Shown in pieces: positions 1 to 64,000 of a stretch of 64,000 bases of DNA. The stretch spans positions 1,421,501 through 1,485,500 of the forward strand of contig NZ_CP117025.1 in NCBI RefSeq assembly GCF_028551275.1, read 5' to 3'. Source of the stretch: Sphingomonas hankookensis. GTDB taxonomy: Bacteria > Pseudomonadota > Alphaproteobacteria > Sphingomonadales > Sphingomonadaceae. Below the pieces are notes generated by a model. The model saw only the letters and a program-made list of their open reading frames with translations, did no database searches and had not been told where the DNA came from. The position numbers were made by a program, and so were the translations under genes. Within the stretch, counting starts at the first letter, position 1; each line of letters opens with the position of its first letter.

Positions 1-3000
1 GGTCGTCCCAGCCATAGGCGGACAGCACCGCGCGATCGATGGCGGCGTGCAGGTCGCGAAGCTCCACGATGTCGGCGTCGGTGTCGGTTGCCCGGTGGAA
101 GCGGTTATAGGTCGGGGTCATGCCCTGATCGCGCGCGATCATCAGTTGCGCGCGGTGGTCGTGGTAGGACTTGCCGGCGGCTTCGAGGGTGGGGTCGGTG
201 TCGAAGGCTGGCGGCAGGGGGAAGGTTTCGAAGCAGTCGGACGGGGTGTAGCGCAGATCGTCCTTCATCGAGGATGCGAAGGCGCGTGCCCAGACTTCGT
301 GGACACGGGATTGCAGCGTGGCGAAGGCGGCCATGGAGTCGAAGGCGAGTACCGACAGGGTGTTACCGAAAAGGCCGTTATTGCCGACGCGGACCAGCGC
401 CCAGTGCGGGGTCGCAGCGCAGCTTGTCACGAACAGACTACTCAGCCTGCGGGTAGCAGCATACAGGCCGGGTCGAGGCGCTTCGTAAAGCCACCAGCGA
501 TCGCGCGTGCGCGGATTGCGCACCGTGTCCCGATACGGCTTCACCACGTTCCGAAGCAGCTCGACTGCTTCGGGAAACCTCGTTTCAGCTTCCTCCAACG
601 ATAGACCGGTAAGGTCGATGGCGTAGCGGAAGGGACGATGGTGAGGGTCGTTATAAACTTCCTCACCGCCCAAGAAGGAGCGGATGACCGCCCGCGATGC
701 CGGTGCGCGCGCAAGTAGTGCGTGCATGGCGGCGATGGTGTTGTCCGGGCTTGCCGGCTTGTCGTCGCGGAACAGGAAGCCAGGGCCGTAAACCTTTGTG
801 CCTTCGAAAGCCGTGCCTGCATTGGCCTGCAATTTAGTTGGTGATCCATCCAGATCGCCCTCCATCAGATAGGCCGAGATGCGGCGGACCGGGCGGCCGT
901 CGAGGATGGGCGGGGTCGTCGTCGCTCCCTTCGTGACGAAGACCTGTGCGACGACGACCGCCGCTTCGCCTTCCCAGACGTGGCGGCTGACGGCGCGGGT
1001 GATGGTGCCGCCGTCGGCGAGGATGCGGGTGAGGCCGGTGTCGCGGGTGTCGCCCTGCCGGATGGTGTTGGTCGCGATCAGGCCAAACGCGCCGCCGATG
1101 CGCAACAGGCTGAACGCGCGGCGGAAGAAATGGGCGGCGAGATCGGCATTGCCGTGCGCGCCGTCGTGCAGCGTCTTGAGCCAGTCGGGATAGGCGGCGG
1201 CATTGCCCGCCGCGATGGTGTTCTTGCCGGCGAAGGGCGGGTTGCCGATGATCGCGTCAAATCCGGGATTGGGGCGGCTGAAAACGTCCTCGAACGCGAG
1301 TTCCCAGTGGAACGCCTCGATCCCGATCGGGGGAGCGCGGAGAGCCGCCTGCCATGTCGCCAGTTGCGCCCAGCTTTCGGGGGTGGGGGCGAGGACGCAT
1401 TGCTGCACCTCGGCCAGTTTTGCCGCGCGGTCGCGGGTCTTGTTGGCGGCGAAGTAGGACCAGAGTATCGCATCGGCGACGAGATGCGCCCGGGTGAGCG
1501 CGGTGGTTGCCGCCCGGTGCCGGCGTTCCTGCGCGGCATAGGGGGCGATCTCCGCCTCCTGCCGCATCAGCCGGCGCAGTTCGGCGGCGGCGTCGATGCC
1601 GTCGCGCACGATCGCCTCGACAAAGCCGTGCTGGCGCGAGACGCGGTCCCAGGTCACCGCGACGATCTTTGGATTGGGCAGGCCGACCAGGCTGTCGCCC
1701 GAGCGCAGTACCGCGTCGAGAAAGGTGAATTCGTGCGCGCTGGCCAGCGTCTCCAGCCAGAGCGAGAGTTTCGCCAGGTCGATGGCGAGGGGGTTGCGGT
1801 CGACGCCGCGCAGGCAGTGCTGCGCCACCAGCCGCTTGGCATGCAGCAGTTCGTCCTCGTCCGCCGGGATGGTCGGGCGCTGCGCGGGCCAGCGGGTCCA
1901 GGCGGCGACGAGGCGTTCGCCGAGCTGGCGGCACGCCTCCACCAGGAACGCGCCCGATCCGGCGGCGGGGTCGCAGACCTTCAGGTCGATCACGTCGGCG
2001 GGGCCGGCATCGGGACCGATGCGGGCGAAGGCGGGGGCAAGGGCATGGGCGACGATCGGGCCGGTCAGGCTGGGCGGGGTATAGTGGCTGCCGGTGCGGC
2101 GGCGTTCCTCGGTCGGTTGCAGGATCGGCGTGCCGGCCGCGACCGGATGGCCGCGCGGCGCGGCGCGGTGGTCGGCGACGGGGGCGAGGGCGGCGGCGAG
2201 CGACGTCGCGTCGGTGGCGGTGCGTAGCGCGCGGGAAACTGCGGTCGGCCAGCCGCTGCGGCCGGTGGCGGTCTTCAGCCACTTCTCGCGCTCGCTGGCC
2301 GGTGTGGCGGCAAGGGCCGATAGGTCGACCCAAACCGGCACGCGGTTCGCCTTGCCCGCGCGGATCGCCAGCATCGCCGCGGGGGCGCACTCGGCGGTGA
2401 AGCCCATCACGGTTTCATAGACCGACCCGATCTGTTCGACGCTGAGCGCGCGATAGTGGAGCCGTTCGCCTTGGTCGATCAGCAGCGCGTCGAGCATGCG
2501 CAGCACACAGCCGTCGCCGACCGGCAGCACCGCTTCCGGATCGTCGGGGCTGTCACGGCCGAGCAGGAAGGGGAAGGCGTCCTCGTCGAACAGCTTGCCG
2601 CCGCGCGCCTGCATGAATCCCGACGGATCGCCGCGCCCGACCAAGCGGAACAGCGCGATCAGCTGCCCCCAGGCGCCGCGGCGTTCGTCCATTATGTCGG
2701 GATAGAGCGCGGCATCGTCGCGCAGCCGCAGGTGGAGCGCGCCCAGCGCATAGCCCTGTTCGTACAGCGTCGCCGCCGCGCCGCCGGGCTGCGAGGGCAT
2801 CAGCGCGCGATCCTCGGCATAGAGAATGAAGATCAGGCGGAGCAGGACGGTCAGGAGGCCTTCGTAGAGATGCTGCGGCCGGTGTTCGGCGAGCGCGCGG
2901 ATGCGGGCGGGATCGGCGGCGTCGAGACCGCGCAGCAGTTCGTGCAGCGAGGCGAGCACCTGAACGGCGAGGCGGCTCGATACGTCGGCCTGCGCGGCAC

Positions 3001-3670
3001 GGCTTTCGGCGAGGAGCGCGGGGAGGCGGTGCGAGGGCGGGCCGGTGAAGAGGGCATGGGTATCGAGCAGCAGCTTCAACCCCGCCAGCATGCCGCGCCC
3101 GGCGACATCGGACAGGGCGTGGAGCGGCCAGCTCATATGGCCCGACACTTCGCCGCGCGGGGCGACGACGAGGCGCAGGATCGGTTCGACGGTCGCGCCT
3201 TCGCGGCGGCCGGTTTCGCGCGACCCAAGGATGACGCCCGCGCCGATGCCGGTTTCGCGCAGGAGGCGTTCGAAGCGTTGCTGCGCCGTCGCCTCCCATC
3301 CATCGAGCGTGCCGCGCCGGTCGAGCAGCAGCCCCGGCGCCTCGATCCGCACCAGCAGTTGCGGGGTGCCGTCCGCCGCCAGCACCGCCCAGTCGGGTTC
3401 GAGCAGGACGTCGAGTTCGGGGAAGGCGATGCGCAGCGTGTCGGGCAGGGCGGGGCCGCCGGGCGCTCCGGCGACGCGTGCCGCCGGCCAGCCGAGAACG
3501 TCGCGGAAGAACGGCCACGGATCGGGTTCGGCCAGCGCCGCTGCCACCCCCGCGCTGTCGGCGGCGTCCTGCGGCGTGACCCATGCGCCGATGCGAGTCA
3601 GCGCCGCGGGGGCGACGACCAGCCCGACTGGCTGGAGGTAGCCGATCCAGTCGTGGGGACCGGTGGTCAT
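1..3670 (-). CDS. Eco57I-type N6-adenine DNA methylase, DrmMI-like (C-terminus beyond the window)
   Basis: A stop-free frame runs from the ATG at 3670 to the window edge, giving at least 1223 residues. Visible motifs: a GSHYTPP segment typical of this class just before the SAM site; motif I DPAAGSGAF at about residues 565-573; catalytic motif IV NPPF at about residue 810. Gamma-class adenine methylases of this type place the target recognition domain after motif IV, here about residues 930-1080. The first 480 residues carry a degenerate PD...E-A-P stretch (P92-D93, E110) where a PD-(D/E)xK nuclease would have E-x-K, so nuclease activity there is unlikely. The ATG overlaps the stop of the upstream SNF2 helicase gene (ATGA), so the two are translationally coupled. 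Family knowledge: DrmMI of DISARM and PglX of BREX are such methylases. DrmMI fits best because a SNF2 helicase precedes it. The recognition sequence cannot be read from this. Confidence 0.85.
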   Translation of the reverse strand, partial: MTTGPHDWIGYLQPVGLVVAPAALTRIGAWVTPQDAADSAGVAAALAEPDPWPFFRDVLGWPAARVAGAPGGPALPDTLRIAFPELDVLLEPDWAVLAADGTPQLLVRIEAPGLLLDRRGTLDGWEATAQQRFERLLRETGIGAGVILGSRETGRREGATVEPILRLVVAPRGEVSGHMSWPLHALSDVAGRGMLAGLKLLLDTHALFTGPPSHRLPALLAESRAAQADVSSRLAVQVLASLHELLRGLDAADPARIRALAEHRPQHLYEGLLTVLLRLIFILYAEDRALMPSQPGGAAATLYEQGYALGALHLRLRDDAALYPDIMDERRGAWGQLIALFRLVGRGDPSGFMQARGGKLFDEDAFPFLLGRDSPDDPEAVLPVGDGCVLRMLDALLIDQGERLHYRALSVEQIGSVYETVMGFTAECAPAAMLAIRAGKANRVPVWVDLSALAATPASEREKWLKTATGRSGWPTAVSRALRTATDATSLAAALAPVADHRAAPRGHPVAAGTPILQPTEERRRTGSHYTPPSLTGPIVAHALAPAFARIGPDAGPADVIDLKVCDPAAGSGAFLVEACRQLGERLVAAWTRWPAQRPTIPADEDELLHAKRLVAQHCLRGVDRNPLAIDLAKLSLWLETLASAHEFTFLDAVLRSGDSLVGLPNPKIVAVTWDRVSRQHGFVEAIVRDGIDAAAELRRLMRQEAEIAPYAAQERRHRAATTALTRAHLVADAILWSYFAANKTRDRAAKLAEVQQCVLAPTPESWAQLATWQAALRAPPIGIEAFHWELAFEDVFSRPNPGFDAIIGNPPFAGKNTIAAGNAAAYPDWLKTLHDGAHGNADLAAHFFRRAFSLLRIGGAFGLIATNTIRQGDTRDTGLTRILADGGTITRAVSRHVWEGEAAVVVAQVFVTKGATTTPPILDGRPVRRISAYLMEGDLDGSPTKLQANAGTAFEGTKVYGPGFLFRDDKPASPDNTIAAMHALLARAPASRAVIRSFLGGEEVYNDPHHRPFRYAIDLTGLSLEEAETRFPEAVELLRNVVKPYRDTVRNPRTRDRWWLYEAPRPGLYAATRRLSSLFVTSCAATPHWALVRVGNNGLFGNTLSVLAFDSMAAFATLQSRVHEVWARAFASSMKDDLRYTPSDCFETFPLPPAFDTDPTLEAAGKSYHDHRAQLMIARDQGMTPTYNRFHRATDTDADIVELRDLHAAIDRAVLSAYGWDD

Positions 3671-6600
3671 GCCGTCGGCCAGAGATAGACCAGCCCGATC
3701 GGCTCCAGCCGGGTGGCGTGGATGCGGGCGGCGGCGCGGAGGCGTTCGGGTTCGCGGACCAGTTCGTCGTCGAGCCGGGTGGCGGCGCGATCCCAGGAGC
3801 GGCGGTCGGCGGCGCGCTGCCGTGCTTCCGCAGGGTCAAGCAGCAGGTCAAGCTGTCCGGTATCGGACCCGCGTTCGCGCAGGATCCGGGCGATGCGCTG
3901 TTTGAGCAGCGTCTCCAGCCCCTGCGCCTCGGCAGCGGCGCGGCGGGTGAGGTCCTGCGCGACACGGGCGGCACGGGCGTCGGCGCGTTCGGTCAGCGCG
4001 GGGCGGAGGTCGGCGACGTTGCGCGCGGCGTGGGCGGTCGCGATGCGCACGGTGTCGGGGTCGGCGTCGGTCGCGTCGCGCAGCGCGGCCAGCAGTTCGT
4101 CCAGCACGCGCGCTTCCGCCTCGCGTCCTTCGGCGAGCGGACGCAACGGGGCGTCGTCGCGCCAGTCGGCGGCGACGCTCAGCACTTCCTCATGCAGCCG
4201 GGCTGCATGTTCGCCGTAGAGGGCGAGGCGGCCGAGCAGGACGACACGGGGGCTGGCGGTGGTCGCGGTGCGGATGACGCAGCAACGCTCCAGCCCCTGC
4301 CGGAACCCGGCCGACAGGAACCGGCCGAGGAGGCGTCGGACGAGGCGGTGTTCGAGGTGAAGCTGTACAACATCGCCGGCGTCGCGGCCGTCGTGCAGGA
4401 TCGCGGGCGCGAAGCTGATGCGGCGGACGGCGGCGTCGGGACTGGCGCGCCATTCGCCGGGACGCTCGCCGGGCCGGACGGGGCGTGCGCGCAGTTCGTC
4501 GATCAGCGGGGTCCAGCTGGGATCGCCGGCGAGGCGCGGTTCGTCGAGCGCGAAGACGGGCGTTTCGCCGACCGTACCGGGCATGGTCCATGCGCCGCCC
4601 GATCGGTTGAGCGCGAGTTCGACCACCGATTGCAGCTCGTCCGGGTCGACGCCGACCCGCGTGCGTGCCTTTTCCAGCGCGCCGGCCAGATCGGCCTGTT
4701 CGCGGCGCAGGCGCGCCAGGCGGGCGTCGGCGGTGTCGTCGAGGTCGCGCACGGCGGCGGCGACGCGGGCATCGGCCTCCGCATCGCGGATGCGGGTGGC
4801 GAGGTCGCGGGCCCCGTCGCGGTCGATGCCGCTGCGGAAACTCTCGGCGATGCGGTCGCCCAATACCTGTCCGGCGGAGCCGAGCTGGCGCCGGATCGCC
4901 TCCGTCTTGCGGACCAGCGCGTCGAGCACGACGTCCTCGGGCCGCTGGGCATAGGTGAAATAGCGGCAGGTGACCGTGTCGGCCGGTTGCAGTTTCCGGT
5001 CGATGCGGCCGTTGCGTTGTTCGAGGCGCGACGGGTTCCAGGGCAGGTCGACATGGATCAGGTCGTGGCACTGCGACTGCAGGTTGATGCCTTCGCGCGC
5101 GGCGTCGGTGCAGATCAGGATGCGAAGCGGGTTGGTCGGATCGTTGAAGGCGCGCTTGATATCCTCGCGCCGTTCGGTCGAGGTGATGCCGGTGAAGCTG
5201 TCGATCCGTTCGGCTTCGTAGGGGTCGGCGGGGTCGGTCAGTACCGAGAGCTGGCGCTGGAGCCAGCGGCGGGTATCCTCATATTCGGTGAACAGGATCA
5301 GCCGCCGGTCGCGCCAGCCGCCATCGGCGTCGAGCAGGTTGGCGCGCGCCCAGTCGACGATCCAGCGGACGCGCGCGTCGGGGGCGGTGCGGGCGGTTTC
5401 GGCCAGCGCCAGCATCGCGGCGGCATGGGCGCGTTCGGCGGCGAGGCGGGCGGGCGGGGTGTCCCGTGCGCCGGCCAGTGCTTCGGCGCGGGCGCGGGCT
5501 TCGTCGCTGCGGTCGAGCAGGTCGAGCGCGGTGTCCTCCTGCGCGGCGAGGTCAGGGGCGTCGGGTTCGGGGTCTTCGACCGGCGTGGTCGCTGCCGCCC
5601 CGGCGATGGCGCGGTCGAGGCCGTCAATATGGACCTTCAGCGTGCGGGCGAAGGCGGGGATCGAGGAGAGGAGGCGCTGTTGCAGGCCGACGAAGCCGAG
5701 GCGTGCCTGCGCGCGGCGGGCGGGGGGCAGGGTGGCGATCCGCGCCTCGCGCAGGGCGCGATAGTCGGCGAGCATCGCGGCGAGCGCGAGTTCGGGGGCG
5801 GTTTCCGGCAGATGGTCGAGGACGATCGGTTCGACCAGGCGTTCGGGGAAGCGTTCGCCGAGTGCGCGCAGGTCGCTTTTGAGGCGGCGGACCATGACCG
5901 GTTCGAGGTCTGCGGGCCGCAGCGCGACCCCGCGCGTGAAGCGCTGCGGATCAAGCAGTTCGAGCAGGGTGGCGAAGCTGTTCGGGTGGCCGTTATGCGG
6001 TGTCGCCGAGAGGAACAGCCGATGTTCGAACCGGTCGGACAGGTCGCGTAAGGATCGGGTGAACTGGCTTTCGATCGCATAGCGCCCGCCACCGGACGGG
6101 GCGGCATGATGCGCCTCGTCAAGGATCAGCAGCGAGCGGGCGCGAAAATCCTCCAGCACGTCGCGCAACGGAGCGACATAGGCTTCGTCGCCCAGCAGCC
6201 GGTGCGACAGGATGAAGCGCGATCCCGAGCCCCAAGGGTTCGCGCCATAGCCGCGACGGCGGCGCAGCGCTTCGAGATGGCGGGCGTCGATGATGTCGAA
6301 GGCGAGGCCGAACTTGCTCTGCAATTCGTCGCGCCACTGGCCGGTCATCGCGGCCGGGGCGAGGACGACGGTATAATCGACGCGGCGGCGCAGCAGCATC
6401 TCGCGCAGCACCAGCCCGGCCTCGACCGTCTTGCCCAAGCCCACATCGTCGGCGATCAGCAGGTTGACGCGCGGCAGGCGCAGCGCCTTGCGTAAGGGCA
6501 GCAGCTGATAGGGATCGAGCCGGATGCCGGCGCGGAACGGCGCCTGGAACAGGTCGCGTTCGGCCGCGGTCGCGGTGCGCCAGCGGACGGTGCGCAGATA

Positions 6601-6861
6601 GGCGGAGAAGCTGGCGGCATCGCCGCCGAGCACGCCGCCTTCGCGGCCGAGCGAGGCCCATGCCTCCTCATCGTGCAGCCGCGCGTCGACCTCCGCGCTC
6701 CACAGTATGCGGGCATCCTCGCCGCTGGCGTCGTCGTCGATGCAGGCGAGGCGGTGGCCGTCATAGGGGCCGTCGGGCTGCGCCTCGACCATCCACAGCC
6801 GCCCGCGCAGCGACACGAACTGGCCGACGCCGGGCTGGGGCGTGCGGATGCTGCTGGCCAT
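3667..6861 (-). CDS. SNF2-family DEAD/DEAH helicase, DrmD-like
   Basis: 1064 residues with a full superfamily 2 helicase core: Walker A DVGLGKT at 139-145, DEAHH at 248-252, the SATPHNG motif III, and in the second lobe REGINLQ and QRNGRIDR (motifs V and VI). A long C-terminal part rich in Ala, Arg and Asp follows the helicase domains. I chose the ATG at 6861 because the protein then starts just before a conserved-looking PGVGQFVSLRG segment and a GAGGGG-like ribosome site precedes it; the longer frame to 7008 runs through a repeat palindrome. The stop overlaps the start of the methylase gene. Family knowledge: DrmD of class 1 DISARM and BrxHII of BREX type 3 are SNF2-type helicases near adenine methylases. 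The helicase-then-methylase order matches class 1 DISARM, but drmA, drmB and drmC are not in this window and may lie to the left. Confidence 0.85.
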   Translation of the reverse strand: MASSIRTPQPGVGQFVSLRGRLWMVEAQPDGPYDGHRLACIDDDASGEDARILWSAEVDARLHDEEAWASLGREGGVLGGDAASFSAYLRTVRWRTATAAERDLFQAPFRAGIRLDPYQLLPLRKALRLPRVNLLIADDVGLGKTVEAGLVLREMLLRRRVDYTVVLAPAAMTGQWRDELQSKFGLAFDIIDARHLEALRRRRGYGANPWGSGSRFILSHRLLGDEAYVAPLRDVLEDFRARSLLILDEAHHAAPSGGGRYAIESQFTRSLRDLSDRFEHRLFLSATPHNGHPNSFATLLELLDPQRFTRGVALRPADLEPVMVRRLKSDLRALGERFPERLVEPIVLDHLPETAPELALAAMLADYRALREARIATLPPARRAQARLGFVGLQQRLLSSIPAFARTLKVHIDGLDRAIAGAAATTPVEDPEPDAPDLAAQEDTALDLLDRSDEARARAEALAGARDTPPARLAAERAHAAAMLALAETARTAPDARVRWIVDWARANLLDADGGWRDRRLILFTEYEDTRRWLQRQLSVLTDPADPYEAERIDSFTGITSTERREDIKRAFNDPTNPLRILICTDAAREGINLQSQCHDLIHVDLPWNPSRLEQRNGRIDRKLQPADTVTCRYFTYAQRPEDVVLDALVRKTEAIRRQLGSAGQVLGDRIAESFRSGIDRDGARDLATRIRDAEADARVAAAVRDLDDTADARLARLRREQADLAGALEKARTRVGVDPDELQSVVELALNRSGGAWTMPGTVGETPVFALDEPRLAGDPSWTPLIDELRARPVRPGERPGEWRASPDAAVRRISFAPAILHDGRDAGDVVQLHLEHRLVRRLLGRFLSAGFRQGLERCCVIRTATTASPRVVLLGRLALYGEHAARLHEEVLSVAADWRDDAPLRPLAEGREAEARVLDELLAALRDATDADPDTVRIATAHAARNVADLRPALTERADARAARVAQDLTRRAAAEAQGLETLLKQRIARILRERGSDTGQLDLLLDPAEARQRAADRRSWDRAATRLDDELVREPERLRAAARIHATRLEPIGLVYLWPTA

Positions 6862-7002
6862 GACGGTTCCCCTCTCGGGCGCGAGGGTGGGGGGCGGGGG
6901 CGGGGGTGCCAATGGCGGTTGGGTCCGGTTTCGCGGTGATGGGCGTCGTTGGGATATTCTTCCCGAACAGGTGGAGGATGATCCGTTGGTCAAAAGCCCA
7001 TC

Positions 7003-7088
7003 CGTCACCCCGGACTTGATCCGGGGTCCCGCTTGCCTGCGCGGGCGTGGCAGAAGAAGGGGGACCCCGGATCAAGTCCGGGGTGACG
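7003..7088. repeat. REP-like palindrome, family A, between divergent defence genes
   Basis: Two arms of about 32 nt in inverted orientation, beginning CGTCACCCCGGACTTGATCC, with a short spacer. The same palindrome recurs complete at 17018-17105 and 43941-44025 and as half copies at 12576-12608, 42331-42365 and 58625-58647. It occupies the 329-base gap between the helicase start and the Cas3-like start. The rest of that gap shows no gene and should hold the promoters of both. Confidence 0.85.
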
Positions 7089-7190
7089 AGGGGGGGCGGG
7101 TCGTCGCTGAATGTCGGCCGGTCACTTCCGGAACATCCGTTTCGGATCAATTGCCTTGCCGCGAACGCCGGTAGCGTCGACCATGCCGGG

Positions 7191-9710
7191 ATGGAGATGC
7201 CGATGATGCCCGACCTGCAACGCCCCTGGGCCAAGCTGTTGCGGAACGAGGAGAAGGTCGTGGTGGCCGCGCTGCCGCTGGTCGATCATTGCCTCGACGT
7301 CGGGGCGGTGGCGGAGATCGTCTTGCAGGCGTGGCGCGGTCCGCTGGAGGCGGCGGCGGGGCGGGCGCTCGGCGAGCAGGATATCTCGCGATTGGCGGTG
7401 CTGGCGGCGCTGCACGATCTGGGCAAGGCCAATCGCGGGTTTCAGGCGCGGATCGATCCGGCGGCGGAGTTGATCGGTCATACCGGCCAGGTCGCCGCAC
7501 TGCTGAACCATTCGAAGCTCAAGCGGACGCCGGCGGCGGTCGCGTTGCAGGCGATGATCGACGACTGGGATGCCGAACAGCATTTCGCGGCGGTGATGGC
7601 GCATCATGGCAAGCCGCTGGGCGAGTTTCACGAAGCGGCGACGTCGCTCGATTGGGGCAGGCATAACCGGCATTGGATGCCCGAGGGGGACGGCGATCCT
7701 GCTGCCGCCGTCGTGCCGCTGATCGAGGCGGTTCGCGAACGCTGGCCGCGGGCGTGGGAGGCCGGGCCGCCACTCCCGTTGGCGCCGCGCTTCGTGGCGT
7801 TGTTTGCCGGGCTGGTGACGCTGGCGGACTGGCTGGGATCGGACAGCAAGCGCTTTCCGGTGGCGGGGCCGCATGGTGCAGAGCGGGTCGCCCTGCGGGC
7901 GGAGGCGGCGCTGGCGGCGGCGGAGGCGCGGGGGCTGCTGGCGCTCGACACGCCGGCGGGCGATTTCGTCGCGGCATTCGGCAATGCGCCCTACGACTTT
8001 CAGACGGCGGCGGGCGATTGGGGGCCGGTCGCGCTGATCGAGGCGGAGACGGGGTCGGGCAAGACCGAGGCGGCGCTGTGGCGCTGGCTGGAGCTGCGGC
8101 GCGCGGGACAGGTCGACGGGCTGTTCTTCGCGCTGCCGACCCGGTCGGCGGCGGTGCAGTTGCAGCGGCGGGTCGATGCGATGCTGACCTCGGTATGGGG
8201 GGCGGATGGTCCCCGCGCGGTGCTGGCGGTGCCGGGGTATCTGAAGGCGGGCGATGCGAGCGGGCAGGCGTTGCCGGGCTATGCGGTGCGCTGGGACGAT
8301 GGCGCCACGGGCGAGGAGCGGTGGGCGGCGGAGCGGGCCAATCGTTTTCTGGCGGCGCGGGTGGCGGTGGGGACGATCGATCAGGCGTTGCTGGGGGTCC
8401 TGCCGGTCAAGCATGCGCTGTTCCGGTCCAGCGTGCTGGCGCGCAGCCTTTTGGTGGTCGACGAGGTCCATGCGTCGGATGCCTATATGACCGGGCTGCT
8501 CGAACGGCTGCTCGACCAGCATGGCGCGGCGGGCGGGAAGGCGTTGCTGCTGTCGGCGACGCTGGGATCGGGCGCGCGGGCGCGGCTGTTGCGGCAGACG
8601 CCACTGTCGCCCGAAGCGGCGGAGGCAGTGCCCTATCCGGCGTTGTCGGGGCGCGGCGTGGCACCGCGGGCGGCGCGCGGGGCGACCGGACGCGACAAGC
8701 AGGTCAGGGTCGAGGTCGCGCCGATCATGGAGGATGCGTCGGCGATCGCGATGCGGGCGGTGGAGGCGGCGCGCGACGGGGCGGCGGTGCTGGTGGTGCG
8801 CAACAGCGTGGCCGGGGCGGTCGCGGTGGCGCAGGCGGTGGCGGAGCTGGCGCCCGAACTGGCCTTTGCGGTGGAGGGGGTGGCGACGGTCCATCATGGG
8901 CGCTTTGCGGCGACGGACCGCGAAAGGCTGGACACGGCGGTGACCGCGGCGTTCGGCAAGGGGCGCGGGCGTGGCGGGCGGGTGCTGGTGGGCACGCAGA
9001 CGCTGGAACAGTCGCTCGACATCGATGCCGATCTGCTGCTGACCGATCTCGCGCCGGTCGACGTGCTGCTGCAACGGATCGGGCGGTTGCATCGGCATGC
9101 TCGGGCGGAGCGGGGGGCGTTTGCGGAGGCGCGGGCGATCGTGCTGCGGCCGGCGGAGCGGGATTTGACGCCGTTGCTGAAGGGGCGGGCGCTGCACGGG
9201 CTGGGCGGGGCGAGGCGGGTGGCGCCCTATCCCGACCTGTTGCCGGTCGAGGCGACGCTGGCGCTGCTGGAGGACCGGCCGGACATCGCCATTCCGCGCG
9301 ACAATCGGCTGCTGGTCGAACGGGCGCTGCATCCCGAACTGCTCGACGCACTGGCGGAGCGGCTGGGGGTGGCGTGGCAGAACCACCGCAACGAGCGCAA
9401 CGGCGGCGCGGCGGTCGATGCCCAGGCGGCGGGGCAGGTGGCGCTGGACTTCCGGCGGCGCTTTACCGAATGGCTGCCGTTCGACGGGGGCGAGGCGGTG
9501 GCGACGCGGCTGGGTGCGCGCGACCTGCTGGTCGATCTGGCGCAGCCGTTGGCCGGGGCGTTCGGGGGGACTGTCGACCGGATCGCCATTCCGGCGTGGA
9601 TGGCGCCGGGCGTCGGGGATGCGGCGGTCGAGGCGAGAGATGCGCATGGGTTCTCGATCGGGTCGTATCGCTTCGCCTATGACCAGTGGGGCCTGCGCAA
9701 GGCCGATTGA
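7191..9710 (+). CDS. Cas3-like HD-nuclease/helicase, no Cascade genes nearby
   Basis: 839 residues from the ATG at 7191. The N-terminal HD phosphohydrolase domain shows H33, the H75-D76 pair in AALHDLGK, H97 and the H138-H139-G motif, all expected metal ligands of Cas3 nucleases. A superfamily 2 helicase follows with Walker A ETGSGKTEAA, Walker B DEVHASDAYM (the usual Cas3 form is DEVHAYD), SATL motif III and QRIGRLHRH motif VI. A Cas3-type C-terminal region ends at the stop. The start is uncertain: the ATG pair at 7203 has a GGAG six bases upstream and could be the true start. Family knowledge: Cas3 is the effector nuclease of type I CRISPR-Cas and works with Cascade. Here an AmpG-like permease follows and no cas1, cas2, Cascade gene or repeat array is seen to the right, so a CRISPR-independent role with the divergent helicase/methylase pair is inferred. 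Confidence 0.88.
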   Translation: MEMPMMPDLQRPWAKLLRNEEKVVVAALPLVDHCLDVGAVAEIVLQAWRGPLEAAAGRALGEQDISRLAVLAALHDLGKANRGFQARIDPAAELIGHTGQVAALLNHSKLKRTPAAVALQAMIDDWDAEQHFAAVMAHHGKPLGEFHEAATSLDWGRHNRHWMPEGDGDPAAAVVPLIEAVRERWPRAWEAGPPLPLAPRFVALFAGLVTLADWLGSDSKRFPVAGPHGAERVALRAEAALAAAEARGLLALDTPAGDFVAAFGNAPYDFQTAAGDWGPVALIEAETGSGKTEAALWRWLELRRAGQVDGLFFALPTRSAAVQLQRRVDAMLTSVWGADGPRAVLAVPGYLKAGDASGQALPGYAVRWDDGATGEERWAAERANRFLAARVAVGTIDQALLGVLPVKHALFRSSVLARSLLVVDEVHASDAYMTGLLERLLDQHGAAGGKALLLSATLGSGARARLLRQTPLSPEAAEAVPYPALSGRGVAPRAARGATGRDKQVRVEVAPIMEDASAIAMRAVEAARDGAAVLVVRNSVAGAVAVAQAVAELAPELAFAVEGVATVHHGRFAATDRERLDTAVTAAFGKGRGRGGRVLVGTQTLEQSLDIDADLLLTDLAPVDVLLQRIGRLHRHARAERGAFAEARAIVLRPAERDLTPLLKGRALHGLGGARRVAPYPDLLPVEATLALLEDRPDIAIPRDNRLLVERALHPELLDALAERLGVAWQNHRNERNGGAAVDAQAAGQVALDFRRRFTEWLPFDGGEAVATRLGARDLLVDLAQPLAGAFGGTVDRIAIPAWMAPGVGDAAVEARDAHGFSIGSYRFAYDQWGLRKAD

Positions 9711-9802
9711 AATATGCGTGCGGGTATAACCGGCGGTCATGGGCCGGTTGACGTGGGAAGCGGATCGTTTGAGGTTCGCGCTTTGCCGTGTCCGGAGTAG
9801 CC

Positions 9803-11301
9803 ATGACCGCATCCGCCGCCGCTGCGGTCCCGCCCGCCGACGCCGTCGTCCATCCAGGGCGCAGCGCGATGCTGCTCTACGGGCTGCTGGGCTTTTCGGC
9901 CGGGCTGCCCTTCTACATGTTCTCGACGGTGCTGGCGCTGCGGTTGCAGGCGCATGGCGTGGCGCTGACGGTGCTGGGTTTCTTCGCGTGGGTGCAACTG
10001 CTGCCGACGCTGAAGTTCGTGTGGGCGCCGCTGCTCGACCGGTACGATGTGCCGGGGTTCAGCCGCTTCTGGGGCAAGAGGCGCGGGTGGATCATGCTGG
10101 CGCAGCTGGGCATCGTCACCGCGATGGGGGCGATGGCGTGGACGGCGGATGACGCCAGCCTGCCCGTCACCGCGCTGTTCGCGGTGCTGCTCGCCTTCTG
10201 GACCACGACGCTGGAGGTCGCGGCCGATGCGTGGCGTATCGAGCTGTTCCCGACGCAGGACCAGCAGGGGCCGATCGTCGCCGCGAACCTGTGGGGATAC
10301 CGCACGGCCATGGTCGCGGCAGGCAGCGGGGCGTTGTTGCTGGCGGACAATGGCGGGTGGACACTCGCCTATCTGCTGATCGCGGTCGCGGCGTTCCTGC
10401 CGTTTCCGATCCTTGCCGCGATGCGGCCCGAGGACGGGCGGGGCGGGGGGCGGATGGTGGCGCTGACCACCGGAATTTTGGGCGGGGCGGTGATCCTCGT
10501 CGCCGCTTGTGCCGTGACCGCTGCGGTCGGCTATGTCCTGCTGTCGGCGGCCGAGGGGATCGGGATCGATGCGAAGAGCAACGTCACGCCCTGGGTGCTG
10601 GGGCTGTGCATGGTGCCGTTCGTCGCGATGGCGGCGGGGTTGCCATGGATCCGCAAGGCTCCGCCGACCGCGCCGATCCGCACCTCGACCGCGATCGGGC
10701 CCTATGTCGATTTCTTCTGGCGGTTTCAGTATGCCGCGATCCTGCTGATGGTCTTCGTCTCGCTGTACCGGATGGGCGACGTGCTGGCGCTGAACCTGTC
10801 CAAGCCGATGATCAAGGATTTGGGCTATACGCTCAGCCAGATCGGGCGGGCGGATGGCGTGGTGGCGCTGGCGGCGAGCATGGTCGGCGTGGGTTTGGGC
10901 GGATGGATGGTCACGCGGCGGCCGATGCTGTGGGCGCTGGCGGTGGGGGCGGTCGTGGCGGCGATCGGCAATTTCGGGTTCGTGTGGCTGGCGCATCAGC
11001 CGGTCAGCGAGGCGATGCTGTATGTCGCCACCGCGCTCGACCAGTTCGGCAACGGCTTTGCGGGGGCGGTGTTCGTCGTCTATCTCTCGCTGCTGGTGAA
11101 TCCGCGCCATCCGGGGGCGCAATATGCGTTCCTGACCGGCTTTGCTTTCCTGTTGCCGCGGATGCTGGCGGGGGCGGGGGATCGATGGTCGGGGTGATCG
11201 GCTATGACGGGTTCTTCCTGCTGTCGGGGGCGGTGAGCCTGGCCGCGATCCCGTTGCTGCCGGCGCTGGCGAAAATCCGGGCGCGGGAGGATGATGCGTG
11301 A
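9803..11301 (+). CDS. AmpG-like MFS muropeptide permease, frameshifted near the 3' end
   Basis: The uninterrupted frame runs from ATG 9803 (GGAG five bases upstream) to a stop at 11197. It encodes a multi-spanning membrane protein with the AmpG-type opening GLLGFSAGLPFYMF and a charged KFVWAPLLDRYD loop. The expected last membrane segment (VIGYDGFFLLSGAVSLA) continues in the next frame to 11301. The switch falls in a run of G5-C-G5 near 11167-11180 and equals one missing base; restored, the protein would have about 499 residues, the usual AmpG length. AmpG-family permeases bring GlcNAc-anhydroMurNAc peptides into the cytoplasm. The downstream gene starts on the GTGA that overlaps this restored stop, which supports the corrected 3' end. 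It may be a real null allele or a sequencing error. Confidence 0.75.
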
Positions 11302-12311
11302 TCGATCGGGCCTTTGCCGAAGCGGCGCGCTATGTCGCCGAGGGGCGGATACCGGGGGCGACGCTGGGGATCGTGACCGCCGAGGGCGCGCGGGAGGTGC
11401 GGGTCGCTGGCCTTGCCCGCCGGGTGCCGGACGAGGTGCCGCTGACCCGCGCGCATTGGTTCGATCTGGCGTCGGTCAGCAAGGTCATCGCGACCACGCG
11501 GTTCGTGCTGCAACTGGCCGACGAAGGGCGGATCGATCTCGACCGGCCGCTGACCGATGCGATCCCCGACCTGCGGCAATATGACGTGGGCGGCGCGGCG
11601 GAGCGGCGGCTGACGTTTCGCGACTGTCTGGTCCACCGGACGTTCCTGCCCGCGGTCGAGCCGATCTATACCTATGGCGACGATCCGGCGCGGCTGCGGG
11701 CGTTCGTGTTGCAGCGCGAGTGGAAGCACGGGCCGGCGGTCTATTCGGACATCAACTTCATTTTGCTGGGGATTGCGGTCGAGCGTATCACCGGCGCGGG
11801 GCTGGACGCGCTGCCGCTGGGGCCGGGACTGAGCTGGGGGCCGCCGCCGGGGCCGGCGGTCGCGACCGAGCATTGTTCGTGGCGCGGGCGGGTGCTGGTG
11901 GGCGAGGTGCATGACGAGAATTGCTCGGCGATGGGCGGCCGGACCGGGCATGCCGGGCTGTTCGGGACGGTCGACGGGGTGCTGGATTTCGCAGCTGGGC
12001 TGCTCGACGGGAACGGGGCGTCGGCGGCGATGCTCGACGCGATCCGGACGCCGGTGGAGGGGCATCGCACGGCGGGGTGGGAGATCCGTTTTCCGGGGTG
12101 GTCCGGCGGGCAGGCGTGCTCGGCGGGGACGATCGGGCATACCGGGTTTACCGGGACGGGGTTGTGGGTCGATTTCGAGCGCGGGCTGGCGTGGACGCTG
12201 CTGACCAATCGAGTGCATCCGACGCGGCATTTCGATAGCGGGATTTTCGAGTTGCGGCCGGCGACGGGGGATGCGGTGGTGGCGGGGTTTGATGCGATGT
12301 CAAAGGGTTAG
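11298..12311 (+). CDS. Beta-lactamase-fold serine hydrolase, PBP4B/YfeW-like
   Basis: 337 residues, GTG start overlapping the restored stop of the permease gene. The three active-site elements of penicillin-recognising enzymes are visible: SVSK (S59, K62), Y149-S-D in the Y-x-N position, and H281-T-G in the K-T-G position. The segment VHDENCSAMGG...GHAGLFGT closely resembles YfeW/PBP4B, a D-Ala-D-Ala carboxypeptidase encoded beside murQ-murP in E. coli. No signal peptide is evident in the first 30 residues, so it may act in the cytoplasm on imported muropeptides or be an esterase-like relative. Coupling to an AmpG-like permease supports a role in cell-wall recycling. Substrate is not known from sequence. 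Confidence 0.75.
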   Translation: MIDRAFAEAARYVAEGRIPGATLGIVTAEGAREVRVAGLARRVPDEVPLTRAHWFDLASVSKVIATTRFVLQLADEGRIDLDRPLTDAIPDLRQYDVGGAAERRLTFRDCLVHRTFLPAVEPIYTYGDDPARLRAFVLQREWKHGPAVYSDINFILLGIAVERITGAGLDALPLGPGLSWGPPPGPAVATEHCSWRGRVLVGEVHDENCSAMGGRTGHAGLFGTVDGVLDFAAGLLDGNGASAAMLDAIRTPVEGHRTAGWEIRFPGWSGGQACSAGTIGHTGFTGTGLWVDFERGLAWTLLTNRVHPTRHFDSGIFELRPATGDAVVAGFDAMSKG

Positions 12312-12704
12312 TGGATTTGGGGGGCAAAGTTCACTAAGTTCACACTCGTGGCGGTTTTGGGTGGCGTTTGGTTTGGGGCGGGTTGCGGCGGTTCGAAAGA
12401 GCGTCCGCAGGGTTAGCTGAGGCGGCGTTTGTAGGAAAGCAGAGGGTTCGTCGCTTCTACGTGGGCCGGGGCCTCGTGTGGCGAGGCACGCGCTTCGCTA
12501 CGGGGAGATCCCAGCCTTGGCTGGGATGACGTTTGGGGCCGGAATGGAGGCGGCGTTTCGGCTTTTGCGGAAGAAGAAGCGGGACCCCGGATCAAGTCCG
12601 GGGTGACGGTCGGGGAGCGTACCCCCGCGTAGGCGGGGGTTCAGATCCGCGGGCGGTGTCGTTTGTTGCCCTGGGCCCCCGCCTTCGCGGGGGTACGGTG
12701 CGCC
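12312..12704. other. Gene-free stretch with three REP-like elements
   Basis: A 393-base gap between convergent genes (serine hydrolase and LysR regulator). 12504-12531 is a short palindrome built on ATCCCAGCC/GGCTGGGAT, 12576-12608 is a half copy of family A, and 12618-12698 is a full family B palindrome ending in CGGGGGTACGG. The first 190 bases show no gene or recognisable signal. Confidence 0.8.
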
Positions 12705-13589
12705 TTACGCCGCTTCGATCACCTCGCGCAGCACGCCCAGAAACTCGCTGGCCAGCGCGCTGGGCGGGCGGTCTAGCAGGTGCATGGCGTGGACGTCGAA
12801 GGTCAGCGAGGGCTTCAACGCACGCATGGCGAGGCCGTCGGCGAGCGAGGCTTCGGCGGTGAAATTGTCGACGACGCTCAACCCCACGCCCGCGCGGACC
12901 AGCGCGGCGGCGATGTAGAAGGTGCGGGCGGAGGCGACCTCCTGCAATTCGATGCCGAGGCGTTCGAGTTCCTGTGCGAAGAGCTGGCCGATGGGACCGC
13001 TGGCCGCCAGCGTGATAAAGGGGTGGCCGACGAGTTGCGGCAGGTCGATCCGCGCCGCCATGCCGGGCAGGTCCGCCTCGCGGTAGAGGACGACGAGTTC
13101 GCCTTCGCCCAGCCACACCTTGCCGAGCGGAGCGCCGCGCGGGACTTCGGCGGCGATGGCGATGTCGGTCTCGCGTTCGTACAGCTTGCGCAGCAGGTCG
13201 TCGTGATGGACGGTCTGCAGGTCGAAGCGGACGTCGGGGCGCCTGGCCATGAAGCGGGCGACGGCGGTCGGTAGCGCGCCCAAGGCGAGGCTGGGCAGCG
13301 CCGAGATGCGCAGCGTCGCGCCGCCGCCGCTGCGCAGGTTGCGGCCGGCTTCGCGCAAGGCACGGACGCGTTCCTGAATGTCGGCGACGTCGCCGAACAG
13401 GGCATGGGCGTCTTCGGTGGGCACGAGGCGGCTGTTGGTGCGCTGGAACAGTTCGAAGCCCAATAGCGTCTCGGCATGGCGCAGCGTTTTGGAGACCGAG
13501 GGCTGCGAGATGTTGAGCGCGCGGGCCGCCGCACTGACCGATCCATTGACGTAGACCGCGTGGAAGATTTCGATGTGGCGCAGGTTCAT
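12705..13589 (-). CDS. LysR-family transcriptional regulator of the D-glutamate operon
   Basis: 294 residues. The N-terminal winged helix-turn-helix starts MNLRHIEIFHAVYVNGSVSA and contains the recognition-helix stretch ISQPSVSKTLRHAE. The remainder is a LysR substrate-binding domain. The ATG at 13589 overlaps the symporter stop (ATGA), so it is the fourth gene of dgcN-dgcA-symporter-lysR rather than being divergently placed as most LysR genes are. The likely ligand is D-glutamate, its N-acetyl derivative or another operon substrate (inference from position). Autoregulation through the dgcN promoter would follow from this layout. Confidence 0.88.
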   Translation of the reverse strand: MNLRHIEIFHAVYVNGSVSAAARALNISQPSVSKTLRHAETLLGFELFQRTNSRLVPTEDAHALFGDVADIQERVRALREAGRNLRSGGGATLRISALPSLALGALPTAVARFMARRPDVRFDLQTVHHDDLLRKLYERETDIAIAAEVPRGAPLGKVWLGEGELVVLYREADLPGMAARIDLPQLVGHPFITLAASGPIGQLFAQELERLGIELQEVASARTFYIAAALVRAGVGLSVVDNFTAEASLADGLAMRALKPSLTFDVHAMHLLDRPPSALASEFLGVLREVIEAA

Positions 13590-14824
13590 GTCGCCACTTG
13601 GCCCCGATAGCGCGCCTCGTCCAGCCCGTGTTCGGCGCGCGCCACCAGTGTCGCGACGGTCAGGTTGGCGCTGGCCGAGGGGACGGTGCGGGTCATGTCG
13701 AGCAGCCGGTCGAAGGGGAGGACGAGGCCGACGACCAGCGCGGTCTGTTCCGCGCCGACCCCGACCGCGCCGAGCATCGCCGCCAGCATGAACAGCGAGG
13801 CGGAGGGAACGGGCGCGGTGCCGAAGGCGGCGAGGGCGCCGGTCGCGAGCATGACGCCGAGCATCCAGGCGTCGGGAACGATGCCGAGCGCCTGCAACGC
13901 GAACTGGCCGAGCAGGCCTACATACATCGCCGTCCCGTCCTTGCCGATGCTGGCGCCCAAGGGCAGCACGGTCGAGGTGATGGGCCGGGCGATGCCGAGA
14001 TTGTCCTGGCTGACCCGGAGCGCGACCGGCAGGGTGGCCGAGGACGAGGCGGTCGAGAAGGCGACGATCAGCGCATCGACGATCCCGCGAAAGAAGCGCA
14101 CCACCGGCAACCGCGCGACGAAGCGCAGCAGCCCGGCATGAAATGCCATCTGGGTCAGCGAGGCGAGGATGACGCACAGCGCCAGCCAGCCGACATGGAC
14201 GAACACCGCCGTGCCGCCGCTTGCCACCGCATTGGCGATGAGGGCGAGGACGCCGAACGGGGTCACCTCCATCACGATGCGGACGAGGTGGAGCAGGACG
14301 GCGGCAAGCCCCTGAAGGAGGGCGACGACCGGCTTGCCCGCTTCGCCCGATACCACGCTGGCGATGCCGAGCAGGACGGCGACGAAGATGATGGCGAGCA
14401 TGTCGCCCTTTGCCAGCGCGTCGACGATATTGACGGGGACGATGCCGAGCAGCTGGTCGGCAGGCGTGACGGGCGGGCCGAGGACGTGCGGCGCGACACC
14501 CGACAGGGCGATGCCGCTGCCGGGTTGCAGCAGCAGGCCGAACCCCATGCCGATCGACACCGCGACCAACGTGGTGAAGGCGAACAGCGCGACGGTTCGC
14601 CCGCCGATGCCGCCCAGCCGGCGCGGATCGCCCAGCGAGGCGATGCCGGCGGCGATGGTGATCAGGACGACCGGCACGACCAGCATCTTGATGAGGCGGA
14701 CGAACAGGTCGCCGACGATCTTGATCGCCGCAGCGCCCTCCGGCCACAACAGGCCGATCACGACGCCGAGGAACAGCGCGGCGACGACGCGCTGCCACAG
14801 GGGGATCGCGAACCAGCGGCGCAT
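13586..14824 (-). CDS. Dicarboxylate/amino-acid:cation symporter (SDF/DAACS family)
   Basis: 412 residues with the GltP/DctA fold: eight membrane helices and two re-entrant loops are expected. The serine-rich loop reads STASSSATLP (about 258-266). The family motif normally written NMDGT is GKDGT here (294-298), so the Asn and Met near the cation site are replaced by Gly and Lys. The C-terminal DxTRT...N substrate-binding stretch is kept. The ATG at 14824 overlaps the dgcA stop by one base (TGATG); a TTG three bases upstream is less likely. Co-transcribed with dgcN and dgcA, it probably imports D-glutamate or an N-acyl derivative. The motif change could alter ion coupling. Confidence 0.85.
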   Translation of the reverse strand: MRRWFAIPLWQRVVAALFLGVVIGLLWPEGAAAIKIVGDLFVRLIKMLVVPVVLITIAAGIASLGDPRRLGGIGGRTVALFAFTTLVAVSIGMGFGLLLQPGSGIALSGVAPHVLGPPVTPADQLLGIVPVNIVDALAKGDMLAIIFVAVLLGIASVVSGEAGKPVVALLQGLAAVLLHLVRIVMEVTPFGVLALIANAVASGGTAVFVHVGWLALCVILASLTQMAFHAGLLRFVARLPVVRFFRGIVDALIVAFSTASSSATLPVALRVSQDNLGIARPITSTVLPLGASIGKDGTAMYVGLLGQFALQALGIVPDAWMLGVMLATGALAAFGTAPVPSASLFMLAAMLGAVGVGAEQTALVVGLVLPFDRLLDMTRTVPSASANLTVATLVARAEHGLDEARYRGQVAT

Positions 14825-15810
14825 CAATTGCCCCAGAAGCCCGGCGTGGCGGGCGACAACATGCCTTCATGGTCGGTGACGCCGCCTGCGCGGTCTTCGC
14901 TCAGCCACAGCGGACCGTCGAGATCGACGAACGACGCCCGGCCGCCCAGCTGCATGGCCGGCGCGATGCCCAGCGACGAACAGACCATGCACCCGACCAT
15001 CAACCCGAATCCCTTTGCGTGCGCCCTGCCGGCCAGCACCAGTGCTTCGGTCAGCCCGCCGGTCTTGTCGAGCTTGATGTTTACCACGTCGTAGCGGCCG
15101 GCGAGGCGGTCGAGATCGGCGGCGGTGTGGAGCGCTTCGTCGGCGGCGATGGGGACGGGGCTGTCGAAGGTGGCGAGGTCATGATCTTCGCCGGCGGGGA
15201 GCGGCTGTTCGAGCAGGTCGACGCGCCATTCGATCAGGCGTTCGCGTAAAGACCGGAGCGTGTCGATCGTCCAGCTTTCATTGGGATCGACGATCAGGCG
15301 GGGCAAGGGCGCGACGCTGCGGATCGCGGCGATCTGGGCGGCGGGGTCGGTGCGGTCGACCTTGACCTTGAGCAGGGGCACGGTCGCGACCTTGGCCGCT
15401 GCGCGGGCCATGGCGTCGGGGGTGTCGAGGCCGATGGTGATGGCGGACGGCAGCGCAACCGGTTCGTCGAGGCCGGCGAGGGCGGCGACCGTCGTGCCGG
15501 CGAGGCGGGCTTCGAGATCCCATAGCGCGCAGTCGACCGCGTTGCGCGCGGCCCCGGCGGGGAGCAGCGCGGCGAGGTCCTGTCGGCCGGCGCCGTCGGC
15601 CAGCGCCGGGGCGATGGCGCGGATCGCGGCGATCGTGTCCTCGATCGTCTCGCCATAGCGGGCATAGGGGACGGCTTCGCCTCTCCCGATCGTTCCGCCT
15701 TCGCGAAGGGTGACGGTGACGACATCGGCCGCCGTCTTCACCCCCCGCGAAATGCGGAACGGGGTGCTCAGGCCGAAACGGTCATGGGCGACGTCGAGGT
15801 GTCGAAGCAT
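14824..15810 (-). CDS. dgcA: Enolase-superfamily racemase/epimerase DgcA
   Basis: 328 residues of the dipeptide-epimerase (L-Ala-D/L-Glu epimerase) branch of the enolase superfamily. Visible catalytic set: K-x-K in LLKVKVD, the metal ligands in VDPNESW, EQPLP and AADEALH, and the second lysine in NIKLDKTGG. The DUF1611 partner next to it suggests DgcA, reported as an N-acetyl-D-glutamate racemase in a D-glutamate catabolic pathway; L-Ala-D/L-Glu epimerase (YcjG) is the alternative, and both fit peptidoglycan salvage. The ATG at 15810 lies inside the end of dgcN, a 43-base overlap. It is preferred because the protein then begins with the usual short strand before FGLSTPFRISRG. Confidence 0.82.
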   Translation of the reverse strand: MLRHLDVAHDRFGLSTPFRISRGVKTAADVVTVTLREGGTIGRGEAVPYARYGETIEDTIAAIRAIAPALADGAGRQDLAALLPAGAARNAVDCALWDLEARLAGTTVAALAGLDEPVALPSAITIGLDTPDAMARAAAKVATVPLLKVKVDRTDPAAQIAAIRSVAPLPRLIVDPNESWTIDTLRSLRERLIEWRVDLLEQPLPAGEDHDLATFDSPVPIAADEALHTAADLDRLAGRYDVVNIKLDKTGGLTEALVLAGRAHAKGFGLMVGCMVCSSLGIAPAMQLGGRASFVDLDGPLWLSEDRAGGVTDHEGMLSPATPGFWGN

Positions 15811-16805
15811 GTCTGCATCCAGTCGATGATCGGGTCCGCGCCGAAGCGATAGGGATCGGTGCAGGGCAGGCCGTGGGCGTCGGCGGTCTGCGCGCACAGG
15901 CGGCGCGCCTCGTCCTCGGGCAGCTTGACCGTGTTGAGCGCGATGCCGACCGCCTGCACGTCGGGGCTGGTGAGGCGCGCGACCGACAGGTTGGCGGCGA
16001 TGCACTCGGCGATGCCGGGGACGGCGTAATGGGGAAGCCCGCGCATATGCTCGCGCGCCGGGTCGTGGCACATCACGATCGCGCGCGGCTGGGCGCCGTG
16101 GAGCAGGCCGGTCGAGACACCGGCGAAGGACGGGTGGAACAGCGATCCTTGTCCCTCGATGAGGTCCCAGCCGTCATCGCTGCGCGCCGGGGTGATCGTC
16201 TCGATCGCGCCCGAAATGAAGTCGGCGACCACCGCGTCGACGGGCACGCCCGAGCCGGCGATCAGGATGCCGGTCTGTCCGGTGGCGCGGAAATCGGCAG
16301 TGATCCCGCGGGCGACCATAGTGCGCTGGAGCGCGAGGGTCGAATACATCTTGCCGACCGAACAGTCGGTGCCGACGGTCAGCAGGCGGTTGCCGGCGCG
16401 CTTCTTCCCGTTGCCGACCGGCAGGTTCGCGGGGGGATCGCGGACGTCGAACAGCTGGACGCCGGCTTGCCGTGCGGCATCGGCGATTTCCGGCACGTCG
16501 CGCAGCCGCTGGTGCAGGCCCGAGGCGACGTGCATGCCGGTGGCGATGGCGGACAGCGCATCGCGGATCAGCGCGTCGCCCATCTTGCCGCCGGCATTGG
16601 CGATGCCGAGGATCAGGGTGTTGGCGCCGGCTGCGCGGCCTTGCGCGGCGTCCATGCGTGGGAGGCCGAGCGTCAGCGGGCAGTCGTCGTGGCGCCATTC
16701 GCCGACGCATTCGTCCGGGCGGAAGGCCGCAACCCCGCGCGAGGTCTTGATGCCGACCGCGTCGTCGGAATGGCCGAGATAGAGGAGGAAGGGACCGGGG
16801 ATCAT
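15768..16805 (-). CDS. dgcN: DUF1611 protein DgcN (D-glutamate catabolism)
   Basis: 345 residues matching the DUF1611 family, with an N-terminal segment leading to LILGIANAGGKM and a P-loop-like TDCSVGKMYSTLAL in the middle. Family knowledge: DgcN is described as acting on D-glutamate to give N-acetyl-D-glutamate, which DgcA racemises. The pairing with dgcA and a symporter is the diagnostic arrangement. The ATG at 16805 is the first of the operon. The 115 bases upstream, before a REP element, should hold the promoter but no clear box is visible. Sure of the family; the exact reaction rests on the reported pathway. Confidence 0.85.
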   Translation of the reverse strand: MIPGPFLLYLGHSDDAVGIKTSRGVAAFRPDECVGEWRHDDCPLTLGLPRMDAAQGRAAGANTLILGIANAGGKMGDALIRDALSAIATGMHVASGLHQRLRDVPEIADAARQAGVQLFDVRDPPANLPVGNGKKRAGNRLLTVGTDCSVGKMYSTLALQRTMVARGITADFRATGQTGILIAGSGVPVDAVVADFISGAIETITPARSDDGWDLIEGQGSLFHPSFAGVSTGLLHGAQPRAIVMCHDPAREHMRGLPHYAVPGIAECIAANLSVARLTSPDVQAVGIALNTVKLPEDEARRLCAQTADAHGLPCTDPYRFGADPIIDWMQTCFDTSTSPMTVSA

Positions 16806-16924
16806 CGCGCACCCTGCTGGCTGTATGGACCATCGGGATAGGGCGGGGTGGCCGCGCGCGTCATATCGTGCTGTCGCGGGGAGGTATAGCGTTGGGTTAT
16901 GGGTGGTGCTGTCGCAACGAACGT

Positions 16925-17105
16925 CGTCCCAGCGCAGGCTGGGATCTTGCGGTAGTACGGCGCGCGCCTCGCCGCGGGAGGCCCCAGCCTGCGCTGGGGC
17001 GACGGTGTTGTCGCACCCGTCACCCTGGACTTGATCCGGGGTCCCGCTTCCTGGCTGGCGTTGGAAGAAGGAGAAGCGGGACCCCGGGTCAAGCCCGGGG
17101 TGACG
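16925..17105. repeat. Tandem REP-like palindromes between dgcN and the deacylase gene
   Basis: 16925-17003 is a palindrome with arms built on GTCCCAGC and GCTGGGGCGAC. 17018-17105 is a complete family A palindrome (arms CGTCACCCTGGACTTG and its reverse complement form). They fill most of the 306-base gap between two same-strand operons and may end transcription of the upstream pair or stabilise its mRNA (inference). Confidence 0.85.
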
Positions 17106-17111
17106 TGAGGG

Positions 17112-18707
17112 TTAGGTGGTGGGGCAGTTCTTCGGCGTCGGGCGCAGCAGGGCGCGGCCGGGGGCGGCGCCGGTGGTGGCGCCGTCCTTGAGCGCTAGTT
17201 TGCCGTTTACGAACAGCGCCTTGACGCCGGCGCTGGGTACGCGCGGGTTTACGTAGGTGGCGCGGGGGGCGTAGTTGACCGGGTCGAACACGACTACATC
17301 GGCATAATAGCCGGGTTTGAGGTAACCGCGATGGTCCATGCGGTACATGTCGGCGGTGGCGCCGGTCGAGCGGTGGATGAAGTCGCGCATCGTGATCACC
17401 TTCCGCTCGCGGACATAGACCTGATATTTGCGCGGGAAGGTGGCGTATTGCCGCGGATGGCCGTTCGATCCGTCGGAGCTGGTCACGACCCAGGGCTGCC
17501 GCATGATGAGGTCGGCATCGGCGTCGATCATGTTGAAACTGGCGACCGAGACGCCGGCCGGTTCCTTGCCCGTGGCATCGGCGACGCGCAGGATCTTGAT
17601 CGCGGCGTCGATCGGGTCGAGCTTCCACGCGGTCGCCATCTGGGCGAGCGTCTTGCCGGTCCACGGCATCCCGGCGCTGGTCAGCAGCAGCGAGTCCGCG
17701 CCGCCGCGCCGGCGGAGATTCTCGGCCATTTCGACCTTGATCTTCGCCAGCGTCGCCGGGTCGTCGAAGCGCTGGATCAGGCGCGGATAGCCGCCGTCGT
17801 TCGCCCAGCGCGGGACGAGCGAGGCATCGACGCTGGAGCCGGAGGCGAGCCACGGGTACTGGTCGGCGGTGACGTTCTGCCCGGCCTTGCGCGCGGCTTC
17901 GATCGTGGCGATCAGTTCGGGGGCCTTGCCATGGACGTCGACGCCCAGCGCTTTCAGATGGGCGATATGGACCGGCATGTTCGCCTGCCGTCCGATCTCG
18001 ATTACTTCTTTGGTCGAGTTGATGAGGCCGATCGAATAGTTGGATTCGTCGCGCTGATGGGTGTCGTACATGCCGCCGCGAATCGCGGCTTCGCGGGCGA
18101 TGGCGACGACCTCGTCGGTCTTGGCGAAGCTCTGCGGCGCGTAGAACAGGCCGGTCGAAAAGCCATAGGCGCCTTCGCACATCGCCTTGGCCACCAGCGC
18201 CTTTTCCTGCGTCAGTTGGGCAGGGGTCGGAGCGCGGTCGTCCTGTCCGAGCACGCGGCCGCGCACCGATCCGAAGCCGACGAACGGCGCGACATTGGTG
18301 CCGATGCCGCCGGCCATCAGCTTGCGCGCGTCCTCCGCGACGTCGGGCGTGCCGTATCCGTCGACGCCGATGACGATGGTCGACACCCCCTGCGCCAGCC
18401 AGGGGAGGTTGAGACGCTCCTTCGCGTCGGTCGAGCGGATATAGCTGTCGGGATGGGTATGGGCGTCGATGAAACCGGGTGCGACGATCTGGCCCTTCGC
18501 GTCGATGATCTGCGCCGCCTGCGTCCGGCGGGTCGGGCCGACATAGACGATGCGGTCGCCGGCAATCTCGACATCGCCGGTGATCGGTTCCGCGTTCGCG
18601 CCGTTATAGATGGTGCCGCCACGGATCACGATGTCGACCCGGGGCGCGGCTGCCACGGCCGGACCGGCGAGCGCGGCGAACAGGGCGATCAGGGGCAGGC
18701 GCTTCAT
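17112..18707 (-). CDS. N-acyl-D-amino-acid deacylase (D-aminoacylase), exported
   Basis: 531 residues. A signal peptide with hydrophobic core ends near A19-A20. The amidohydrolase fold starts at residue 23, with the metal site H83-T-H85 in GFIDAHTHPD and a C-terminal beta-sandwich strand YLKPGYYADVVVFDP. The family hydrolyses N-acyl-D-amino acids (EC 3.5.1.81/82) to D-amino acids and an acyl acid. The start overlaps the stop of the penicillin-acylase gene (ATGA), so both are co-translated. Placement beside dgcN/dgcA suggests it supplies D-glutamate or other D-amino acids in the periplasm. Confidence 0.85.
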   Translation of the reverse strand: MKRLPLIALFAALAGPAVAAAPRVDIVIRGGTIYNGANAEPITGDVEIAGDRIVYVGPTRRTQAAQIIDAKGQIVAPGFIDAHTHPDSYIRSTDAKERLNLPWLAQGVSTIVIGVDGYGTPDVAEDARKLMAGGIGTNVAPFVGFGSVRGRVLGQDDRAPTPAQLTQEKALVAKAMCEGAYGFSTGLFYAPQSFAKTDEVVAIAREAAIRGGMYDTHQRDESNYSIGLINSTKEVIEIGRQANMPVHIAHLKALGVDVHGKAPELIATIEAARKAGQNVTADQYPWLASGSSVDASLVPRWANDGGYPRLIQRFDDPATLAKIKVEMAENLRRRGGADSLLLTSAGMPWTGKTLAQMATAWKLDPIDAAIKILRVADATGKEPAGVSVASFNMIDADADLIMRQPWVVTSSDGSNGHPRQYATFPRKYQVYVRERKVITMRDFIHRSTGATADMYRMDHRGYLKPGYYADVVVFDPVNYAPRATYVNPRVPSAGVKALFVNGKLALKDGATTGAAPGRALLRPTPKNCPTT

Positions 18708-21043
18708 CGGCGAATCCTTCTGGGCGGGGGCATCAGCGTAGCACGGCGCGCGGCCTTGCCGTCCACCGCCGTGCGGCTGAACAGCAGGGGCAGCGTCTGG
18801 CCGGCGATCCACGGGGTGTACTGGTCGCGGTAATGGGGGCTGCGCGGGTCGTTCGACTGGCCGGGCAGGTTCAGGAATACCGAATTGTCCCATGCGCCGA
18901 CGTCGATGACCTGCAGATAGCTGGCTCCGCCGCCAACGCGCCAGCCGGGGCCGTCGCCCAGCCAGCGTGCCATGACGGTGTAGCTGTCGCCGCCCGATCC
19001 GCCGCCCTCGATCGGGGGGAAGGCGGCGGCGATGGCGGGGATGCGCGACAGGGGATGGGCGATGCGGACCTGATGCAGCTTGCCCCAGCGCCATGCGGCA
19101 GGGTCGCGGCCGAGCAGCGACTGCGCGCTGGTCCAGGCGGAGGCGAGCGCGTCGCGTAGCATCGCGTCGCGGGCGGTGGCCGGTAGCCGCGCATCGGGTT
19201 TCGCGAGGATGCCGAGCAGGACCGAGGGGTCGATTTCGGTCACCAGCGCCTTGGCCCGGTCGGGGACGATGGCAGCCAGCATCCGCTTGCCCAGATCGCG
19301 CCACAGGATTTCGAACAGCGCGGCGGGGCCGCTGTCGGCGGTCAGGCGGCCGTCCCAGCGGCGCAGCATGTCGCCGGCCGGGGAGGGTGTGGCGGGCAAT
19401 AGCGCGATCAACTGGCGTGCCGGCGTCGAGACCGTGTCGAACTGCAACGCGACGCTGTCGGCGATGCTGTGCTTCGGCTGGGCGGCGAGCACGTCGGCGA
19501 TGCGTTCGTAGCGATAGGGCGCGCGGAACGAGAAGGCGGGGATGCGGTCGCGCGGCCAGTCGGCGGGCAGGTTGTTCTGGTTGGCCGAGGCGAACCAGCC
19601 CTTCCTGGGGTTATATTCGTTGGGCAGCGACGCGAAGTCGCGCATGCCGGTCCAGTCGTAGCGACCGTCGCCCGGCACCGGCAGCAGCCCGTCGCCGCGC
19701 TTGCGCACCGGTGCGAAGCCGATCACCTGCCAACCGGTATTTCCCTGCGTATCGGCATAATGGAAATTGGTCGGCGAGGGGTGGAGCCGGAACGCTTTCC
19801 TGAGCGATGCCCAGTCGCGGGCGAGGTTGATGGCGACCATCGCGAAGGCGCCGCCGCCGCCCGGCTGCATCGCGATCGACGCCAGCACGCTGGCGCGGCG
19901 CTTCGCCGGATCGTGCGACACGACCGGCCCCTGCACCGAATAGCGCAGCGTCGCGACATAGGGGGCGGTGCCCTTTACCGGGATCGCGATGTCGATCTTG
20001 GTAAAGCGCTTCCAGCCGCCATTGTGGCGGTAGCGTTCAGGATCGGCGGGATCGAGTTCGAGGATGAACAGGTCCTGCTGGTCGATATGGAAGTTCGTGC
20101 GGCCAAAGGCGAAGCGGTCGGTATGGCCCTGCATGATGCCGGGCAGGCCGGGCGCGCCGCCACCGATCACGTCAAGGCCAGGCGCGGTCAGGTGCGCGAC
20201 ATGGCGCGGGCCGAAGCCGCCGATGCCGAGATGCGGGTCGTTGGCAAGGATCGGGCGGCCGGTCGCGGTGCGGTTGCCCGCGACGGTCCACGCGTTGCTG
20301 CCGGCATTGGCGTGTTCCATCGGACCTTCGGCCGGATCGCGGACCGGGGTGTCGGGACCGAAGGGCAGGCCGCCCTGCCGCAACACGCCGAAGTCGGCGG
20401 GCGAGATGGCGGCGGTGTCGAGGCCGTCGGGGACGGTCATCTGCCAGTTGGGACGCAAGGGCGCGACGATCGCGTCGAGGTCAAGCAGGCCGATCGCGGC
20501 CAGTTGCGCGCGGCGGATTTCGTCATCGGCATTGCCGATCGCGCCACCGCGGGCGAGCACCATATCCTCGATCGCCCATTTGATCGGCTGGACCCCGAGG
20601 ATCGTGTATTCGGGCGGAAGCAATGCCGGGTCGGCCAGCACCTCGTCGATGCGCGCGTTGATGCCTGCGATATAGGCGCGGGTGCATTCCAGCACATTGG
20701 CGGGCACCTTGCGCAGTTCGGCATCCAGGTCGCCGCGATAATGGAACAGGCGGGCCGCCGCATCGTGCCGGGCGAAGTCCGCGCCGAATGCTTCGGCCAG
20801 CCGGCCCAGTTCCCGCCGGTGGCCGAGATCGATCTGGAACAGCCGGTCGCGCGCGACGACATAGCCCTGTCCGTAGAACGCGTCGGGGATGGTCGCGGCG
20901 CGGATATGCGGCACGCCGTAAATGTCGTCGACGATCTCGATCGGGGCGGAGAGGGTGTCGGGCGCGGGCGCGGCACCCGCGACCATCGGCACCAGCGCGA
21001 ACGCGGCGGCCGATCCCTGTAAAAAGGCGCGGCGGTTCATCAT
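18704..21043 (-). CDS. Penicillin-acylase-family N-terminal-nucleophile hydrolase, Tat-exported
   Basis: About 779 residues. The start region MMNRRAFLQGSAAAFALV is a twin-arginine signal. The precursor has an alpha chain to about residue 248 and the conserved autocleavage site before S249-N-A-W, which becomes the N-terminal nucleophile of the beta chain. Family members cleave amide side chains of penicillins, acyl-homoserine lactones or N-acyl amino acids. I chose ATG 21043 for spacing from an AAGGG; 21052 and 21040 are alternatives. Co-translated with the D-aminoacylase, it probably acts on N-acyl amino acids or peptides rather than antibiotics (inference); quorum quenching is also possible. 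Confidence 0.82.
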   Translation of the reverse strand: MMNRRAFLQGSAAAFALVPMVAGAAPAPDTLSAPIEIVDDIYGVPHIRAATIPDAFYGQGYVVARDRLFQIDLGHRRELGRLAEAFGADFARHDAAARLFHYRGDLDAELRKVPANVLECTRAYIAGINARIDEVLADPALLPPEYTILGVQPIKWAIEDMVLARGGAIGNADDEIRRAQLAAIGLLDLDAIVAPLRPNWQMTVPDGLDTAAISPADFGVLRQGGLPFGPDTPVRDPAEGPMEHANAGSNAWTVAGNRTATGRPILANDPHLGIGGFGPRHVAHLTAPGLDVIGGGAPGLPGIMQGHTDRFAFGRTNFHIDQQDLFILELDPADPERYRHNGGWKRFTKIDIAIPVKGTAPYVATLRYSVQGPVVSHDPAKRRASVLASIAMQPGGGGAFAMVAINLARDWASLRKAFRLHPSPTNFHYADTQGNTGWQVIGFAPVRKRGDGLLPVPGDGRYDWTGMRDFASLPNEYNPRKGWFASANQNNLPADWPRDRIPAFSFRAPYRYERIADVLAAQPKHSIADSVALQFDTVSTPARQLIALLPATPSPAGDMLRRWDGRLTADSGPAALFEILWRDLGKRMLAAIVPDRAKALVTEIDPSVLLGILAKPDARLPATARDAMLRDALASAWTSAQSLLGRDPAAWRWGKLHQVRIAHPLSRIPAIAAAFPPIEGGGSGGDSYTVMARWLGDGPGWRVGGGASYLQVIDVGAWDNSVFLNLPGQSNDPRSPHYRDQYTPWIAGQTLPLLFSRTAVDGKAARRATLMPPPRRIRR

Positions 21044-21499
21044 CGGCGGCATCCCTTGCTGGTCATGCGATGCGGCGCTCGGCATCGCACAAAAGGTACA
21101 CGTTCGTCCTGAGTAGCTGTTGAGCGTAGTCGAAACAGCGTATCGAAGGACCGCCGAGGGTGCTTCGATACGAGGCTTCGACAAGCTCAGCCTCTACTCA
21201 GCACGAACGGGTGAGGCTGAGGTTGCCGCACTCTACGGACAGCGTGCCGGCGACAGGTATGACAACCGCGCCCCGGCCCATAGGGCGCGTTTATGGCAGG
21301 GCTGCCCATAATCTGCGGCTATGGCCCGACGAAGCGATAATAGCCGCGCATCGCTTGACGCATGTCCCTGCGACCGCGCAGCTTTCGCCTTCGACACGAA
21401 CGACGATGGCGCTACGGCGGCTACGATCGGTTCGGCGATGCCGCAGGAACCAATCCGGTAACAAATCCAGCCCGACCAACGGGCGAAGGGGAGCTAACC
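21044..21499. other. Divergent intergenic region with family C inverted repeat
   Basis: A 456-base gap between divergent genes. 21101-21209 is an imperfect inverted repeat with arms of about 48 nt, starting CGTTCGTCCTGAGTAG and ending CTACTCAGCACGAACG. A half copy lies at 45168-45217. The part from 21210 to 21480 is non-coding and should include the TonB-receptor promoter; no operator is recognised. Confidence 0.75.
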
Positions 21500-24415
21500 A
21501 TGACGACATCCATGCCCTTCCGGCGGTATCTCCCGGCACTGGCGCGCGCGACCAGCCTCGCTGCGCTGTGCATCGCGACCCCAGCGTTCGCGCAGGACGC
21601 GGTTCCGCAGACCGACCAGGCGACCGCTGCCGAGACGCAGGCGGAGGGCGAGATCCTCGTCACCGGATCGCGCGTGGTGCGCGACGGGTTCCAGTCGCCG
21701 ACGCCGCTGACCGTGCTGACCCAGCAGGAAATCCAGAACAGTTCGCCGACCAACAACCTAGCCGATTTCGTGAACCAGATTCCGGCGGTGGCGGGCAGTT
21801 TGCGCCCCGCCAACTCGCGCCTCGCGATCAGCTCGGGTCTGGCCGGGATCAACGCGCTGAACCTGCGCGCGCTGGGCGAAATCCGCACGCTGGTGCTGCT
21901 CGACGGGCGGCGCTCGGTCGGGTCGAGCGTCACGGGACTGGTCGATATCAACACCTTCCCGCAATCGCTGGTGAAGAGCGTCGAGATCGTGACCGGCGGT
22001 GCGTCGGCGGCCTATGGGTCGGACGCGGTGGCGGGCGTGGTCAACTTCGCGCTCGACAAGACCTATGAGGGGCTGAAGGTCACCGCCGACAGCGGCATCA
22101 CCGAATATGGCGACGGGTTCAATTACTCGTTCAGCGTGGCGGGCGGCACGAGTTTTGCCGACGGGCGCGGGCATATCCTGCTGAGCGGGGAAGTCGCGCA
22201 TCGCGACGGCATCTTCCAGGTCGATCGGGAATGGAATGCGCGCGGGCGGGTGGTCGTCACCAACCCGGCCTATACCAATACCAACGGGTTGCCGCAGTTC
22301 CTGACGCTGAACCAGATCGGCGTGGCGAACGCGACGCCGGGTGGGATTATCCTGAATTCGACCGGCGGCACCGCCAACCGGCTGCGCGGCATCTATTTCG
22401 GTGCCGGCGGGTCGGTGAACCAGTTCAACTATGGCAGCTTCAATTCGCCCGCGCTGGGCGGCAGCAGCGCACCGACGCGGACGCAGGGCGGCGACTGGCA
22501 GCTGAACGATCAGGGGCGCAATATCGGCCTCGACGCCGATGACGACCGGCATGGCGTGTTCGGGCGGGTCAGCTATCAGCTGGCCGACTGGATCACGGTG
22601 TTCGGCGAGGCATCGTACAACTGGCAGAAAACGCTGTTCAACGCCGGGCCGCAGCTGACGACGACGACCACGCTGCGTGCGGACAATGCGTACCTCATCA
22701 ACACGTTGGGCGCGGCGCGGCTGGCGGGTATCCAGACGGTGACGATCGGCACCACCGCCGTCGACCTACCGTATCGCAAGAACAACAGCAGCCGCGACGT
22801 GCAGCGTTACGCGATCGGCGCGGAGGGCGATTTCCAGCTGTTCGGCAACAAGGCGGTGTGGAGCGCCTATGGCCAATATGGCGAGACCAACGCCCGCGAG
22901 CAGCTGCGCGACATCATGAACGTCGCGCGCATGGCCAATGCCACCGACGCGGTGTTCGCGCCGGCGGGCAATGCGCTGGGCGTGGCCGCCGGCACCATCG
23001 TCTGCCGCTCGACGCTGACCGCGCCCACCAATGGCTGCGTCCCGATGAACCGGCTGGGCGTCGGCGTCACCAGCCAGGGCGCGATCGATTATGCGCTGGG
23101 CGATCCGTATCGCGACCAGACGCTCAAGCAGACGGTGGCGGGCATCAACCTGTCGGTCGTGCCCTTTGCGACCTGGGCCGGCGATGTCAGCGTCGCGGTC
23201 GGCGGCGAATATCGCAAGGAAGAAGTGTCGGGCAATGTGCCCACCGAGTTCCAGACCGGATGGTCGGTCGGCAACTTCCTGCCGACCTTCGGCAGCTACA
23301 ACGTCAAGGAAGCCTATCTCGAGACCGTGGTCCCGCTGGGGTCGGGAGTCGAGTTCAACGGCGCGGTGCGGGCGACCGATTATTCGACGTCGGGTTATGT
23401 GACGACGTGGAAGGTCGGCACGACGTGGCAGCCGATCGAGGATATCCGTTTCCGCGTCACCCGGTCGCGCGACATCCGCGCGCCCAATCTGAACGAGCTG
23501 TTTCAGGCGGGCACGTCGCGTACGAACACGTTGACCGATCCGTTCACCAACCGCAACGGCGTCACCTTCCGCGAGACGACGACGGGCAACCTGAACCTGA
23601 AGCCCGAAATCGCCGATTCGACCAGCGTCGGCGTGGTGTTGCAGCCGCGCTTCATCCCCGGCTTCTCCTTCTCGGCCGACGGGTTCCTCATCAAGCTGCA
23701 GGACGCGATCGGCCAGTTCTTTGCGCAGGATATCATCAACCGCTGCTTCGAAGGGCGGACCGAGTTCTGCGCCGCCTATGGTCCCGATCCGACGGGGGAC
23801 CGCGAGTTCTTCTTCCGCGCCAGCCCGTTCAACTTCGCGCGGCAGACGGTGCGCGGGCTGGACTTCGATGCAACCTATCGCCTGCCGCTGGCTGACGTGG
23901 TCGACAGCGTGCCGGGCAATGTGACGCTCAAGGCATTGGCGACGCGCTATATCGACAACATCACCGACAGCGGCGTGCCGAACGTCGTGCCGGTCGATAT
24001 CGTCGGGCAGCTGGGCGGGTCGAGCCTGCCGAGCTGGATCTATCGCTTCAACGCCAGCTACGACACCGACAATTTCGCGATCACCGGCACCGCGCGCGGG
24101 GTCGCCGGCGGGACCTATTCGAACAATTATATCGTGTGTTCGACGAACTGCCCGGTCGGGCGTCCGGGGGGGACCGTGTCGCAATTCCCGACGATCGACA
24201 GCAACAGGATCGACGGCGCGACCTATTTCGACCTCAACCTGACCGGCAAGGTCGATATGGGCGGCGGCGCGAAGGGGGAGGTGTTCCTGAACGTCACCAA
24301 CCTGTTCAACCGCGAACCGATCCTGCTGCCCGAAACCGGGCTGGCGGCGAACAGCACCTATTCGGACCTGCTGGGCCGGGCGTTCCGGGTGGGCATCCGG
24401 ATGCAGACGCGGTGA
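21500..24415 (+). CDS. TonB-dependent outer-membrane receptor
   Basis: 971 residues. The ATG at 21500 has GAAGGGGAG about seven bases upstream and opens a clear signal peptide ending in TPAFAQD. A plug domain follows (EILVTGSRVVRDGFQSPTPL, then a plug motif around ADFVNQIPAVAG), then a 22-strand barrel ending in the typical LLGRAFRVGIRMQTR. It lies between the acylase genes and the D-lactate dehydrogenase/kinase pair, so peptides, muropeptides or N-acyl amino acids are plausible ligands. Sphingomonads carry many such receptors and substrate cannot be read from sequence. Confidence 0.9.
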   Translation: MTTSMPFRRYLPALARATSLAALCIATPAFAQDAVPQTDQATAAETQAEGEILVTGSRVVRDGFQSPTPLTVLTQQEIQNSSPTNNLADFVNQIPAVAGSLRPANSRLAISSGLAGINALNLRALGEIRTLVLLDGRRSVGSSVTGLVDINTFPQSLVKSVEIVTGGASAAYGSDAVAGVVNFALDKTYEGLKVTADSGITEYGDGFNYSFSVAGGTSFADGRGHILLSGEVAHRDGIFQVDREWNARGRVVVTNPAYTNTNGLPQFLTLNQIGVANATPGGIILNSTGGTANRLRGIYFGAGGSVNQFNYGSFNSPALGGSSAPTRTQGGDWQLNDQGRNIGLDADDDRHGVFGRVSYQLADWITVFGEASYNWQKTLFNAGPQLTTTTTLRADNAYLINTLGAARLAGIQTVTIGTTAVDLPYRKNNSSRDVQRYAIGAEGDFQLFGNKAVWSAYGQYGETNAREQLRDIMNVARMANATDAVFAPAGNALGVAAGTIVCRSTLTAPTNGCVPMNRLGVGVTSQGAIDYALGDPYRDQTLKQTVAGINLSVVPFATWAGDVSVAVGGEYRKEEVSGNVPTEFQTGWSVGNFLPTFGSYNVKEAYLETVVPLGSGVEFNGAVRATDYSTSGYVTTWKVGTTWQPIEDIRFRVTRSRDIRAPNLNELFQAGTSRTNTLTDPFTNRNGVTFRETTTGNLNLKPEIADSTSVGVVLQPRFIPGFSFSADGFLIKLQDAIGQFFAQDIINRCFEGRTEFCAAYGPDPTGDREFFFRASPFNFARQTVRGLDFDATYRLPLADVVDSVPGNVTLKALATRYIDNITDSGVPNVVPVDIVGQLGGSSLPSWIYRFNASYDTDNFAITGTARGVAGGTYSNNYIVCSTNCPVGRPGGTVSQFPTIDSNRIDGATYFDLNLTGKVDMGGGAKGEVFLNVTNLFNREPILLPETGLAANSTYSDLLGRAFRVGIRMQTR

Positions 24416-24444
24416 GGGGGTAGTCGCTTCGTCCTTGATGATGC

Positions 24445-24530
24445 CGTACCTCCGCGCAGGCGGGGGGCCAGCGTCCCGAACGCCAAGGTTGCGTTGTCCG
24501 GCTCTGGACCCCCGCCCGCGCGGGGGTACG
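24445..24530. repeat. REP-like palindrome, family B
   Basis: Arms built on GTACCTCCGCGCAGGCGGGG and CCCCCGCCCGCGCGGGGGTAC, about 35 bases apart, after the TonB-receptor stop and before dld. Confidence 0.85.
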
Positions 24531-24567
24531 GTGAGTGCGAGTTGAGGATGGCGGCAGACGGGATGGT

Positions 24568-26256
24568 ATGACGAGCGGCCTAGCAACCGAGCAACTGATC
24601 GCCACCCTGCGCAAGGCCGTCGGGCGCCGCCACGTGCTGACTGACCCGCGCCGGACCGCGCGGTTCCGGCGGGGGTATCGCACTGGCGAGGGGGCGGCGA
24701 TCGCAGTGGTGCGGCCGGGGTCGCTGGTCGAACTGTGGCGGGTGGCGCAGGCGTGCGTTGGCGCCGATGTGTCGATCCTGATGCAGGCGTCGAACACCGG
24801 GCTGACCGGCGGGTCGACGCCCGATGGCGACGACTATCCCGGCGGGCTGGTGATCATCAGCACGATGCGGCTCGACCGGTTGCACCTGCTTCGCGGTGGC
24901 GAGCAGGTCGTGTGCCTGCCGGGGACGACGCTCTATGCGCTGGAGGCGGCGTTGCGGCCCTTGGGGCGCGAGCCGCATTCGGTGATCGGGTCGTCGTGCC
25001 TGGGCGCGTCGGTGGTCGGCGGGGTTTGCAACAATTCGGGCGGGTCGCTGATCCGGCGCGGGCCGGCCTATACCGAACTGGCGCTGTTCGGCAGTGTCGG
25101 CGCCGACGGAGCGCTGCGGCTGGTCAACCATCTGGGGATCGCGCTGGGCGACGATCCGGAGGCGATCCTCGACCGGTTGGACCGGGGGGATTTTGCAGCG
25201 GCCGATGTCGATCCGGCGACGGACAAGCCGGCGCACGACCATCGTTACGTCACCCATGTCCGTGATATCGACAGCGACGTGCCGGCGAGGTTCAATGCCG
25301 ATCCGCGCTGCCTGTTCGAGGCGGCAGGGAGTGCGGGCAAGCTGATCGTGTTTGCAGTGCGGCTCGACACCTTCGCGAAGGAGGACGAGACGGTCACCTT
25401 CTATATCGGGACCGACGATCCCGACCGCTTGACCGAGCTGCGCCGGACGATGCTGCGCGATTTCGCCGAGCTGCCGATCGCGGGCGAATATATGCATCGC
25501 GGGGCGTTCGATATCGCCGACCGCTATGGCCGCGACACGTTCCGCGCGATCGAGCGGCTGGGCACCGACCGCTTGCCGCGGCTGTTCGCGGCGAAGGCGT
25601 GGGTCGATGGCGTGACCGAGCGCTTCGTACGCAATCTGAGCGACCGGGTGTTGCAGCGGGCCGGCGCGTTGCTGGGCGATCATCTGCCACCACGAATGCG
25701 CGCATTTCGCGACCGGTTCGAACATCATCTGCTGCTGAAGATGCCGCGCGGCGATGCGGCGGCGACCGCCTCGCTGCTCGACACGCTGCTGCCCGGTGGC
25801 TGGTTCGAATGTTCGGCCGACGAAGCCACCAAGGCGTTCCTGCACCGCTTCGTCGCGGCAGGCGCGGCGGTGCGCTATCGCGCGGTCCATGGCGATACGG
25901 TCGAGGATATCGTCGCGCTCGACGTCGCACTGCCGCGCAACAGCCGCGACTGGGCCGAAGTTTTGCCGGACGATCTGGGCGGGCAGGTGGTCGACACGCT
26001 ATATTACGGGCATTTCTTCTGCCACGTGTTCCACCGCGACTATATCGTGCGCAAAGGCGTCGACCCGCTGGCGTTCGAACATGCGCTGTGGAAGCGGCTG
26101 GATGCGGTGGGCGCGCAATATCCGGCCGAGCATAATGTCGGGCATCTCTATAATGCGAAGCCAGAACTGGCCGGATTTTACCGCAAGCTCGATCCGCGCA
26201 ACCAGCTGAATCCGGGGATCGGGCACACGCTCAAGGCGCGGGCATGGGAAGCATGA
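24568..26256 (+). CDS. dld: Quinone-dependent D-lactate dehydrogenase
   Basis: 562 residues, close to the 571 of E. coli Dld. The N-terminal FAD-binding domain includes SNTGLTGGSTPDGDDY and the VVGGVCNNSGGSLIRRG segment. The C-terminal part matches the membrane-associated D-lactate dehydrogenase domain and ends with AEHNVGHLY and LDPRNQLNPGIGHT. It oxidises D-lactate to pyruvate and passes electrons to ubiquinone at the inner membrane. ATG 24568 is preferred to the upstream in-frame GTG at 24535 because it matches family length. The next gene overlaps its end by 13 bases. D-lactate is released from N-acetylmuramic acid during wall recycling, which links it to this cluster (inference). Confidence 0.9.
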   Translation: MTSGLATEQLIATLRKAVGRRHVLTDPRRTARFRRGYRTGEGAAIAVVRPGSLVELWRVAQACVGADVSILMQASNTGLTGGSTPDGDDYPGGLVIISTMRLDRLHLLRGGEQVVCLPGTTLYALEAALRPLGREPHSVIGSSCLGASVVGGVCNNSGGSLIRRGPAYTELALFGSVGADGALRLVNHLGIALGDDPEAILDRLDRGDFAAADVDPATDKPAHDHRYVTHVRDIDSDVPARFNADPRCLFEAAGSAGKLIVFAVRLDTFAKEDETVTFYIGTDDPDRLTELRRTMLRDFAELPIAGEYMHRGAFDIADRYGRDTFRAIERLGTDRLPRLFAAKAWVDGVTERFVRNLSDRVLQRAGALLGDHLPPRMRAFRDRFEHHLLLKMPRGDAAATASLLDTLLPGGWFECSADEATKAFLHRFVAAGAAVRYRAVHGDTVEDIVALDVALPRNSRDWAEVLPDDLGGQVVDTLYYGHFFCHVFHRDYIVRKGVDPLAFEHALWKRLDAVGAQYPAEHNVGHLYNAKPELAGFYRKLDPRNQLNPGIGHTLKARAWEA

Positions 26257-27128
26257 GCTTCTTTCTGGGCATCGATGCCGGCGGCAGCAACTGCCGGGCG
26301 CGACTCGTCAACGCCTCCGGGCGGGAGGTCGGCACCGGGCAGGCGGGCGCAGCCAATGCCGGGATCGGGGTCGATCCGCTGCGGGCGGTGCTGACCGATG
26401 TGATCGCGCAGGCAACCGTGAAGCTGTTTCCGGCGGAGAGAGCGACGGTCCGCGTCGGCATGGGGATTGCGGGCATTCGCCGGCCGGGAATCCGCGCCGC
26501 GCTGGAGGCGACCGACTTCGGTGTCGCTGGGGTCGTGCTGGCGAGCGATGCGCAGATCGCGCATCTGGGCGCGCATGGTGGCGGCGATGGCGCGATCCTG
26601 ATCCTCGGCACCGGCAGCGCGGCGCTGCTGCGCATCGACGGGCAGGAGGTCGCGCTGGGCGGGTACGGTTTTCCGGTGTCGGACGAGGGGAGCGGCGCGG
26701 CGCTGGGGCTGAGTGCGGTGCGCCATGCGCTGCGTGCACTCGACGGGCGGACACGGCATACGCCGCTGGCCGATGCGGTGGCGGCGCTGTTCGACCATGA
26801 CGTGCTGAAGGCGGTGGCGTGGATGGCCACCGCGGGGCCGCGCGATTACGGGGCGCTGGCGCCGATCGTGATGGACCATGCCGATGCGGACGATCCCATC
26901 GCCCGGTCGATCGTCGAGGATGCGGCGGGCCATGTCGAGCGGTTCATCGAAACCCTCGTCGCCCGCGGGGTGACGCGCTGCACACTGGTCGGCGGGCTGG
27001 CGCCGCGGCTGCAACCCTGGCTGCGCGTGCGGACCGTCGCGCATCTGTGTCCGCCGATGGGCGATCCGCTGGACGGTGCGGTGCGGCTGGCCGGCCTTGA
27101 ATCGCGGTCGAGCGACGAACTGCGTTAA
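26244..27128 (+). CDS. BadF/BadG-type ATPase, N-acetylglucosamine/N-acetylmuramate kinase-like
   Basis: 294 residues with the ASKHA sugar-kinase fold: phosphate-1 loop FFLGIDAGGSNCRA at the start, phosphate-2 ILILGTGSAALLR in the middle, and the adenosine-loop glycine pair VGGLAPRL near the end. BadF-type kinases in bacteria phosphorylate GlcNAc or glucosamine, and MurK of Clostridium phosphorylates both MurNAc and GlcNAc. The gene starts inside dld, so they are co-translated. ATG 26253 is an alternative start. With AmpG, a PBP4B-like protein and Dld nearby, an amino-sugar kinase role in peptidoglycan salvage is likely. Confidence 0.8.
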   Translation: MGSMSFFLGIDAGGSNCRARLVNASGREVGTGQAGAANAGIGVDPLRAVLTDVIAQATVKLFPAERATVRVGMGIAGIRRPGIRAALEATDFGVAGVVLASDAQIAHLGAHGGGDGAILILGTGSAALLRIDGQEVALGGYGFPVSDEGSGAALGLSAVRHALRALDGRTRHTPLADAVAALFDHDVLKAVAWMATAGPRDYGALAPIVMDHADADDPIARSIVEDAAGHVERFIETLVARGVTRCTLVGGLAPRLQPWLRVRTVAHLCPPMGDPLDGAVRLAGLESRSSDELR

Positions 27129-27166
27129 GGACGTTTAAACCAGACTCGTCGCAATCCTTCATTACA

Positions 27167-30100
27167 ATGTCGATGCGACGTCTGGCCCTTCTGATCCTGC
27201 TGATGGCGGGCGTGCTGCCTGCCATGGCGCGCGCGTCGGCGGTCGCGGACGGTTGGGCGGCCTGGCGCACGCCATGGTTCCAGACGCTGGACGGCAGCGC
27301 CGGACTGCCGCATTCGACGACCACCGCCATCGTCCAGAGCAGCGACGGGTTGATGTGGATCGGCACGCGCGGCGGGCTGGCGCGCTATGACGGGCAGCGG
27401 CTGAAGGTATTCCGCCAGACTATCGGGCGGACTGGTGGCGTTCCCGACAATTACATCCGTTCGCTGCTGGCGCTGCCGCATGGCGCGGTGCTGGTCGGCA
27501 CCAATGTCGGCGGAATGGTCCGGTACGACCCGGGCTCGAACGGCTTCGTCGCGATCGGCGGGGCGACCGGGGTGGGCGTTGGAACACGCATCATGTCGAT
27601 CGTGTCCGACGGACAGGACGGTGCCTATGTCGCGTCGGACCGGGGCGTGTTCCATTACGATGCCCGGCACGACCGGATCGCACCGGTGACCAGCCAGGGC
27701 GATGCGCTGGCCGAGGGCGCGTTCGCGGTGCATCGCGATCCCGACGGGACGCTCTATGCCGGTGGCGACCATGGGCTGTTCGTCCGGCGACGCGGCGCGG
27801 CCCGCTTCGTGGCGGTGGCGACCCCGGATATCGGCGACGTCTGGGCGATCGCCCGCGACCGGATGGGGCGGTTGTGGATCGGCACCGGATCGCACGGCAT
27901 CTTCGTGCAGTTGGCGGGTGGCCGCGTCATCCAGCCAGCGGCGCTGGCGGGCGCGTCGCCGTTGATCGCACACCGTACCGTCCGCACCTTCGCCACCGGG
28001 CCGAACGGCGTGGTGTGGGCCGGGACCGATGGCGTCGGCGTGCTGCGCATCGCAACCGAGGGCGGCCTTGCCGTTCGATCGATCCGCAACCTCCAGGCCA
28101 ATCGCGGGTCGCTGTCGGGGGATACCGTACGCGACCTGCATATCGACCGGACGGGGCGGTTATGGGCGGCGACCGAGGTCGGCGCGTCGCATACCGACCC
28201 GGCACCCGAAGCGATCCTGACCATCGGCAACGCCATGCCCGATCCGCGCCATTCGCTGGCCGATCGCACGGTCAGCGGGGTGATGGTCGACCGCCGCGAC
28301 CGCATCTGGGTCGGCATGAGCAACGGGATGATTGACATGGTCGACCGCATGCAGGGGGTGGTCCGCCACCTGCGGCTGGACGGCAACCATGCCGGGCAGG
28401 ATATCAAGGCGTTCGCCGAACGCCCCGACGGCACGATTTTGGCCGGCGGCCGCGGGGTCGTGATGATCGATCCGGATACGCTGACCGAACGGGCGCTGCC
28501 GCTGCCCGAGCTGGGCGACTTGCCGGTCATTTCGATGCTGCGGATCGACCATCGCCTGTTGATCGGGACCTATCGCGGGTTGTTCGTCCGTGACGAACGT
28601 AGCGGCAAGGTCCGCCGCTATCGCCATGTGCCGGGGAATGACGCGTCGCTCGCCAACAACGAAGTCATCAATATCGTCGCGGCACGCGGCGGCGGCGTCT
28701 GGATCGCGACCCCGCGCGGGATCAACCGGTTCGATCCGGCGAGCGGCCGCTTCGCGACCTATCGCAACGATCCCGCCGATCCGACCAGCCTGCCGCAAAA
28801 CTATACCGGATCGATCGTGGCGGCGGGCGATGCGCTGTGGGTGGGCACCTATGGCGGGGTCGCCCGGGGCAAGCGCGTCGGAGACGACTGGCGGTTCCAC
28901 GCGATCACCGAGGCACGCGGCCTCGCCAACGACAATGTCGCGGCGGTGCAGATCGACCGCGCGGGGCGGCTATGGGCCACCGGGGCCAGCGGGATTTCGG
29001 TGATCGATCCGCGCCACGAAAGCGTGCTGACGGTCAGCCGCCGCGACGGGCTGACCGCCAACTCGTTCAGCCAGCGCGTCTCGGCGATCACCCGCACCGG
29101 CGACCTGCTGTTCGGGGGAACCGGGGGGCTGATGGTGCTGCGGCCCGACCGGCTGCTCGCCGCGCATCCGACCGCCACGCCGCCGCTGACGCTGAGCGAG
29201 ATCGAGGAGAATGGCCGTGTCGTTCCCTTCGACCCGTTGGGGCGCGACCGCACCATCCATGCCGACGGGCACGGCATCCGCATCGCCTTTGCGTTGAGCG
29301 ATTATGCCGCGCCGGAGGAGATACGCTATCGCTACCGCCTGCGCGGGTTCGACGCCGACTGGGTCGCGATTCCCCCCGCCAGCCCGGCGACGGCGATCTA
29401 CACCAACCTGCCCGGCGGCACCTACATCCTCGAACTGCAGGCGCAGATTCCGGGGGTGCACCCGCGCGTGGTCACCGGCCGGGTGAGCCTGGTGGTGGCG
29501 CAGGCATGGCATGAACGCTGGGTGGTGCGCGCCGCGCTGCTGCTGGTGGCGGTGCTGGTGGTGTTCGGCATCGTGCAGCTGCGCACGGTCGTGCTGCGCC
29601 GCCGGACGCGCGCGCTGGAGACTGTGGTCGAGCAGCGGACGCGGGAGCTGCGCGCGGCCAATGCCCGGCTGGAACGGCTGGCCGGCACCGACCCGCTGAC
29701 CGGCCTTGCCAACCGGCGGACGATGATCGCGATGCTGGAGGCGGCGCGCGAAACGGCGTTGCGCTCGGGCGGGCATTATGTCGTCGCGATGCTCGATATC
29801 GACCGGTTCAAGCGGATCAACGACGCGCACGGGCATCAGGTCGGCGACATGGTGATCGAGGCGGTCGCGACGCGGATCGCCGCGTCGGTGCGCGCGGTCG
29901 ATTCGGTGGCGCGCTATGGCGGGGAGGAGATTGCGATCCTGTTCGCCGACATTTCGCCCGAAGAAGCGCTGGACACCAGCGAGCGGGTGCGCGCCGCCGT
30001 CGCCGCCGACCCGATCGTCGCGAACGGGATTGCGGTGCGGGTGACGGTCAGCGGCGGGATTGCGGTGGCGACGGGCGACACGTCGCCGGCCGAACTGCTG

Positions 30101-30199
30101 CACCGCGCCGACCTGGCGTTGTACCGCGCGAAGCGCGCAGGGCGCGACCGGGTCGTGCTGGACGACGGGGCGGAAGTCGACGCGTCAGCCGCGCGCTGA
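27167..30199 (+). CDS. Periplasmic beta-propeller sensor diguanylate cyclase (Reg_prop-Y_Y_Y-GGDEF)
   Basis: 1010 residues. Signal peptide 1-26, then repeated Reg_prop blades such as GLMWIGTRGGLARYD and GGVWIATPRGINRFD to about residue 650. A Y_Y_Y domain (about 700-775, RYRYRLRGFDADWV) is followed by one membrane helix (about 785-805), a short coiled stretch, and a GGDEF domain whose active-site loop reads GGEEI (about 918). The I-site RxxD pattern is not evident. It would make cyclic di-GMP in the cytoplasm in response to a periplasmic signal, probably a polymer or its breakdown product as for other Reg_prop sensors. Its position after the salvage cluster hints at wall fragments or sugars (weak inference). 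Its stop overlaps the convergent monooxygenase by 15 bases. Confidence 0.88.
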   Translation: MSMRRLALLILLMAGVLPAMARASAVADGWAAWRTPWFQTLDGSAGLPHSTTTAIVQSSDGLMWIGTRGGLARYDGQRLKVFRQTIGRTGGVPDNYIRSLLALPHGAVLVGTNVGGMVRYDPGSNGFVAIGGATGVGVGTRIMSIVSDGQDGAYVASDRGVFHYDARHDRIAPVTSQGDALAEGAFAVHRDPDGTLYAGGDHGLFVRRRGAARFVAVATPDIGDVWAIARDRMGRLWIGTGSHGIFVQLAGGRVIQPAALAGASPLIAHRTVRTFATGPNGVVWAGTDGVGVLRIATEGGLAVRSIRNLQANRGSLSGDTVRDLHIDRTGRLWAATEVGASHTDPAPEAILTIGNAMPDPRHSLADRTVSGVMVDRRDRIWVGMSNGMIDMVDRMQGVVRHLRLDGNHAGQDIKAFAERPDGTILAGGRGVVMIDPDTLTERALPLPELGDLPVISMLRIDHRLLIGTYRGLFVRDERSGKVRRYRHVPGNDASLANNEVINIVAARGGGVWIATPRGINRFDPASGRFATYRNDPADPTSLPQNYTGSIVAAGDALWVGTYGGVARGKRVGDDWRFHAITEARGLANDNVAAVQIDRAGRLWATGASGISVIDPRHESVLTVSRRDGLTANSFSQRVSAITRTGDLLFGGTGGLMVLRPDRLLAAHPTATPPLTLSEIEENGRVVPFDPLGRDRTIHADGHGIRIAFALSDYAAPEEIRYRYRLRGFDADWVAIPPASPATAIYTNLPGGTYILELQAQIPGVHPRVVTGRVSLVVAQAWHERWVVRAALLLVAVLVVFGIVQLRTVVLRRRTRALETVVEQRTRELRAANARLERLAGTDPLTGLANRRTMIAMLEAARETALRSGGHYVVAMLDIDRFKRINDAHGHQVGDMVIEAVATRIAASVRAVDSVARYGGEEIAILFADISPEEALDTSERVRAAVAADPIVANGIAVRVTVSGGIAVATGDTSPAELLHRADLALYRAKRAGRDRVVLDDGAEVDASAAR

Positions 30200-31666
30200 C
30201 GCATCGCCTGCGCGGGCGATGCGCAGGACGCCGTCGCCGATCTTGCCGAAGCCGAGCGTCATATAGTCGAGAAAGTAATTCTGGTGCAGCCGCCACGGCG
30301 TGCGCGACCCCTGCGCCGGGGTGATGCTGGCCGCACGGGTGACGTAACCCGAACTGAAATCGAGCAGCGGGCGGCGTTCCACGTCCGGTCCGGGCGGTGC
30401 GGGTAGGCAGATGTCGTAGCCATGCCGTCGCATATGGTTCAGCATGCGGCACATGCGACGCGCCACCAGGTCGATCTTCAGCGTCCACGACGCGTTGGTA
30501 TAGCCGAGTGCCAGCACCATGTTCGGCACGCCCGAGGCCATCATGCCGCGATAGATGAGATGGTCGGCGGGGACGAACGGCACGCTGTCGATGGTGAGCG
30601 CGATGCCGCCCAGCAAATGCAGCTTCAGCCCCGTCGCGGTGACGATGATATCGGCATCGACATGGCCGCCCGATGCCAGCTCGATGCCGGTGGGGGTGAA
30701 GCGGCGGATCGCATCGGTGCGGATGCTGGCCGATCCGTCGCGCAGCGCGGTGAACAGGTCGGCGTCCGGCACCAGGCACAGCCGCTGGTCCCACGGATCG
30801 TAGCGCGGGGTGAAATGGCGATCGACATCGGGCAGGTCAGGCAGCTCGCGGCGGACGCCCTTCAGGATGAACGCCTCCATCCGGCGCGGGAATCTGCGGG
30901 CGAACTGAAAGGCGGCAAGACCCAGCGCGGCGCTTTTCCACCGGGCAAGGCGTCCCGCGACCGGTTCCGGCAGCAGGCGGTAGAGAAGATGCGCGACGCG
31001 ATCCCGCGAAGGTTGCGACACGATGTGACTGGGCGAGCGCTGCACCATCGTCACCTGCGCGCCGCGTGCGGCCAGCGCAGGGACCAGCGTCACCGCCGTC
31101 GCGCCGCTGCCGATCACCGCCACGCGCTTGCCGGCGACGTCGAGGCCCTGCGGCCAGTGCTGGGGATGGACGATGCGTCCGGCAAACTCCGCCTGTCCCG
31201 GAAAATCCGGGGCATGGCCGCTGGCATAGTCGTAATAGCCGCAGCCCATGAACAGGAACCGGCAGGTGACGGTCGACACCGCGCCGTCGACCTCGACGGT
31301 CAGCGTCCAGCGCGCGGTTTGCGACGACCATTCGGCACGGACGATGCGGTGGTGAAAGCGGATGTGGCGGTCGATGCCGAAGCTGCGCGCGGTATCTTCG
31401 ATATAATCGCGAATGTCACCGCCATCGGCGATCGCCTTGTCCCCGCGCCACGGACGGAACGGAAAGCCCAGCGTATGCATGTCGGAATCCGACCGGACGC
31501 CGGGATAGCGGAACAGGTCCCACGTCCCGCCGATCGCGTCGCGCGCCTCGAAGATCGCGTAGCGGCGGTCGGGGCAGCGCCGTTGCAGGTGCCATGCGGC
31601 ATCGATGCCGGACAGGCCGGCACCGATGATCGCGACATCGAGTTCGGGTTCGACAGGGATCGCCAT
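30185..31666 (-). CDS. Flavin-containing/Baeyer-Villiger-type monooxygenase
   Basis: 493 residues with two Rossmann dinucleotide sites, GAGLSG (15-20) for FAD and GSGATA (187-192) for NADPH. The Baeyer-Villiger fingerprint F-x-G-x3-H-x3-W is seen as FAGRIVHPQHW (161-171). Length and C-terminal region resemble EthA-like ketone monooxygenases. It would insert oxygen beside a carbonyl or oxidise a soft heteroatom. No operon partner is evident, so the substrate is unknown. Confidence 0.88.
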   Translation of the reverse strand: MAIPVEPELDVAIIGAGLSGIDAAWHLQRRCPDRRYAIFEARDAIGGTWDLFRYPGVRSDSDMHTLGFPFRPWRGDKAIADGGDIRDYIEDTARSFGIDRHIRFHHRIVRAEWSSQTARWTLTVEVDGAVSTVTCRFLFMGCGYYDYASGHAPDFPGQAEFAGRIVHPQHWPQGLDVAGKRVAVIGSGATAVTLVPALAARGAQVTMVQRSPSHIVSQPSRDRVAHLLYRLLPEPVAGRLARWKSAALGLAAFQFARRFPRRMEAFILKGVRRELPDLPDVDRHFTPRYDPWDQRLCLVPDADLFTALRDGSASIRTDAIRRFTPTGIELASGGHVDADIIVTATGLKLHLLGGIALTIDSVPFVPADHLIYRGMMASGVPNMVLALGYTNASWTLKIDLVARRMCRMLNHMRRHGYDICLPAPPGPDVERRPLLDFSSGYVTRAASITPAQGSRTPWRLHQNYFLDYMTLGFGKIGDGVLRIARAGDASARG

Positions 31667-31709
31667 GGCCGGGATATCGGCCGTGCCGGCGTCCTTGCCA
31701 AGCCCGGCG

Positions 31710-32405
31710 TCAGCCGCGCGTGCCGAGCAGCAGCGCGGTCAGCACCGGATCGCCGGTGCGGCGCGGATCGGCGCGGATCGCGGCCTCCTCGCGGCCGATC
31801 GCGCGGAAGATGGCGTTGCCGGCCTGATCGGCGGCGCTGCGGGCGATGGCGGTATAGTCGATGCCGGTCTGCGCGGTGACGATCGCCGAGAGGATTTCGG
31901 TCGCGTCCGACCGCAGGCCGTTCGAAAATTCGGGGAACATCGCCTCGATCACCGCGCCGCGTGCCGATTGCGCCAGCAGGTCGGTGGCGGCGGTCGGGCC
32001 GCCGCGCAGCACGGCGACGGCGTCGGCCAGCGTAAGGCCACGGATCGAATCGAGCACGATCGGCGTCGCACGGTCGGCGGCATCGACCGCGATGTCATTC
32101 AGCGCCATGGCGATGCGGCCACGCACCGCGTTCGTCCGCAGCACCGCTGCCAGTACATTGTTCTGTCCGGCGGTCTCCGGCAGGGTCAGGCGGGTCAGCT
32201 GATCGTCATAGAAGCCGCCGGGCCGCAGCAGCCGGTCGAACGCCCGCTGGCTGGACAGGGTCAGCAGGCGCCGGACGCCTTCCTCGACGCCATAGCTGCC
32301 AAGCGGCGTGGCACAGCCGCCGAGCACGGCGACCGGGAGGACCAAAGCGGCGGCACCGAGGATGCCGCGGCGTGAAATTTGGGGCGACAGCGAGGCATGG
32401 ATCAT
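31710..32405 (-). CDS. DUF4197 family lipoprotein
   Basis: 231 residues from ATG 32405. The N-terminus has a double arginine (SRRG), a hydrophobic stretch and a lipobox ending L-G-G-C near residue 30, pointing to an exported lipoprotein. The rest matches DUF4197: YGVEEGVRRLLTLSSQRAFD and an Ala-rich helical region. Function of the family is unknown. The gene diverges from the dnaJ-like gene with a 158-base gap. Confidence 0.85.
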   Translation of the reverse strand: MIHASLSPQISRRGILGAAALVLPVAVLGGCATPLGSYGVEEGVRRLLTLSSQRAFDRLLRPGGFYDDQLTRLTLPETAGQNNVLAAVLRTNAVRGRIAMALNDIAVDAADRATPIVLDSIRGLTLADAVAVLRGGPTAATDLLAQSARGAVIEAMFPEFSNGLRSDATEILSAIVTAQTGIDYTAIARSAADQAGNAIFRAIGREEAAIRADPRRTGDPVLTALLLGTRG

Positions 32406-32563
32406 GACGGGCTTCTCCGGAACGAATGTTGCGCTGCCAACGCAGGCGATGGCTCCCGGTGCCGTGTCTGCCGTGAACCGACGTTGAACCGCGCTTCGTT
32501 TTGCTTCCGTTTCGGCCGCGCAACCCATTGCCGAGCCGCGCGGCGCGCCCTAGCTACCGGAGC

Positions 32564-33508
32564 ATGGCTGATCCCTATGCAACCCTGGGTGTCGCGCGCG
32601 GCGCGACCGAAGCAGATATCAAGAAGGCGTATCGCAAGCTCGCCAAGGAGCTGCACCCGGACCGGAACAAGGACAACAAGGCCGCGTCGGACCGCTTCAC
32701 CAAAGTCACGCAGGCCTATGACCTGCTGACCGACAAGGACAAGCGCGCGCGGTTCGACCGGGGCGAGATCGACGGCGACGGCAATCCGACCTCGCCCTTC
32801 GGCTTTGGCACCGGCGGTGGCGGCGCCGGCGGCTTTCGCCCCGGACCGGGCGGGCGCGGCGGGTTCGACATGGGACCGGAAGGGCAGGGCGGCGACTTTT
32901 CGGACATTTTCGAAGGACTGTTCGGCGGCCGGGCCGGAGGCGCCGGTGGCGGCTTCGCCAGCGGGTTCGGGCGGCGCGCCCAGCCCAAGGGCGGCAATGT
33001 TGCCTATCGATTGAAGGTGCCATTCGAGGATGCTGCGACGCTCAGCCCGCAGCGCATCACGCTGGCCGATGGCAAGACCATCGACCTGAAACTGCCGGCG
33101 GGTGTCGATACCGGCACGCAGATGCGCCTGTCGGGCAAGGGCGATCCGGGGCCGGGCGGTGCGGGCGACGCGATCGTGACGGTCGAGGTGCAGCCGCACC
33201 GTTTCTATACCCGCGACGGCGACGATGTGCGCGTCGACCTGCCGATCAACCTGGCCGAGGCGGTGCTGGGCGGCAAGGTCCGCGTGCCGACCGTCGACGG
33301 CGCGGTGATGCTGAGCGTGCCCAAGGGGGCGACGTCGGGCAAGACGCTTCGCCTGAAAGGGCGCGGATTCCATCGCAAGGACGGGACGCGCGGCGACCAG
33401 CTGGTGACGCTGATGGTCGACCTTCCCGCCGATGATGCCGACCTGACGCGCTTCGTCGAGGGGTGGAGCGGCGCGAATACGGACCCGAGGGCGAAGCTGG
33501 GCGTTTGA
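32564..33508 (+). CDS. DnaJ/CbpA-like co-chaperone (J domain + DnaJ_C, no zinc finger)
   Basis: 314 residues. The J domain occupies 1-70 with HPD at 31-33, followed by a Gly/Phe-rich linker (about 80-155) and the two C-terminal substrate-binding beta domains, including a VEVQPHRFYTRDGDDV stretch. The cysteine-rich zinc finger of DnaJ is absent, as in CbpA. It would stimulate DnaK ATPase and bind unfolded clients. ATG 32564 places the standard ADPYATLGV start at the N-terminus. Confidence 0.93.
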   Translation: MADPYATLGVARGATEADIKKAYRKLAKELHPDRNKDNKAASDRFTKVTQAYDLLTDKDKRARFDRGEIDGDGNPTSPFGFGTGGGGAGGFRPGPGGRGGFDMGPEGQGGDFSDIFEGLFGGRAGGAGGGFASGFGRRAQPKGGNVAYRLKVPFEDAATLSPQRITLADGKTIDLKLPAGVDTGTQMRLSGKGDPGPGGAGDAIVTVEVQPHRFYTRDGDDVRVDLPINLAEAVLGGKVRVPTVDGAVMLSVPKGATSGKTLRLKGRGFHRKDGTRGDQLVTLMVDLPADDADLTRFVEGWSGANTDPRAKLGV

Positions 33509-33539
33509 TCCGCCTGCGAAACCATTCGAAACGAACTGC

Positions 33540-34481
33540 ATGACCGAGCCGTCCCCGACCAGCCCCGAGGCCCGGCACCGTCACGGGCGCCCGTCGCTTG
33601 CGCGGCTGCGCCCGTCTGCGCGCGCGATCGAGGTGACGAAGCGTGTCGCGATCGGTACGTTCAACGACGGCTTCACCCATGCCGGCAACCTTGCCTATCT
33701 GTCGCTGCTGACGCTGTTCCCGTTCTTCATCGTCGCGGCGGCGATCGCGCGGGCGGTCGGGCGCAGCGGCGACAGCATCCATGCGGTGACGGCGTTCCTG
33801 CAGACCGTGCCGCCCGAAGTGGCGACCGTGTTGCAGCAACCGATCCTCGACGTGTTGCAGGCGCGATCGGGGTCGCTGCTGTGGCTGGGTGCGCTGGTGG
33901 GTCTGTGGACCACGACCGGCTTCATCGAAACGGTGCGGTCGATCCTGCGGCAGGCCTATGGCATCCCGTTCTCGCGACCCTTTTGGGAATATCGACTGGG
34001 GTCGATCGGGCTGATCGTCGGGTCGGTGGTGATGCTGATGATCGCGTTCAGCCTTCAGGTCGTGCTGGTCGGCGTCGAGCAGGTCATCTATCGCCTGCTT
34101 CCGTTCCTGCAGCCCTATGCAGCCTATCTGTCGATCGCGAAGCTGTTTCCGGCGCTGGCGCTGTTCATCGCGCTCTACACGCTGTTCTATTCGCTCAGCC
34201 CCAAGAAATACCGCAATTCCAACTGCCCGAAATGGCCCGGAGCGGTGGCGACGGCGACGGTGTGGATCGGCACGACGCAGCTCCTCCCGCTCGCGATCGA
34301 TGCGCTGGGCGGATATGACCGCACCTATGGCAGCCTGGCCGGTGTGATGATCGCGCTGTTTTTCTTCTACATCGTCGGCCTGGGCGTGGTGATCGGCGGC
34401 GAATTGAACGCGGCGCTGGCGGAAACACCCGACCCTGCGCTAGAGGGTGCGGCAACAGACGAAAAAGGGACAGTCGCGTGA
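33540..34481 (+). CDS. YihY/BrkB-family inner-membrane protein
   Basis: 313 residues with about six membrane segments. Family hallmarks are seen in NLAYLSLLTLFPFFIVAAA and YRTYGSLAGVM-like helix ends (DRTYGSLAGVMIALFFFY). Function of the family is poorly known; it was once mis-assigned as RNase BN. The stop overlaps the GTG of fabI, so the two are translationally coupled. Confidence 0.9.
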   Translation: MTEPSPTSPEARHRHGRPSLARLRPSARAIEVTKRVAIGTFNDGFTHAGNLAYLSLLTLFPFFIVAAAIARAVGRSGDSIHAVTAFLQTVPPEVATVLQQPILDVLQARSGSLLWLGALVGLWTTTGFIETVRSILRQAYGIPFSRPFWEYRLGSIGLIVGSVVMLMIAFSLQVVLVGVEQVIYRLLPFLQPYAAYLSIAKLFPALALFIALYTLFYSLSPKKYRNSNCPKWPGAVATATVWIGTTQLLPLAIDALGGYDRTYGSLAGVMIALFFFYIVGLGVVIGGELNAALAETPDPALEGAATDEKGTVA

Positions 34482-35281
34482 ACGGTTTGATGCAGGGCAA
34501 GCGGGGGGTCATCATGGGCCTCGCCAACGATCGGTCGCTGGCCTGGGGCATCGCCAAGCAGCTCGCCGCGCAGGGCGCAGAGCTGGCCTTCACCTATCAG
34601 GGCGAGGCGCTCGAACGGCGCGTGCGTCCGCTGGCGACCGAGCTGGGCGCCGACTTCCTGATCGAATGCGACGTGTCGGACATGGGCGCGCTGGACGCCG
34701 CGTTCGACACGATCGCTGCTCGGTGGGCGACGATCGATTTCGTGGTCCACGCCATCGGCTTTTCGGACAAGAACGAACTGCGTGGCCGTTATTACGACAC
34801 CAGCCTCGACAATTTCCTGATGACGATGAACATCAGCGTCTATTCGTTCACCGCAGTCGCCAAGCGCGCTCGGGCGCTGATGCCCAATGGCGGTTCGTTG
34901 CTGACGCTGACCTATTACGGGTCGGAAAAGGTCGTTCCGCATTATAATGTGATGGGCGTGGCGAAGGCGGCGCTCGACATGTCGGTCAAGTATCTGGCGA
35001 TGGACATGGGGCCGGAAAATATCCGGGTGAACGCGATTTCGGCGGGTCCGATCAAGACGCTGGCCGCCAGCGGCATCGGCGATTTCCGCTATATCCTGAA
35101 GTGGAACGAGCTGAACTCGCCGCTGCGCCGCAACGTCACGATCGACGATGTCGGCGGGGCGGGGCTGTATCTGCTGAGCGACCTGTCGAGCGGCGTGACC
35201 GGCGAGATCCATCATGTCGACGCCGGCTACAACGTCATCGGCATGAAGGCCGAGGACGCGCCCGACATCGCGCTGTCGTAA
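34478..35281 (+). CDS. fabI: Enoyl-[acyl-carrier-protein] reductase (NADH)
   Basis: 267 residues of the FabI type: the nucleotide-binding stretch GVIMGLANDRSLAWGIAK and the catalytic Tyr-x6-Lys in HYNVMGVAKAAL. It carries out the last reduction of fatty-acid elongation and is the target of triclosan and isoniazid-like inhibitors. Start GTG 34478 overlaps the yihY stop (GTGA); ATG 34490 is an alternative. It is followed after three bases by a GNAT gene and then aroC. Confidence 0.95.
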   Translation: MNGLMQGKRGVIMGLANDRSLAWGIAKQLAAQGAELAFTYQGEALERRVRPLATELGADFLIECDVSDMGALDAAFDTIAARWATIDFVVHAIGFSDKNELRGRYYDTSLDNFLMTMNISVYSFTAVAKRARALMPNGGSLLTLTYYGSEKVVPHYNVMGVAKAALDMSVKYLAMDMGPENIRVNAISAGPIKTLAASGIGDFRYILKWNELNSPLRRNVTIDDVGGAGLYLLSDLSSGVTGEIHHVDAGYNVIGMKAEDAPDIALS

Positions 35282-35284
35282 GCG

Positions 35285-35800
35285 ATGAGCATCATCCGCG
35301 CGGCGACCGGTGCGGACGCGCCGGCGGTCGATAGCCTGCTGCGCGCCTGTTTCCCGCGCGACGCGGAGGCGCGGCTGGTCCAGCAACTGGCGATCGATGG
35401 CGATCTCGTGCTGGTGCTGGTCGCCGAGGATGCGGGCGTGGTAGTCGGCATGATCGCGGCCAGCCGGATGCAGGTAACGGCCGACACGCGCGAGATCGCA
35501 GCGGTCGCGTTGGCACCGCTGGCGGTGGCGAGGGCGGCACGGGGGCAGGGCGTCGGCGAAGCGCTGGTCGCCGCTGCCATCGCGCATCTGCGCAGCGCAC
35601 GGGTCGAGCTGGCGTTCGTGCTGGGCGATCCGGCTTATTATGGCCGCTTCGGGTTCGAGGCGGCAACGGCGCGCGGGTTCGACAGCCCCTATGCCGGCGA
35701 GCATTTCATGGGCATTCGCCTGAACGACGGACCGTGCGTCCACACACCCGGCGCGGCCGCCCATGCCCGCGCCTTTGCGGCGTTGGGGGAAGACGCATGA
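35285..35800 (+). CDS. GNAT-family N-acetyltransferase
   Basis: 171 residues. The acetyl-CoA loop reads [12 protein letters not shown], and a [10 protein letters not shown] segment is typical of the YhbS-like subgroup. The gene sits three bases after fabI and overlaps aroC (ATGA), so it is part of yihY-fabI-GNAT-aroC. Its substrate is unknown. Confidence 0.88.
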
Positions 35801-36864
35801 GCCACAATAGCTTCGGTCATCTGTTCCGCTTCACGACATGGGGCGAGAGCCATGGCCCGGCACTGGGCGCGGTGGTCGACGGGTGCCCGCCGGGCCTGCC
35901 CCTGAGCGAGGCGGACATCCAGCCGTTTCTCGACGCACGGCGGCCAGGGACCAGCCGTTTCACGACGCAGCGGCGCGAGCCGGATGCGGTGCGCATCCTG
36001 TCGGGGGTGTTCGACGGGCGGACTACGGGCACGCCGATCAGCCTGATGATCGAGAATGTCGACCAGCGGTCGAAGGATTATTCGGAGGTCGCCAAGGCCT
36101 ATCGCCCCGGCCATGCCGACTATGCCTATGACGCGAAGTACGGCTTTCGCGACTATCGCGGCGGCGGGCGGTCGTCGGCGCGCGAGACGGCGGCGCGGGT
36201 CGCGGCGGGCGCGGTCGCGCGGCTGGTGATCCCGGAGGTGACGATCACCGCCTGGGTCGAATCGATCGGTGGCGATGCGATCGATCCGGCGGCGTTCGAT
36301 GTCGCTGAGATCGGGCGCAACCCGTTCTTCTGCCCCGATGCGGCGGCGGCAGCGCGCTGGGAAGCGTTGGTCGACGGCGCGCGCAAGGCCGGCTCGTCGC
36401 TGGGCGCGGTCGTCGCTTGTCGCGCCGAGGGCGTGCCGGCGGGCTGGGGGGCGCCGCTCTATGCCAAGCTGGATGCCGAACTGGCCAGTGCCGCCATGTC
36501 GATCAACGCAGTGAAGGGGGTCGAGATCGGCGACGGCTTTACAGCGGCGGCGCTTTCGGGTGAGGCGAATGCCGATCCGATGCGGCCGGGCGCGGATGGC
36601 CCCGAGTTCCTCGCCAACCATGCGGGCGGGATTGCCGGCGGCATCTCGACGGGGCAGCCGGTGACGCTGCGGGTAGCGTTCAAGCCGACCAGTTCGATCC
36701 TGACCCCGGTCGAGACGATCGGACCGGACGGACAGGCGACGACGATCGCGACCAAGGGCCGGCACGATCCCTGTGTCGGTATTCGCGGTGTGCCGGTGGT
36801 CGAGGCGATGGTCTCGCTGGTGCTGGCCGACCAGAAGCTGCGCCATCGCGGGCAGGTGGGCTGA
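35797..36864 (+). CDS. aroC: Chorismate synthase
   Basis: 355 residues with the three family signatures: [18 protein letters not shown] near the start, [14 protein letters not shown]...[11 protein letters not shown] in the middle, and a C-terminal [18 protein letters not shown]. It converts EPSP to chorismate using reduced FMN, the last step of the shikimate pathway. ATG 35797 overlaps the GNAT stop. Confidence 0.96.
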
Positions 36865-37139
36865 CGCCGGAAGGTCGCCGAACCGGTCGTGCAGCAGGAG
36901 CATCGCGGCGGCGGCGGGGAAGCGTGACCGCGGGAATCGGTCGCCACCAAAAACGTCGCTCGTGCCTGCCTGCCGGTGTGTCGGCACGCGATTCGGGACA
37001 GATTTCTGCCACAATCGACCGCTTCCTCGCCACGGCCCGTCCGCGTTCTGCCCGGATCGGGCGATGAGCCGTTTCGCGGCGCTGGACCCTTTCGGTGGGT
37101 AACGCATTGAAACCCTTGCTTGATGCAAGGAGAATTTCA

Positions 37140-37436
37140 ATGCGCAAGACCATTGTCACGAGCTTGCTGATCCTGTGCGGTTCGACCGCGGCCGTCGCGC
37201 AGGTGTCGCCGACCCAGACTCAGCCGACGTCGCCGACGACGACGCAGGGCACCCCCGACCCGATGCGTCCCACCCAGCCGGCACCGCAGACGACCGGCCC
37301 GACCAACCCGGTCGATGCCCCGACCGATCCGGCCAAGCCCGGCGAGTCGAAGACCGACACGACGGACGATACGACGACCACCACCACCGGCGATCCGTCG
37401 ACGACCACGCCGCCGCCGACCGGCACGCCGCAGTAA
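37140..37436 (+). CDS. Small secreted Thr/Pro-rich protein
   Basis: 98 residues. AAGGAGA precedes ATG 37140 by about seven bases. A signal peptide (MRKTIVTSLLILCGSTAAVA, cleavage before Gln21) is followed only by low-complexity sequence rich in Thr, Pro, Gln and Asp (for example TDDTTTTTTGDPSTTTPPP). No folded domain is expected; it may be a periplasmic or surface linker-like protein. The gene ends 13 bases before a strong terminator. Homologues with similar composition are common but uncharacterised. Confidence 0.72.
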   Translation: MRKTIVTSLLILCGSTAAVAQVSPTQTQPTSPTTTQGTPDPMRPTQPAPQTTGPTNPVDAPTDPAKPGESKTDTTDDTTTTTTGDPSTTTPPPTGTPQ

Positions 37437-37448
37437 CGCGGTCGATGC

Positions 37449-37487
37449 AAAAAGGCCCGCCCGGAGCGATCCGGGCGGGCCTTTTTT
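37449..37487. terminator. Bidirectional rho-independent terminator between the secreted-protein gene and purA
   Basis: A 17-base perfect stem, AAAAAGGCCCGCCCGGA paired with its complement, a GCGA loop and a T-run. The A-run on the other side makes it work for the minus strand too, so it can also end purA transcripts. Confidence 0.93.
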
Positions 37488-37510
37488 GTTGTTCTATTCG
37501 CTACCGTTGG

Positions 37511-37616
37511 GTTCGAGCAGCTTCGAGCTTGTCGAGAAGCGCCCGTCGAGAACTTGCCGCCGGGGAAAACCCTTCTCGACTTTGGTTCTCGACAGGCTCG
37601 AACCTGCGCTCGAAGC
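37511..37616. repeat. Imperfect inverted repeat, family C-related
   Basis: Arms begin GTTCGAGCAGCTTCGAGC and end GCTCGAACCTGCGCTCGAAG, with inner copies of CTTCTCGAC/GTCGAGAAG. It lies between the bidirectional terminator and the purA stop. Confidence 0.75.
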
Positions 37617-37644
37617 AAACGGGGTTGATTGGTAAGTTCGAGCT

Positions 37645-38934
<1,290 letters not shown>

Positions 38935-38972
38935 GTCCTGTAACCCTCATGCATGCCGGTATCGGCGCTGCA

Positions 38973-39422
38973 CTAGGCCCGTAGCGCGCCCGCGTCCACC
39001 TCGGCGGGCGGCGTAGCGCCCGGAATATGACGATAGAGTTGCGTTTCCTCGCGCCGGATGCGGTCGGCCAGCACCGCCGCGAGCCCGCGGGTCGCGGTTT
39101 CGAAGCCGTCGGGATCGTCGGCGATCTGCTGGCCGTTCCAGTCGTGCATATAGGCTTTGAACGCGTCGGCGAGGCCGCCCATCTCCTCTTCGAACCGGCG
39201 GGAGAGTGCGGCGGCGACCGGGTCGCCGCCCCGTTGGAGCAGGGGATGGAGCAGTCGGTCCTCCTTCGCCAGATGCGCGAGGAGCAGGCGGCTGAGGCGC
39301 CAGCGCAGCGGTGCGACGGCGGAGGCGGGAAGCGGACGCTGTGCCGCCTGTTCGACCAGCTCGCCGATCACGGCGGTCAGTTCGGCATGTTCGTCGACCA
39401 GCGTTTCGCGCGTGAGCTGCAT
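38973..39422 (-). CDS. Hemerythrin HHE-domain-like protein
   Basis: 149 residues of four-helix-bundle type. The candidate iron ligands are spread as in HHE proteins: D-E-H at VDEHAEL, H in LLAHLAKEDRLLHPLL, H in YMHDWNG and H in QLYRHIPG. ATG 39422 has GGAGG eight bases upstream; ATG 39428 is an alternative. Such proteins bind di-iron and sense or store oxygen or nitric oxide. No operon partner is evident. Confidence 0.8.
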   Translation of the reverse strand: MQLTRETLVDEHAELTAVIGELVEQAAQRPLPASAVAPLRWRLSRLLLAHLAKEDRLLHPLLQRGGDPVAAALSRRFEEEMGGLADAFKAYMHDWNGQQIADDPDGFETATRGLAAVLADRIRREETQLYRHIPGATPPAEVDAGALRA

Positions 39423-39544
39423 CGCCATTTCCTCCGGCGATCGACCCTGTGGCACAACGTCCTAACGAACCATGTACGCCCCGGCTCGACATTGTGCGTT
39501 CCGGCGCGCAAACCGGGGCAGGACATAAGAGGAGAGTGTGCCGC

Positions 39545-40546
39545 ATGAAACTTGCCAGCCTCAAGGGCGGTCGCGACGGACGCCTGGTCGTCGTGTCGAG
39601 CGACCTCGCCTGGTATGCGGATGCGAGCGGGATCGTGCCGACGCTGCAGGCGGCGCTGGACGACTGGGACCGCCACGAAGGCGCGCTGCGCAACCTGGCG
39701 ACCGACCTCGACCACGACGTGATCCCCAAGGAGCGGTTCCACGAGCGCGACGCCGCGTCGCCGCTGCCGCGCGCGTATCAATGGGCGGACGGATCGGCCT
39801 ATGTGAACCATGTCGCGCTGGTGCGGCAGGCGCGCGGGGCGGAGATGCCGGAGACGTTCTGGCACGATCCGCTGATGTATCAGGGCGGGTCGGACGGGTT
39901 CCTGGCCCCCCGCGATCCGATCCCGGCGGGCGACGCAAGCTGGGGTCTGGATTTCGAGGGCGAGGTCGTGGTCGTGACCGGCGATGTGCCGTTGGGGGCG
40001 TCGCGCGAGGAGGCGCTGGCGGCGGTGCGGCTGGTCGGGCTGACCAACGATGTGTCGCTGCGCGGGCTGATCCCCGGCGAACTGGCCAAGGGGTTCGGGT
40101 TCTTCCAGTCGAAGCCGGCATCGGCCTTCTCGCCGGTGTTCGTGACGCCCGATGCGCTGGGCGACTGGTGGCAGGACGGCAAGCTCCACCGCAAGCTGCA
40201 CGTCGACCTGAACGGGAAGCCGTTCGGGCGGGCGGACGCGGGCGAGGACATGACGTTCGATTTCGGCACGCTGATCGCCCATGCCGCCAAGACGCGGGCG
40301 CTGGGCGCCGGCACGATCATCGGATCGGGCACGGTGTCGAACCGCGACGGCGATGGCGGTCCTGGCAAGCCGGTCGCGGACGGCGGGGTCGGATATTCGT
40401 GCCTGGCGGAAATCCGCACGGTCGAGACGATCCGCGCCGGCAAGGCGGAGACGCCGTTTCTGAAGAGCGGCGACACGGTCCGCATCTGGGCCGAGGACGA
40501 CCGGCATCACCCGATCTTCGGCGTGATCGAGCAGACGGTGGGGTGA
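39545..40546 (+). CDS. Fumarylacetoacetate hydrolase family protein
   Basis: 333 residues. The FAH fold is shown by the metal-binding set D-F-E-G-E-V in GLDFEGEVVVVTGD, a SLRGLIPGELAKGFGFFQSKP stretch, and GSGTVSNRDG near the C-terminus. Length and motifs fit the bacterial type acting on fumarylacetoacetate in tyrosine/homogentisate breakdown, but no other gene of that pathway is adjacent, so a related acylpyruvate hydrolase is possible. Confidence 0.87.
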   Translation: MKLASLKGGRDGRLVVVSSDLAWYADASGIVPTLQAALDDWDRHEGALRNLATDLDHDVIPKERFHERDAASPLPRAYQWADGSAYVNHVALVRQARGAEMPETFWHDPLMYQGGSDGFLAPRDPIPAGDASWGLDFEGEVVVVTGDVPLGASREEALAAVRLVGLTNDVSLRGLIPGELAKGFGFFQSKPASAFSPVFVTPDALGDWWQDGKLHRKLHVDLNGKPFGRADAGEDMTFDFGTLIAHAAKTRALGAGTIIGSGTVSNRDGDGGPGKPVADGGVGYSCLAEIRTVETIRAGKAETPFLKSGDTVRIWAEDDRHHPIFGVIEQTVG

Positions 40547-40553
40547 GGCTTGG

Positions 40554-40587
40554 CCGTTCCCCCGGTCGTTCAAGGCCGGGGGAACGG
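40554..40587 (+). terminator. Hairpin after the FAH gene
   Basis: A 12-base perfect stem, CCGTTCCCCCGG paired with CCGGGGGAACGG, with a 10-base loop, eight bases after the stop. There is no T-run, so a rho-independent role is only likely. Confidence 0.6.
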
Positions 40588-40635
40588 GCAAGGCGACAAT
40601 GATTTAATACGGTGTCGTAACCGTTCGGGGGTGCC

Positions 40636-42210
40636 ATGACGATCGTTCGAACCTGCCGCTGGCTGATCCCGGTTCTGCTGGCCGGCTGTACGACGGCACA
40701 GGCACCGCGTCCGGTGGCGAGTGTCGTGACGACGCCGGCCGCTGCCGTGCCGACCCCGGCCGACCGGTTCGGGCCGCTGTTCGAAGCGGTGCAGATGCGG
40801 CGACTCTTTCCGGACGGAAAGACGTTCGTCGACTCGGTGCCGAAGCGACCGGATGCGGCGATCCTCGCCGATTATCGCAAGGGCAGTTTCGACGATGCGG
40901 CGCTGAAGGCGTTCGTACTGGCCAATTTCGACGTGCCGGGGCTGGAGCCGGTGCCCGAGTCCGACCATGGCCCGCGCCTGCCGATCGAGCGGCATATCGC
41001 CGAATTGTGGCCGCATCTGACCCGCGATCCGGTGACGCCGCCGCCGGGATCGACCGCGCTGGCGGTAAAGGACCGGTTCGTGGTGCCCGGCGGGCGGTTT
41101 CGCGAGCTTTATTACTGGGACAGCTATTTCACGATGCTGGGACTGGTCGCCGATCGGCGGCAGGATCTGGTCGAATCGATGCTCGACGGGTTCGTCGACC
41201 TGGTCGAGCGCTATGGCCATGTTCCCAACGGGACGCGGACCTATTATCTCAGCCGGTCGCAGCCGCCGTTCCTGTATCTGATGATGGGCCTGTCGCAGAA
41301 TCGCGATCCGGCCGTGGCGGCGCGGCGGCTGGCGGCGCTGAAGCGGGAATATGCGTATTTCACGACGCCCGAGCGGTCGGTGACGCTGCCCGATGGGGCG
41401 GTGTTGCAGCATTATTGGGATGCGCGGACGACGCCGCGCGACGAATCGTGGCGCGAGGATGTCGAGACGGCGAAGGCGGCCGGGCGACCGGTCGGCGACA
41501 CCTATCGCGACCTGCGCGCCGGGGCGGAGAACGGCTGGGACTATTCGTCGCGCTGGCTGGGCGACGGGCGGACGCTGGCGACGATCGACACGACCAGCAT
41601 CTTGCCGGCCGATCTCAACAGCCTGTTGTGGGGCATGGAGCGGGCGATTGCCGAGGGGGCGGCGACGTCGGGCGATACGGCGACGGCGCGGGACTTTGGC
41701 GATCGGGCAGCGAAGCGCGGCGCGGCGATCGAGCGCTGGCTGTGGAGCGAGGCCGAGGGGCGCTATGGCGATTACGACGTGAAGCGGCGGCTGCTGCGCG
41801 ACGGGGTGACGGCGGCGACGGCCTATCCGCTGTTCGTGGGGCTGACGACGGGCGCCCGGGCGGCGCGGGTCGCGGGCACGATCGAGCGGCAGTTGCTGGC
41901 GCCGGGGGGCTTGCGGACGACGCGGGTCGATACCGGGCAGCAATGGGACAAGCCCAATGGCTGGGCGCCGCTGCAATGGATCGCGGTCGCCGGGCTGGAC
42001 CGGACGGGCAACCGCGCGCTGGCGGACAGGATCGCACAGCGGTTTCTGGCGACGGTACAGCGCGAATATGCGGCGTCGGGGAAGCTGGTCGAGAAATATG
42101 ACGTCGAGGAGGTGAAGCCGGGCGGCGGGGGTGAATATCCGCTGCAGGACGGGTTCGGGTGGACCAACGGGGTGACGCGCGCGCTGATGGAACGGGGGCG
42201 TGGAAGTTGA
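40636..42210 (+). CDS. treA: Periplasmic lipoprotein alpha,alpha-trehalase (GH37)
   Basis: 524 residues. A lipobox L-L-A-G-C (C18) marks an anchored periplasmic lipoprotein. Both GH37 signatures are present: PGGRFRELYYWDSY at about 151-164 and QWDKPNGWAPLQW at about 435. It splits trehalose to two glucose molecules outside the cytoplasm. It is monocistronic, bounded by a hairpin upstream. Most bacterial TreA proteins are soluble, so the lipid anchor is slightly unusual. Confidence 0.93.
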   Translation: MTIVRTCRWLIPVLLAGCTTAQAPRPVASVVTTPAAAVPTPADRFGPLFEAVQMRRLFPDGKTFVDSVPKRPDAAILADYRKGSFDDAALKAFVLANFDVPGLEPVPESDHGPRLPIERHIAELWPHLTRDPVTPPPGSTALAVKDRFVVPGGRFRELYYWDSYFTMLGLVADRRQDLVESMLDGFVDLVERYGHVPNGTRTYYLSRSQPPFLYLMMGLSQNRDPAVAARRLAALKREYAYFTTPERSVTLPDGAVLQHYWDARTTPRDESWREDVETAKAAGRPVGDTYRDLRAGAENGWDYSSRWLGDGRTLATIDTTSILPADLNSLLWGMERAIAEGAATSGDTATARDFGDRAAKRGAAIERWLWSEAEGRYGDYDVKRRLLRDGVTAATAYPLFVGLTTGARAARVAGTIERQLLAPGGLRTTRVDTGQQWDKPNGWAPLQWIAVAGLDRTGNRALADRIAQRFLATVQREYAASGKLVEKYDVEEVKPGGGGEYPLQDGFGWTNGVTRALMERGRGS

Positions 42211-42441
42211 CGAAGGTTGCGGTACGTCGAATTTTGTAGCGGGTGGGTATCAGCAGAAAATCGTTTTTCCTCAGTAATTTGGATGTTGGCAGTGTAACCT
42301 TTCCTGCGCGGAAGTTCACACTGTCGGCCAGGAAGCGGGACCCTGGCTCCAAATCCGGGGTGACGTGGGGCGTGGGGGTGCGGGGCGGACCTGTCAAATA
42401 GCGGGCGTCAGGATGGCAGGGGGCGGGCGTGTAGGAAAGCG

Positions 42442-43713
42442 TTACGCCGTCCACGCCGCCAGATCGTCCTGCTGCCCGATCAGCGCGAGGCCGTGGGCGA
42501 CCGAGGTCAGTTCGTTGCCCGACGCCAGCCGGTCCTGCCCGAAGCGGTCGGCAAAGGCGCGGCGGATGGCGGGGGTGAGCGAGGTGCCGCCGGTCAGGAA
42601 CACGCGGTCGATGCCGTCGGCGTCGAGCCCCGCCACCTCCAGCGCGCGGTCGACGGTCGCCATGATGCGCGCGAGATCGTCGGCGATCCATGCTTCGAAC
42701 TGGTCGCGGGTGACCTGTGCCTCAATGGCGATGCCGCCCCCTTCGAACGCGAAGGTCGCTTCGTCGCCCTGCGACAGCGCGCGCTTTACCTGTCCGACCG
42801 CGTCGTAGAGCGGATAGCCCTGTTCGCCCTCGATCACCGCGATCATCCGGTCGATGGCGTCCGGATCGGTCGCGGCGCGGCGCAGTTTGTCGAGTTCGGC
42901 CAAGGTCTTGCGGTTGCGCATCAGCGCGAGGCGCGACCAGTCGGTGAAGTCGGTGAAATGGCCGGCGGGTATTTCCAGCACCTTGTCGAACGAACGATAG
43001 GTGCCGCCCTTGCCGAGCAGGGGCAGGACGAGCCTGTCGAGGATGCGGCGGTCGAACTGGTCGCCGGCGATGCCGATACCGGCATGGCCCAACGGCCGGG
43101 CGCGGCGGTCGCTGCCCGGCGCTTCGAGTCGGACGACCGAGAAATCGCTGGTGCCGCCGCCGAAATCGGCGACGAGGATCGTGGCCGCGTCCGTCAGCGT
43201 CGCGGCATGGCTGAACGCGGCGCCGAGCGGTTCGTAGACATAGACGATCTGCGCGCCCAGCGCGGCGAACATCGCGTCATAGCGTGCCCTCGCGAGCGCT
43301 TCGTCGGGGCGGTGGCCGGCATAGGTGATCGGGCGGCCGACGACGATGCGTGTGGCGCCGTTCAGTACGCCATGCGCGCGGGCGGCGAGGCGGTCGAGGA
43401 AGGCGCGGCCGAGATCCTCGAAGCGGTAGCGTTTGGTGAAGATCGGCGCGGTGTCGAAGCTGGGGCTGGCGGCGACCGACTTGAACGATTGCAGGAAGCG
43501 GCACCCCTCCGGAAACTGGAGATATTCGTCGATCGCCCAGGGGCCGGCCTCTACCGCGATGCCACCGGGGACGTCGTCCTGCCAGAAGCACAGTGCCGAG
43601 CGGAAGACGGCGTCGGCGCCGTCCGGCCCGTCGAGCGGCACGAGGGTCGCGCCGTCGCCATTGGCGCGGGCGAGGACGGAATTGGTGGTGCCGAAATCTA
43701 GGCCGAGGGACAT
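42442..43713 (-). CDS. yegD: Hsp70-like ATPase, YegD family
   Basis: 423 residues with the Hsp70 nucleotide-binding domain: phosphate-1 LGLDFGTTNSVLA at the N-terminus, phosphate-2 ILVADFGGGTSDFSVV and the adenosine motif VFLTGGTSLTPAIR. The length leaves no room for a full peptide-binding domain, as in YegD. Its role is unknown but chaperone-like. The 231 bases downstream, to treA, contain only a degraded family A half-repeat at 42331-42365 and no gene. Confidence 0.9.
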   Translation of the reverse strand: MSLGLDFGTTNSVLARANGDGATLVPLDGPDGADAVFRSALCFWQDDVPGGIAVEAGPWAIDEYLQFPEGCRFLQSFKSVAASPSFDTAPIFTKRYRFEDLGRAFLDRLAARAHGVLNGATRIVVGRPITYAGHRPDEALARARYDAMFAALGAQIVYVYEPLGAAFSHAATLTDAATILVADFGGGTSDFSVVRLEAPGSDRRARPLGHAGIGIAGDQFDRRILDRLVLPLLGKGGTYRSFDKVLEIPAGHFTDFTDWSRLALMRNRKTLAELDKLRRAATDPDAIDRMIAVIEGEQGYPLYDAVGQVKRALSQGDEATFAFEGGGIAIEAQVTRDQFEAWIADDLARIMATVDRALEVAGLDADGIDRVFLTGGTSLTPAIRRAFADRFGQDRLASGNELTSVAHGLALIGQQDDLAAWTA

Positions 43714-43734
43714 GGGGGCTCCGGGCGCGGGGCG

Positions 43735-43925
43735 GGACGCCCTACACCGGTTGCGGGGGTTGTCTTGGGGGTTGGGGAAGAAGGTTGGTTCGCGCGGAGG
43801 CGCGGAGGCGCGGAGGCGTGGAGAGAAGAATTTTGGATTTCGCGCAGAGGCGCAGAGGCGCGGAGGGGTTGTGGGTGGGGCGCCCTTCACGGGTTGGGTC
43901 GTTTGCCTTGGGCGTTGGGGGAGGT
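43735..43925. repeat. GC-rich repeat element flanked by imperfect direct repeats
   Basis: 43789-43866 contains three GGCGCGGA units and, after an AT-rich GAAGAATTTTGGATTTCG, three GGCGCAGA/GGCGCGGA units. On each side is a diverged copy of a roughly 45-base sequence: GCCCTACACCGGTTG...TTGGGGGTTGGGG at 43738-43777 and GCCCTTCACGGGTTG...TTGGGCGTTGGGG at 43882-43921. It is non-coding, upstream of yegD. The direct copies may be target-site-like or from a local duplication. Confidence 0.7.
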
Positions 43926-43940
43926 GAGTCCTGAATGTCT

Positions 43941-44025
43941 CGTCACCTTGGACTTGATCCGGGGTCCCGCTTCTTTTGCTGCCGTCGAAGAAGAAGCGGG
44001 ACCCCGGGTCAAGCCCGGGGTGACG
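43941..44025. repeat. REP-like palindrome, family A (complete)
   Basis: Arms begin CGTCACCTTGGACTTGATCC and end CAAGCCCGGGGTGACG, with a 20-base spacer. Near-identical to the copy at 17018-17105. Confidence 0.88.
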
Positions 44026-44123
44026 ATGGGGCGGGGGTTTCGATCCTCAGGGATCGGTGGGTCGCTTTGGATCGGTAGGTGGCAGGGCCGGTGGCCGGTC
44101 GTACCTCGGGTTCCACCTACGTG

Positions 44124-44334
44124 CGTATCCCCGCGCAGGCGGGGATGCAGGGTTGGCAAACGATGCCGGTTCGACCTTGGCCCTGGACCCCCGCCTGCGC
44201 GGGGGTACGCCCCGCAGCGTGCCGCCCGGAGACTCCTGATAGCCGGGACCCCCGCCTGCGCGGGGGGTACGTCCTCGTCGCAGGTAAGGAACCAGCGTAC
44301 CGGACCTCGACCCCGGCCTTCGCCGGGGTACGGT
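44124..44334. repeat. Cluster of four family B REP-like units
   Basis: Units at about 44124-44145, 44186-44208, 44245-44271 and 44309-44332 each hold a CCCCGCCTGCGCGGGG-type palindrome, alternating with 35-40 bases of unique DNA. They sit just downstream of the frameshifted OB-like gene. Confidence 0.8.
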
Positions 44335-44346
44335 TTGCGGCTGGGG

Positions 44347-44999
44347 TTAGCGGGTTGCTCGTACCCCTGCCGGGGCTGGTGCGGGTGCATTGGCGAGCGG
44401 CGGGGCTCCGGCACCGGCCGGGGGCGGCGGCGGGAGCTGGCCGTTGGCGGCGGCGGCGGCGGGGCTGCGCCGTCGGCGGGCGGCGGGGGCGGAGGCATCG
44501 CGCCGGGGGCGCAGCCCGGGCCGCCGGGGCCGCCCGGGCCAGCGGGACCGCGGGCTTCGGGACCACCCGGACCGTGCGGGCCGGGGCCGCGCCCTTCGGG
44601 ACCCTTGCCGGGGCGGGGCGGGGGCGGGCCGACCGGGGTGACCTTGCCCGCGGCGTCGACGACATAGGAGGCGCGTAGCTGTCCGTCGTCATAGCGGCCC
44701 TGTACCTGGATGGGCGCGCCCTTCGTCACGTTCGCGTCGCGGCCGCCATCGACCATTGCCTTGCCGCTGCCGTCCTGCACCACGAAGCGGTCACCATAGA
44801 CTTCGGCGACGTGGCCCTTGACCGTCACCACGCCGCTGCTGCTTGCGAGCCGGGCGACCGGGGTCGCCACGGTCGGCGCCATTTCGACGCCCGGCCGGGT
44901 CAGCGACACCGCGCCCGCCCCGCCCGCCGCGCCGATGGCAAGGCCGATCGCGACGCCCAAGCCCAGCTTTCCGGTGCTGCCCAAAGAGAATTTCGCCAT
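44347..44999 (-). CDS. Exported OB-like protein with poly-Pro/Gly tail, frameshifted in a CCG tract
   Basis: The ATG at 44999 opens MAKFSLGSTGKLGLGVAIG, a membrane anchor or signal. A small beta domain follows (VVTVKGHVAEVYGDRFVVQD... to GQLRASYVVD), resembling OB-fold DUF5666-type proteins. Then comes a Pro/Gly-rich tail of repeated GPGGP and PPPPPP. In the current frame translation runs on through REP elements to 43887, giving an implausible Arg-rich end. One missing base in the (CCG)n tract near 44448-44460 would restore a tail ending in PLANAPAPAGVRATR with a stop at 44347-44349, about 217 residues in all. Read as a slippage frameshift or a sequencing error. Function is unknown. Confidence 0.6.
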
Positions 45000-45167
45000 G
45001 TGCTTCACTCCTTCGTTGTTCGATGGAGCCGTTGTAGCGAGTCGTGCCCTCGCCACGCTGAACCCGGTGGTTCAGTTTCGGTTTAGGCGGGGGTGACATT
45101 GGCGTTGTCGTCGGTCTTGAATAGTCGTTGCGCCTGTCGGCCCTGTCGAGGGGCTGTTGGGGCAGGT

Positions 45168-45217
45168 GCTTCGATACGGGTCTTCGACTTCGCTCAGCCC
45201 CTACTCAGCACGAACGG
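45168..45217. repeat. Half copy of family C repeat
   Basis: GCTTCGATACGGGTCTTCGA...CTACTCAGCACGAACG matches the right arm of 21101-21209. It lies 31 bases before the response-regulator start, in the 249-base gap after the OB-like gene; no other feature is seen there. Confidence 0.8.
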
Positions 45218-45248
45218 GAGCGGGGCAGATAAGTTTAGCGGAGCGGCC

Positions 45249-45914
45249 ATGCGGATATTGCTTGTCGAGGACGATCCCGATCTGGGGCCCGCCATCGCGC
45301 GGGCGCTGCGGGGCGAACAGTGTGCGGTCGATCTGGTGCCGAGCGGGATCGACGCGCAACATCTGGGCGAGACCGAACGCTATGACGTCGCGGTGCTCGA
45401 TCTGGGCCTGCCAGACCGCGAGGGAACGGCGGTGCTGAAGGGGTGGCGTGATGCGGGGCGCGACCTGCCGGTGCTGGTGCTGACCGCGCGCGACGGATGG
45501 TCGGACAAGGTGGCCGGCTTCAAGGCCGGGGCCGATGATTTCCTGACCAAGCCGTTCCGGATCGAGGAGCTGATGATGCGGCTGCGCGCGCTGGTGCGGC
45601 GGTCGGCGGGGCATGGCGCGACGCGGATCGCGTGCGGGCCGCTGGCCTATGAGACGCAGACCGGGGTGTTCGAGCTGGACGGGCTGCCGGTCAAGCTGAC
45701 CGCGCTGGAGCACCGGGTGCTCGCCGCGCTGATGCTGGCGAAGGAGGCGGTGATCGAGCGGCTGGACCTGATGGAGCGGGTCTATGAAGGCGATGCCGAT
45801 GTCGATTCCAACAGCCTGGAGGTGATCATCGGGCGGCTGCGCAAGAAGATCGGCGCGTCGCTGATCGAAACGGTGCGCGGGCGGGGATATCGGCTGACGG
45901 CGGGCGGGCAATGA
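45249..45914 (+). CDS. OmpR/PhoP-family response regulator
   Basis: 221 residues. The receiver domain shows the acidic pair in LLVEDDPD, the phospho-acceptor Asp in VAVLDLGLPD and the lysine in FLTKPF. A winged-helix DNA-binding domain follows (about 130-218), ending RLRKKIGASLIETVRGRGYRL. The stop overlaps the kinase start (ATGA). The subgroup resembles QseB/PhoP. Targets are unknown; the nearby OB-like gene is a candidate by position only. Confidence 0.93.
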   Translation: MRILLVEDDPDLGPAIARALRGEQCAVDLVPSGIDAQHLGETERYDVAVLDLGLPDREGTAVLKGWRDAGRDLPVLVLTARDGWSDKVAGFKAGADDFLTKPFRIEELMMRLRALVRRSAGHGATRIACGPLAYETQTGVFELDGLPVKLTALEHRVLAALMLAKEAVIERLDLMERVYEGDADVDSNSLEVIIGRLRKKIGASLIETVRGRGYRLTAGGQ

Positions 45915-47221
45915 GGCTGCCGCGGTCGATCCATGGCCGGATGCTGGCGCTGTCGGTGGCGACGACATTGGTCGCGCTGCCGGTGGCGGGATTTTCGATC
46001 GGGCATGTGCTGGAGCGGTTCGTGACGCATGGTGTCGACGAACGGCTGGCGGACCGGTTGCAGTTGCTGAGCGCCGTCGTGCGCGCCGATGGCAGCGTCG
46101 ACCGCGAACTGCTCGCGCGGCCGGGGGTCGAGGAAGCGTTCGGGCGCGGCGGCGCATGGACGATCGATGCGCCGGGCGGAGCGTACGGCAGCGCGATGTT
46201 GCCGATCGCGGTGCCGGGACCGCCCCGCCCCCATCCGGCGGGTGCGCGCGAGGGGATACCGTTCGATACCGAGCTGGGCGACGGCACGCCGGTGCACGGC
46301 CTGATCCAGATCCGCGAGAGTGAAGCCGGGCCGGTGCGGCTGGGCGTCGCGGTGCCGCGCGCGGCGATCGAGCAGCCGCTGCGCGGGGCGATGCTGCCGC
46401 TGCTGGCGACGCTGGCGATCGTCGCGCTGGTGCTGGCGGTGGTGACGTTGGTGCAGCTGCGGCTGGGGCTGCGGCCGATCAGGACGTTGCGCGAGCGGGT
46501 GGCGGCGGTGCGCGAGGGCGCCGCTGCCGATGTGCCGGAGGATCAGCCCGAGGAACTCAGGCCGCTGGCGGTCGAGCTGAACGCGCTGGTGCGCGACAAT
46601 GCGGCGGCGCTGGCAGCCGCGCGGGCGTCGGCGGCGAACCTGGCCCATGCGCTGAAGACGCCGGTGGCGACGCTGGCGCTCGACCTGGCCGACGATCCCC
46701 GCCGGCGACAGGTCGAGCGGATCGATGCGACGATCCGCCACCATCTGTCGCGGGCGCGGGGTGGGGCGGTCGACCGGCGTGCGGCGACCGCGTTACGGCC
46801 GGCGGTCGAGGCGCTGGTCGGCGTGGTGCGGGCGTTGCACCGCGGCGGCGGCGTGGCGGTCGAGGCGGACATCGCCGATGTGAGCGTCGCGGTCGATGCG
46901 GCGGATCTGGACGAGCTGGCCGGAAATTTGATCGACAATGCCGCGCGCCATGCGCGGTCGCTGGTGCGGGTGGTGGCGGTGCGCGACGGGGCGATGGTGC
47001 GGCTGTCGGTCAGCGACGACGGACCCGGCATTCCCGCCGTCGACCGCGCGCGGGCGACCGATCCGGGGGTGCGGCTGGACGAGCGGGGCGACGGGCACGG
47101 CTTCGGCCTCGCCATCGTGCGCGACGTAGCGGCGCTCTATGGCGGTCGGCTGACGCTGGGTGAGGCGGACGGCGGCGGGCTGGTCGCCGCCGTCACGCTG
47201 CCGGTCAGCGCGGCAGGTTGA
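45911..47221 (+). CDS. Sensor histidine kinase, partner of the upstream regulator
   Basis: 436 residues: membrane helix near 12-32, a periplasmic region of about 120 residues, a second helix (about 160-180, MLPLLATLAIVALVLAVVTL), a HAMP-like linker, a dimerisation domain with the phospho-accepting His near residue 246 (AHALKTPVATLAL), and an ATPase domain with NLIDNAARHA, DDGPGIP and GHGFGLAIV. It resembles QseC/PhoQ-type kinases. It is convergent with the TPR/TonB_C gene, overlapping it by 17 bases. Confidence 0.92.
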   Translation: MRLPRSIHGRMLALSVATTLVALPVAGFSIGHVLERFVTHGVDERLADRLQLLSAVVRADGSVDRELLARPGVEEAFGRGGAWTIDAPGGAYGSAMLPIAVPGPPRPHPAGAREGIPFDTELGDGTPVHGLIQIRESEAGPVRLGVAVPRAAIEQPLRGAMLPLLATLAIVALVLAVVTLVQLRLGLRPIRTLRERVAAVREGAAADVPEDQPEELRPLAVELNALVRDNAAALAAARASAANLAHALKTPVATLALDLADDPRRRQVERIDATIRHHLSRARGGAVDRRAATALRPAVEALVGVVRALHRGGGVAVEADIADVSVAVDAADLDELAGNLIDNAARHARSLVRVVAVRDGAMVRLSVSDDGPGIPAVDRARATDPGVRLDERGDGHGFGLAIVRDVAALYGGRLTLGEADGGGLVAAVTLPVSAAG

Positions 47222-49172
47222 ACACGATCCGCTGGCTGTTGCCGGTGCAGGCGGTGTTGTTGTCGGGGCGGAAGCTGCTACGGAAACGGGTCGCGCCGAT
47301 CATCTTTTGCGCGGCGTCGCCGAACACGAACGGCGGATAGGCGGCGACGGTGCGCGGGGTCAGCGTATGGCCGTCGGCGGCGATGTCGAATTCGACCCGC
47401 GCCCAGCCTTCGAAGCCCATCTGCAACGCTTCGGTCGGATAGCGGGCGCTGGTGGCACCTTGCTTGGCGACGGCGGGGGTGGGGGCGATCAGCGCGCATT
47501 GGTCGCTGCTGAGCCCGGTGCGGGTGAACGCGGCCTGGGCGGCGGCGGTGTCGCCGCTCTGCGCGGACAGGTCGGCGCGGTTGAGCAGCGCGGCGACCTT
47601 CAGCGGATGGGTATCGGGCAGCGGCGCGGCGAGGACCGCGTCGATCATTTGCGTGCGTTCGACCGAGCGGACCTGACTGCCGCCATTGGCCAGCATCATC
47701 CTGACCGTTGCCGCCGACAGCGGATCGGCGGCGACCTCCGGCCGGCGCAGGACGGTGCGGAAGCCGTCGAGCACCTGGTCGTAATTCTTCGCCGCGACAT
47801 AGGCGTCGCTGATGCGGAAGCGGGTGGCGACCGCTGCCGGCGCACCGGTCGCCTGCGCCAGAGTCAATGCCTCGGCGATCAGCGGGCGCGCTTCCTCGGC
47901 GCCGACCAGCTGCGAATTGAACATCCAGCCGAGCGCGCGCAGTTCGGCGACCTTGTCCCCGGCGGTGCGGGCGCGGGCCACTTCGGCGCGGGCGAGCGGC
48001 AGGGCGCGGGCGGCGGGCTGTTCTTCCCAGGCGAAGGCGGGCGCGCCCTTCGACGTCAGCCATGTATCGAACGCGTCGTCGATCGGCTGGGTGATCGACG
48101 GGCGCTGGGCGGCGGTCGAACAGCGCAGCTCGACCCGTGCCGATTGCCGCCAGAAGGCGGGAATGGCGGTCGCGTCCTCGGGCTGCCACGACCAGTCGCC
48201 GACCGCGCGGGCAAAGGCGAGCGCCGCCGCGCGATTGCCGGTGGTGTAGATCGGCGCGACGTTGCGCACGATGCCGTCGTCGCCGAGGGAAAATTCGACC
48301 ACGGCGACTTCGGTCGGCTTCAGGCCGGCGGGGCCGCCGCAGGGCGGCAGGTCCATCTGTCGCGCGCCGGCAAAGGGCGCCTTTTCGAGCCGGCCGGCCC
48401 CGGTATAGGCGAGATAGGTGCGGGCGCGTTCGCGGTCGCCATTCAGCAGCGCCGCCTGCGCAAGGTCGGCGCGGGTCGCGATTTCGGACAGATTGACCTT
48501 CTGGTCGAGGCCGCCCTGTTTCTTCAGCGAATCCTTGAGCACGGTATAGGCGTCGGCGGTGCGCCCTTCGTTGAGAAGCACGCGGGCATAGCGGGTCTGG
48601 ACGGCGGCGACTGTCGCCTTGTCGATACTGGCCTCGGATTCGGTCAGCTTGCGTGCTTCCTCGGCATAGGCCAGGGCGCGGCCGTCATGGTCGAACGACA
48701 GGGTGCGGGCGAGGGCGAGCAACGGGACGACCCGTTCGACCCCCTTGGCGAGGTCGAGCGCGGCGCGGTAGGCGGTGGCGGCGGCGTCATAGTCGAATGC
48801 GTCATAGGCAGCGTCGCCCAGCGCGAGATGGGCGGACCCCAGATCGGCGCGGAATTCGTCGGGTTTGGCGGCAAGCGTCGGCAGGCCGCGGCGGATGGCG
48901 GCGACGCCGGCCTCGCGCTCGCCCATGCGGACGCGGCAGATGCCGCCGCGCACCGCGATCGCGCCGGTCAGCAGCGCGTTCTTGTTGGTCGCGGTACGCT
49001 TTTCCAGCGCCTCGTAGAGTTTCAGTGCCTCGGCACAGTCGCGGGTGGAATAGGCGGCGTTGGCGGCATCGAACTGCGCCTGCAACGTCAGGGGCTTGGC
49101 CGGGGCGGCGGGCTGGGCCGGGGTCGCGGCCTGGGCGAGGGCCATCAGGCCGTGCAGAATCGGATCGAGCAT
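47205..49172 (-). CDS. Tetratricopeptide-like protein with C-terminal TonB_C domain
   Basis: 655 residues from ATG 49172. A short Ala/Pro-rich leader (QAATPAQPAAPAKP) precedes Ala-rich helical repeats of TPR type (for example AQFDAANAAYSTRDCAEALKL) for most of the length. The last 80 residues (RYPTEALQMGFEGWARVEFD...FRSSF) match a TonB C-terminal domain. The usual TonB membrane anchor and long Pro-rich spacer are missing. It may be a periplasmic protein that uses the TonB_C fold to contact another partner. Confidence 0.8.
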   Translation of the reverse strand: MLDPILHGLMALAQAATPAQPAAPAKPLTLQAQFDAANAAYSTRDCAEALKLYEALEKRTATNKNALLTGAIAVRGGICRVRMGEREAGVAAIRRGLPTLAAKPDEFRADLGSAHLALGDAAYDAFDYDAAATAYRAALDLAKGVERVVPLLALARTLSFDHDGRALAYAEEARKLTESEASIDKATVAAVQTRYARVLLNEGRTADAYTVLKDSLKKQGGLDQKVNLSEIATRADLAQAALLNGDRERARTYLAYTGAGRLEKAPFAGARQMDLPPCGGPAGLKPTEVAVVEFSLGDDGIVRNVAPIYTTGNRAAALAFARAVGDWSWQPEDATAIPAFWRQSARVELRCSTAAQRPSITQPIDDAFDTWLTSKGAPAFAWEEQPAARALPLARAEVARARTAGDKVAELRALGWMFNSQLVGAEEARPLIAEALTLAQATGAPAAVATRFRISDAYVAAKNYDQVLDGFRTVLRRPEVAADPLSAATVRMMLANGGSQVRSVERTQMIDAVLAAPLPDTHPLKVAALLNRADLSAQSGDTAAAQAAFTRTGLSSDQCALIAPTPAVAKQGATSARYPTEALQMGFEGWARVEFDIAADGHTLTPRTVAAYPPFVFGDAAQKMIGATRFRSSFRPDNNTACTGNSQRIVFNLPR

Positions 49173-49234
49173 GTTTTTCCCCCTGTTTCCAAGGATCAAA
49201 GCACGGCAATGTTACAGCGTCGATGGGGGATGCG

Positions 49235-49663
49235 ATGAAGCGTTGGGCGGGCTTTGGCGGCTGGGCGGCCGCGCTGATGCTGGCGGCGGTGCCAGCGGGG
49301 GCGGCGGCGCCGACCTATCCCGCGCGCACGATCCTGTTGTTCGTCGCGTCGTGGTGCGCGCCGTGCCATGGCGAGATCGCGGCGCTGCCCCGGTTGAGCG
49401 AGGCGGCGGGATCGTGGACGGTGCTGGTGGTGCCGATCGATCGCGGGCGGGCGACGGCAGCGATGGTGCAGGGGGTGCCGGTGGCGCAACGCTGGGTGCC
49501 CGATGCGGCGCGGATGGCGGCGATGCGCGAGGATCTGTTCGGCGGGACGGCGGGGTTGCCGTTCAGCGTCGCGGTCGGTGGCGACGGGCGGCCATGTGGC
49601 GTGCATCGCGGGGTGTTGAGCGCGGCGCGGGTGGCGGCGTTGCGGGCGGGGTGTGGGGGGTAG
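49235..49663 (+). CDS. Thioredoxin-like exported protein
   Basis: 142 residues. A signal peptide spans about 1-25; the thioredoxin fold has the active site W40-C41-A-P-C44 in LFVASWCAPCHGE. The cis-proline is in GGTAGLPFSVAVGG. It probably acts as a periplasmic thiol-disulfide oxidoreductase. ATG 49223 is an alternative start. The gap to the divergent TPR/TonB_C gene is 62 bases. Confidence 0.82.
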   Translation: MKRWAGFGGWAAALMLAAVPAGAAAPTYPARTILLFVASWCAPCHGEIAALPRLSEAAGSWTVLVVPIDRGRATAAMVQGVPVAQRWVPDAARMAAMREDLFGGTAGLPFSVAVGGDGRPCGVHRGVLSAARVAALRAGCGG

Positions 49664-49733
49664 GTGACTTCGCGCTTTTTGAGGCCTAACTCGATGGAGT
49701 TCGTTGCGACGGTACATGTCGATTGGCGTAGCG

Positions 49734-49820
49734 CGTACCCCCGCGTAGGCGGGGGTCCAGGGTTCCAGACGCAGGCCGTTGTTTTGCTTGGCTCTGGACC
49801 CCCGCCTGCGCGGGGGTACG
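49734..49820. repeat. REP-like palindrome, family B
   Basis: Arms CGTACCCCCGCGTAGGCGGG and CCCCCGCCTGCGCGGGGGTA around a 42-base centre, in the 250-base gap between two convergent genes. The rest of that gap is non-coding. Confidence 0.87.
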
Positions 49821-49913
49821 GCACATTAAGACTTTCAGGTCCCTCTTTCCCCGTTAGCCGGTTGATCAGAAGCGGGTCCCCCGTCTGCGCTCGGTGACGG
49901 TGGTCTCAGAGTG

Positions 49914-50390
49914 TCAGAGCGTGACGCTGCCGCCGGTTCCGCCGCGCAGGGTCAGCGATTTGACCACATTGCCCTGGCGGATATTCACCTGATTGACCTG
50001 CGCGCGGTAGACGTCGGTCAGCACGGTCGAGCGGACCGCGACGGTTTTCGGCTTGCGCGGCGCCTTCCCCACATAGTCGATGCGGACCTGCGAATGGGTC
50101 AGGTCGGTCGAGACATGGGTCAGCGGGAGGGGCTTGCCGTCGATCGTCAGGGTGAAGCGGCGCAGGATGTAATTCTGAAGTGCGGCGACCGCCTTGGGAT
50201 CGTCGAGGCTGACCTGCGCGTCGGGTGCGATCTTCGACAAGGCGGGTTCGATGTCGTGCGCCTCGAACCGGTGCGACACGGTGACCTTGCCATCGGCCAG
50301 CGTCACGACCGCGAGCGAGTCATGCCCGCGATGCGCCTGGGCCGGGGCGATCACCGCCATAGCGGCGAGGAGGGCGAGCGGCGCCCTCAC
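49914..50390 (-). CDS. DUF6702-family exported protein
   Basis: 158 residues. GTG 50390 overlaps the M1 peptidase stop (GTGA), which fixes the start. A signal peptide (LALLAAMAVIAPAQAH) precedes a beta-rich domain (HDSLAVVTLADGKVTVSHRF, and TVAVRSTVLTDVYRAQVNQV near the end). DUF6702 members are often next to M1 metallopeptidases in Bacteroidota and sphingomonads; function is unknown. Confidence 0.82.
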   Translation of the reverse strand: MRAPLALLAAMAVIAPAQAHRGHDSLAVVTLADGKVTVSHRFEAHDIEPALSKIAPDAQVSLDDPKAVAALQNYILRRFTLTIDGKPLPLTHVSTDLTHSQVRIDYVGKAPRKPKTVAVRSTVLTDVYRAQVNQVNIRQGNVVKSLTLRGGTGGSVTL

Positions 50391-52777
50391 TTCGCCACCG
50401 GCGCGGGATAGGTCTGGAGCGAGCCGGGCTTCACCTGCACGTCGAAGTCCTTCATCCGGTTTTCGAGATCCTCGACATCCTCGATCTCCAGCACGACGGG
50501 GCGGATGGCGCCGCGATAGACATTGTTGCCGCGATCGGCATCGGCGATTTCGAGCAGCGGATCGACCTCCGCCCCGGTGATCGTCTTGCCCGTGACATAC
50601 TGCCACGTCACCGCCTTCGGATTGTAGCGCCACACCTCGGCGGGGATGCGGACGATCTCGGTCGTGTTGTCGCTATAGGTCAGCTTGAGCGGGATCGGCA
50701 TGACGAGGCCGCCGATGTTGCGGAACGAGAATCGGTAGAATTTGTCGCGTACCTGGAAGGCGGCGCGCTCCTCCGGGGTCAGCTTGGCGAGCTTTTCGGC
50801 GAGGTCGCGGCGCTGCTGCGGGCTGACGGCGAAGCGGTCCTGCCGGTCGTAGAAGTCGCGCGTCGACGGGTCGCGTTCGGTGACGGTCCGCTGTCCGGCA
50901 TTGTTGCGCACGGTCAGCGAGGTGTTTTCCGCATCGGCCAGCGCGCGGCGTTCGCGGGCATTCGCCTCCAGATCGCCGCCGGCGATGCGGCCCTCGACCA
51001 CCTTGTCGAGCGCAATGTCGACATGGTCGGTCGAATAGAACCAGCCGCGCCAGAACCAGTCGAGATCGACGCCCGAGCTTTCCTCCATGGTACGGAAGAA
51101 GTCGTAGGGGGTCGGCCGCTTGAAGCGCCAGCGGGTGGCATATTCGCGGAAGGCGCGGTCGAACAGCTCACGCCCCAGCACGGTTTCGCGCAGGATGGTG
51201 AGCGCGGTCGCTGGCTTGCCATAGCCGTTGGCACCGAATTGCAGCACCGAATCCGACTGGGTCATCAGGGGAACCTGATTGTCGGACAGCATATATTCGG
51301 CAATGTCCTTCGGCTCACCGCGCCGCGACGGGAAATCCTTGTCCCACAGCTTTTCGGCCTGGAACTGGAGGAAGGTGTTCAGCCCCTCGTCCATCCATGT
51401 CCATTGGCGTTCGTCACTGTTGACGATCATCGGGAACCAGTCGTGGCCGACCTCGTGGATCACCACGCCGATGAGGCCGGTCTTGGCGCGTTCGGTATAG
51501 GTCAGCTGGCCGGTCTTGGCGTCCTTCACCGGCCGGGGGCCGTTGAAGGTGATCATCGGATATTCCATGCCGCCGACGGGGCCGTTGACCGACTGCGCCA
51601 CCGGATAGGGGTAGGGGAAGGCGAACTTGCCATAGACGTCGATGGTGTGGGCGATCGCCTTGGTCGAGTACGCATCCCAGAGCGGGCGTGCTTCCTTCGG
51701 ATAGAAGGACATCGCCATGACATTGGGGTTGGCGGCGTAATTCTGCCGCACGTTCATCGCGTCCCATGCGAATTTGCGCGACGATGCCCAGCCGAAGTCG
51801 CGGACATTCTGCGCGGCGAAGGTCCAGGTCTTGGTGCCCGAGGCACGGCCGCGTTCGGCGGCGACCGCTTCATCGGGGGTGACGATGTACATCGGCGCGG
51901 TAGCCGATTTGGCCTGCTCCAGCCGCTGGCGCTGGGTAGCGGTCAGCACCTGATCGGGGTTCTGGAGCACGCCGGTCGCCGAAACGACGTGATCGGCGGG
52001 CACGGTCAGCGCGACACGATAGTCGCCAAATTCCAGCGTAAATTCGCCGGCATCGAGGAAGGCCTTGTTATGCCAGCCTTCATAGTCCGAATAGACGGCG
52101 AGGCGCGGGAACCACTGGGCCCCTTCGAAGATGCAGTTGCCGTCCTCACCCTGTCCGGTGAAGCATTCATAGCCGGAGCGGCCGTCGACGACCTTCTGCT
52201 CGGCCATCGGGAACGACCAGTCGATCGACAGCGTGACCTCCCCGCCATTGCCGGCGACCGGCTGCGGCAGTTCGATGCGCAGCAGCGTGTCGGTGACGCG
52301 GTGGGCGAGCGGCTGACCATCGGGGCCGCGCACCGCCGAAATGGTGAAGCCGCCTTCCCACGTCTTCATCGCCTCCGCCCGGCGGATCTCGCCGATGCTG
52401 ATCGACGTCGCATCGGGCACGGTCTGCGTCATCTGCGCGATCGACGACCGCTTATACTGGTTCTGGTCGAGCAGCAGCCAGAGATAGGGCAGCGCATCGG
52501 GTGAGTTGTTGCGGTAGCGGATCGTTTCCGTGCCGGTCACGACCTTCGTCGCTTCGTTGAGCGACACCTTGACGTCGTAATCGACCTTTTGCTGCCAGTA
52601 GCGATAGCCCGGCGCGCCCGATGCGTTGCGGTAATCGGTCGGGGTCGGCCAGTCCTCTCCCTCCAGCTGGCGGAACTTGTCCTGCCAGTCGCCCTTGGTC
52701 TGGCGGATCGGGTCGGCAAGGGCGGGAGTGGTGCTGAGCAGCAGCGCGATCAGCGCGAGGCGGGGGGCAGCGGACAA
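50387..52777 (-). CDS. M1-family zinc metallopeptidase (aminopeptidase)
   Basis: 796 residues with a TTG start and signal peptide (ALIALLLSTTPALAD). The zinc site is H-E-V-G-H at about 441-445 with the third ligand E in the following WTWMDEGLNTF, and a GGMEYP substrate motif lies upstream as in M1 enzymes. It would remove N-terminal residues from peptides in the periplasm. TTG was chosen because no in-frame ATG or GTG precedes the signal peptide; GAAAGG lies nine bases upstream. Co-translated with the DUF6702 gene. Confidence 0.9.
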   Translation of the reverse strand: MSAAPRLALIALLLSTTPALADPIRQTKGDWQDKFRQLEGEDWPTPTDYRNASGAPGYRYWQQKVDYDVKVSLNEATKVVTGTETIRYRNNSPDALPYLWLLLDQNQYKRSSIAQMTQTVPDATSISIGEIRRAEAMKTWEGGFTISAVRGPDGQPLAHRVTDTLLRIELPQPVAGNGGEVTLSIDWSFPMAEQKVVDGRSGYECFTGQGEDGNCIFEGAQWFPRLAVYSDYEGWHNKAFLDAGEFTLEFGDYRVALTVPADHVVSATGVLQNPDQVLTATQRQRLEQAKSATAPMYIVTPDEAVAAERGRASGTKTWTFAAQNVRDFGWASSRKFAWDAMNVRQNYAANPNVMAMSFYPKEARPLWDAYSTKAIAHTIDVYGKFAFPYPYPVAQSVNGPVGGMEYPMITFNGPRPVKDAKTGQLTYTERAKTGLIGVVIHEVGHDWFPMIVNSDERQWTWMDEGLNTFLQFQAEKLWDKDFPSRRGEPKDIAEYMLSDNQVPLMTQSDSVLQFGANGYGKPATALTILRETVLGRELFDRAFREYATRWRFKRPTPYDFFRTMEESSGVDLDWFWRGWFYSTDHVDIALDKVVEGRIAGGDLEANARERRALADAENTSLTVRNNAGQRTVTERDPSTRDFYDRQDRFAVSPQQRRDLAEKLAKLTPEERAAFQVRDKFYRFSFRNIGGLVMPIPLKLTYSDNTTEIVRIPAEVWRYNPKAVTWQYVTGKTITGAEVDPLLEIADADRGNNVYRGAIRPVVLEIEDVEDLENRMKDFDVQVKPGSLQTYPAPVAK

Positions 52778-52911
52778 GCGGGCGGGCCTTTCGAACGTAA
52801 CACTGTATCGTTACGCCGGATACCAGACACGTCAACCATCCGCTGTCGCGGCACGGGCGACGAAATCGCCTCCCATGCGTTTGCGGCGGCGTTGAAATCA
52901 AGGAAACTGCC

Positions 52912-53433
52912 ATGACCCGACCCGCCGGAACCGAAGGCTTCACGCTGAACCAGACGATGCTGCGCGTTCGCGACCCCAGCGCCAGCCTGGCTTTCTATCA
53001 GGATGTGCTGGGCATGACGTTGTTGCAGAAGCTGGATTTCGAGGAGGCGGCGTTCTCGCTCTATTTTCTCGGCTTCCTGCGCGACGGGGAGAGCGTGCCG
53101 AGCGACCCGAAGGAGCGGGCGCGGTTCGTGTTCACCCGCGAGACGACGCTGGAATTGACGCATAACTGGGGGACCGAGGACGATCCCGATTTCGCCGGCT
53201 ATCACAGCGGTAACGACGATCCGCGCGGCTTCGGCCATATCGGGATCAGCGTACCCGACGTCGCCGCGGCGTGTGCGCGGTTCGAGGAGCTGGGTGTGAC
53301 GTTCCGCAAGCGGCCGGACGAGGGGCGGATGAAGGACATCGCCTTCATCACCGATCCGGACGGTTACTGGATCGAAATCCTGTCGCCGAATGGCATGACA
53401 CAGGCGGTGGTCGACGCGGGAGACGACGCATGA
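52912..53433 (+). CDS. gloA: Lactoylglutathione lyase (glyoxalase I)
   Basis: 173 residues, single VOC module pair as in proteobacterial GloA. Start [20 protein letters not shown], with metal ligands expected at the Gln/His and Glu of the betaalphabeta repeats ([28 protein letters not shown]). It isomerises the hemithioacetal of methylglyoxal and glutathione. An AAGGAAA site precedes ATG 52912. The stop overlaps the downstream MDR gene (ATGA). Confidence 0.93.
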
Positions 53434-54437
53434 AGGCGGTCGCATTGCGCGCGCCCGGCGGGCTGGACCGGCTGGAGGTTGTCGATCGCGCCGATCCGGG
53501 GCAGCCGGGGGCGGGCGAAATCCGCGTGGCGTTGCGGGGCAGTTCGCTCAACTTCCACGACTATATTGTGGTGAGCGGGAAGTCGCCCGCCGAGGATGGC
53601 CGGGTGCCGATGGCGGACGGCGCCGGCACGGTCGAGGCGGTCGGCGAGGGCGTCACCGACTTTGCGGTGGGCGACATGGTCGTGTCGTGCTTCTTTCCGG
53701 ATTGGCAGGATGGCGGGCCGACCGTCGGCGATTTCGCGCGGACGCCCGGCGATGGCATCGACGGGTTCGCGCAGGAGGTGGTCGTGCTGCCGGCGACGGC
53801 CTTTACGCTCGCGCCCAAGGGCTGGGATGCGGTCGAGGCGGCGACGATCACCACCGCCGGGCTGACCGCGTGGCGGGCGCTGGTGGTCGATGGCGGGTTG
53901 AAGGCGGGCGATCGGGTGCTGCTGCTGGGCACCGGTGGCGTGTCGATCTGGGCGTTGCAGATCGCCAAGGCGATGGGGGCGAAGGTCGCGATCACTTCGT
54001 CCAGCGATGAAAAACTGACACGGGCCAAGGCGTTGGGGGCGGATTTCACCGTCAATTATCGTAGCGATGGCAACTGGGGCGCGACGATCGCGGACTGGGC
54101 CGAGGGGCGCGGGGTCGACCATGTGGTCGAGGTCGGCGGTCCGGCGACGCTGGCGCAGTCGATCGCGGCGGTCCGGGTCGGCGGGCATATCTCGCTGATC
54201 GGCGTGCTGACCGGCATGGGTGGCGAGGTGCCGACCGCCGCGCTGATGGCGAAACAGGCGCGGTTGCAGGGGCTGATCGTCGGCAGCCGGCGCGAGCAGC
54301 AGGAGTTTGTCCGCGCGCTGGACGCGATGGCATTCCGGCCGGTGGTGGATCGGCGGTTCGGGTTGGAGGAACTGGCCGAGGCGTTCCGGTATCAGGAAGA
54401 CGGCGACCATTTCGGGAAGATCGGGGTGGGGTGGTAG
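53430..54437 (+). CDS. Zinc-free MDR-family NADPH oxidoreductase
   Basis: 335 residues: GroES-like N-terminal domain with [14 protein letters not shown] and a Rossmann site [18 protein letters not shown] (about 170-187). The cysteine cluster of zinc alcohol dehydrogenases is absent. It is a quinone- or enone-reductase-like enzyme. Co-translated with gloA, it may deal with reactive carbonyls (inference). Confidence 0.87.
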
Positions 54438-54463
54438 GGGCATCGTCTAACCCTCACCCATGC

Positions 54464-54549
54464 CGTACCCCCGCGCAGGCGGGGGTCCAGAGCCAAGCAG
54501 CGAAATGGTTGCGTTTGTGACCCTGGACCCCCGCCTGCGCGGGGTACGG
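54464..54549. repeat. REP-like palindrome, family B
   Basis: Arms CGTACCCCCGCGCAGGCGGG and CCCCCGCCTGCGCGGGGTAC in the gap between the convergent MDR and Gfo/Idh genes. Confidence 0.87.
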
Positions 54550-54568
54550 TTACTCTACGGGAACCCGC

Positions 54569-55699
54569 TCAATTCCCGCTCGGCGACTTCGCCTTCACCG
54601 TCTCCGGCGGGGTGATCGGGGACAGCGTCTGCTTCTGCGTCGCGGTGTTGATGCGGCGGCGGCGTTCGAAGGGGGGCAGGTCGACGCGGCGGCCGGTCTT
54701 GAGCGCCTCAACAATTCCTTCGATCACGCGCAGGTCGGCAATGCCTTCCTCCGCGTCCGGCTCGGGATCGTCGCCGTTCAGGATGCAGTCGGAGAAATAT
54801 TTCATCTCGCCGCCGAACTGGTCGGTCGGCTTGAACTTCTCTTCGCGCTTGTCGGTGCCGATCGTGATCGTCTGATGCTGGGTATCGCCATAGCCGAAGG
54901 CGGGGTCGATATGGATGCTGCCCTTGGTCCCGGCGATGGTCAGGTGGTCGACATTGCCGGCATAATAGCTGACGGTGAAGCTCGCCAGACGGTCGCCGGG
55001 CATGCGCAGCACGACCGCGAAGGTATCGTCCAGATCGCCGAAGCCCGCAGCCGCCTGCCGGGTCGCTACCGCCGATTCCACCGCGATGGGTTCCTCGCCG
55101 AACAGATAGCGGATGGCGTTGATCGGGTAGGGACCCATGTCGAACAGCGGGCCGGCGACGATGCCGTGCTTGGCGCGGTGGTTGTCGGGGTCGAGCGACT
55201 GGCTGAACGTCGCGGAGAAGGTCACGAGGTCGCCAAGCTTGCCGTCGCGCACCATGTCGATCGCCGCCAGCGTGCCGGGTTCGAAGTGCAGGCGGTAGGC
55301 GGTCATCAGCTTGGCCGACGACGCCGCCTGCGCCGCGGCGATGGCGCGGCCCTGTTCGACCGAGATTTCCAGTGGCTTCTCGCACAGGACGTGGATGCCG
55401 GCGGCGAGCGCGGGAATGGCGAATTCGGCATGGCGCCAGTTGGGCGTACCGAGATAGATGGCGTCGATCGTGCCGGACGCCAGCAGTTCGTGGAACTGGT
55501 CGTAATCATAGGTCGCGTCGACGCCGTACATCTCGGCCAGTGCCGCCGCCTTCTCCGCATCGCCGGTGACGATCGCGACCAGCTTGGAATTGCCGGTATG
55601 CTTGATGCCGGGCAGCATCGAGCGCTGGGTGATGTCGCCCGCGCCGACGACGGCGTAGCGGACCTTCTTGCCTAGCCCGAAGGCGGACGCGATGCTCAT
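54569..55699 (-). CDS. Gfo/Idh/MocA-family oxidoreductase
   Basis: 376 residues. The Rossmann domain starts VRYAVVGAGDITQRSMLPGI. The catalytic segment C-E-K-P-L is seen in HVLCEKPLEIS. The C-terminal alpha/beta domain includes LFDMGPYPINAIRYLFG. These enzymes oxidise sugars or polyols with NAD(P). It is divergent from the GH15 gene (103-base gap), so both may share a sugar-linked role. Confidence 0.88.
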   Translation of the reverse strand: MSIASAFGLGKKVRYAVVGAGDITQRSMLPGIKHTGNSKLVAIVTGDAEKAAALAEMYGVDATYDYDQFHELLASGTIDAIYLGTPNWRHAEFAIPALAAGIHVLCEKPLEISVEQGRAIAAAQAASSAKLMTAYRLHFEPGTLAAIDMVRDGKLGDLVTFSATFSQSLDPDNHRAKHGIVAGPLFDMGPYPINAIRYLFGEEPIAVESAVATRQAAAGFGDLDDTFAVVLRMPGDRLASFTVSYYAGNVDHLTIAGTKGSIHIDPAFGYGDTQHQTITIGTDKREEKFKPTDQFGGEMKYFSDCILNGDDPEPDAEEGIADLRVIEGIVEALKTGRRVDLPPFERRRRINTATQKQTLSPITPPETVKAKSPSGN

Positions 55700-55802
55700 G
55701 GATGGCTTCTCCGTGGGGATGGGAATGGGGCGCCAACGCACGCCGCGCGGACATTCTCCCGCCCTTTCGGACATTTGGCCCTTATCATGGGTTATCGGTT
55801 TC

Positions 55803-57629
55803 ATGCTGTTCCGATCCCGCGCCGCCGATCCCGCCATGCTTCGCGATGCCGAGGGCTATCTGCCGCTCGCCCGCTATGGCGCGCTGGGCGACGGACGCGC
55901 GGTGGTGCTGTCGGGCGCCGATGGATCGATCGACTGGTGGTGCGTGCCGAACATGGATTCGCCCGCGCTGTTCGACCGGTTGCTCGACGGGACGCTGGGC
56001 GGCTATTTCGCGATCACGCCGACCGAGCCGTTCACCAGCGAGCAGCGCTATCGCGACGACAGCAATGTGCTGGAGACGATATTCACGACCGCGACGGGCC
56101 GGGCGAAACTGACCGAGAGCCTCAACAGCGGGACGGCGGGGCGGCTGCCCTGGGCCGAACTGGCGCGGCGGGTCGAGGGGCTGGACGGGCATGTCGCGTT
56201 CGCGCTGACGCTGCGCTTCGGGCGGCGGGCGGATACGGTCAGCCCCTATTTTGCGCGGGCCGGCGGGCATGACGTGTTTCATGTCGGCGCAGTGCTGGGG
56301 CTGGTCCGGTGCAGCGATCATGTCGTCATCGAACGGCAGGGCGATGACGGGATCGACGGGCGGATCGCGGTGTCGCAAGGGCAGCGGGCGACGGTCGGGA
56401 TCGTGGCGGGTGCCGACGAGCCGCTGGTCGTGCCACCGATCGAGGCGATCGATGGGCGCATCGACCTGTCCGACAAGGAATGGCGCGACTGGACGCAGGC
56501 GCTCGACTGGTCGGGACAGCTGCATTGTGACGGGGCGCGGCGGGCGCTGGCGATCCGCAGCGCACTGGCGCTCAAGCTGCTGCTCTATTCGCCGACCGGG
56601 GCGATCGTCGCGGCGGCCACGACCTCGCTGCCGGAGAAGGTCGGGGGGCCGAAGAACTGGGACTATCGCTATGCGTGGATCCGCGACGCCGGCTACACGA
56701 TCAAGGCGTTCCTGCGCATTGGCGCCCATGCCGAGGCGAAGGCGGGCTTTACCTGGCTGTTGAAGCGTCTGGGGCAGGGGGTGCCGAAGGTCTGCTACAC
56801 GCTGGGCGGCGATCCGGTGCCCGAAGTGCGCGAGATCGACATTCCGGGCTATCGCGGGTCGAAGCCGGTGGTGACCGGGAACCTGGCGACCGACCAGCAT
56901 CAGCACGGGATTTATGGCGACATCTTCGAGACGGCCGAGCGGTTCGTGGCGTGCGGTAACATCCTCGACGGGCAGAGCGCGGCGACCCTGTCGCACCTCG
57001 CCGATCTGTGCGCGGATCGCTGGCGACAGAAGGATGCCGGCATCTGGGAACTGACCGAGGTGCAGCATTACACCATGTCGAAGATCAGCTGCTGGCAGGC
57101 GCTGCAACGCGCGGTCGAGCTGGCCGATGCCGGGCAGATTCCGACGACCTGCCGCGACCGCTGGGCGCGCGAACGCGACCGGATCATGGACTGGATCGGC
57201 GAGCATTGCTGGGACGAGGAGCGGGGGGCGTATCTGTGCTATCCGGGCGCCAAGGGGCTGGACGCGTCGCTGGCGCTGGCGGTGCGGTTCCGTTTCGACG
57301 GGCAGGACCGGCTGGCGCGGACGCTGGACGCGATCGACCGGGAGCTCGGCGCCGGGGCGTTCCACTATCGCTACACGGGGATGGAGCAGGAAGAAGGGTG
57401 CTTCCTCGCGTGCACTTTCTGGATGGTCGAGGCGCGCGCGATCCTCGGCCAGCACGACCGGGCCGAGGCGGCTCTGGCGGCGGCGATGGACGGGCTGAAG
57501 CATGGCACCGGGATTTTGCCGGAGATGATCGATCCGAAGACCGGCGATTATCTCGGCAATCTGCCGCAGGGGCTGAGCCATCTGGCACTGATCCAGGCGA
57601 TTGCGACGCTCGGCGGAGCTGAACTTTGA
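55803..57629 (+). CDS. GH15 glucoamylase/trehalase-like glycoside hydrolase
   Basis: 608 residues. The first 40 residues (GYLPLARYGALGDGRAVVLS, DGSIDWWCVPNMDSP) are the N-terminal motif of bacterial GH15 proteins. The (alpha/alpha)6 barrel holds NWDYRYAWIRDAGYTIKA (about 295) and a later ELTEVQHYTMSK. Sphingomonad and mycobacterial relatives are often trehalases. No signal peptide is seen, so it is probably cytoplasmic, unlike the lipoprotein trehalase at 40636. Confidence 0.88.
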   Translation: MLFRSRAADPAMLRDAEGYLPLARYGALGDGRAVVLSGADGSIDWWCVPNMDSPALFDRLLDGTLGGYFAITPTEPFTSEQRYRDDSNVLETIFTTATGRAKLTESLNSGTAGRLPWAELARRVEGLDGHVAFALTLRFGRRADTVSPYFARAGGHDVFHVGAVLGLVRCSDHVVIERQGDDGIDGRIAVSQGQRATVGIVAGADEPLVVPPIEAIDGRIDLSDKEWRDWTQALDWSGQLHCDGARRALAIRSALALKLLLYSPTGAIVAAATTSLPEKVGGPKNWDYRYAWIRDAGYTIKAFLRIGAHAEAKAGFTWLLKRLGQGVPKVCYTLGGDPVPEVREIDIPGYRGSKPVVTGNLATDQHQHGIYGDIFETAERFVACGNILDGQSAATLSHLADLCADRWRQKDAGIWELTEVQHYTMSKISCWQALQRAVELADAGQIPTTCRDRWARERDRIMDWIGEHCWDEERGAYLCYPGAKGLDASLALAVRFRFDGQDRLARTLDAIDRELGAGAFHYRYTGMEQEEGCFLACTFWMVEARAILGQHDRAEAALAAAMDGLKHGTGILPEMIDPKTGDYLGNLPQGLSHLALIQAIATLGGAEL

Positions 57630-57686
57630 GGCAGGGAACCGCTCGCCGGTTCAATAGCTTGGTCAGCTTCCTGACGGGAGAGAACC

Positions 57687-58490
57687 ATGGATTACGGACT
57701 GGGCGGCGCGCTGGCACTGGTGACGGGCGCGGATAGCGGCATCGGGCGCGAGACGGCGCGGATGCTGTTGCAGGAAGGCGCGCGGGTCGCGATCAGCGAT
57801 CAGGATGCGGACTCGCTGGAGCAGGTGCGCGCGGAACTGGTCGAGCATGGCGAGGTCGTGGCGGTCGCCGCCGACGTGACCGACCTGTCGAGCGTCAAGG
57901 CGCTGTTCGAGCAGGTGCGTAGCGAGCTGGGCGATCCGACGATCCTCGTCCATGCCGCCGGTGTGACCGGCGCGACGGGCGATTTCCTGGAGGTGGACGA
58001 CGCCGGGTGGCAGTCGACGCTGGACATCAACCTGATGGGGGCGGTGCGGGTGACGCGCGAGGCGATCCCGGCGATGCGCAAGGGTGGCGGCGGCCGGATC
58101 GTGCTGATCGCGTCGGAGGATGCGGTCCAGCCCTATGTCGACGAACTGGCGTACTGCGCATCGAAGGCCGGGGTACTGAACTTGGCCAAGGGCCTGTCGA
58201 AGGCCTATGGCTGCGACAATGTGCTGGTGAACAGCGTATCGCCCGCGTTCATCGCGACGCCGATGACCGATGCGATGATGGACAAGCGCGCCGAGGAGCA
58301 GGGCACCGACCGCGACGGCGCGATCAAGAGCTTCCTGAAGGAAGAACGCCCCGGCATGACGCTGGGCCGGCGCGGCAAGGCGGAAGAGGTCGCGGCGGCG
58401 ATCCTGTTCCTGGTGTCGAAGCCGGCGAGCTTCGTGAACGGCGCGAATTTGCGGGTGGATTCAGGGTCGGTGATGACGATGGCGGGGTGA
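57687..58490 (+). CDS. Short-chain dehydrogenase/reductase
   Basis: 267 residues, classical SDR. The cofactor site reads VTGADSGIGRETARML; an acidic residue after the second strand (SDQDAD) suggests NAD preference. The catalytic Tyr-x3-Lys is in YCASKAGVL, and a C-terminal NGANLRVDSGSV is typical. ATG 57687 follows GGGAGAGAACC. Substrate is unknown. Confidence 0.9.
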   Translation: MDYGLGGALALVTGADSGIGRETARMLLQEGARVAISDQDADSLEQVRAELVEHGEVVAVAADVTDLSSVKALFEQVRSELGDPTILVHAAGVTGATGDFLEVDDAGWQSTLDINLMGAVRVTREAIPAMRKGGGGRIVLIASEDAVQPYVDELAYCASKAGVLNLAKGLSKAYGCDNVLVNSVSPAFIATPMTDAMMDKRAEEQGTDRDGAIKSFLKEERPGMTLGRRGKAEEVAAAILFLVSKPASFVNGANLRVDSGSVMTMAG

Positions 58491-58511
58491 TGTTCCTGCC
58501 AAGTACGCAGC

Positions 58512-58647
58512 CTATTCCCGCGTAGGCGGGAATCCAGAGTTACGGGCGGGGCGTTCGTGGCTCTGGACCCCCGCCTTCGCGGGGGTACGGTTGGTGTGTG
58601 GGGGCGCCGGTCACCTGTTCGTTACCCGGATCAAGCCCGGGGTGACG
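58512..58647. repeat. Family B palindrome followed by a family A half copy
   Basis: 58512-58589 carries CCCGCGTAGGCGGG and CCCCCGCCTTCGCGGGGG; 58625-58647 carries GGATCAAGCCCGGGGTGACG. They lie between convergent SDR and carbonic anhydrase genes. Confidence 0.82.
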
Positions 58648-58655
58648 TAGGGCGG

Positions 58656-59291
58656 TCAGACCAGCACCTTCTCCGGCTTGGTCACCGCTTCCAGCGGCGT
58701 GTTCGCATCGATCTCCATCAACGGCTTGAGCAGGCCGTCGCGGAGGTCGTAGACCCAGCCATGGAGTTCGAGCGGCTGGCCGGCCGCGAATGCCTTTTGC
58801 ACCACGTCGGTGCGGGCCAGCTGGACCAGCTGGTCATGGACGTTCAGTTCGACCAGGCGGTTGGCGCGCTGATCCTCGGGCAGGGCGTCCAGTTCGTCGC
58901 GGTGGTTGTCGACAACGTTGCGCGCGATCGCCAGCCAGTCATGGACATGGCCGTCGACGCCGCCTTCCAGCGCAGCCTGGATGCCGCCACAGGCATAATG
59001 GCCGCACACGATGATATGGCCGACCTTCAGCACCTCGACCGCGAACTGCACCACCGACATCAGGTTCTGATCGCCCGGATCGACCAGATTGGCGATGTTG
59101 CGGTGGATGAACATGCCGCCCGGTTCGGTATTGGTCAGCTGGTCCGGCGCGACGCGGCTGTCGGAACAGCCGATCCACAGGAATTCCGGCTGCTGCCCGA
59201 CGATCTGCCGCGTGAAATAGTCGGCATTTTCCTCCAGCCGTTCGGCGGCCCATGCCTTGTTGGCGAGGAGCAGGTGCTTGTATTCCCTCAT
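58656..59291 (-). CDS. Beta-carbonic anhydrase 1, coupled to SulP
   Basis: 211 residues with the zinc and catalytic set C42-S-D44-S-R46, H98 and C101. It interconverts CO2 and bicarbonate. ATG 59291 overlaps the stop of the SulP gene (ATGA), so both proteins are made together. This tight pairing suggests bicarbonate transport coupled to hydration. Confidence 0.93.
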   Translation of the reverse strand: MREYKHLLLANKAWAAERLEENADYFTRQIVGQQPEFLWIGCSDSRVAPDQLTNTEPGGMFIHRNIANLVDPGDQNLMSVVQFAVEVLKVGHIIVCGHYACGGIQAALEGGVDGHVHDWLAIARNVVDNHRDELDALPEDQRANRLVELNVHDQLVQLARTDVVQKAFAAGQPLELHGWVYDLRDGLLKPLMEIDANTPLEAVTKPEKVLV

Positions 59292-60880
59292 GCGTAGGCG
59301 ACCTCCTTGCGCGGGGCCTTGATCTGCGGCGCGGTCTTGTCGCCGATGTCGCCGCGCACCAGCACATTGATGTTGCGATACTGCGCGTTCTTGATGAAGC
59401 CGTTGATGATGTCGATATTGTCGAGGTCGACATAGCTGGTCGCCGACAGGTCGATCACCACCGTGCAGTCGTCGGGCACCTTTTCCAGTTCCTTGGTCAG
59501 TTCGACCTTGTGGATGAAGTACAGGTTGCGCTTGGCGCGCACCATGCAGCTGGCGCCGGGGCCTTCGCCGTCCTGCACGAACGTCACCGCCGGGCGGAAA
59601 TTGCGGGCGATGACGAAGATGAACCCGACGACCAGCCCGATGACGATGCCCTTCAGCAGGTCGGTGAACAGGATCGCGGCGATGGTGACGACGAACGGCA
59701 CGAACTGGGTCATGCCCTGTTTCCAGCGTTTGGTGAACAGCTCTGGCTTGGTCAATTTATAGCCGGTCTGGATCAGCACCGCGGCGAGCGCCGACAGCGG
59801 GATCAGGTTGAGCAGCGTCGGGACCAGCAGGACGCTCAGCAACAGCCAGGTGCCGTGCAGAATCGTCGACATCTTCGACGCGGCATTGGCGTCGACATTC
59901 GCCGACGAGCGCACGATGACCGAGGTCACCGGCAGGCCGCCGATCAGGCCCGAAATGATGTTGCCACCGCCCTGCGCCAGCAGTTCGTGGTTCTTGTCGG
60001 TCACGCGGCGCTTGGGGTCGAGTTCGTCGACCGCCTTCACCGACAGCAGCGATTCGAGGCTGGCGACGATGGCGAGGGTGACGGCGACGGTCCACACGGT
60101 CGCATTGCCGATCTGGCCGAAGTCGGGAAGGCTGAACAGCTTGACGAAGCCGCCCAGGCCATCGGCGATCGGCACGCTGACCAGATGGGTCGGCTTGACC
60201 TGGATCGACGGGGCAACCGCGCCGAACAGCGCGTTCATGAGCACCGATCCGACGACCACGACCAGCGGACCCGGCACGAAGCGCAGCGGGCCGTCCTTGG
60301 GCTTGTTCTTGTCCCACCAGAACAGGAACGCGATGCTGATCGCCGCGATGATCGTCGCGCCCCAGATGACCTGTTCGCGCAGCACGAACAGGATGGTGTT
60401 GAAGGTATTCAGGCCATCGCCCTGGCGGAAGGCGAAGTCGCCGCCCGGATCGCCGTCATAGCCGATGGCGTGCGGCACCTGCTTGAGGATCAGGATCAGG
60501 CCGATCGCCGCCAGCATGCCGGTGATGACCGACGAGGGCACGAATTCGCCCAGCACGCCCGAGCGCGAGAAGGACAGCAGGATCTGCATGCAGCCCGCGA
60601 GGAACACGGCGAGCAGGAACGCTTCGAAGCTCGGCAGCTTGGTGATCGCGTCGAGCACGATCACGGTCAGCCCGGCGGCAGGGCCGCTGACCGACAAGGG
60701 CGACTTGCTGAGCGAACCGACGACGATGCCGCCGACGATCCCGGCGATCAGCCCGGAAAAGAGCGGCGCGCCCGAGGCGAGCGCGACGCCGAGGCACAGC
60801 GGCAGCGCGACCAGCGCGACGACGATCGAGGCGGGCAGATCCTGCCGCAGATTGGCGATCAGAGAGGGTTGCGACGACAT
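59288..60880 (-). CDS. SulP-family anion permease with STAS domain (probable bicarbonate transporter)
   Basis: 530 residues: ten to fourteen membrane segments of the SLC26/SulP fold, starting with SIVVALVALPLCLGVALASG and including GIVGGIVVGSL and a SKSPLSVSGPAAGLTVIVLD stretch. A cytoplasmic STAS domain (about 430-520, VIDLSATSYVDLDNIDIING) closes it. Family members carry sulfate, bicarbonate or dicarboxylates. Co-translation with a carbonic anhydrase points to bicarbonate, as in BicA-like systems. Confidence 0.88.
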   Translation of the reverse strand: MSSQPSLIANLRQDLPASIVVALVALPLCLGVALASGAPLFSGLIAGIVGGIVVGSLSKSPLSVSGPAAGLTVIVLDAITKLPSFEAFLLAVFLAGCMQILLSFSRSGVLGEFVPSSVITGMLAAIGLILILKQVPHAIGYDGDPGGDFAFRQGDGLNTFNTILFVLREQVIWGATIIAAISIAFLFWWDKNKPKDGPLRFVPGPLVVVVGSVLMNALFGAVAPSIQVKPTHLVSVPIADGLGGFVKLFSLPDFGQIGNATVWTVAVTLAIVASLESLLSVKAVDELDPKRRVTDKNHELLAQGGGNIISGLIGGLPVTSVIVRSSANVDANAASKMSTILHGTWLLLSVLLVPTLLNLIPLSALAAVLIQTGYKLTKPELFTKRWKQGMTQFVPFVVTIAAILFTDLLKGIVIGLVVGFIFVIARNFRPAVTFVQDGEGPGASCMVRAKRNLYFIHKVELTKELEKVPDDCTVVIDLSATSYVDLDNIDIINGFIKNAQYRNINVLVRGDIGDKTAPQIKAPRKEVAYA

Positions 60881-60907
60881 GGCGATCGATTGCCTTTGAA
60901 ACAGGGT

Positions 60908-60942
60908 GCGCCGGACGTGCTTGGGGGAAGCACGCCCGGCGC
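60908..60942 (-). terminator. Hairpin after carbonic anhydrase 2
   Basis: A 15-base stem with one mismatch, GCGCCGGACGTGCTT paired to AAGCACGCCCGGCGC, around five Gs, downstream of the gene ending at 61004. Only a short TTT follows on the minus strand, so termination is likely but not certain; it may also separate the gene from SulP. Confidence 0.55.
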
Positions 60943-61003
60943 GGAACCCACGGCCGGCGGAACGGGGGAGGGAAGATTCGCCCCGCCAACCCGCAGGAAC
61001 TGG

Positions 61004-61699
61004 TTATTCGGCGGCTTCTGCCGTCACGAAATCCGCAGCAAGGCGCTTGGCGGCGGGCAGCGCCACCGGCAACGGGCGATCCGCATTGATCGGCGCGAAC
61101 CGACCGGTTTCGCCGTCCAGCGCGAGGATCGTGCCCGCATGGATGTCGACGAACCAGCCGTGCAGCGTCAGCTCGCCCTTGGCGATGCGCGACGCGACCG
61201 CCGGATGGGTGCGCAGGTGCGAAATCTGGACCACGACGTTTTCCAGGCTGGCGGCGCGGACCGCAGCGGCATCGTCGAGATCGGGGTAGCTGTTTTCGAC
61301 CACCGAATGGGCGGCATGGCTGTGGCGGAGCCACGCGGCGACGCTGGGCAGGCCGTCGAGCGTGTCCGGCTTCATCAGTGCGCCCATCGCGCCGCAGCCC
61401 GAATGGCCCGACACGATGATGTCGGTGACGCCGAGCACCGCGACCGCATATTCGACGGTCGAGGTCGTGCCGCCATTCTGCTGGGTGAAGGGGGGGACGA
61501 TGTTGCCGGCATTGCGGATGACGAAGACGTCGCCCGGCTTCGCCTGCAGGATATGTTCGGGAACGACCCGCGAATCCGAACAGGAGATCATCAGGACCTT
61601 GGGGCTTTGCCCGTCGGTCGCCAGCTTCGAATAGAGGTCGGCATCGCTGCCGAACACATCCTTTTCGAAGCCGAACACGCGGCCGATCACGTCGTTCAT
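61004..61699 (-). CDS. Beta-carbonic anhydrase 2
   Basis: 231 residues from ATG 61699, which has GGAGGG seven bases upstream. Active-site set C40-S-D42-S-R44, H99 and C102. It differs clearly in sequence from carbonic anhydrase 1, so it is not a recent duplicate. Same strand as the SulP/carbonic anhydrase 1 pair with a 123-base gap holding a hairpin. Confidence 0.92.
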   Translation of the reverse strand: MNDVIGRVFGFEKDVFGSDADLYSKLATDGQSPKVLMISCSDSRVVPEHILQAKPGDVFVIRNAGNIVPPFTQQNGGTTSTVEYAVAVLGVTDIIVSGHSGCGAMGALMKPDTLDGLPSVAAWLRHSHAAHSVVENSYPDLDDAAAVRAASLENVVVQISHLRTHPAVASRIAKGELTLHGWFVDIHAGTILALDGETGRFAPINADRPLPVALPAAKRLAADFVTAEAAE

Positions 61700-61799
61700 C
61701 GTCGTTCCCTCCAAACCGTTTCAGCAGCTTAGGGGCCACCGGTTCAAGGATCGGGTATAGACGACGCAATCTTGCTGCGTTCGGCGGCTGTGTAACGAA

Positions 61800-63137
61800 T
61801 TATTGCCGGGGCGCGAACGGTGCGGGCAGGACGATCGCCGCGCACAGCCCGCCGCTGTCGCGATTGCGCAGCTCCAGCCGACCGCCCTCCGCCTCCGCCG
61901 CGCGCTGGACGATCGACAGGCCGAGGCCGAAGCCCACCGTGTCGCGCTTGCGCGCGGTGTCGAGCCGGACGAACGGTTCGAGGACGTCGGCCAGCGATTC
62001 GTCGGGAATGCCCGGGCCGTCATCCTCGACCCGGATCACCGTCGCGCCATCCTTTAACGCGAGGGTCAGCGTGACGCTGCCGCCATAATGGATCGCATTC
62101 TCGACCAGGTTGACGACGGCGCGGCGGAAATTCGACCGGCGTACCGCGCGTTCGAAATGGTCGGGGCCGACATAGGTCGCGTCATGGCCATGGTCGGCGG
62201 CATCGTCGACGATGCTGGCGCACAGCACCGCAATGTCGACCAACACGGCGCGTTCGGGTTCGCTCTCCCCGCCCAGAAAGGCGAGCAGCGAGGTGACCAT
62301 CGCCTCCATCTCTGCCAGGTCGTTCTGCACCGTGTCGCGCAGGTCGCGGTCGGGAATGGCATCGGTGCGCAGGCGCAGGCGGGCGAGCGGGGTGCGCAGG
62401 TCGTGGCCGACGGCGGCGAGCGCGCGGGTGCGCTCGTCGATCAGCCGGTGGATGCGCGCCTGCAACCCGTTGAATGCGACGACGAGGCGGCGGACCTCGC
62501 TCGGCCCCGCTTCCTCGATGGTCGGCAGGGTCGATCCGCCACCCGGGCCGAACCGGTCGACCGCATCGGCCAGCTGGCGCATCGGGCGCAGCGTCCGGCG
62601 GATCAGCAACCCGCCGACCACCATCAGCGCGATGGCCGGGATGAGCGCCAGCAGGATGCGGCCCAGGGCGAGGTCGAACGCGCGCAACGGTTCGAGGGTG
62701 CGGAAATAGAGCCAGCTGCCATCCTCCAGCTGGAGTGCGCCGCTGACCACCGATCGCCGCCCCTGGCCGATCAGGGTCAGGTGGAGGCCGGTGGGCGCGA
62801 GGCTCGGTTCCCAGGCGAGTACCTGCTGCTCCATCTCGCGCAGCTCGGTGCCGCTGGCCGGCAGTTCGGGCGCGGTCGCGCGCCATTGCACGGCATAGCG
62901 TTCGGTGGTCAGCTCGGTCGCCATGCCGGCGCGCTGGTCGACCGGGCGTTCCTCGACGATGCGGGTGGCGATGACGAGGTGCTCCGCCAGGCGGCGCGCC
63001 TCGTCATCGCGCACCGAAAACTGGCTGGCGCGTTCGTACAGCAGGACCGACACGCCGAATTCGAGGACGATGGTCAGCAGCAAGATCGCGACGATCCGGC
63101 CGATCAGCCCGACCGGCAAAGCCGTGAAACGCTTCAA
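61800..63137 (-). CDS. EnvZ-like sensor histidine kinase
   Basis: 445 residues from TTG 63137, which overlaps the regulator stop (TTGA); no in-frame ATG lies near. Membrane helix near 10-32 (GRIVAILLLTIVLEFGVSVL), a periplasmic domain of about 125 residues, a second helix (IALMVVGGLLIRR), HAMP, the phospho-accepting His at about 245 in AVGHDLRTPLARL, and an ATPase domain with NLVENAIHYG and DDGPGIP. Output would be phosphorylation of the coupled regulator. Confidence 0.9.
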   Translation of the reverse strand: MKRFTALPVGLIGRIVAILLLTIVLEFGVSVLLYERASQFSVRDDEARRLAEHLVIATRIVEERPVDQRAGMATELTTERYAVQWRATAPELPASGTELREMEQQVLAWEPSLAPTGLHLTLIGQGRRSVVSGALQLEDGSWLYFRTLEPLRAFDLALGRILLALIPAIALMVVGGLLIRRTLRPMRQLADAVDRFGPGGGSTLPTIEEAGPSEVRRLVVAFNGLQARIHRLIDERTRALAAVGHDLRTPLARLRLRTDAIPDRDLRDTVQNDLAEMEAMVTSLLAFLGGESEPERAVLVDIAVLCASIVDDAADHGHDATYVGPDHFERAVRRSNFRRAVVNLVENAIHYGGSVTLTLALKDGATVIRVEDDGPGIPDESLADVLEPFVRLDTARKRDTVGFGLGLSIVQRAAEAEGGRLELRNRDSGGLCAAIVLPAPFAPRQ

Positions 63138-63844
63138 CGGCGTTCCACCGGCACGTTCAGCATATAGCCGACGCCGCGCACGGTGACGATCGGCGGGGTG
63201 CCGCCCGCGGTCGACAGCTTGCGACGCAGGCGGCTGATGAGCACGTCGATGCTGCGGTCCGAACTGTCGCCCAGCCGGGTGCGGGACAGCTCGATCAGCC
63301 GTTCGCGGGCGATGACGCGCTGGGCATGGTCGAGCAGCACGACCAGCAGGTCGAATTCGGCACCGGTCAGGTCGACCTGCGCGCCGGTCGGCGAAGTCAG
63401 TTCGCGGCGCGGCACGTTCGCGGTCCAGCCTTCGAAGCTGTAGATGCCTTCCTCGCGCTGCGCCGCCTGGGCGTTCAGCTCGCCCCGGCGCAGCACGGCG
63501 CGGACGCGGGCGATCAGCTCGCGCGTGCCGAACGGCTTGGGCAGGTAATCGTCGGCGCCGAGTTCGAGGCCGATGACGCGATCGACCTCGCTGCCCTTGG
63601 CCGATACGAAGATGATCGGCACGCTGCTGTTCTGGCGGATCTGGCGACACAGGTCGATGCCGCTGGTGCCGGGCAGCATGATGTCGAGCAGGATCAGGTC
63701 GACCGGCCCCTGTTCCAGCGCCAGCCACATTTCGGGCGCAGCCGAACAAGTGCGGACATGATAGCCATTTTCCTGCAACGCGCGGGCGGTCAGTGTGCGC
63801 AGGGCGGGATCGTCCTCGACGACGATGATCGAAGGGGCGGTCAT
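63134..63844 (-). CDS. OmpR-family response regulator
   Basis: 236 residues from ATG 63844, with GGAGAG eight bases upstream. The receiver has VVEDDPALR, the phospho-acceptor Asp in LILLDIMLPG and Lys in LPKPFGTRE. The winged helix ends LRRKLSTAGGTPPIVTVRGVGYML. Its kinase follows directly. OmpR/EnvZ of alphaproteobacteria is the nearest named type, but the stimulus is not known. Confidence 0.92.
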   Translation of the reverse strand: MTAPSIIVVEDDPALRTLTARALQENGYHVRTCSAAPEMWLALEQGPVDLILLDIMLPGTSGIDLCRQIRQNSSVPIIFVSAKGSEVDRVIGLELGADDYLPKPFGTRELIARVRAVLRRGELNAQAAQREEGIYSFEGWTANVPRRELTSPTGAQVDLTGAEFDLLVVLLDHAQRVIARERLIELSRTRLGDSSDRSIDVLISRLRRKLSTAGGTPPIVTVRGVGYMLNVPVERR

Positions 63845-63891
63845 GGGGTCAGGCTCTCCATCGCGTTCTTGTCGTGGCCTATCGGCTCGGA

Positions 63892-63988
63892 TCGTCATTC
63901 CCGCGGAGGCGGGAATCCATAGACGCAGCGGTTATGGTTCGATCCACGACCTTGGCGTGTATGGATCCCCGCCTGCGCGGGGATGACG
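63892..63988. repeat. REP-like palindrome at the window end
   Basis: Arms CGTCATTCCCGCGGAGGCGG and CCCCGCCTGCGCGGGGATGA, with an inner ATCCATAG/GTATGGAT pair. The rest of the window edge shows no gene. Confidence 0.85.
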
Positions 63989-64000
63989 AGGTTTGACTGG

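Follow-up and report, generated by a model that had tools for sequence, protein, structure and literature searches.

A class 1 DISARM system without drmC within a type I-E CRISPR-Cas locus of Sphingomonas, between cas3 and cas8e

At one edge of a 64,000-nucleotide stretch of the Sphingomonas hankookensis genome (G000:C1:1421501-1485500, here called the window), genes for an adenine methyltransferase, an SNF2-type helicase and a Cas3-like protein lie side by side, which raises the question whether they form a defense system of their own. The left flank was fetched in addition; position p in the record L004 corresponds to window position p - 20000. The three reading frames had been placed correctly in the initial annotation, and the overlap and the gap that it described were confirmed on the sequence. 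The methyltransferase gene (window 1..3670, minus strand) runs past the left edge, with 1223 of its 1275 codons, counted from the N-terminus, inside the window and the C-terminus 157 bases beyond it; with the left flank added the gene is complete at 1275 aa (L005:8843-12670). Its start overlaps the stop of the helicase gene (window 3667..6861, minus strand) as ATGA (3667-3670). The Cas3-like gene (window 7191..9710, plus strand) diverges from the helicase gene across exactly 329 bases (window 6862..7190). Inspection of the open reading frames gave ATG codons at 6861 and 7191 as the best starts of the two divergent genes.

The helicase-then-methylase order had been likened to drmD-drmMI of class 1 DISARM, and PADLOC and NCBIfam profiles agree with this. 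The helicase matched the NCBIfam profile NF038317 (DISARM_DrmD) with 941.7 bits (cut-off 610) and DrmD of PADLOC at 1e-275. The methyltransferase matched PADLOC PDLC02643 (DrmMI) with 1062.6 bits (E=0) and carries the Pfam domains Eco57I, MmeI methylase and MmeI TRD; the NCBIfam search returned no DrmMI match for this product. A motif scan found its NPPF motif in all 17 relatives examined; the search for methylase motif I, which itself carries no weight, matched none of the 17. Membership in a BREX system was rejected, as the PglX profile that had been proposed as a check did not exceed 29 bits (cut-off 900). The Cas3-like protein matched Cas3e of PADLOC (8.6e-159), the Pfam domains Cas3_HD and Cas3-like_C_2 and TIGR01587 (185 bits, cut-off 102), being the sole match above this cut-off in the genome; PRK09694 remained below its cut-off (290.7 against 569). 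Its catalytic motifs are present according to the motif scan. The profile scores for Cas3e, DrmD and DrmMI are far beyond chance, and judged by its profiles Cas3 belongs to a type I-E system.

The left flank did not bear out the three-component system that had been proposed. Behind drmMI, and on the same strand, follow drmA (L004:16400-19846) and drmB (L004:14544-16403), linked by overlaps, and then a type I-E cas operon with cas8e (L004:12995-14551 for the frame listed), cse2 (L004:12481-13005), cas7e (L004:11255-12583), cas5e (L004:10530-11291), cas6e (L004:9763-10680), cas1e (L004:8878-9762) and cas2e (L004:8567-8878). A CRISPR array adjoins cas2e (L004:5375-8560; 51 repeats and 50 spacers with a 61-bp period). 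DrmA matched NF038325 (DISARM_DrmAS) with 1053 bits (cut-off 950) and DrmB, a DUF1998 protein, NF038324 with 504 bits (cut-off 240). PADLOC identified Cas8e (6e-142), Cas7e (5e-95), Cas5e (4e-40) and Cas6e (9e-27). Cas7e and Cas5e also exceed their NCBIfam cut-offs, as do Cas1e (TIGR03638, 308 bits against 216) and Cas2e (TIGR01873, 97.6 against 33), whereas Cas8e (45.7 of 70), Cse2 (26.2 of 28.5) and Cas6e (38 of 45.2) fall below them, which indicates a divergent branch of type I-E. Thus, the cas3 and cas8e genes of a type I-E system enclose a class 1 DISARM system without drmC. Two arrangements had been named in the initial annotation as speaking against a separate unit. The first, a type I cas operon on the left, was found, although behind DISARM; a drmA/drmB/drmC block beside a non-conserved Cas3 gene was found in part, as drmA and drmB are there but drmC is absent and the Cas3 gene is conserved beside them. 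That the methylase, the SNF2 protein and Cas3 act jointly and independently of drmA, drmB and Cascade is therefore very improbable: the three genes are adjacent and the divergence of cas3 and drmD is preserved, but drmA and drmB are overlap-linked behind drmMI and Cascade occurs in all 17 genomes with an intact drmB. The stand-alone system was rejected on the content of the left flank. Beyond the locus lie metabolic and transport genes, and none of ten flanking open reading frames, some of which may not be genes, had a PADLOC match; thus no wider defense island was seen.

The distribution of the locus was analyzed at several levels. Among 295 genomes of the genus, DrmB was found in 24, namely 17 at an identity of at least 77%, a remnant in G225, two at 69% (G039 and G172) and four at 33-34%. 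Cas7e was detected in 18 of the 295, which are exactly the 17 genomes with the closely related DrmB plus G225 (Fisher 7e-27 for co-occurrence, a value that ignores kinship and is a description rather than a test). The twelve genes are contiguous and in one order in 14 of these 18 genomes, two of which (G000, the genome studied here, and G441) represent one species; in the remaining four the locus is cut by contig ends (G529, G631), split over two contigs (G550) or reduced on the DISARM side to the drmB remnant (G225). An assembly artefact was rejected on the basis of the identical order in 14 genomes. In relatives, cas3 stands divergent beside drmD in all 16 loci that show both genes. In a survey of the order (396 genomes), DrmA was found in 15 genomes, Cas8e of this type in five and Cas3 of this type, at E 1e-60, in eight. 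No cas genes were located near drmA in the same-lineage relatives G039, G172, G372 and G065, nor in nine other DrmA loci of this survey. In the type I-E relatives G211, G031 and G006 from outside the genus, cas3 lies directly beside cas8e in the same orientation, and DISARM is absent. In G372 (contig C32, Porphyrobacter sp. SLTP), two equally scoring DISARM copies (L038, L039) lie about 76 kb apart, owing to recent duplication or to assembly error.

A genome-collection scan with a DrmA alignment gave 584 DISARM loci, of which the best 80 were all examined. Six of these carry cas genes: Sphingomonas Leaf9 (L081), Leaf407 (L076), S. palmae (L077), Ca. S. excrementigallinarum (L075), a contig filed as Bacillus sp. 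2B10 (L074) and, with cas3 only, CFBP 8760 (L078). These are not additional genomes but the survey genomes G497, G508, G465, G425, G529 and G550. The locus on the contig recorded as Bacillus sp. 2B10 N54 is this one of Sphingomonas (DrmA 84%), and the contig is probably a contaminant or a misnamed genome. The other 74 of the best 80 loci had no cas genes by tblastn at 1e-5 with the Cas proteins of the genome studied here as the only queries, a search which other CRISPR types could escape. A comparable composite was found neither elsewhere in the order survey nor in these 74 loci. The full locus, annotated gene by gene, is also present on the 138,559-bp plasmid NZ_CP155757.1 of S. parapaucimobilis YK209. 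Among 72,556 plasmid records, Cas8e matched five and DrmB 64, of which 30 were listed; no DrmB relative was found in viral contigs.

Median pairwise dN/dS, obtained by a simple counting method at dS values of 0.6-0.9, amounts to 0.21 for DrmD, 0.28 for DrmMI, 0.21 for DrmA and 0.20 for DrmB, and to 0.35 for Cas3, 0.23 for Cas8e, 0.38 for Cse2, 0.17 for Cas7e, 0.22 for Cas5e, 0.36 for Cas6e, 0.06 for Cas1e and 0.12 for Cas2e. These values are well below 1 in both modules. The helicase and nuclease motifs are conserved apart from those of the Cas3 HD domain of G425 (outside the piece used), the truncated DrmA of G631 and one DrmD motif of G550; Cas3 of G425 was matched as two pieces. Premature stops occur in drmA of G496 and G425 and in cas8e of G497 and G500, and the other stops are confined to the ends of the matched stretch, either in its first codons, which precede likely true starts, or in its last. 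The cas8e stops of G497 (L216) and G500 (L220) share one alignment position in two species but are different stop codons, and 17 other sequences are intact. This shared position reflects either coincidence or selection for losing interference.

DrmA and DrmB of the composite loci form a single clade (support 100/100) that is sister to G172/G039, which indicates one origin and not repeated assembly. G550 branches first in this clade (94/95 and 92/92 for the remainder). Distance matrices were compared for 14 genomes, leaving out G441 (identical), G529 and G631 (partial), G225 (no DISARM) and the plasmid. The distances correlate between DISARM and Cascade (r=0.82), DISARM and Cas3 (0.92) and Cascade and Cas3 (0.75), and with those of rpoB for DISARM (0.72) and Cascade (0.76). 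Given rpoB, the partial correlation is 0.60 for DISARM and Cascade and 0.90 for DISARM and Cas3. Cas3 follows DISARM given Cascade (0.81), but not Cascade given DISARM (-0.01). The 14 cas3-side flanks of useful length fall into three groups, the first comprising the genome studied here, G440, G502, G497, G500 and G505, the second G225, G270 and G465 and the third G470, G644 and the plasmid; the flanks of G414 and G508 have no long match to any of them. The locus thus occupies at least three genomic sites, one of them including the plasmid. Because of the rpoB correlations and the several flank groups, inheritance is taken to be in good part vertical, with transfer on top.

Several loci are incomplete. 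G225 retains cas3, a C-terminal piece of drmB and Cascade, and at the same site as in G225 and G465, G270 retains of drmD only the front, next to a broken cas3, and lacks Cas7e. This locus (L066) is a decayed composite in which the front of drmD is fused to a sensor-kinase-like gene. G183 has a partial cas3 close to a contig end. In G550, cas3-DISARM and Cascade lie on separate contigs with different neighbors, and the only Cas3 match of the genome stands with DISARM. Sequence reading places pilin-like genes behind drmB of this genome, and its Cascade beside a tRNA-like sequence near a resolvase-like gene. 

The missing drmC was followed in the locus and its relatives. No open reading frame of at least 150 aa with a PLD motif was found in the locus, and PLDc_2 matches occur only elsewhere in the genome; a PLD-motif scan of 18 loci for a DrmC-like gene gave only two frames, both inside other genes. 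Among the best 80 of the 584 collection loci, 29 with a drmB match held a PLD-motif frame behind drmB, where 65 loci had more than 1.5 kb of room. One of these 29 is the cas7e frame of a composite. The check in relatives comprised this motif scan and ten frames analyzed by profile, among which the frame in L095 proved to be DrmC; no PLD-motif frame was found behind drmB in L079-L094. Thus, the loss of drmC probably predates the composite, and a replacement of drmC by Cas3 becomes less likely. Replacement of drmC by Cascade was rejected, since the motif scan and these ten frames showed no drmC behind drmB in the nearest DISARM relatives without cas genes either. In the nearest other DISARM loci, PADLOC identified Lamassu (L080), a Zac protein (L040) and SIR2-pAgo (L109) behind drmB, and no match there in L083, L136, L079 and L152. 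In these three alphaproteobacterial loci (L080, L040, L109) the place behind drmB looks like a slot for second systems. According to the accessible text of PMC9142583, drmC is dispensable and frequently missing, and how DISARM degrades DNA without it is an open question. The accessible part of a preprint on YprA helicases (PMC12458937) describes DrmC nucleases as often bearing a Cas11-like helical bundle, and in its searched text CRISPR is mentioned solely in the reference list.

Whether the modules are expressed together was approached from the intergenic regions. No clear shared operator was found in an alignment of the cas3-drmD gaps. In the species studied here this gap contains an inverted pair of a genomic repeat of the GGGGTGAC type (window 7002-7112), which also occurs at window positions 12569, 17017 and 17066. 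Residue 22 of the frame listed is the most likely start of Cas8e, so that drmB and cas8e do not overlap; the gap between them ranges from 51 to 574 bp across loci and is 58 bp in the genome studied here. In 13 of 17 loci a TTGAC box precedes this start by 46-51 bp (12 inside the scripted window of 43-50, with G425 at 51); in one more it stands at 61, and G505, G414 and G508 have none. Because of this box, Cascade probably has its own promoter, which argues against one obligatory transcript. The longest gaps, in G505 (489 bp, L221) and G414 (574 bp, L223), each contain one unit resembling a CRISPR repeat, with 1 and 3 mismatches in 20 bases, respectively. These units are reminiscent of the CreTA RNA modules known from type I systems.

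The array consists of 29-bp repeats and 32-bp spacers, and arrays are present in all 17 contiguous or contig-cut composites and on the Cascade contig of G550. Compared with the array of G441 from the same species, 20 spacers are common, the cas2-proximal spacers differ (three here, one in G441) and spacers 18-44 are absent from G441. This suggests recent spacer acquisition at the cas2-proximal end; acquisition at one end combined with internal loss or assembly collapse is the simplest reading of the difference. Two of the three newest spacers and one common with G441 were searched as exact 24-base patterns in viral contigs, and none had a match. Against phages the array yielded just one tRNA-matching spacer and weak matches, and the plasmid matches listed were mostly other arrays. 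Spacer 39 (L004:6071-6105) matches the host tRNA-Val gene (L274) and is thus a self-targeting spacer; it also matches a tRNA fragment without a tRNA call (L276) that may be the attachment site of an integrated element. In the repeats (L004:5375-8560), but not in those of G441, the G runs differ in length, possibly owing to homopolymer sequencing error.

We regard the locus as a co-inherited innate-plus-adaptive composite whose modules cooperate, and give this reading about an even chance. DISARM would act as a sequence-unspecific first layer. By family membership, DrmMI is expected to mark self DNA, and DrmAB with DrmD would load on unmarked or single-stranded phage DNA and stall it. Cascade with crRNA is predicted, likewise from its family, to recruit Cas3 and so lead to destruction of DNA matching stored spacers. 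DNA stalled or opened by DISARM could provide time and substrate for spacer uptake by Cas1-Cas2 and for Cascade. As cas3 and drmD have a short divergent promoter region in common, the supply of Cas3 and DISARM may be co-regulated. A precedent for a related helicase system working with another defense, in the accessible text of PMC13192584, is the synergy of Druantia III and Zorya II via shared DNA intermediates, and cooperation of restriction-modification and CRISPR is a known theme in the literature as far as accessible. In favor of this reading were counted the gene content, the order kept in 14 genomes and on the plasmid, the co-occurrence within the genus, the low dN/dS of both modules, the DISARM-Cascade correlation, the several sites occupied, the differing array ends and the lack of PADLOC matches in the flanks. 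The state of G225 and G550, the probable separate cas8e promoter, the premature stops, the rpoB correlations, the single origin and the absence of such a composite from the rest of the order survey and from the 74 other DISARM loci were counted against cooperation.

Several of these observations would also fit linkage without cooperation, in which DISARM landed once beside cas3 and Cascade in an ancestor and was carried on by descent and segment transfer, each system working alone. The composite is monophyletic, its correlation with rpoB could be accounted for by mostly vertical descent, cas8e has a likely promoter of its own, CRISPR-Cas persists in G225 with a mere drmB remnant, and Cascade is split from DISARM in G550. 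Moreover, the second systems behind drmB of the closest other DISARM loci follow the usual pattern of defense islands. However, defense-island neighbors usually turn over, yet 14 genomes hold the twelve genes in one order. DISARM also sits inside the other system and not beside it, Cascade accompanies every intact drmB of this DISARM clade (17 of 17), and several sites and a plasmid are occupied. Independent action is thus a possible explanation, to which about one chance in three may be conceded. A more far-reaching proposal is that Cas3 serves both as the nuclease of Cascade and as the recruited nuclease of a DISARM system that lacks drmC. This would fit the absence of a DrmC-like gene from the locus by the scan of 18 loci, the partial correlations, in which Cas3 tracks DISARM and not Cascade, and the position of the sole Cas3 of G550, the first branch of the DrmA tree, beside DISARM with Cascade elsewhere. 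Structural work on DISARM, as far as accessible in PMC9142583, reported a preference for 5' overhangs and proposed recruitment of an outside nuclease. On the other hand, cas3 adjoins drmD, so that the correlation is explained by a common recombination history. The genome also has genes for PLD proteins at other places, and G225 keeps cas3 without DISARM. For the sister DISARM systems of G172 and G039 the search gave no Cas3 match at all, nor was a DrmC seen behind drmB; this DISARM lineage thus lacked drmC without needing Cas3. A shared Cas3 is accordingly unlikely. The same low probability applies to Cas3 as a common executioner, to which unmarked phage DNA stalled by DrmAB and DrmD would be handed over for degradation, feeding Cas1-Cas2; if true, an innate system would drive adaptive memory. 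On this reading cas3 and DISARM could have come together first, the state seen in G550, before Cascade was added.

Both DISARM and type I-E systems are known separately, and their combination in one locus would be new; no description of it was found in the literature searched, which includes the accessible text of PMC9142583 and PMC12458937 and leaves most subscription papers outside its reach. Innate and adaptive immunity of bacteria are usually studied apart. This conserved locus provides a natural test of whether the two work as one unit. Because it also occurs in culturable leaf Sphingomonas, cooperation, a shared Cas3 and DISARM-fed spacer acquisition are testable in one locus. Class 1 DISARM has the gene order drmD-drmMI-drmA-drmB-drmC. 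The locus shares four of these five genes (drmD, drmMI, drmA and drmB) in the order of the class, but differs in lacking drmC and in carrying a type I-E cas operon behind drmB and a divergent cas3 before drmD. With all eight cas genes and an array of 29-bp repeats and 32-bp spacers it resembles type I-E CRISPR-Cas, but about 14 kb of DISARM genes lie between its divergent cas3 and cas8e, whereas these two genes adjoin each other in one direction in G211, G031 and G006; such adjacency is not treated as defining the type. Like a defense island, the locus brings several defense systems together, but it nests one in the other and keeps their order in 14 genomes and on a plasmid.
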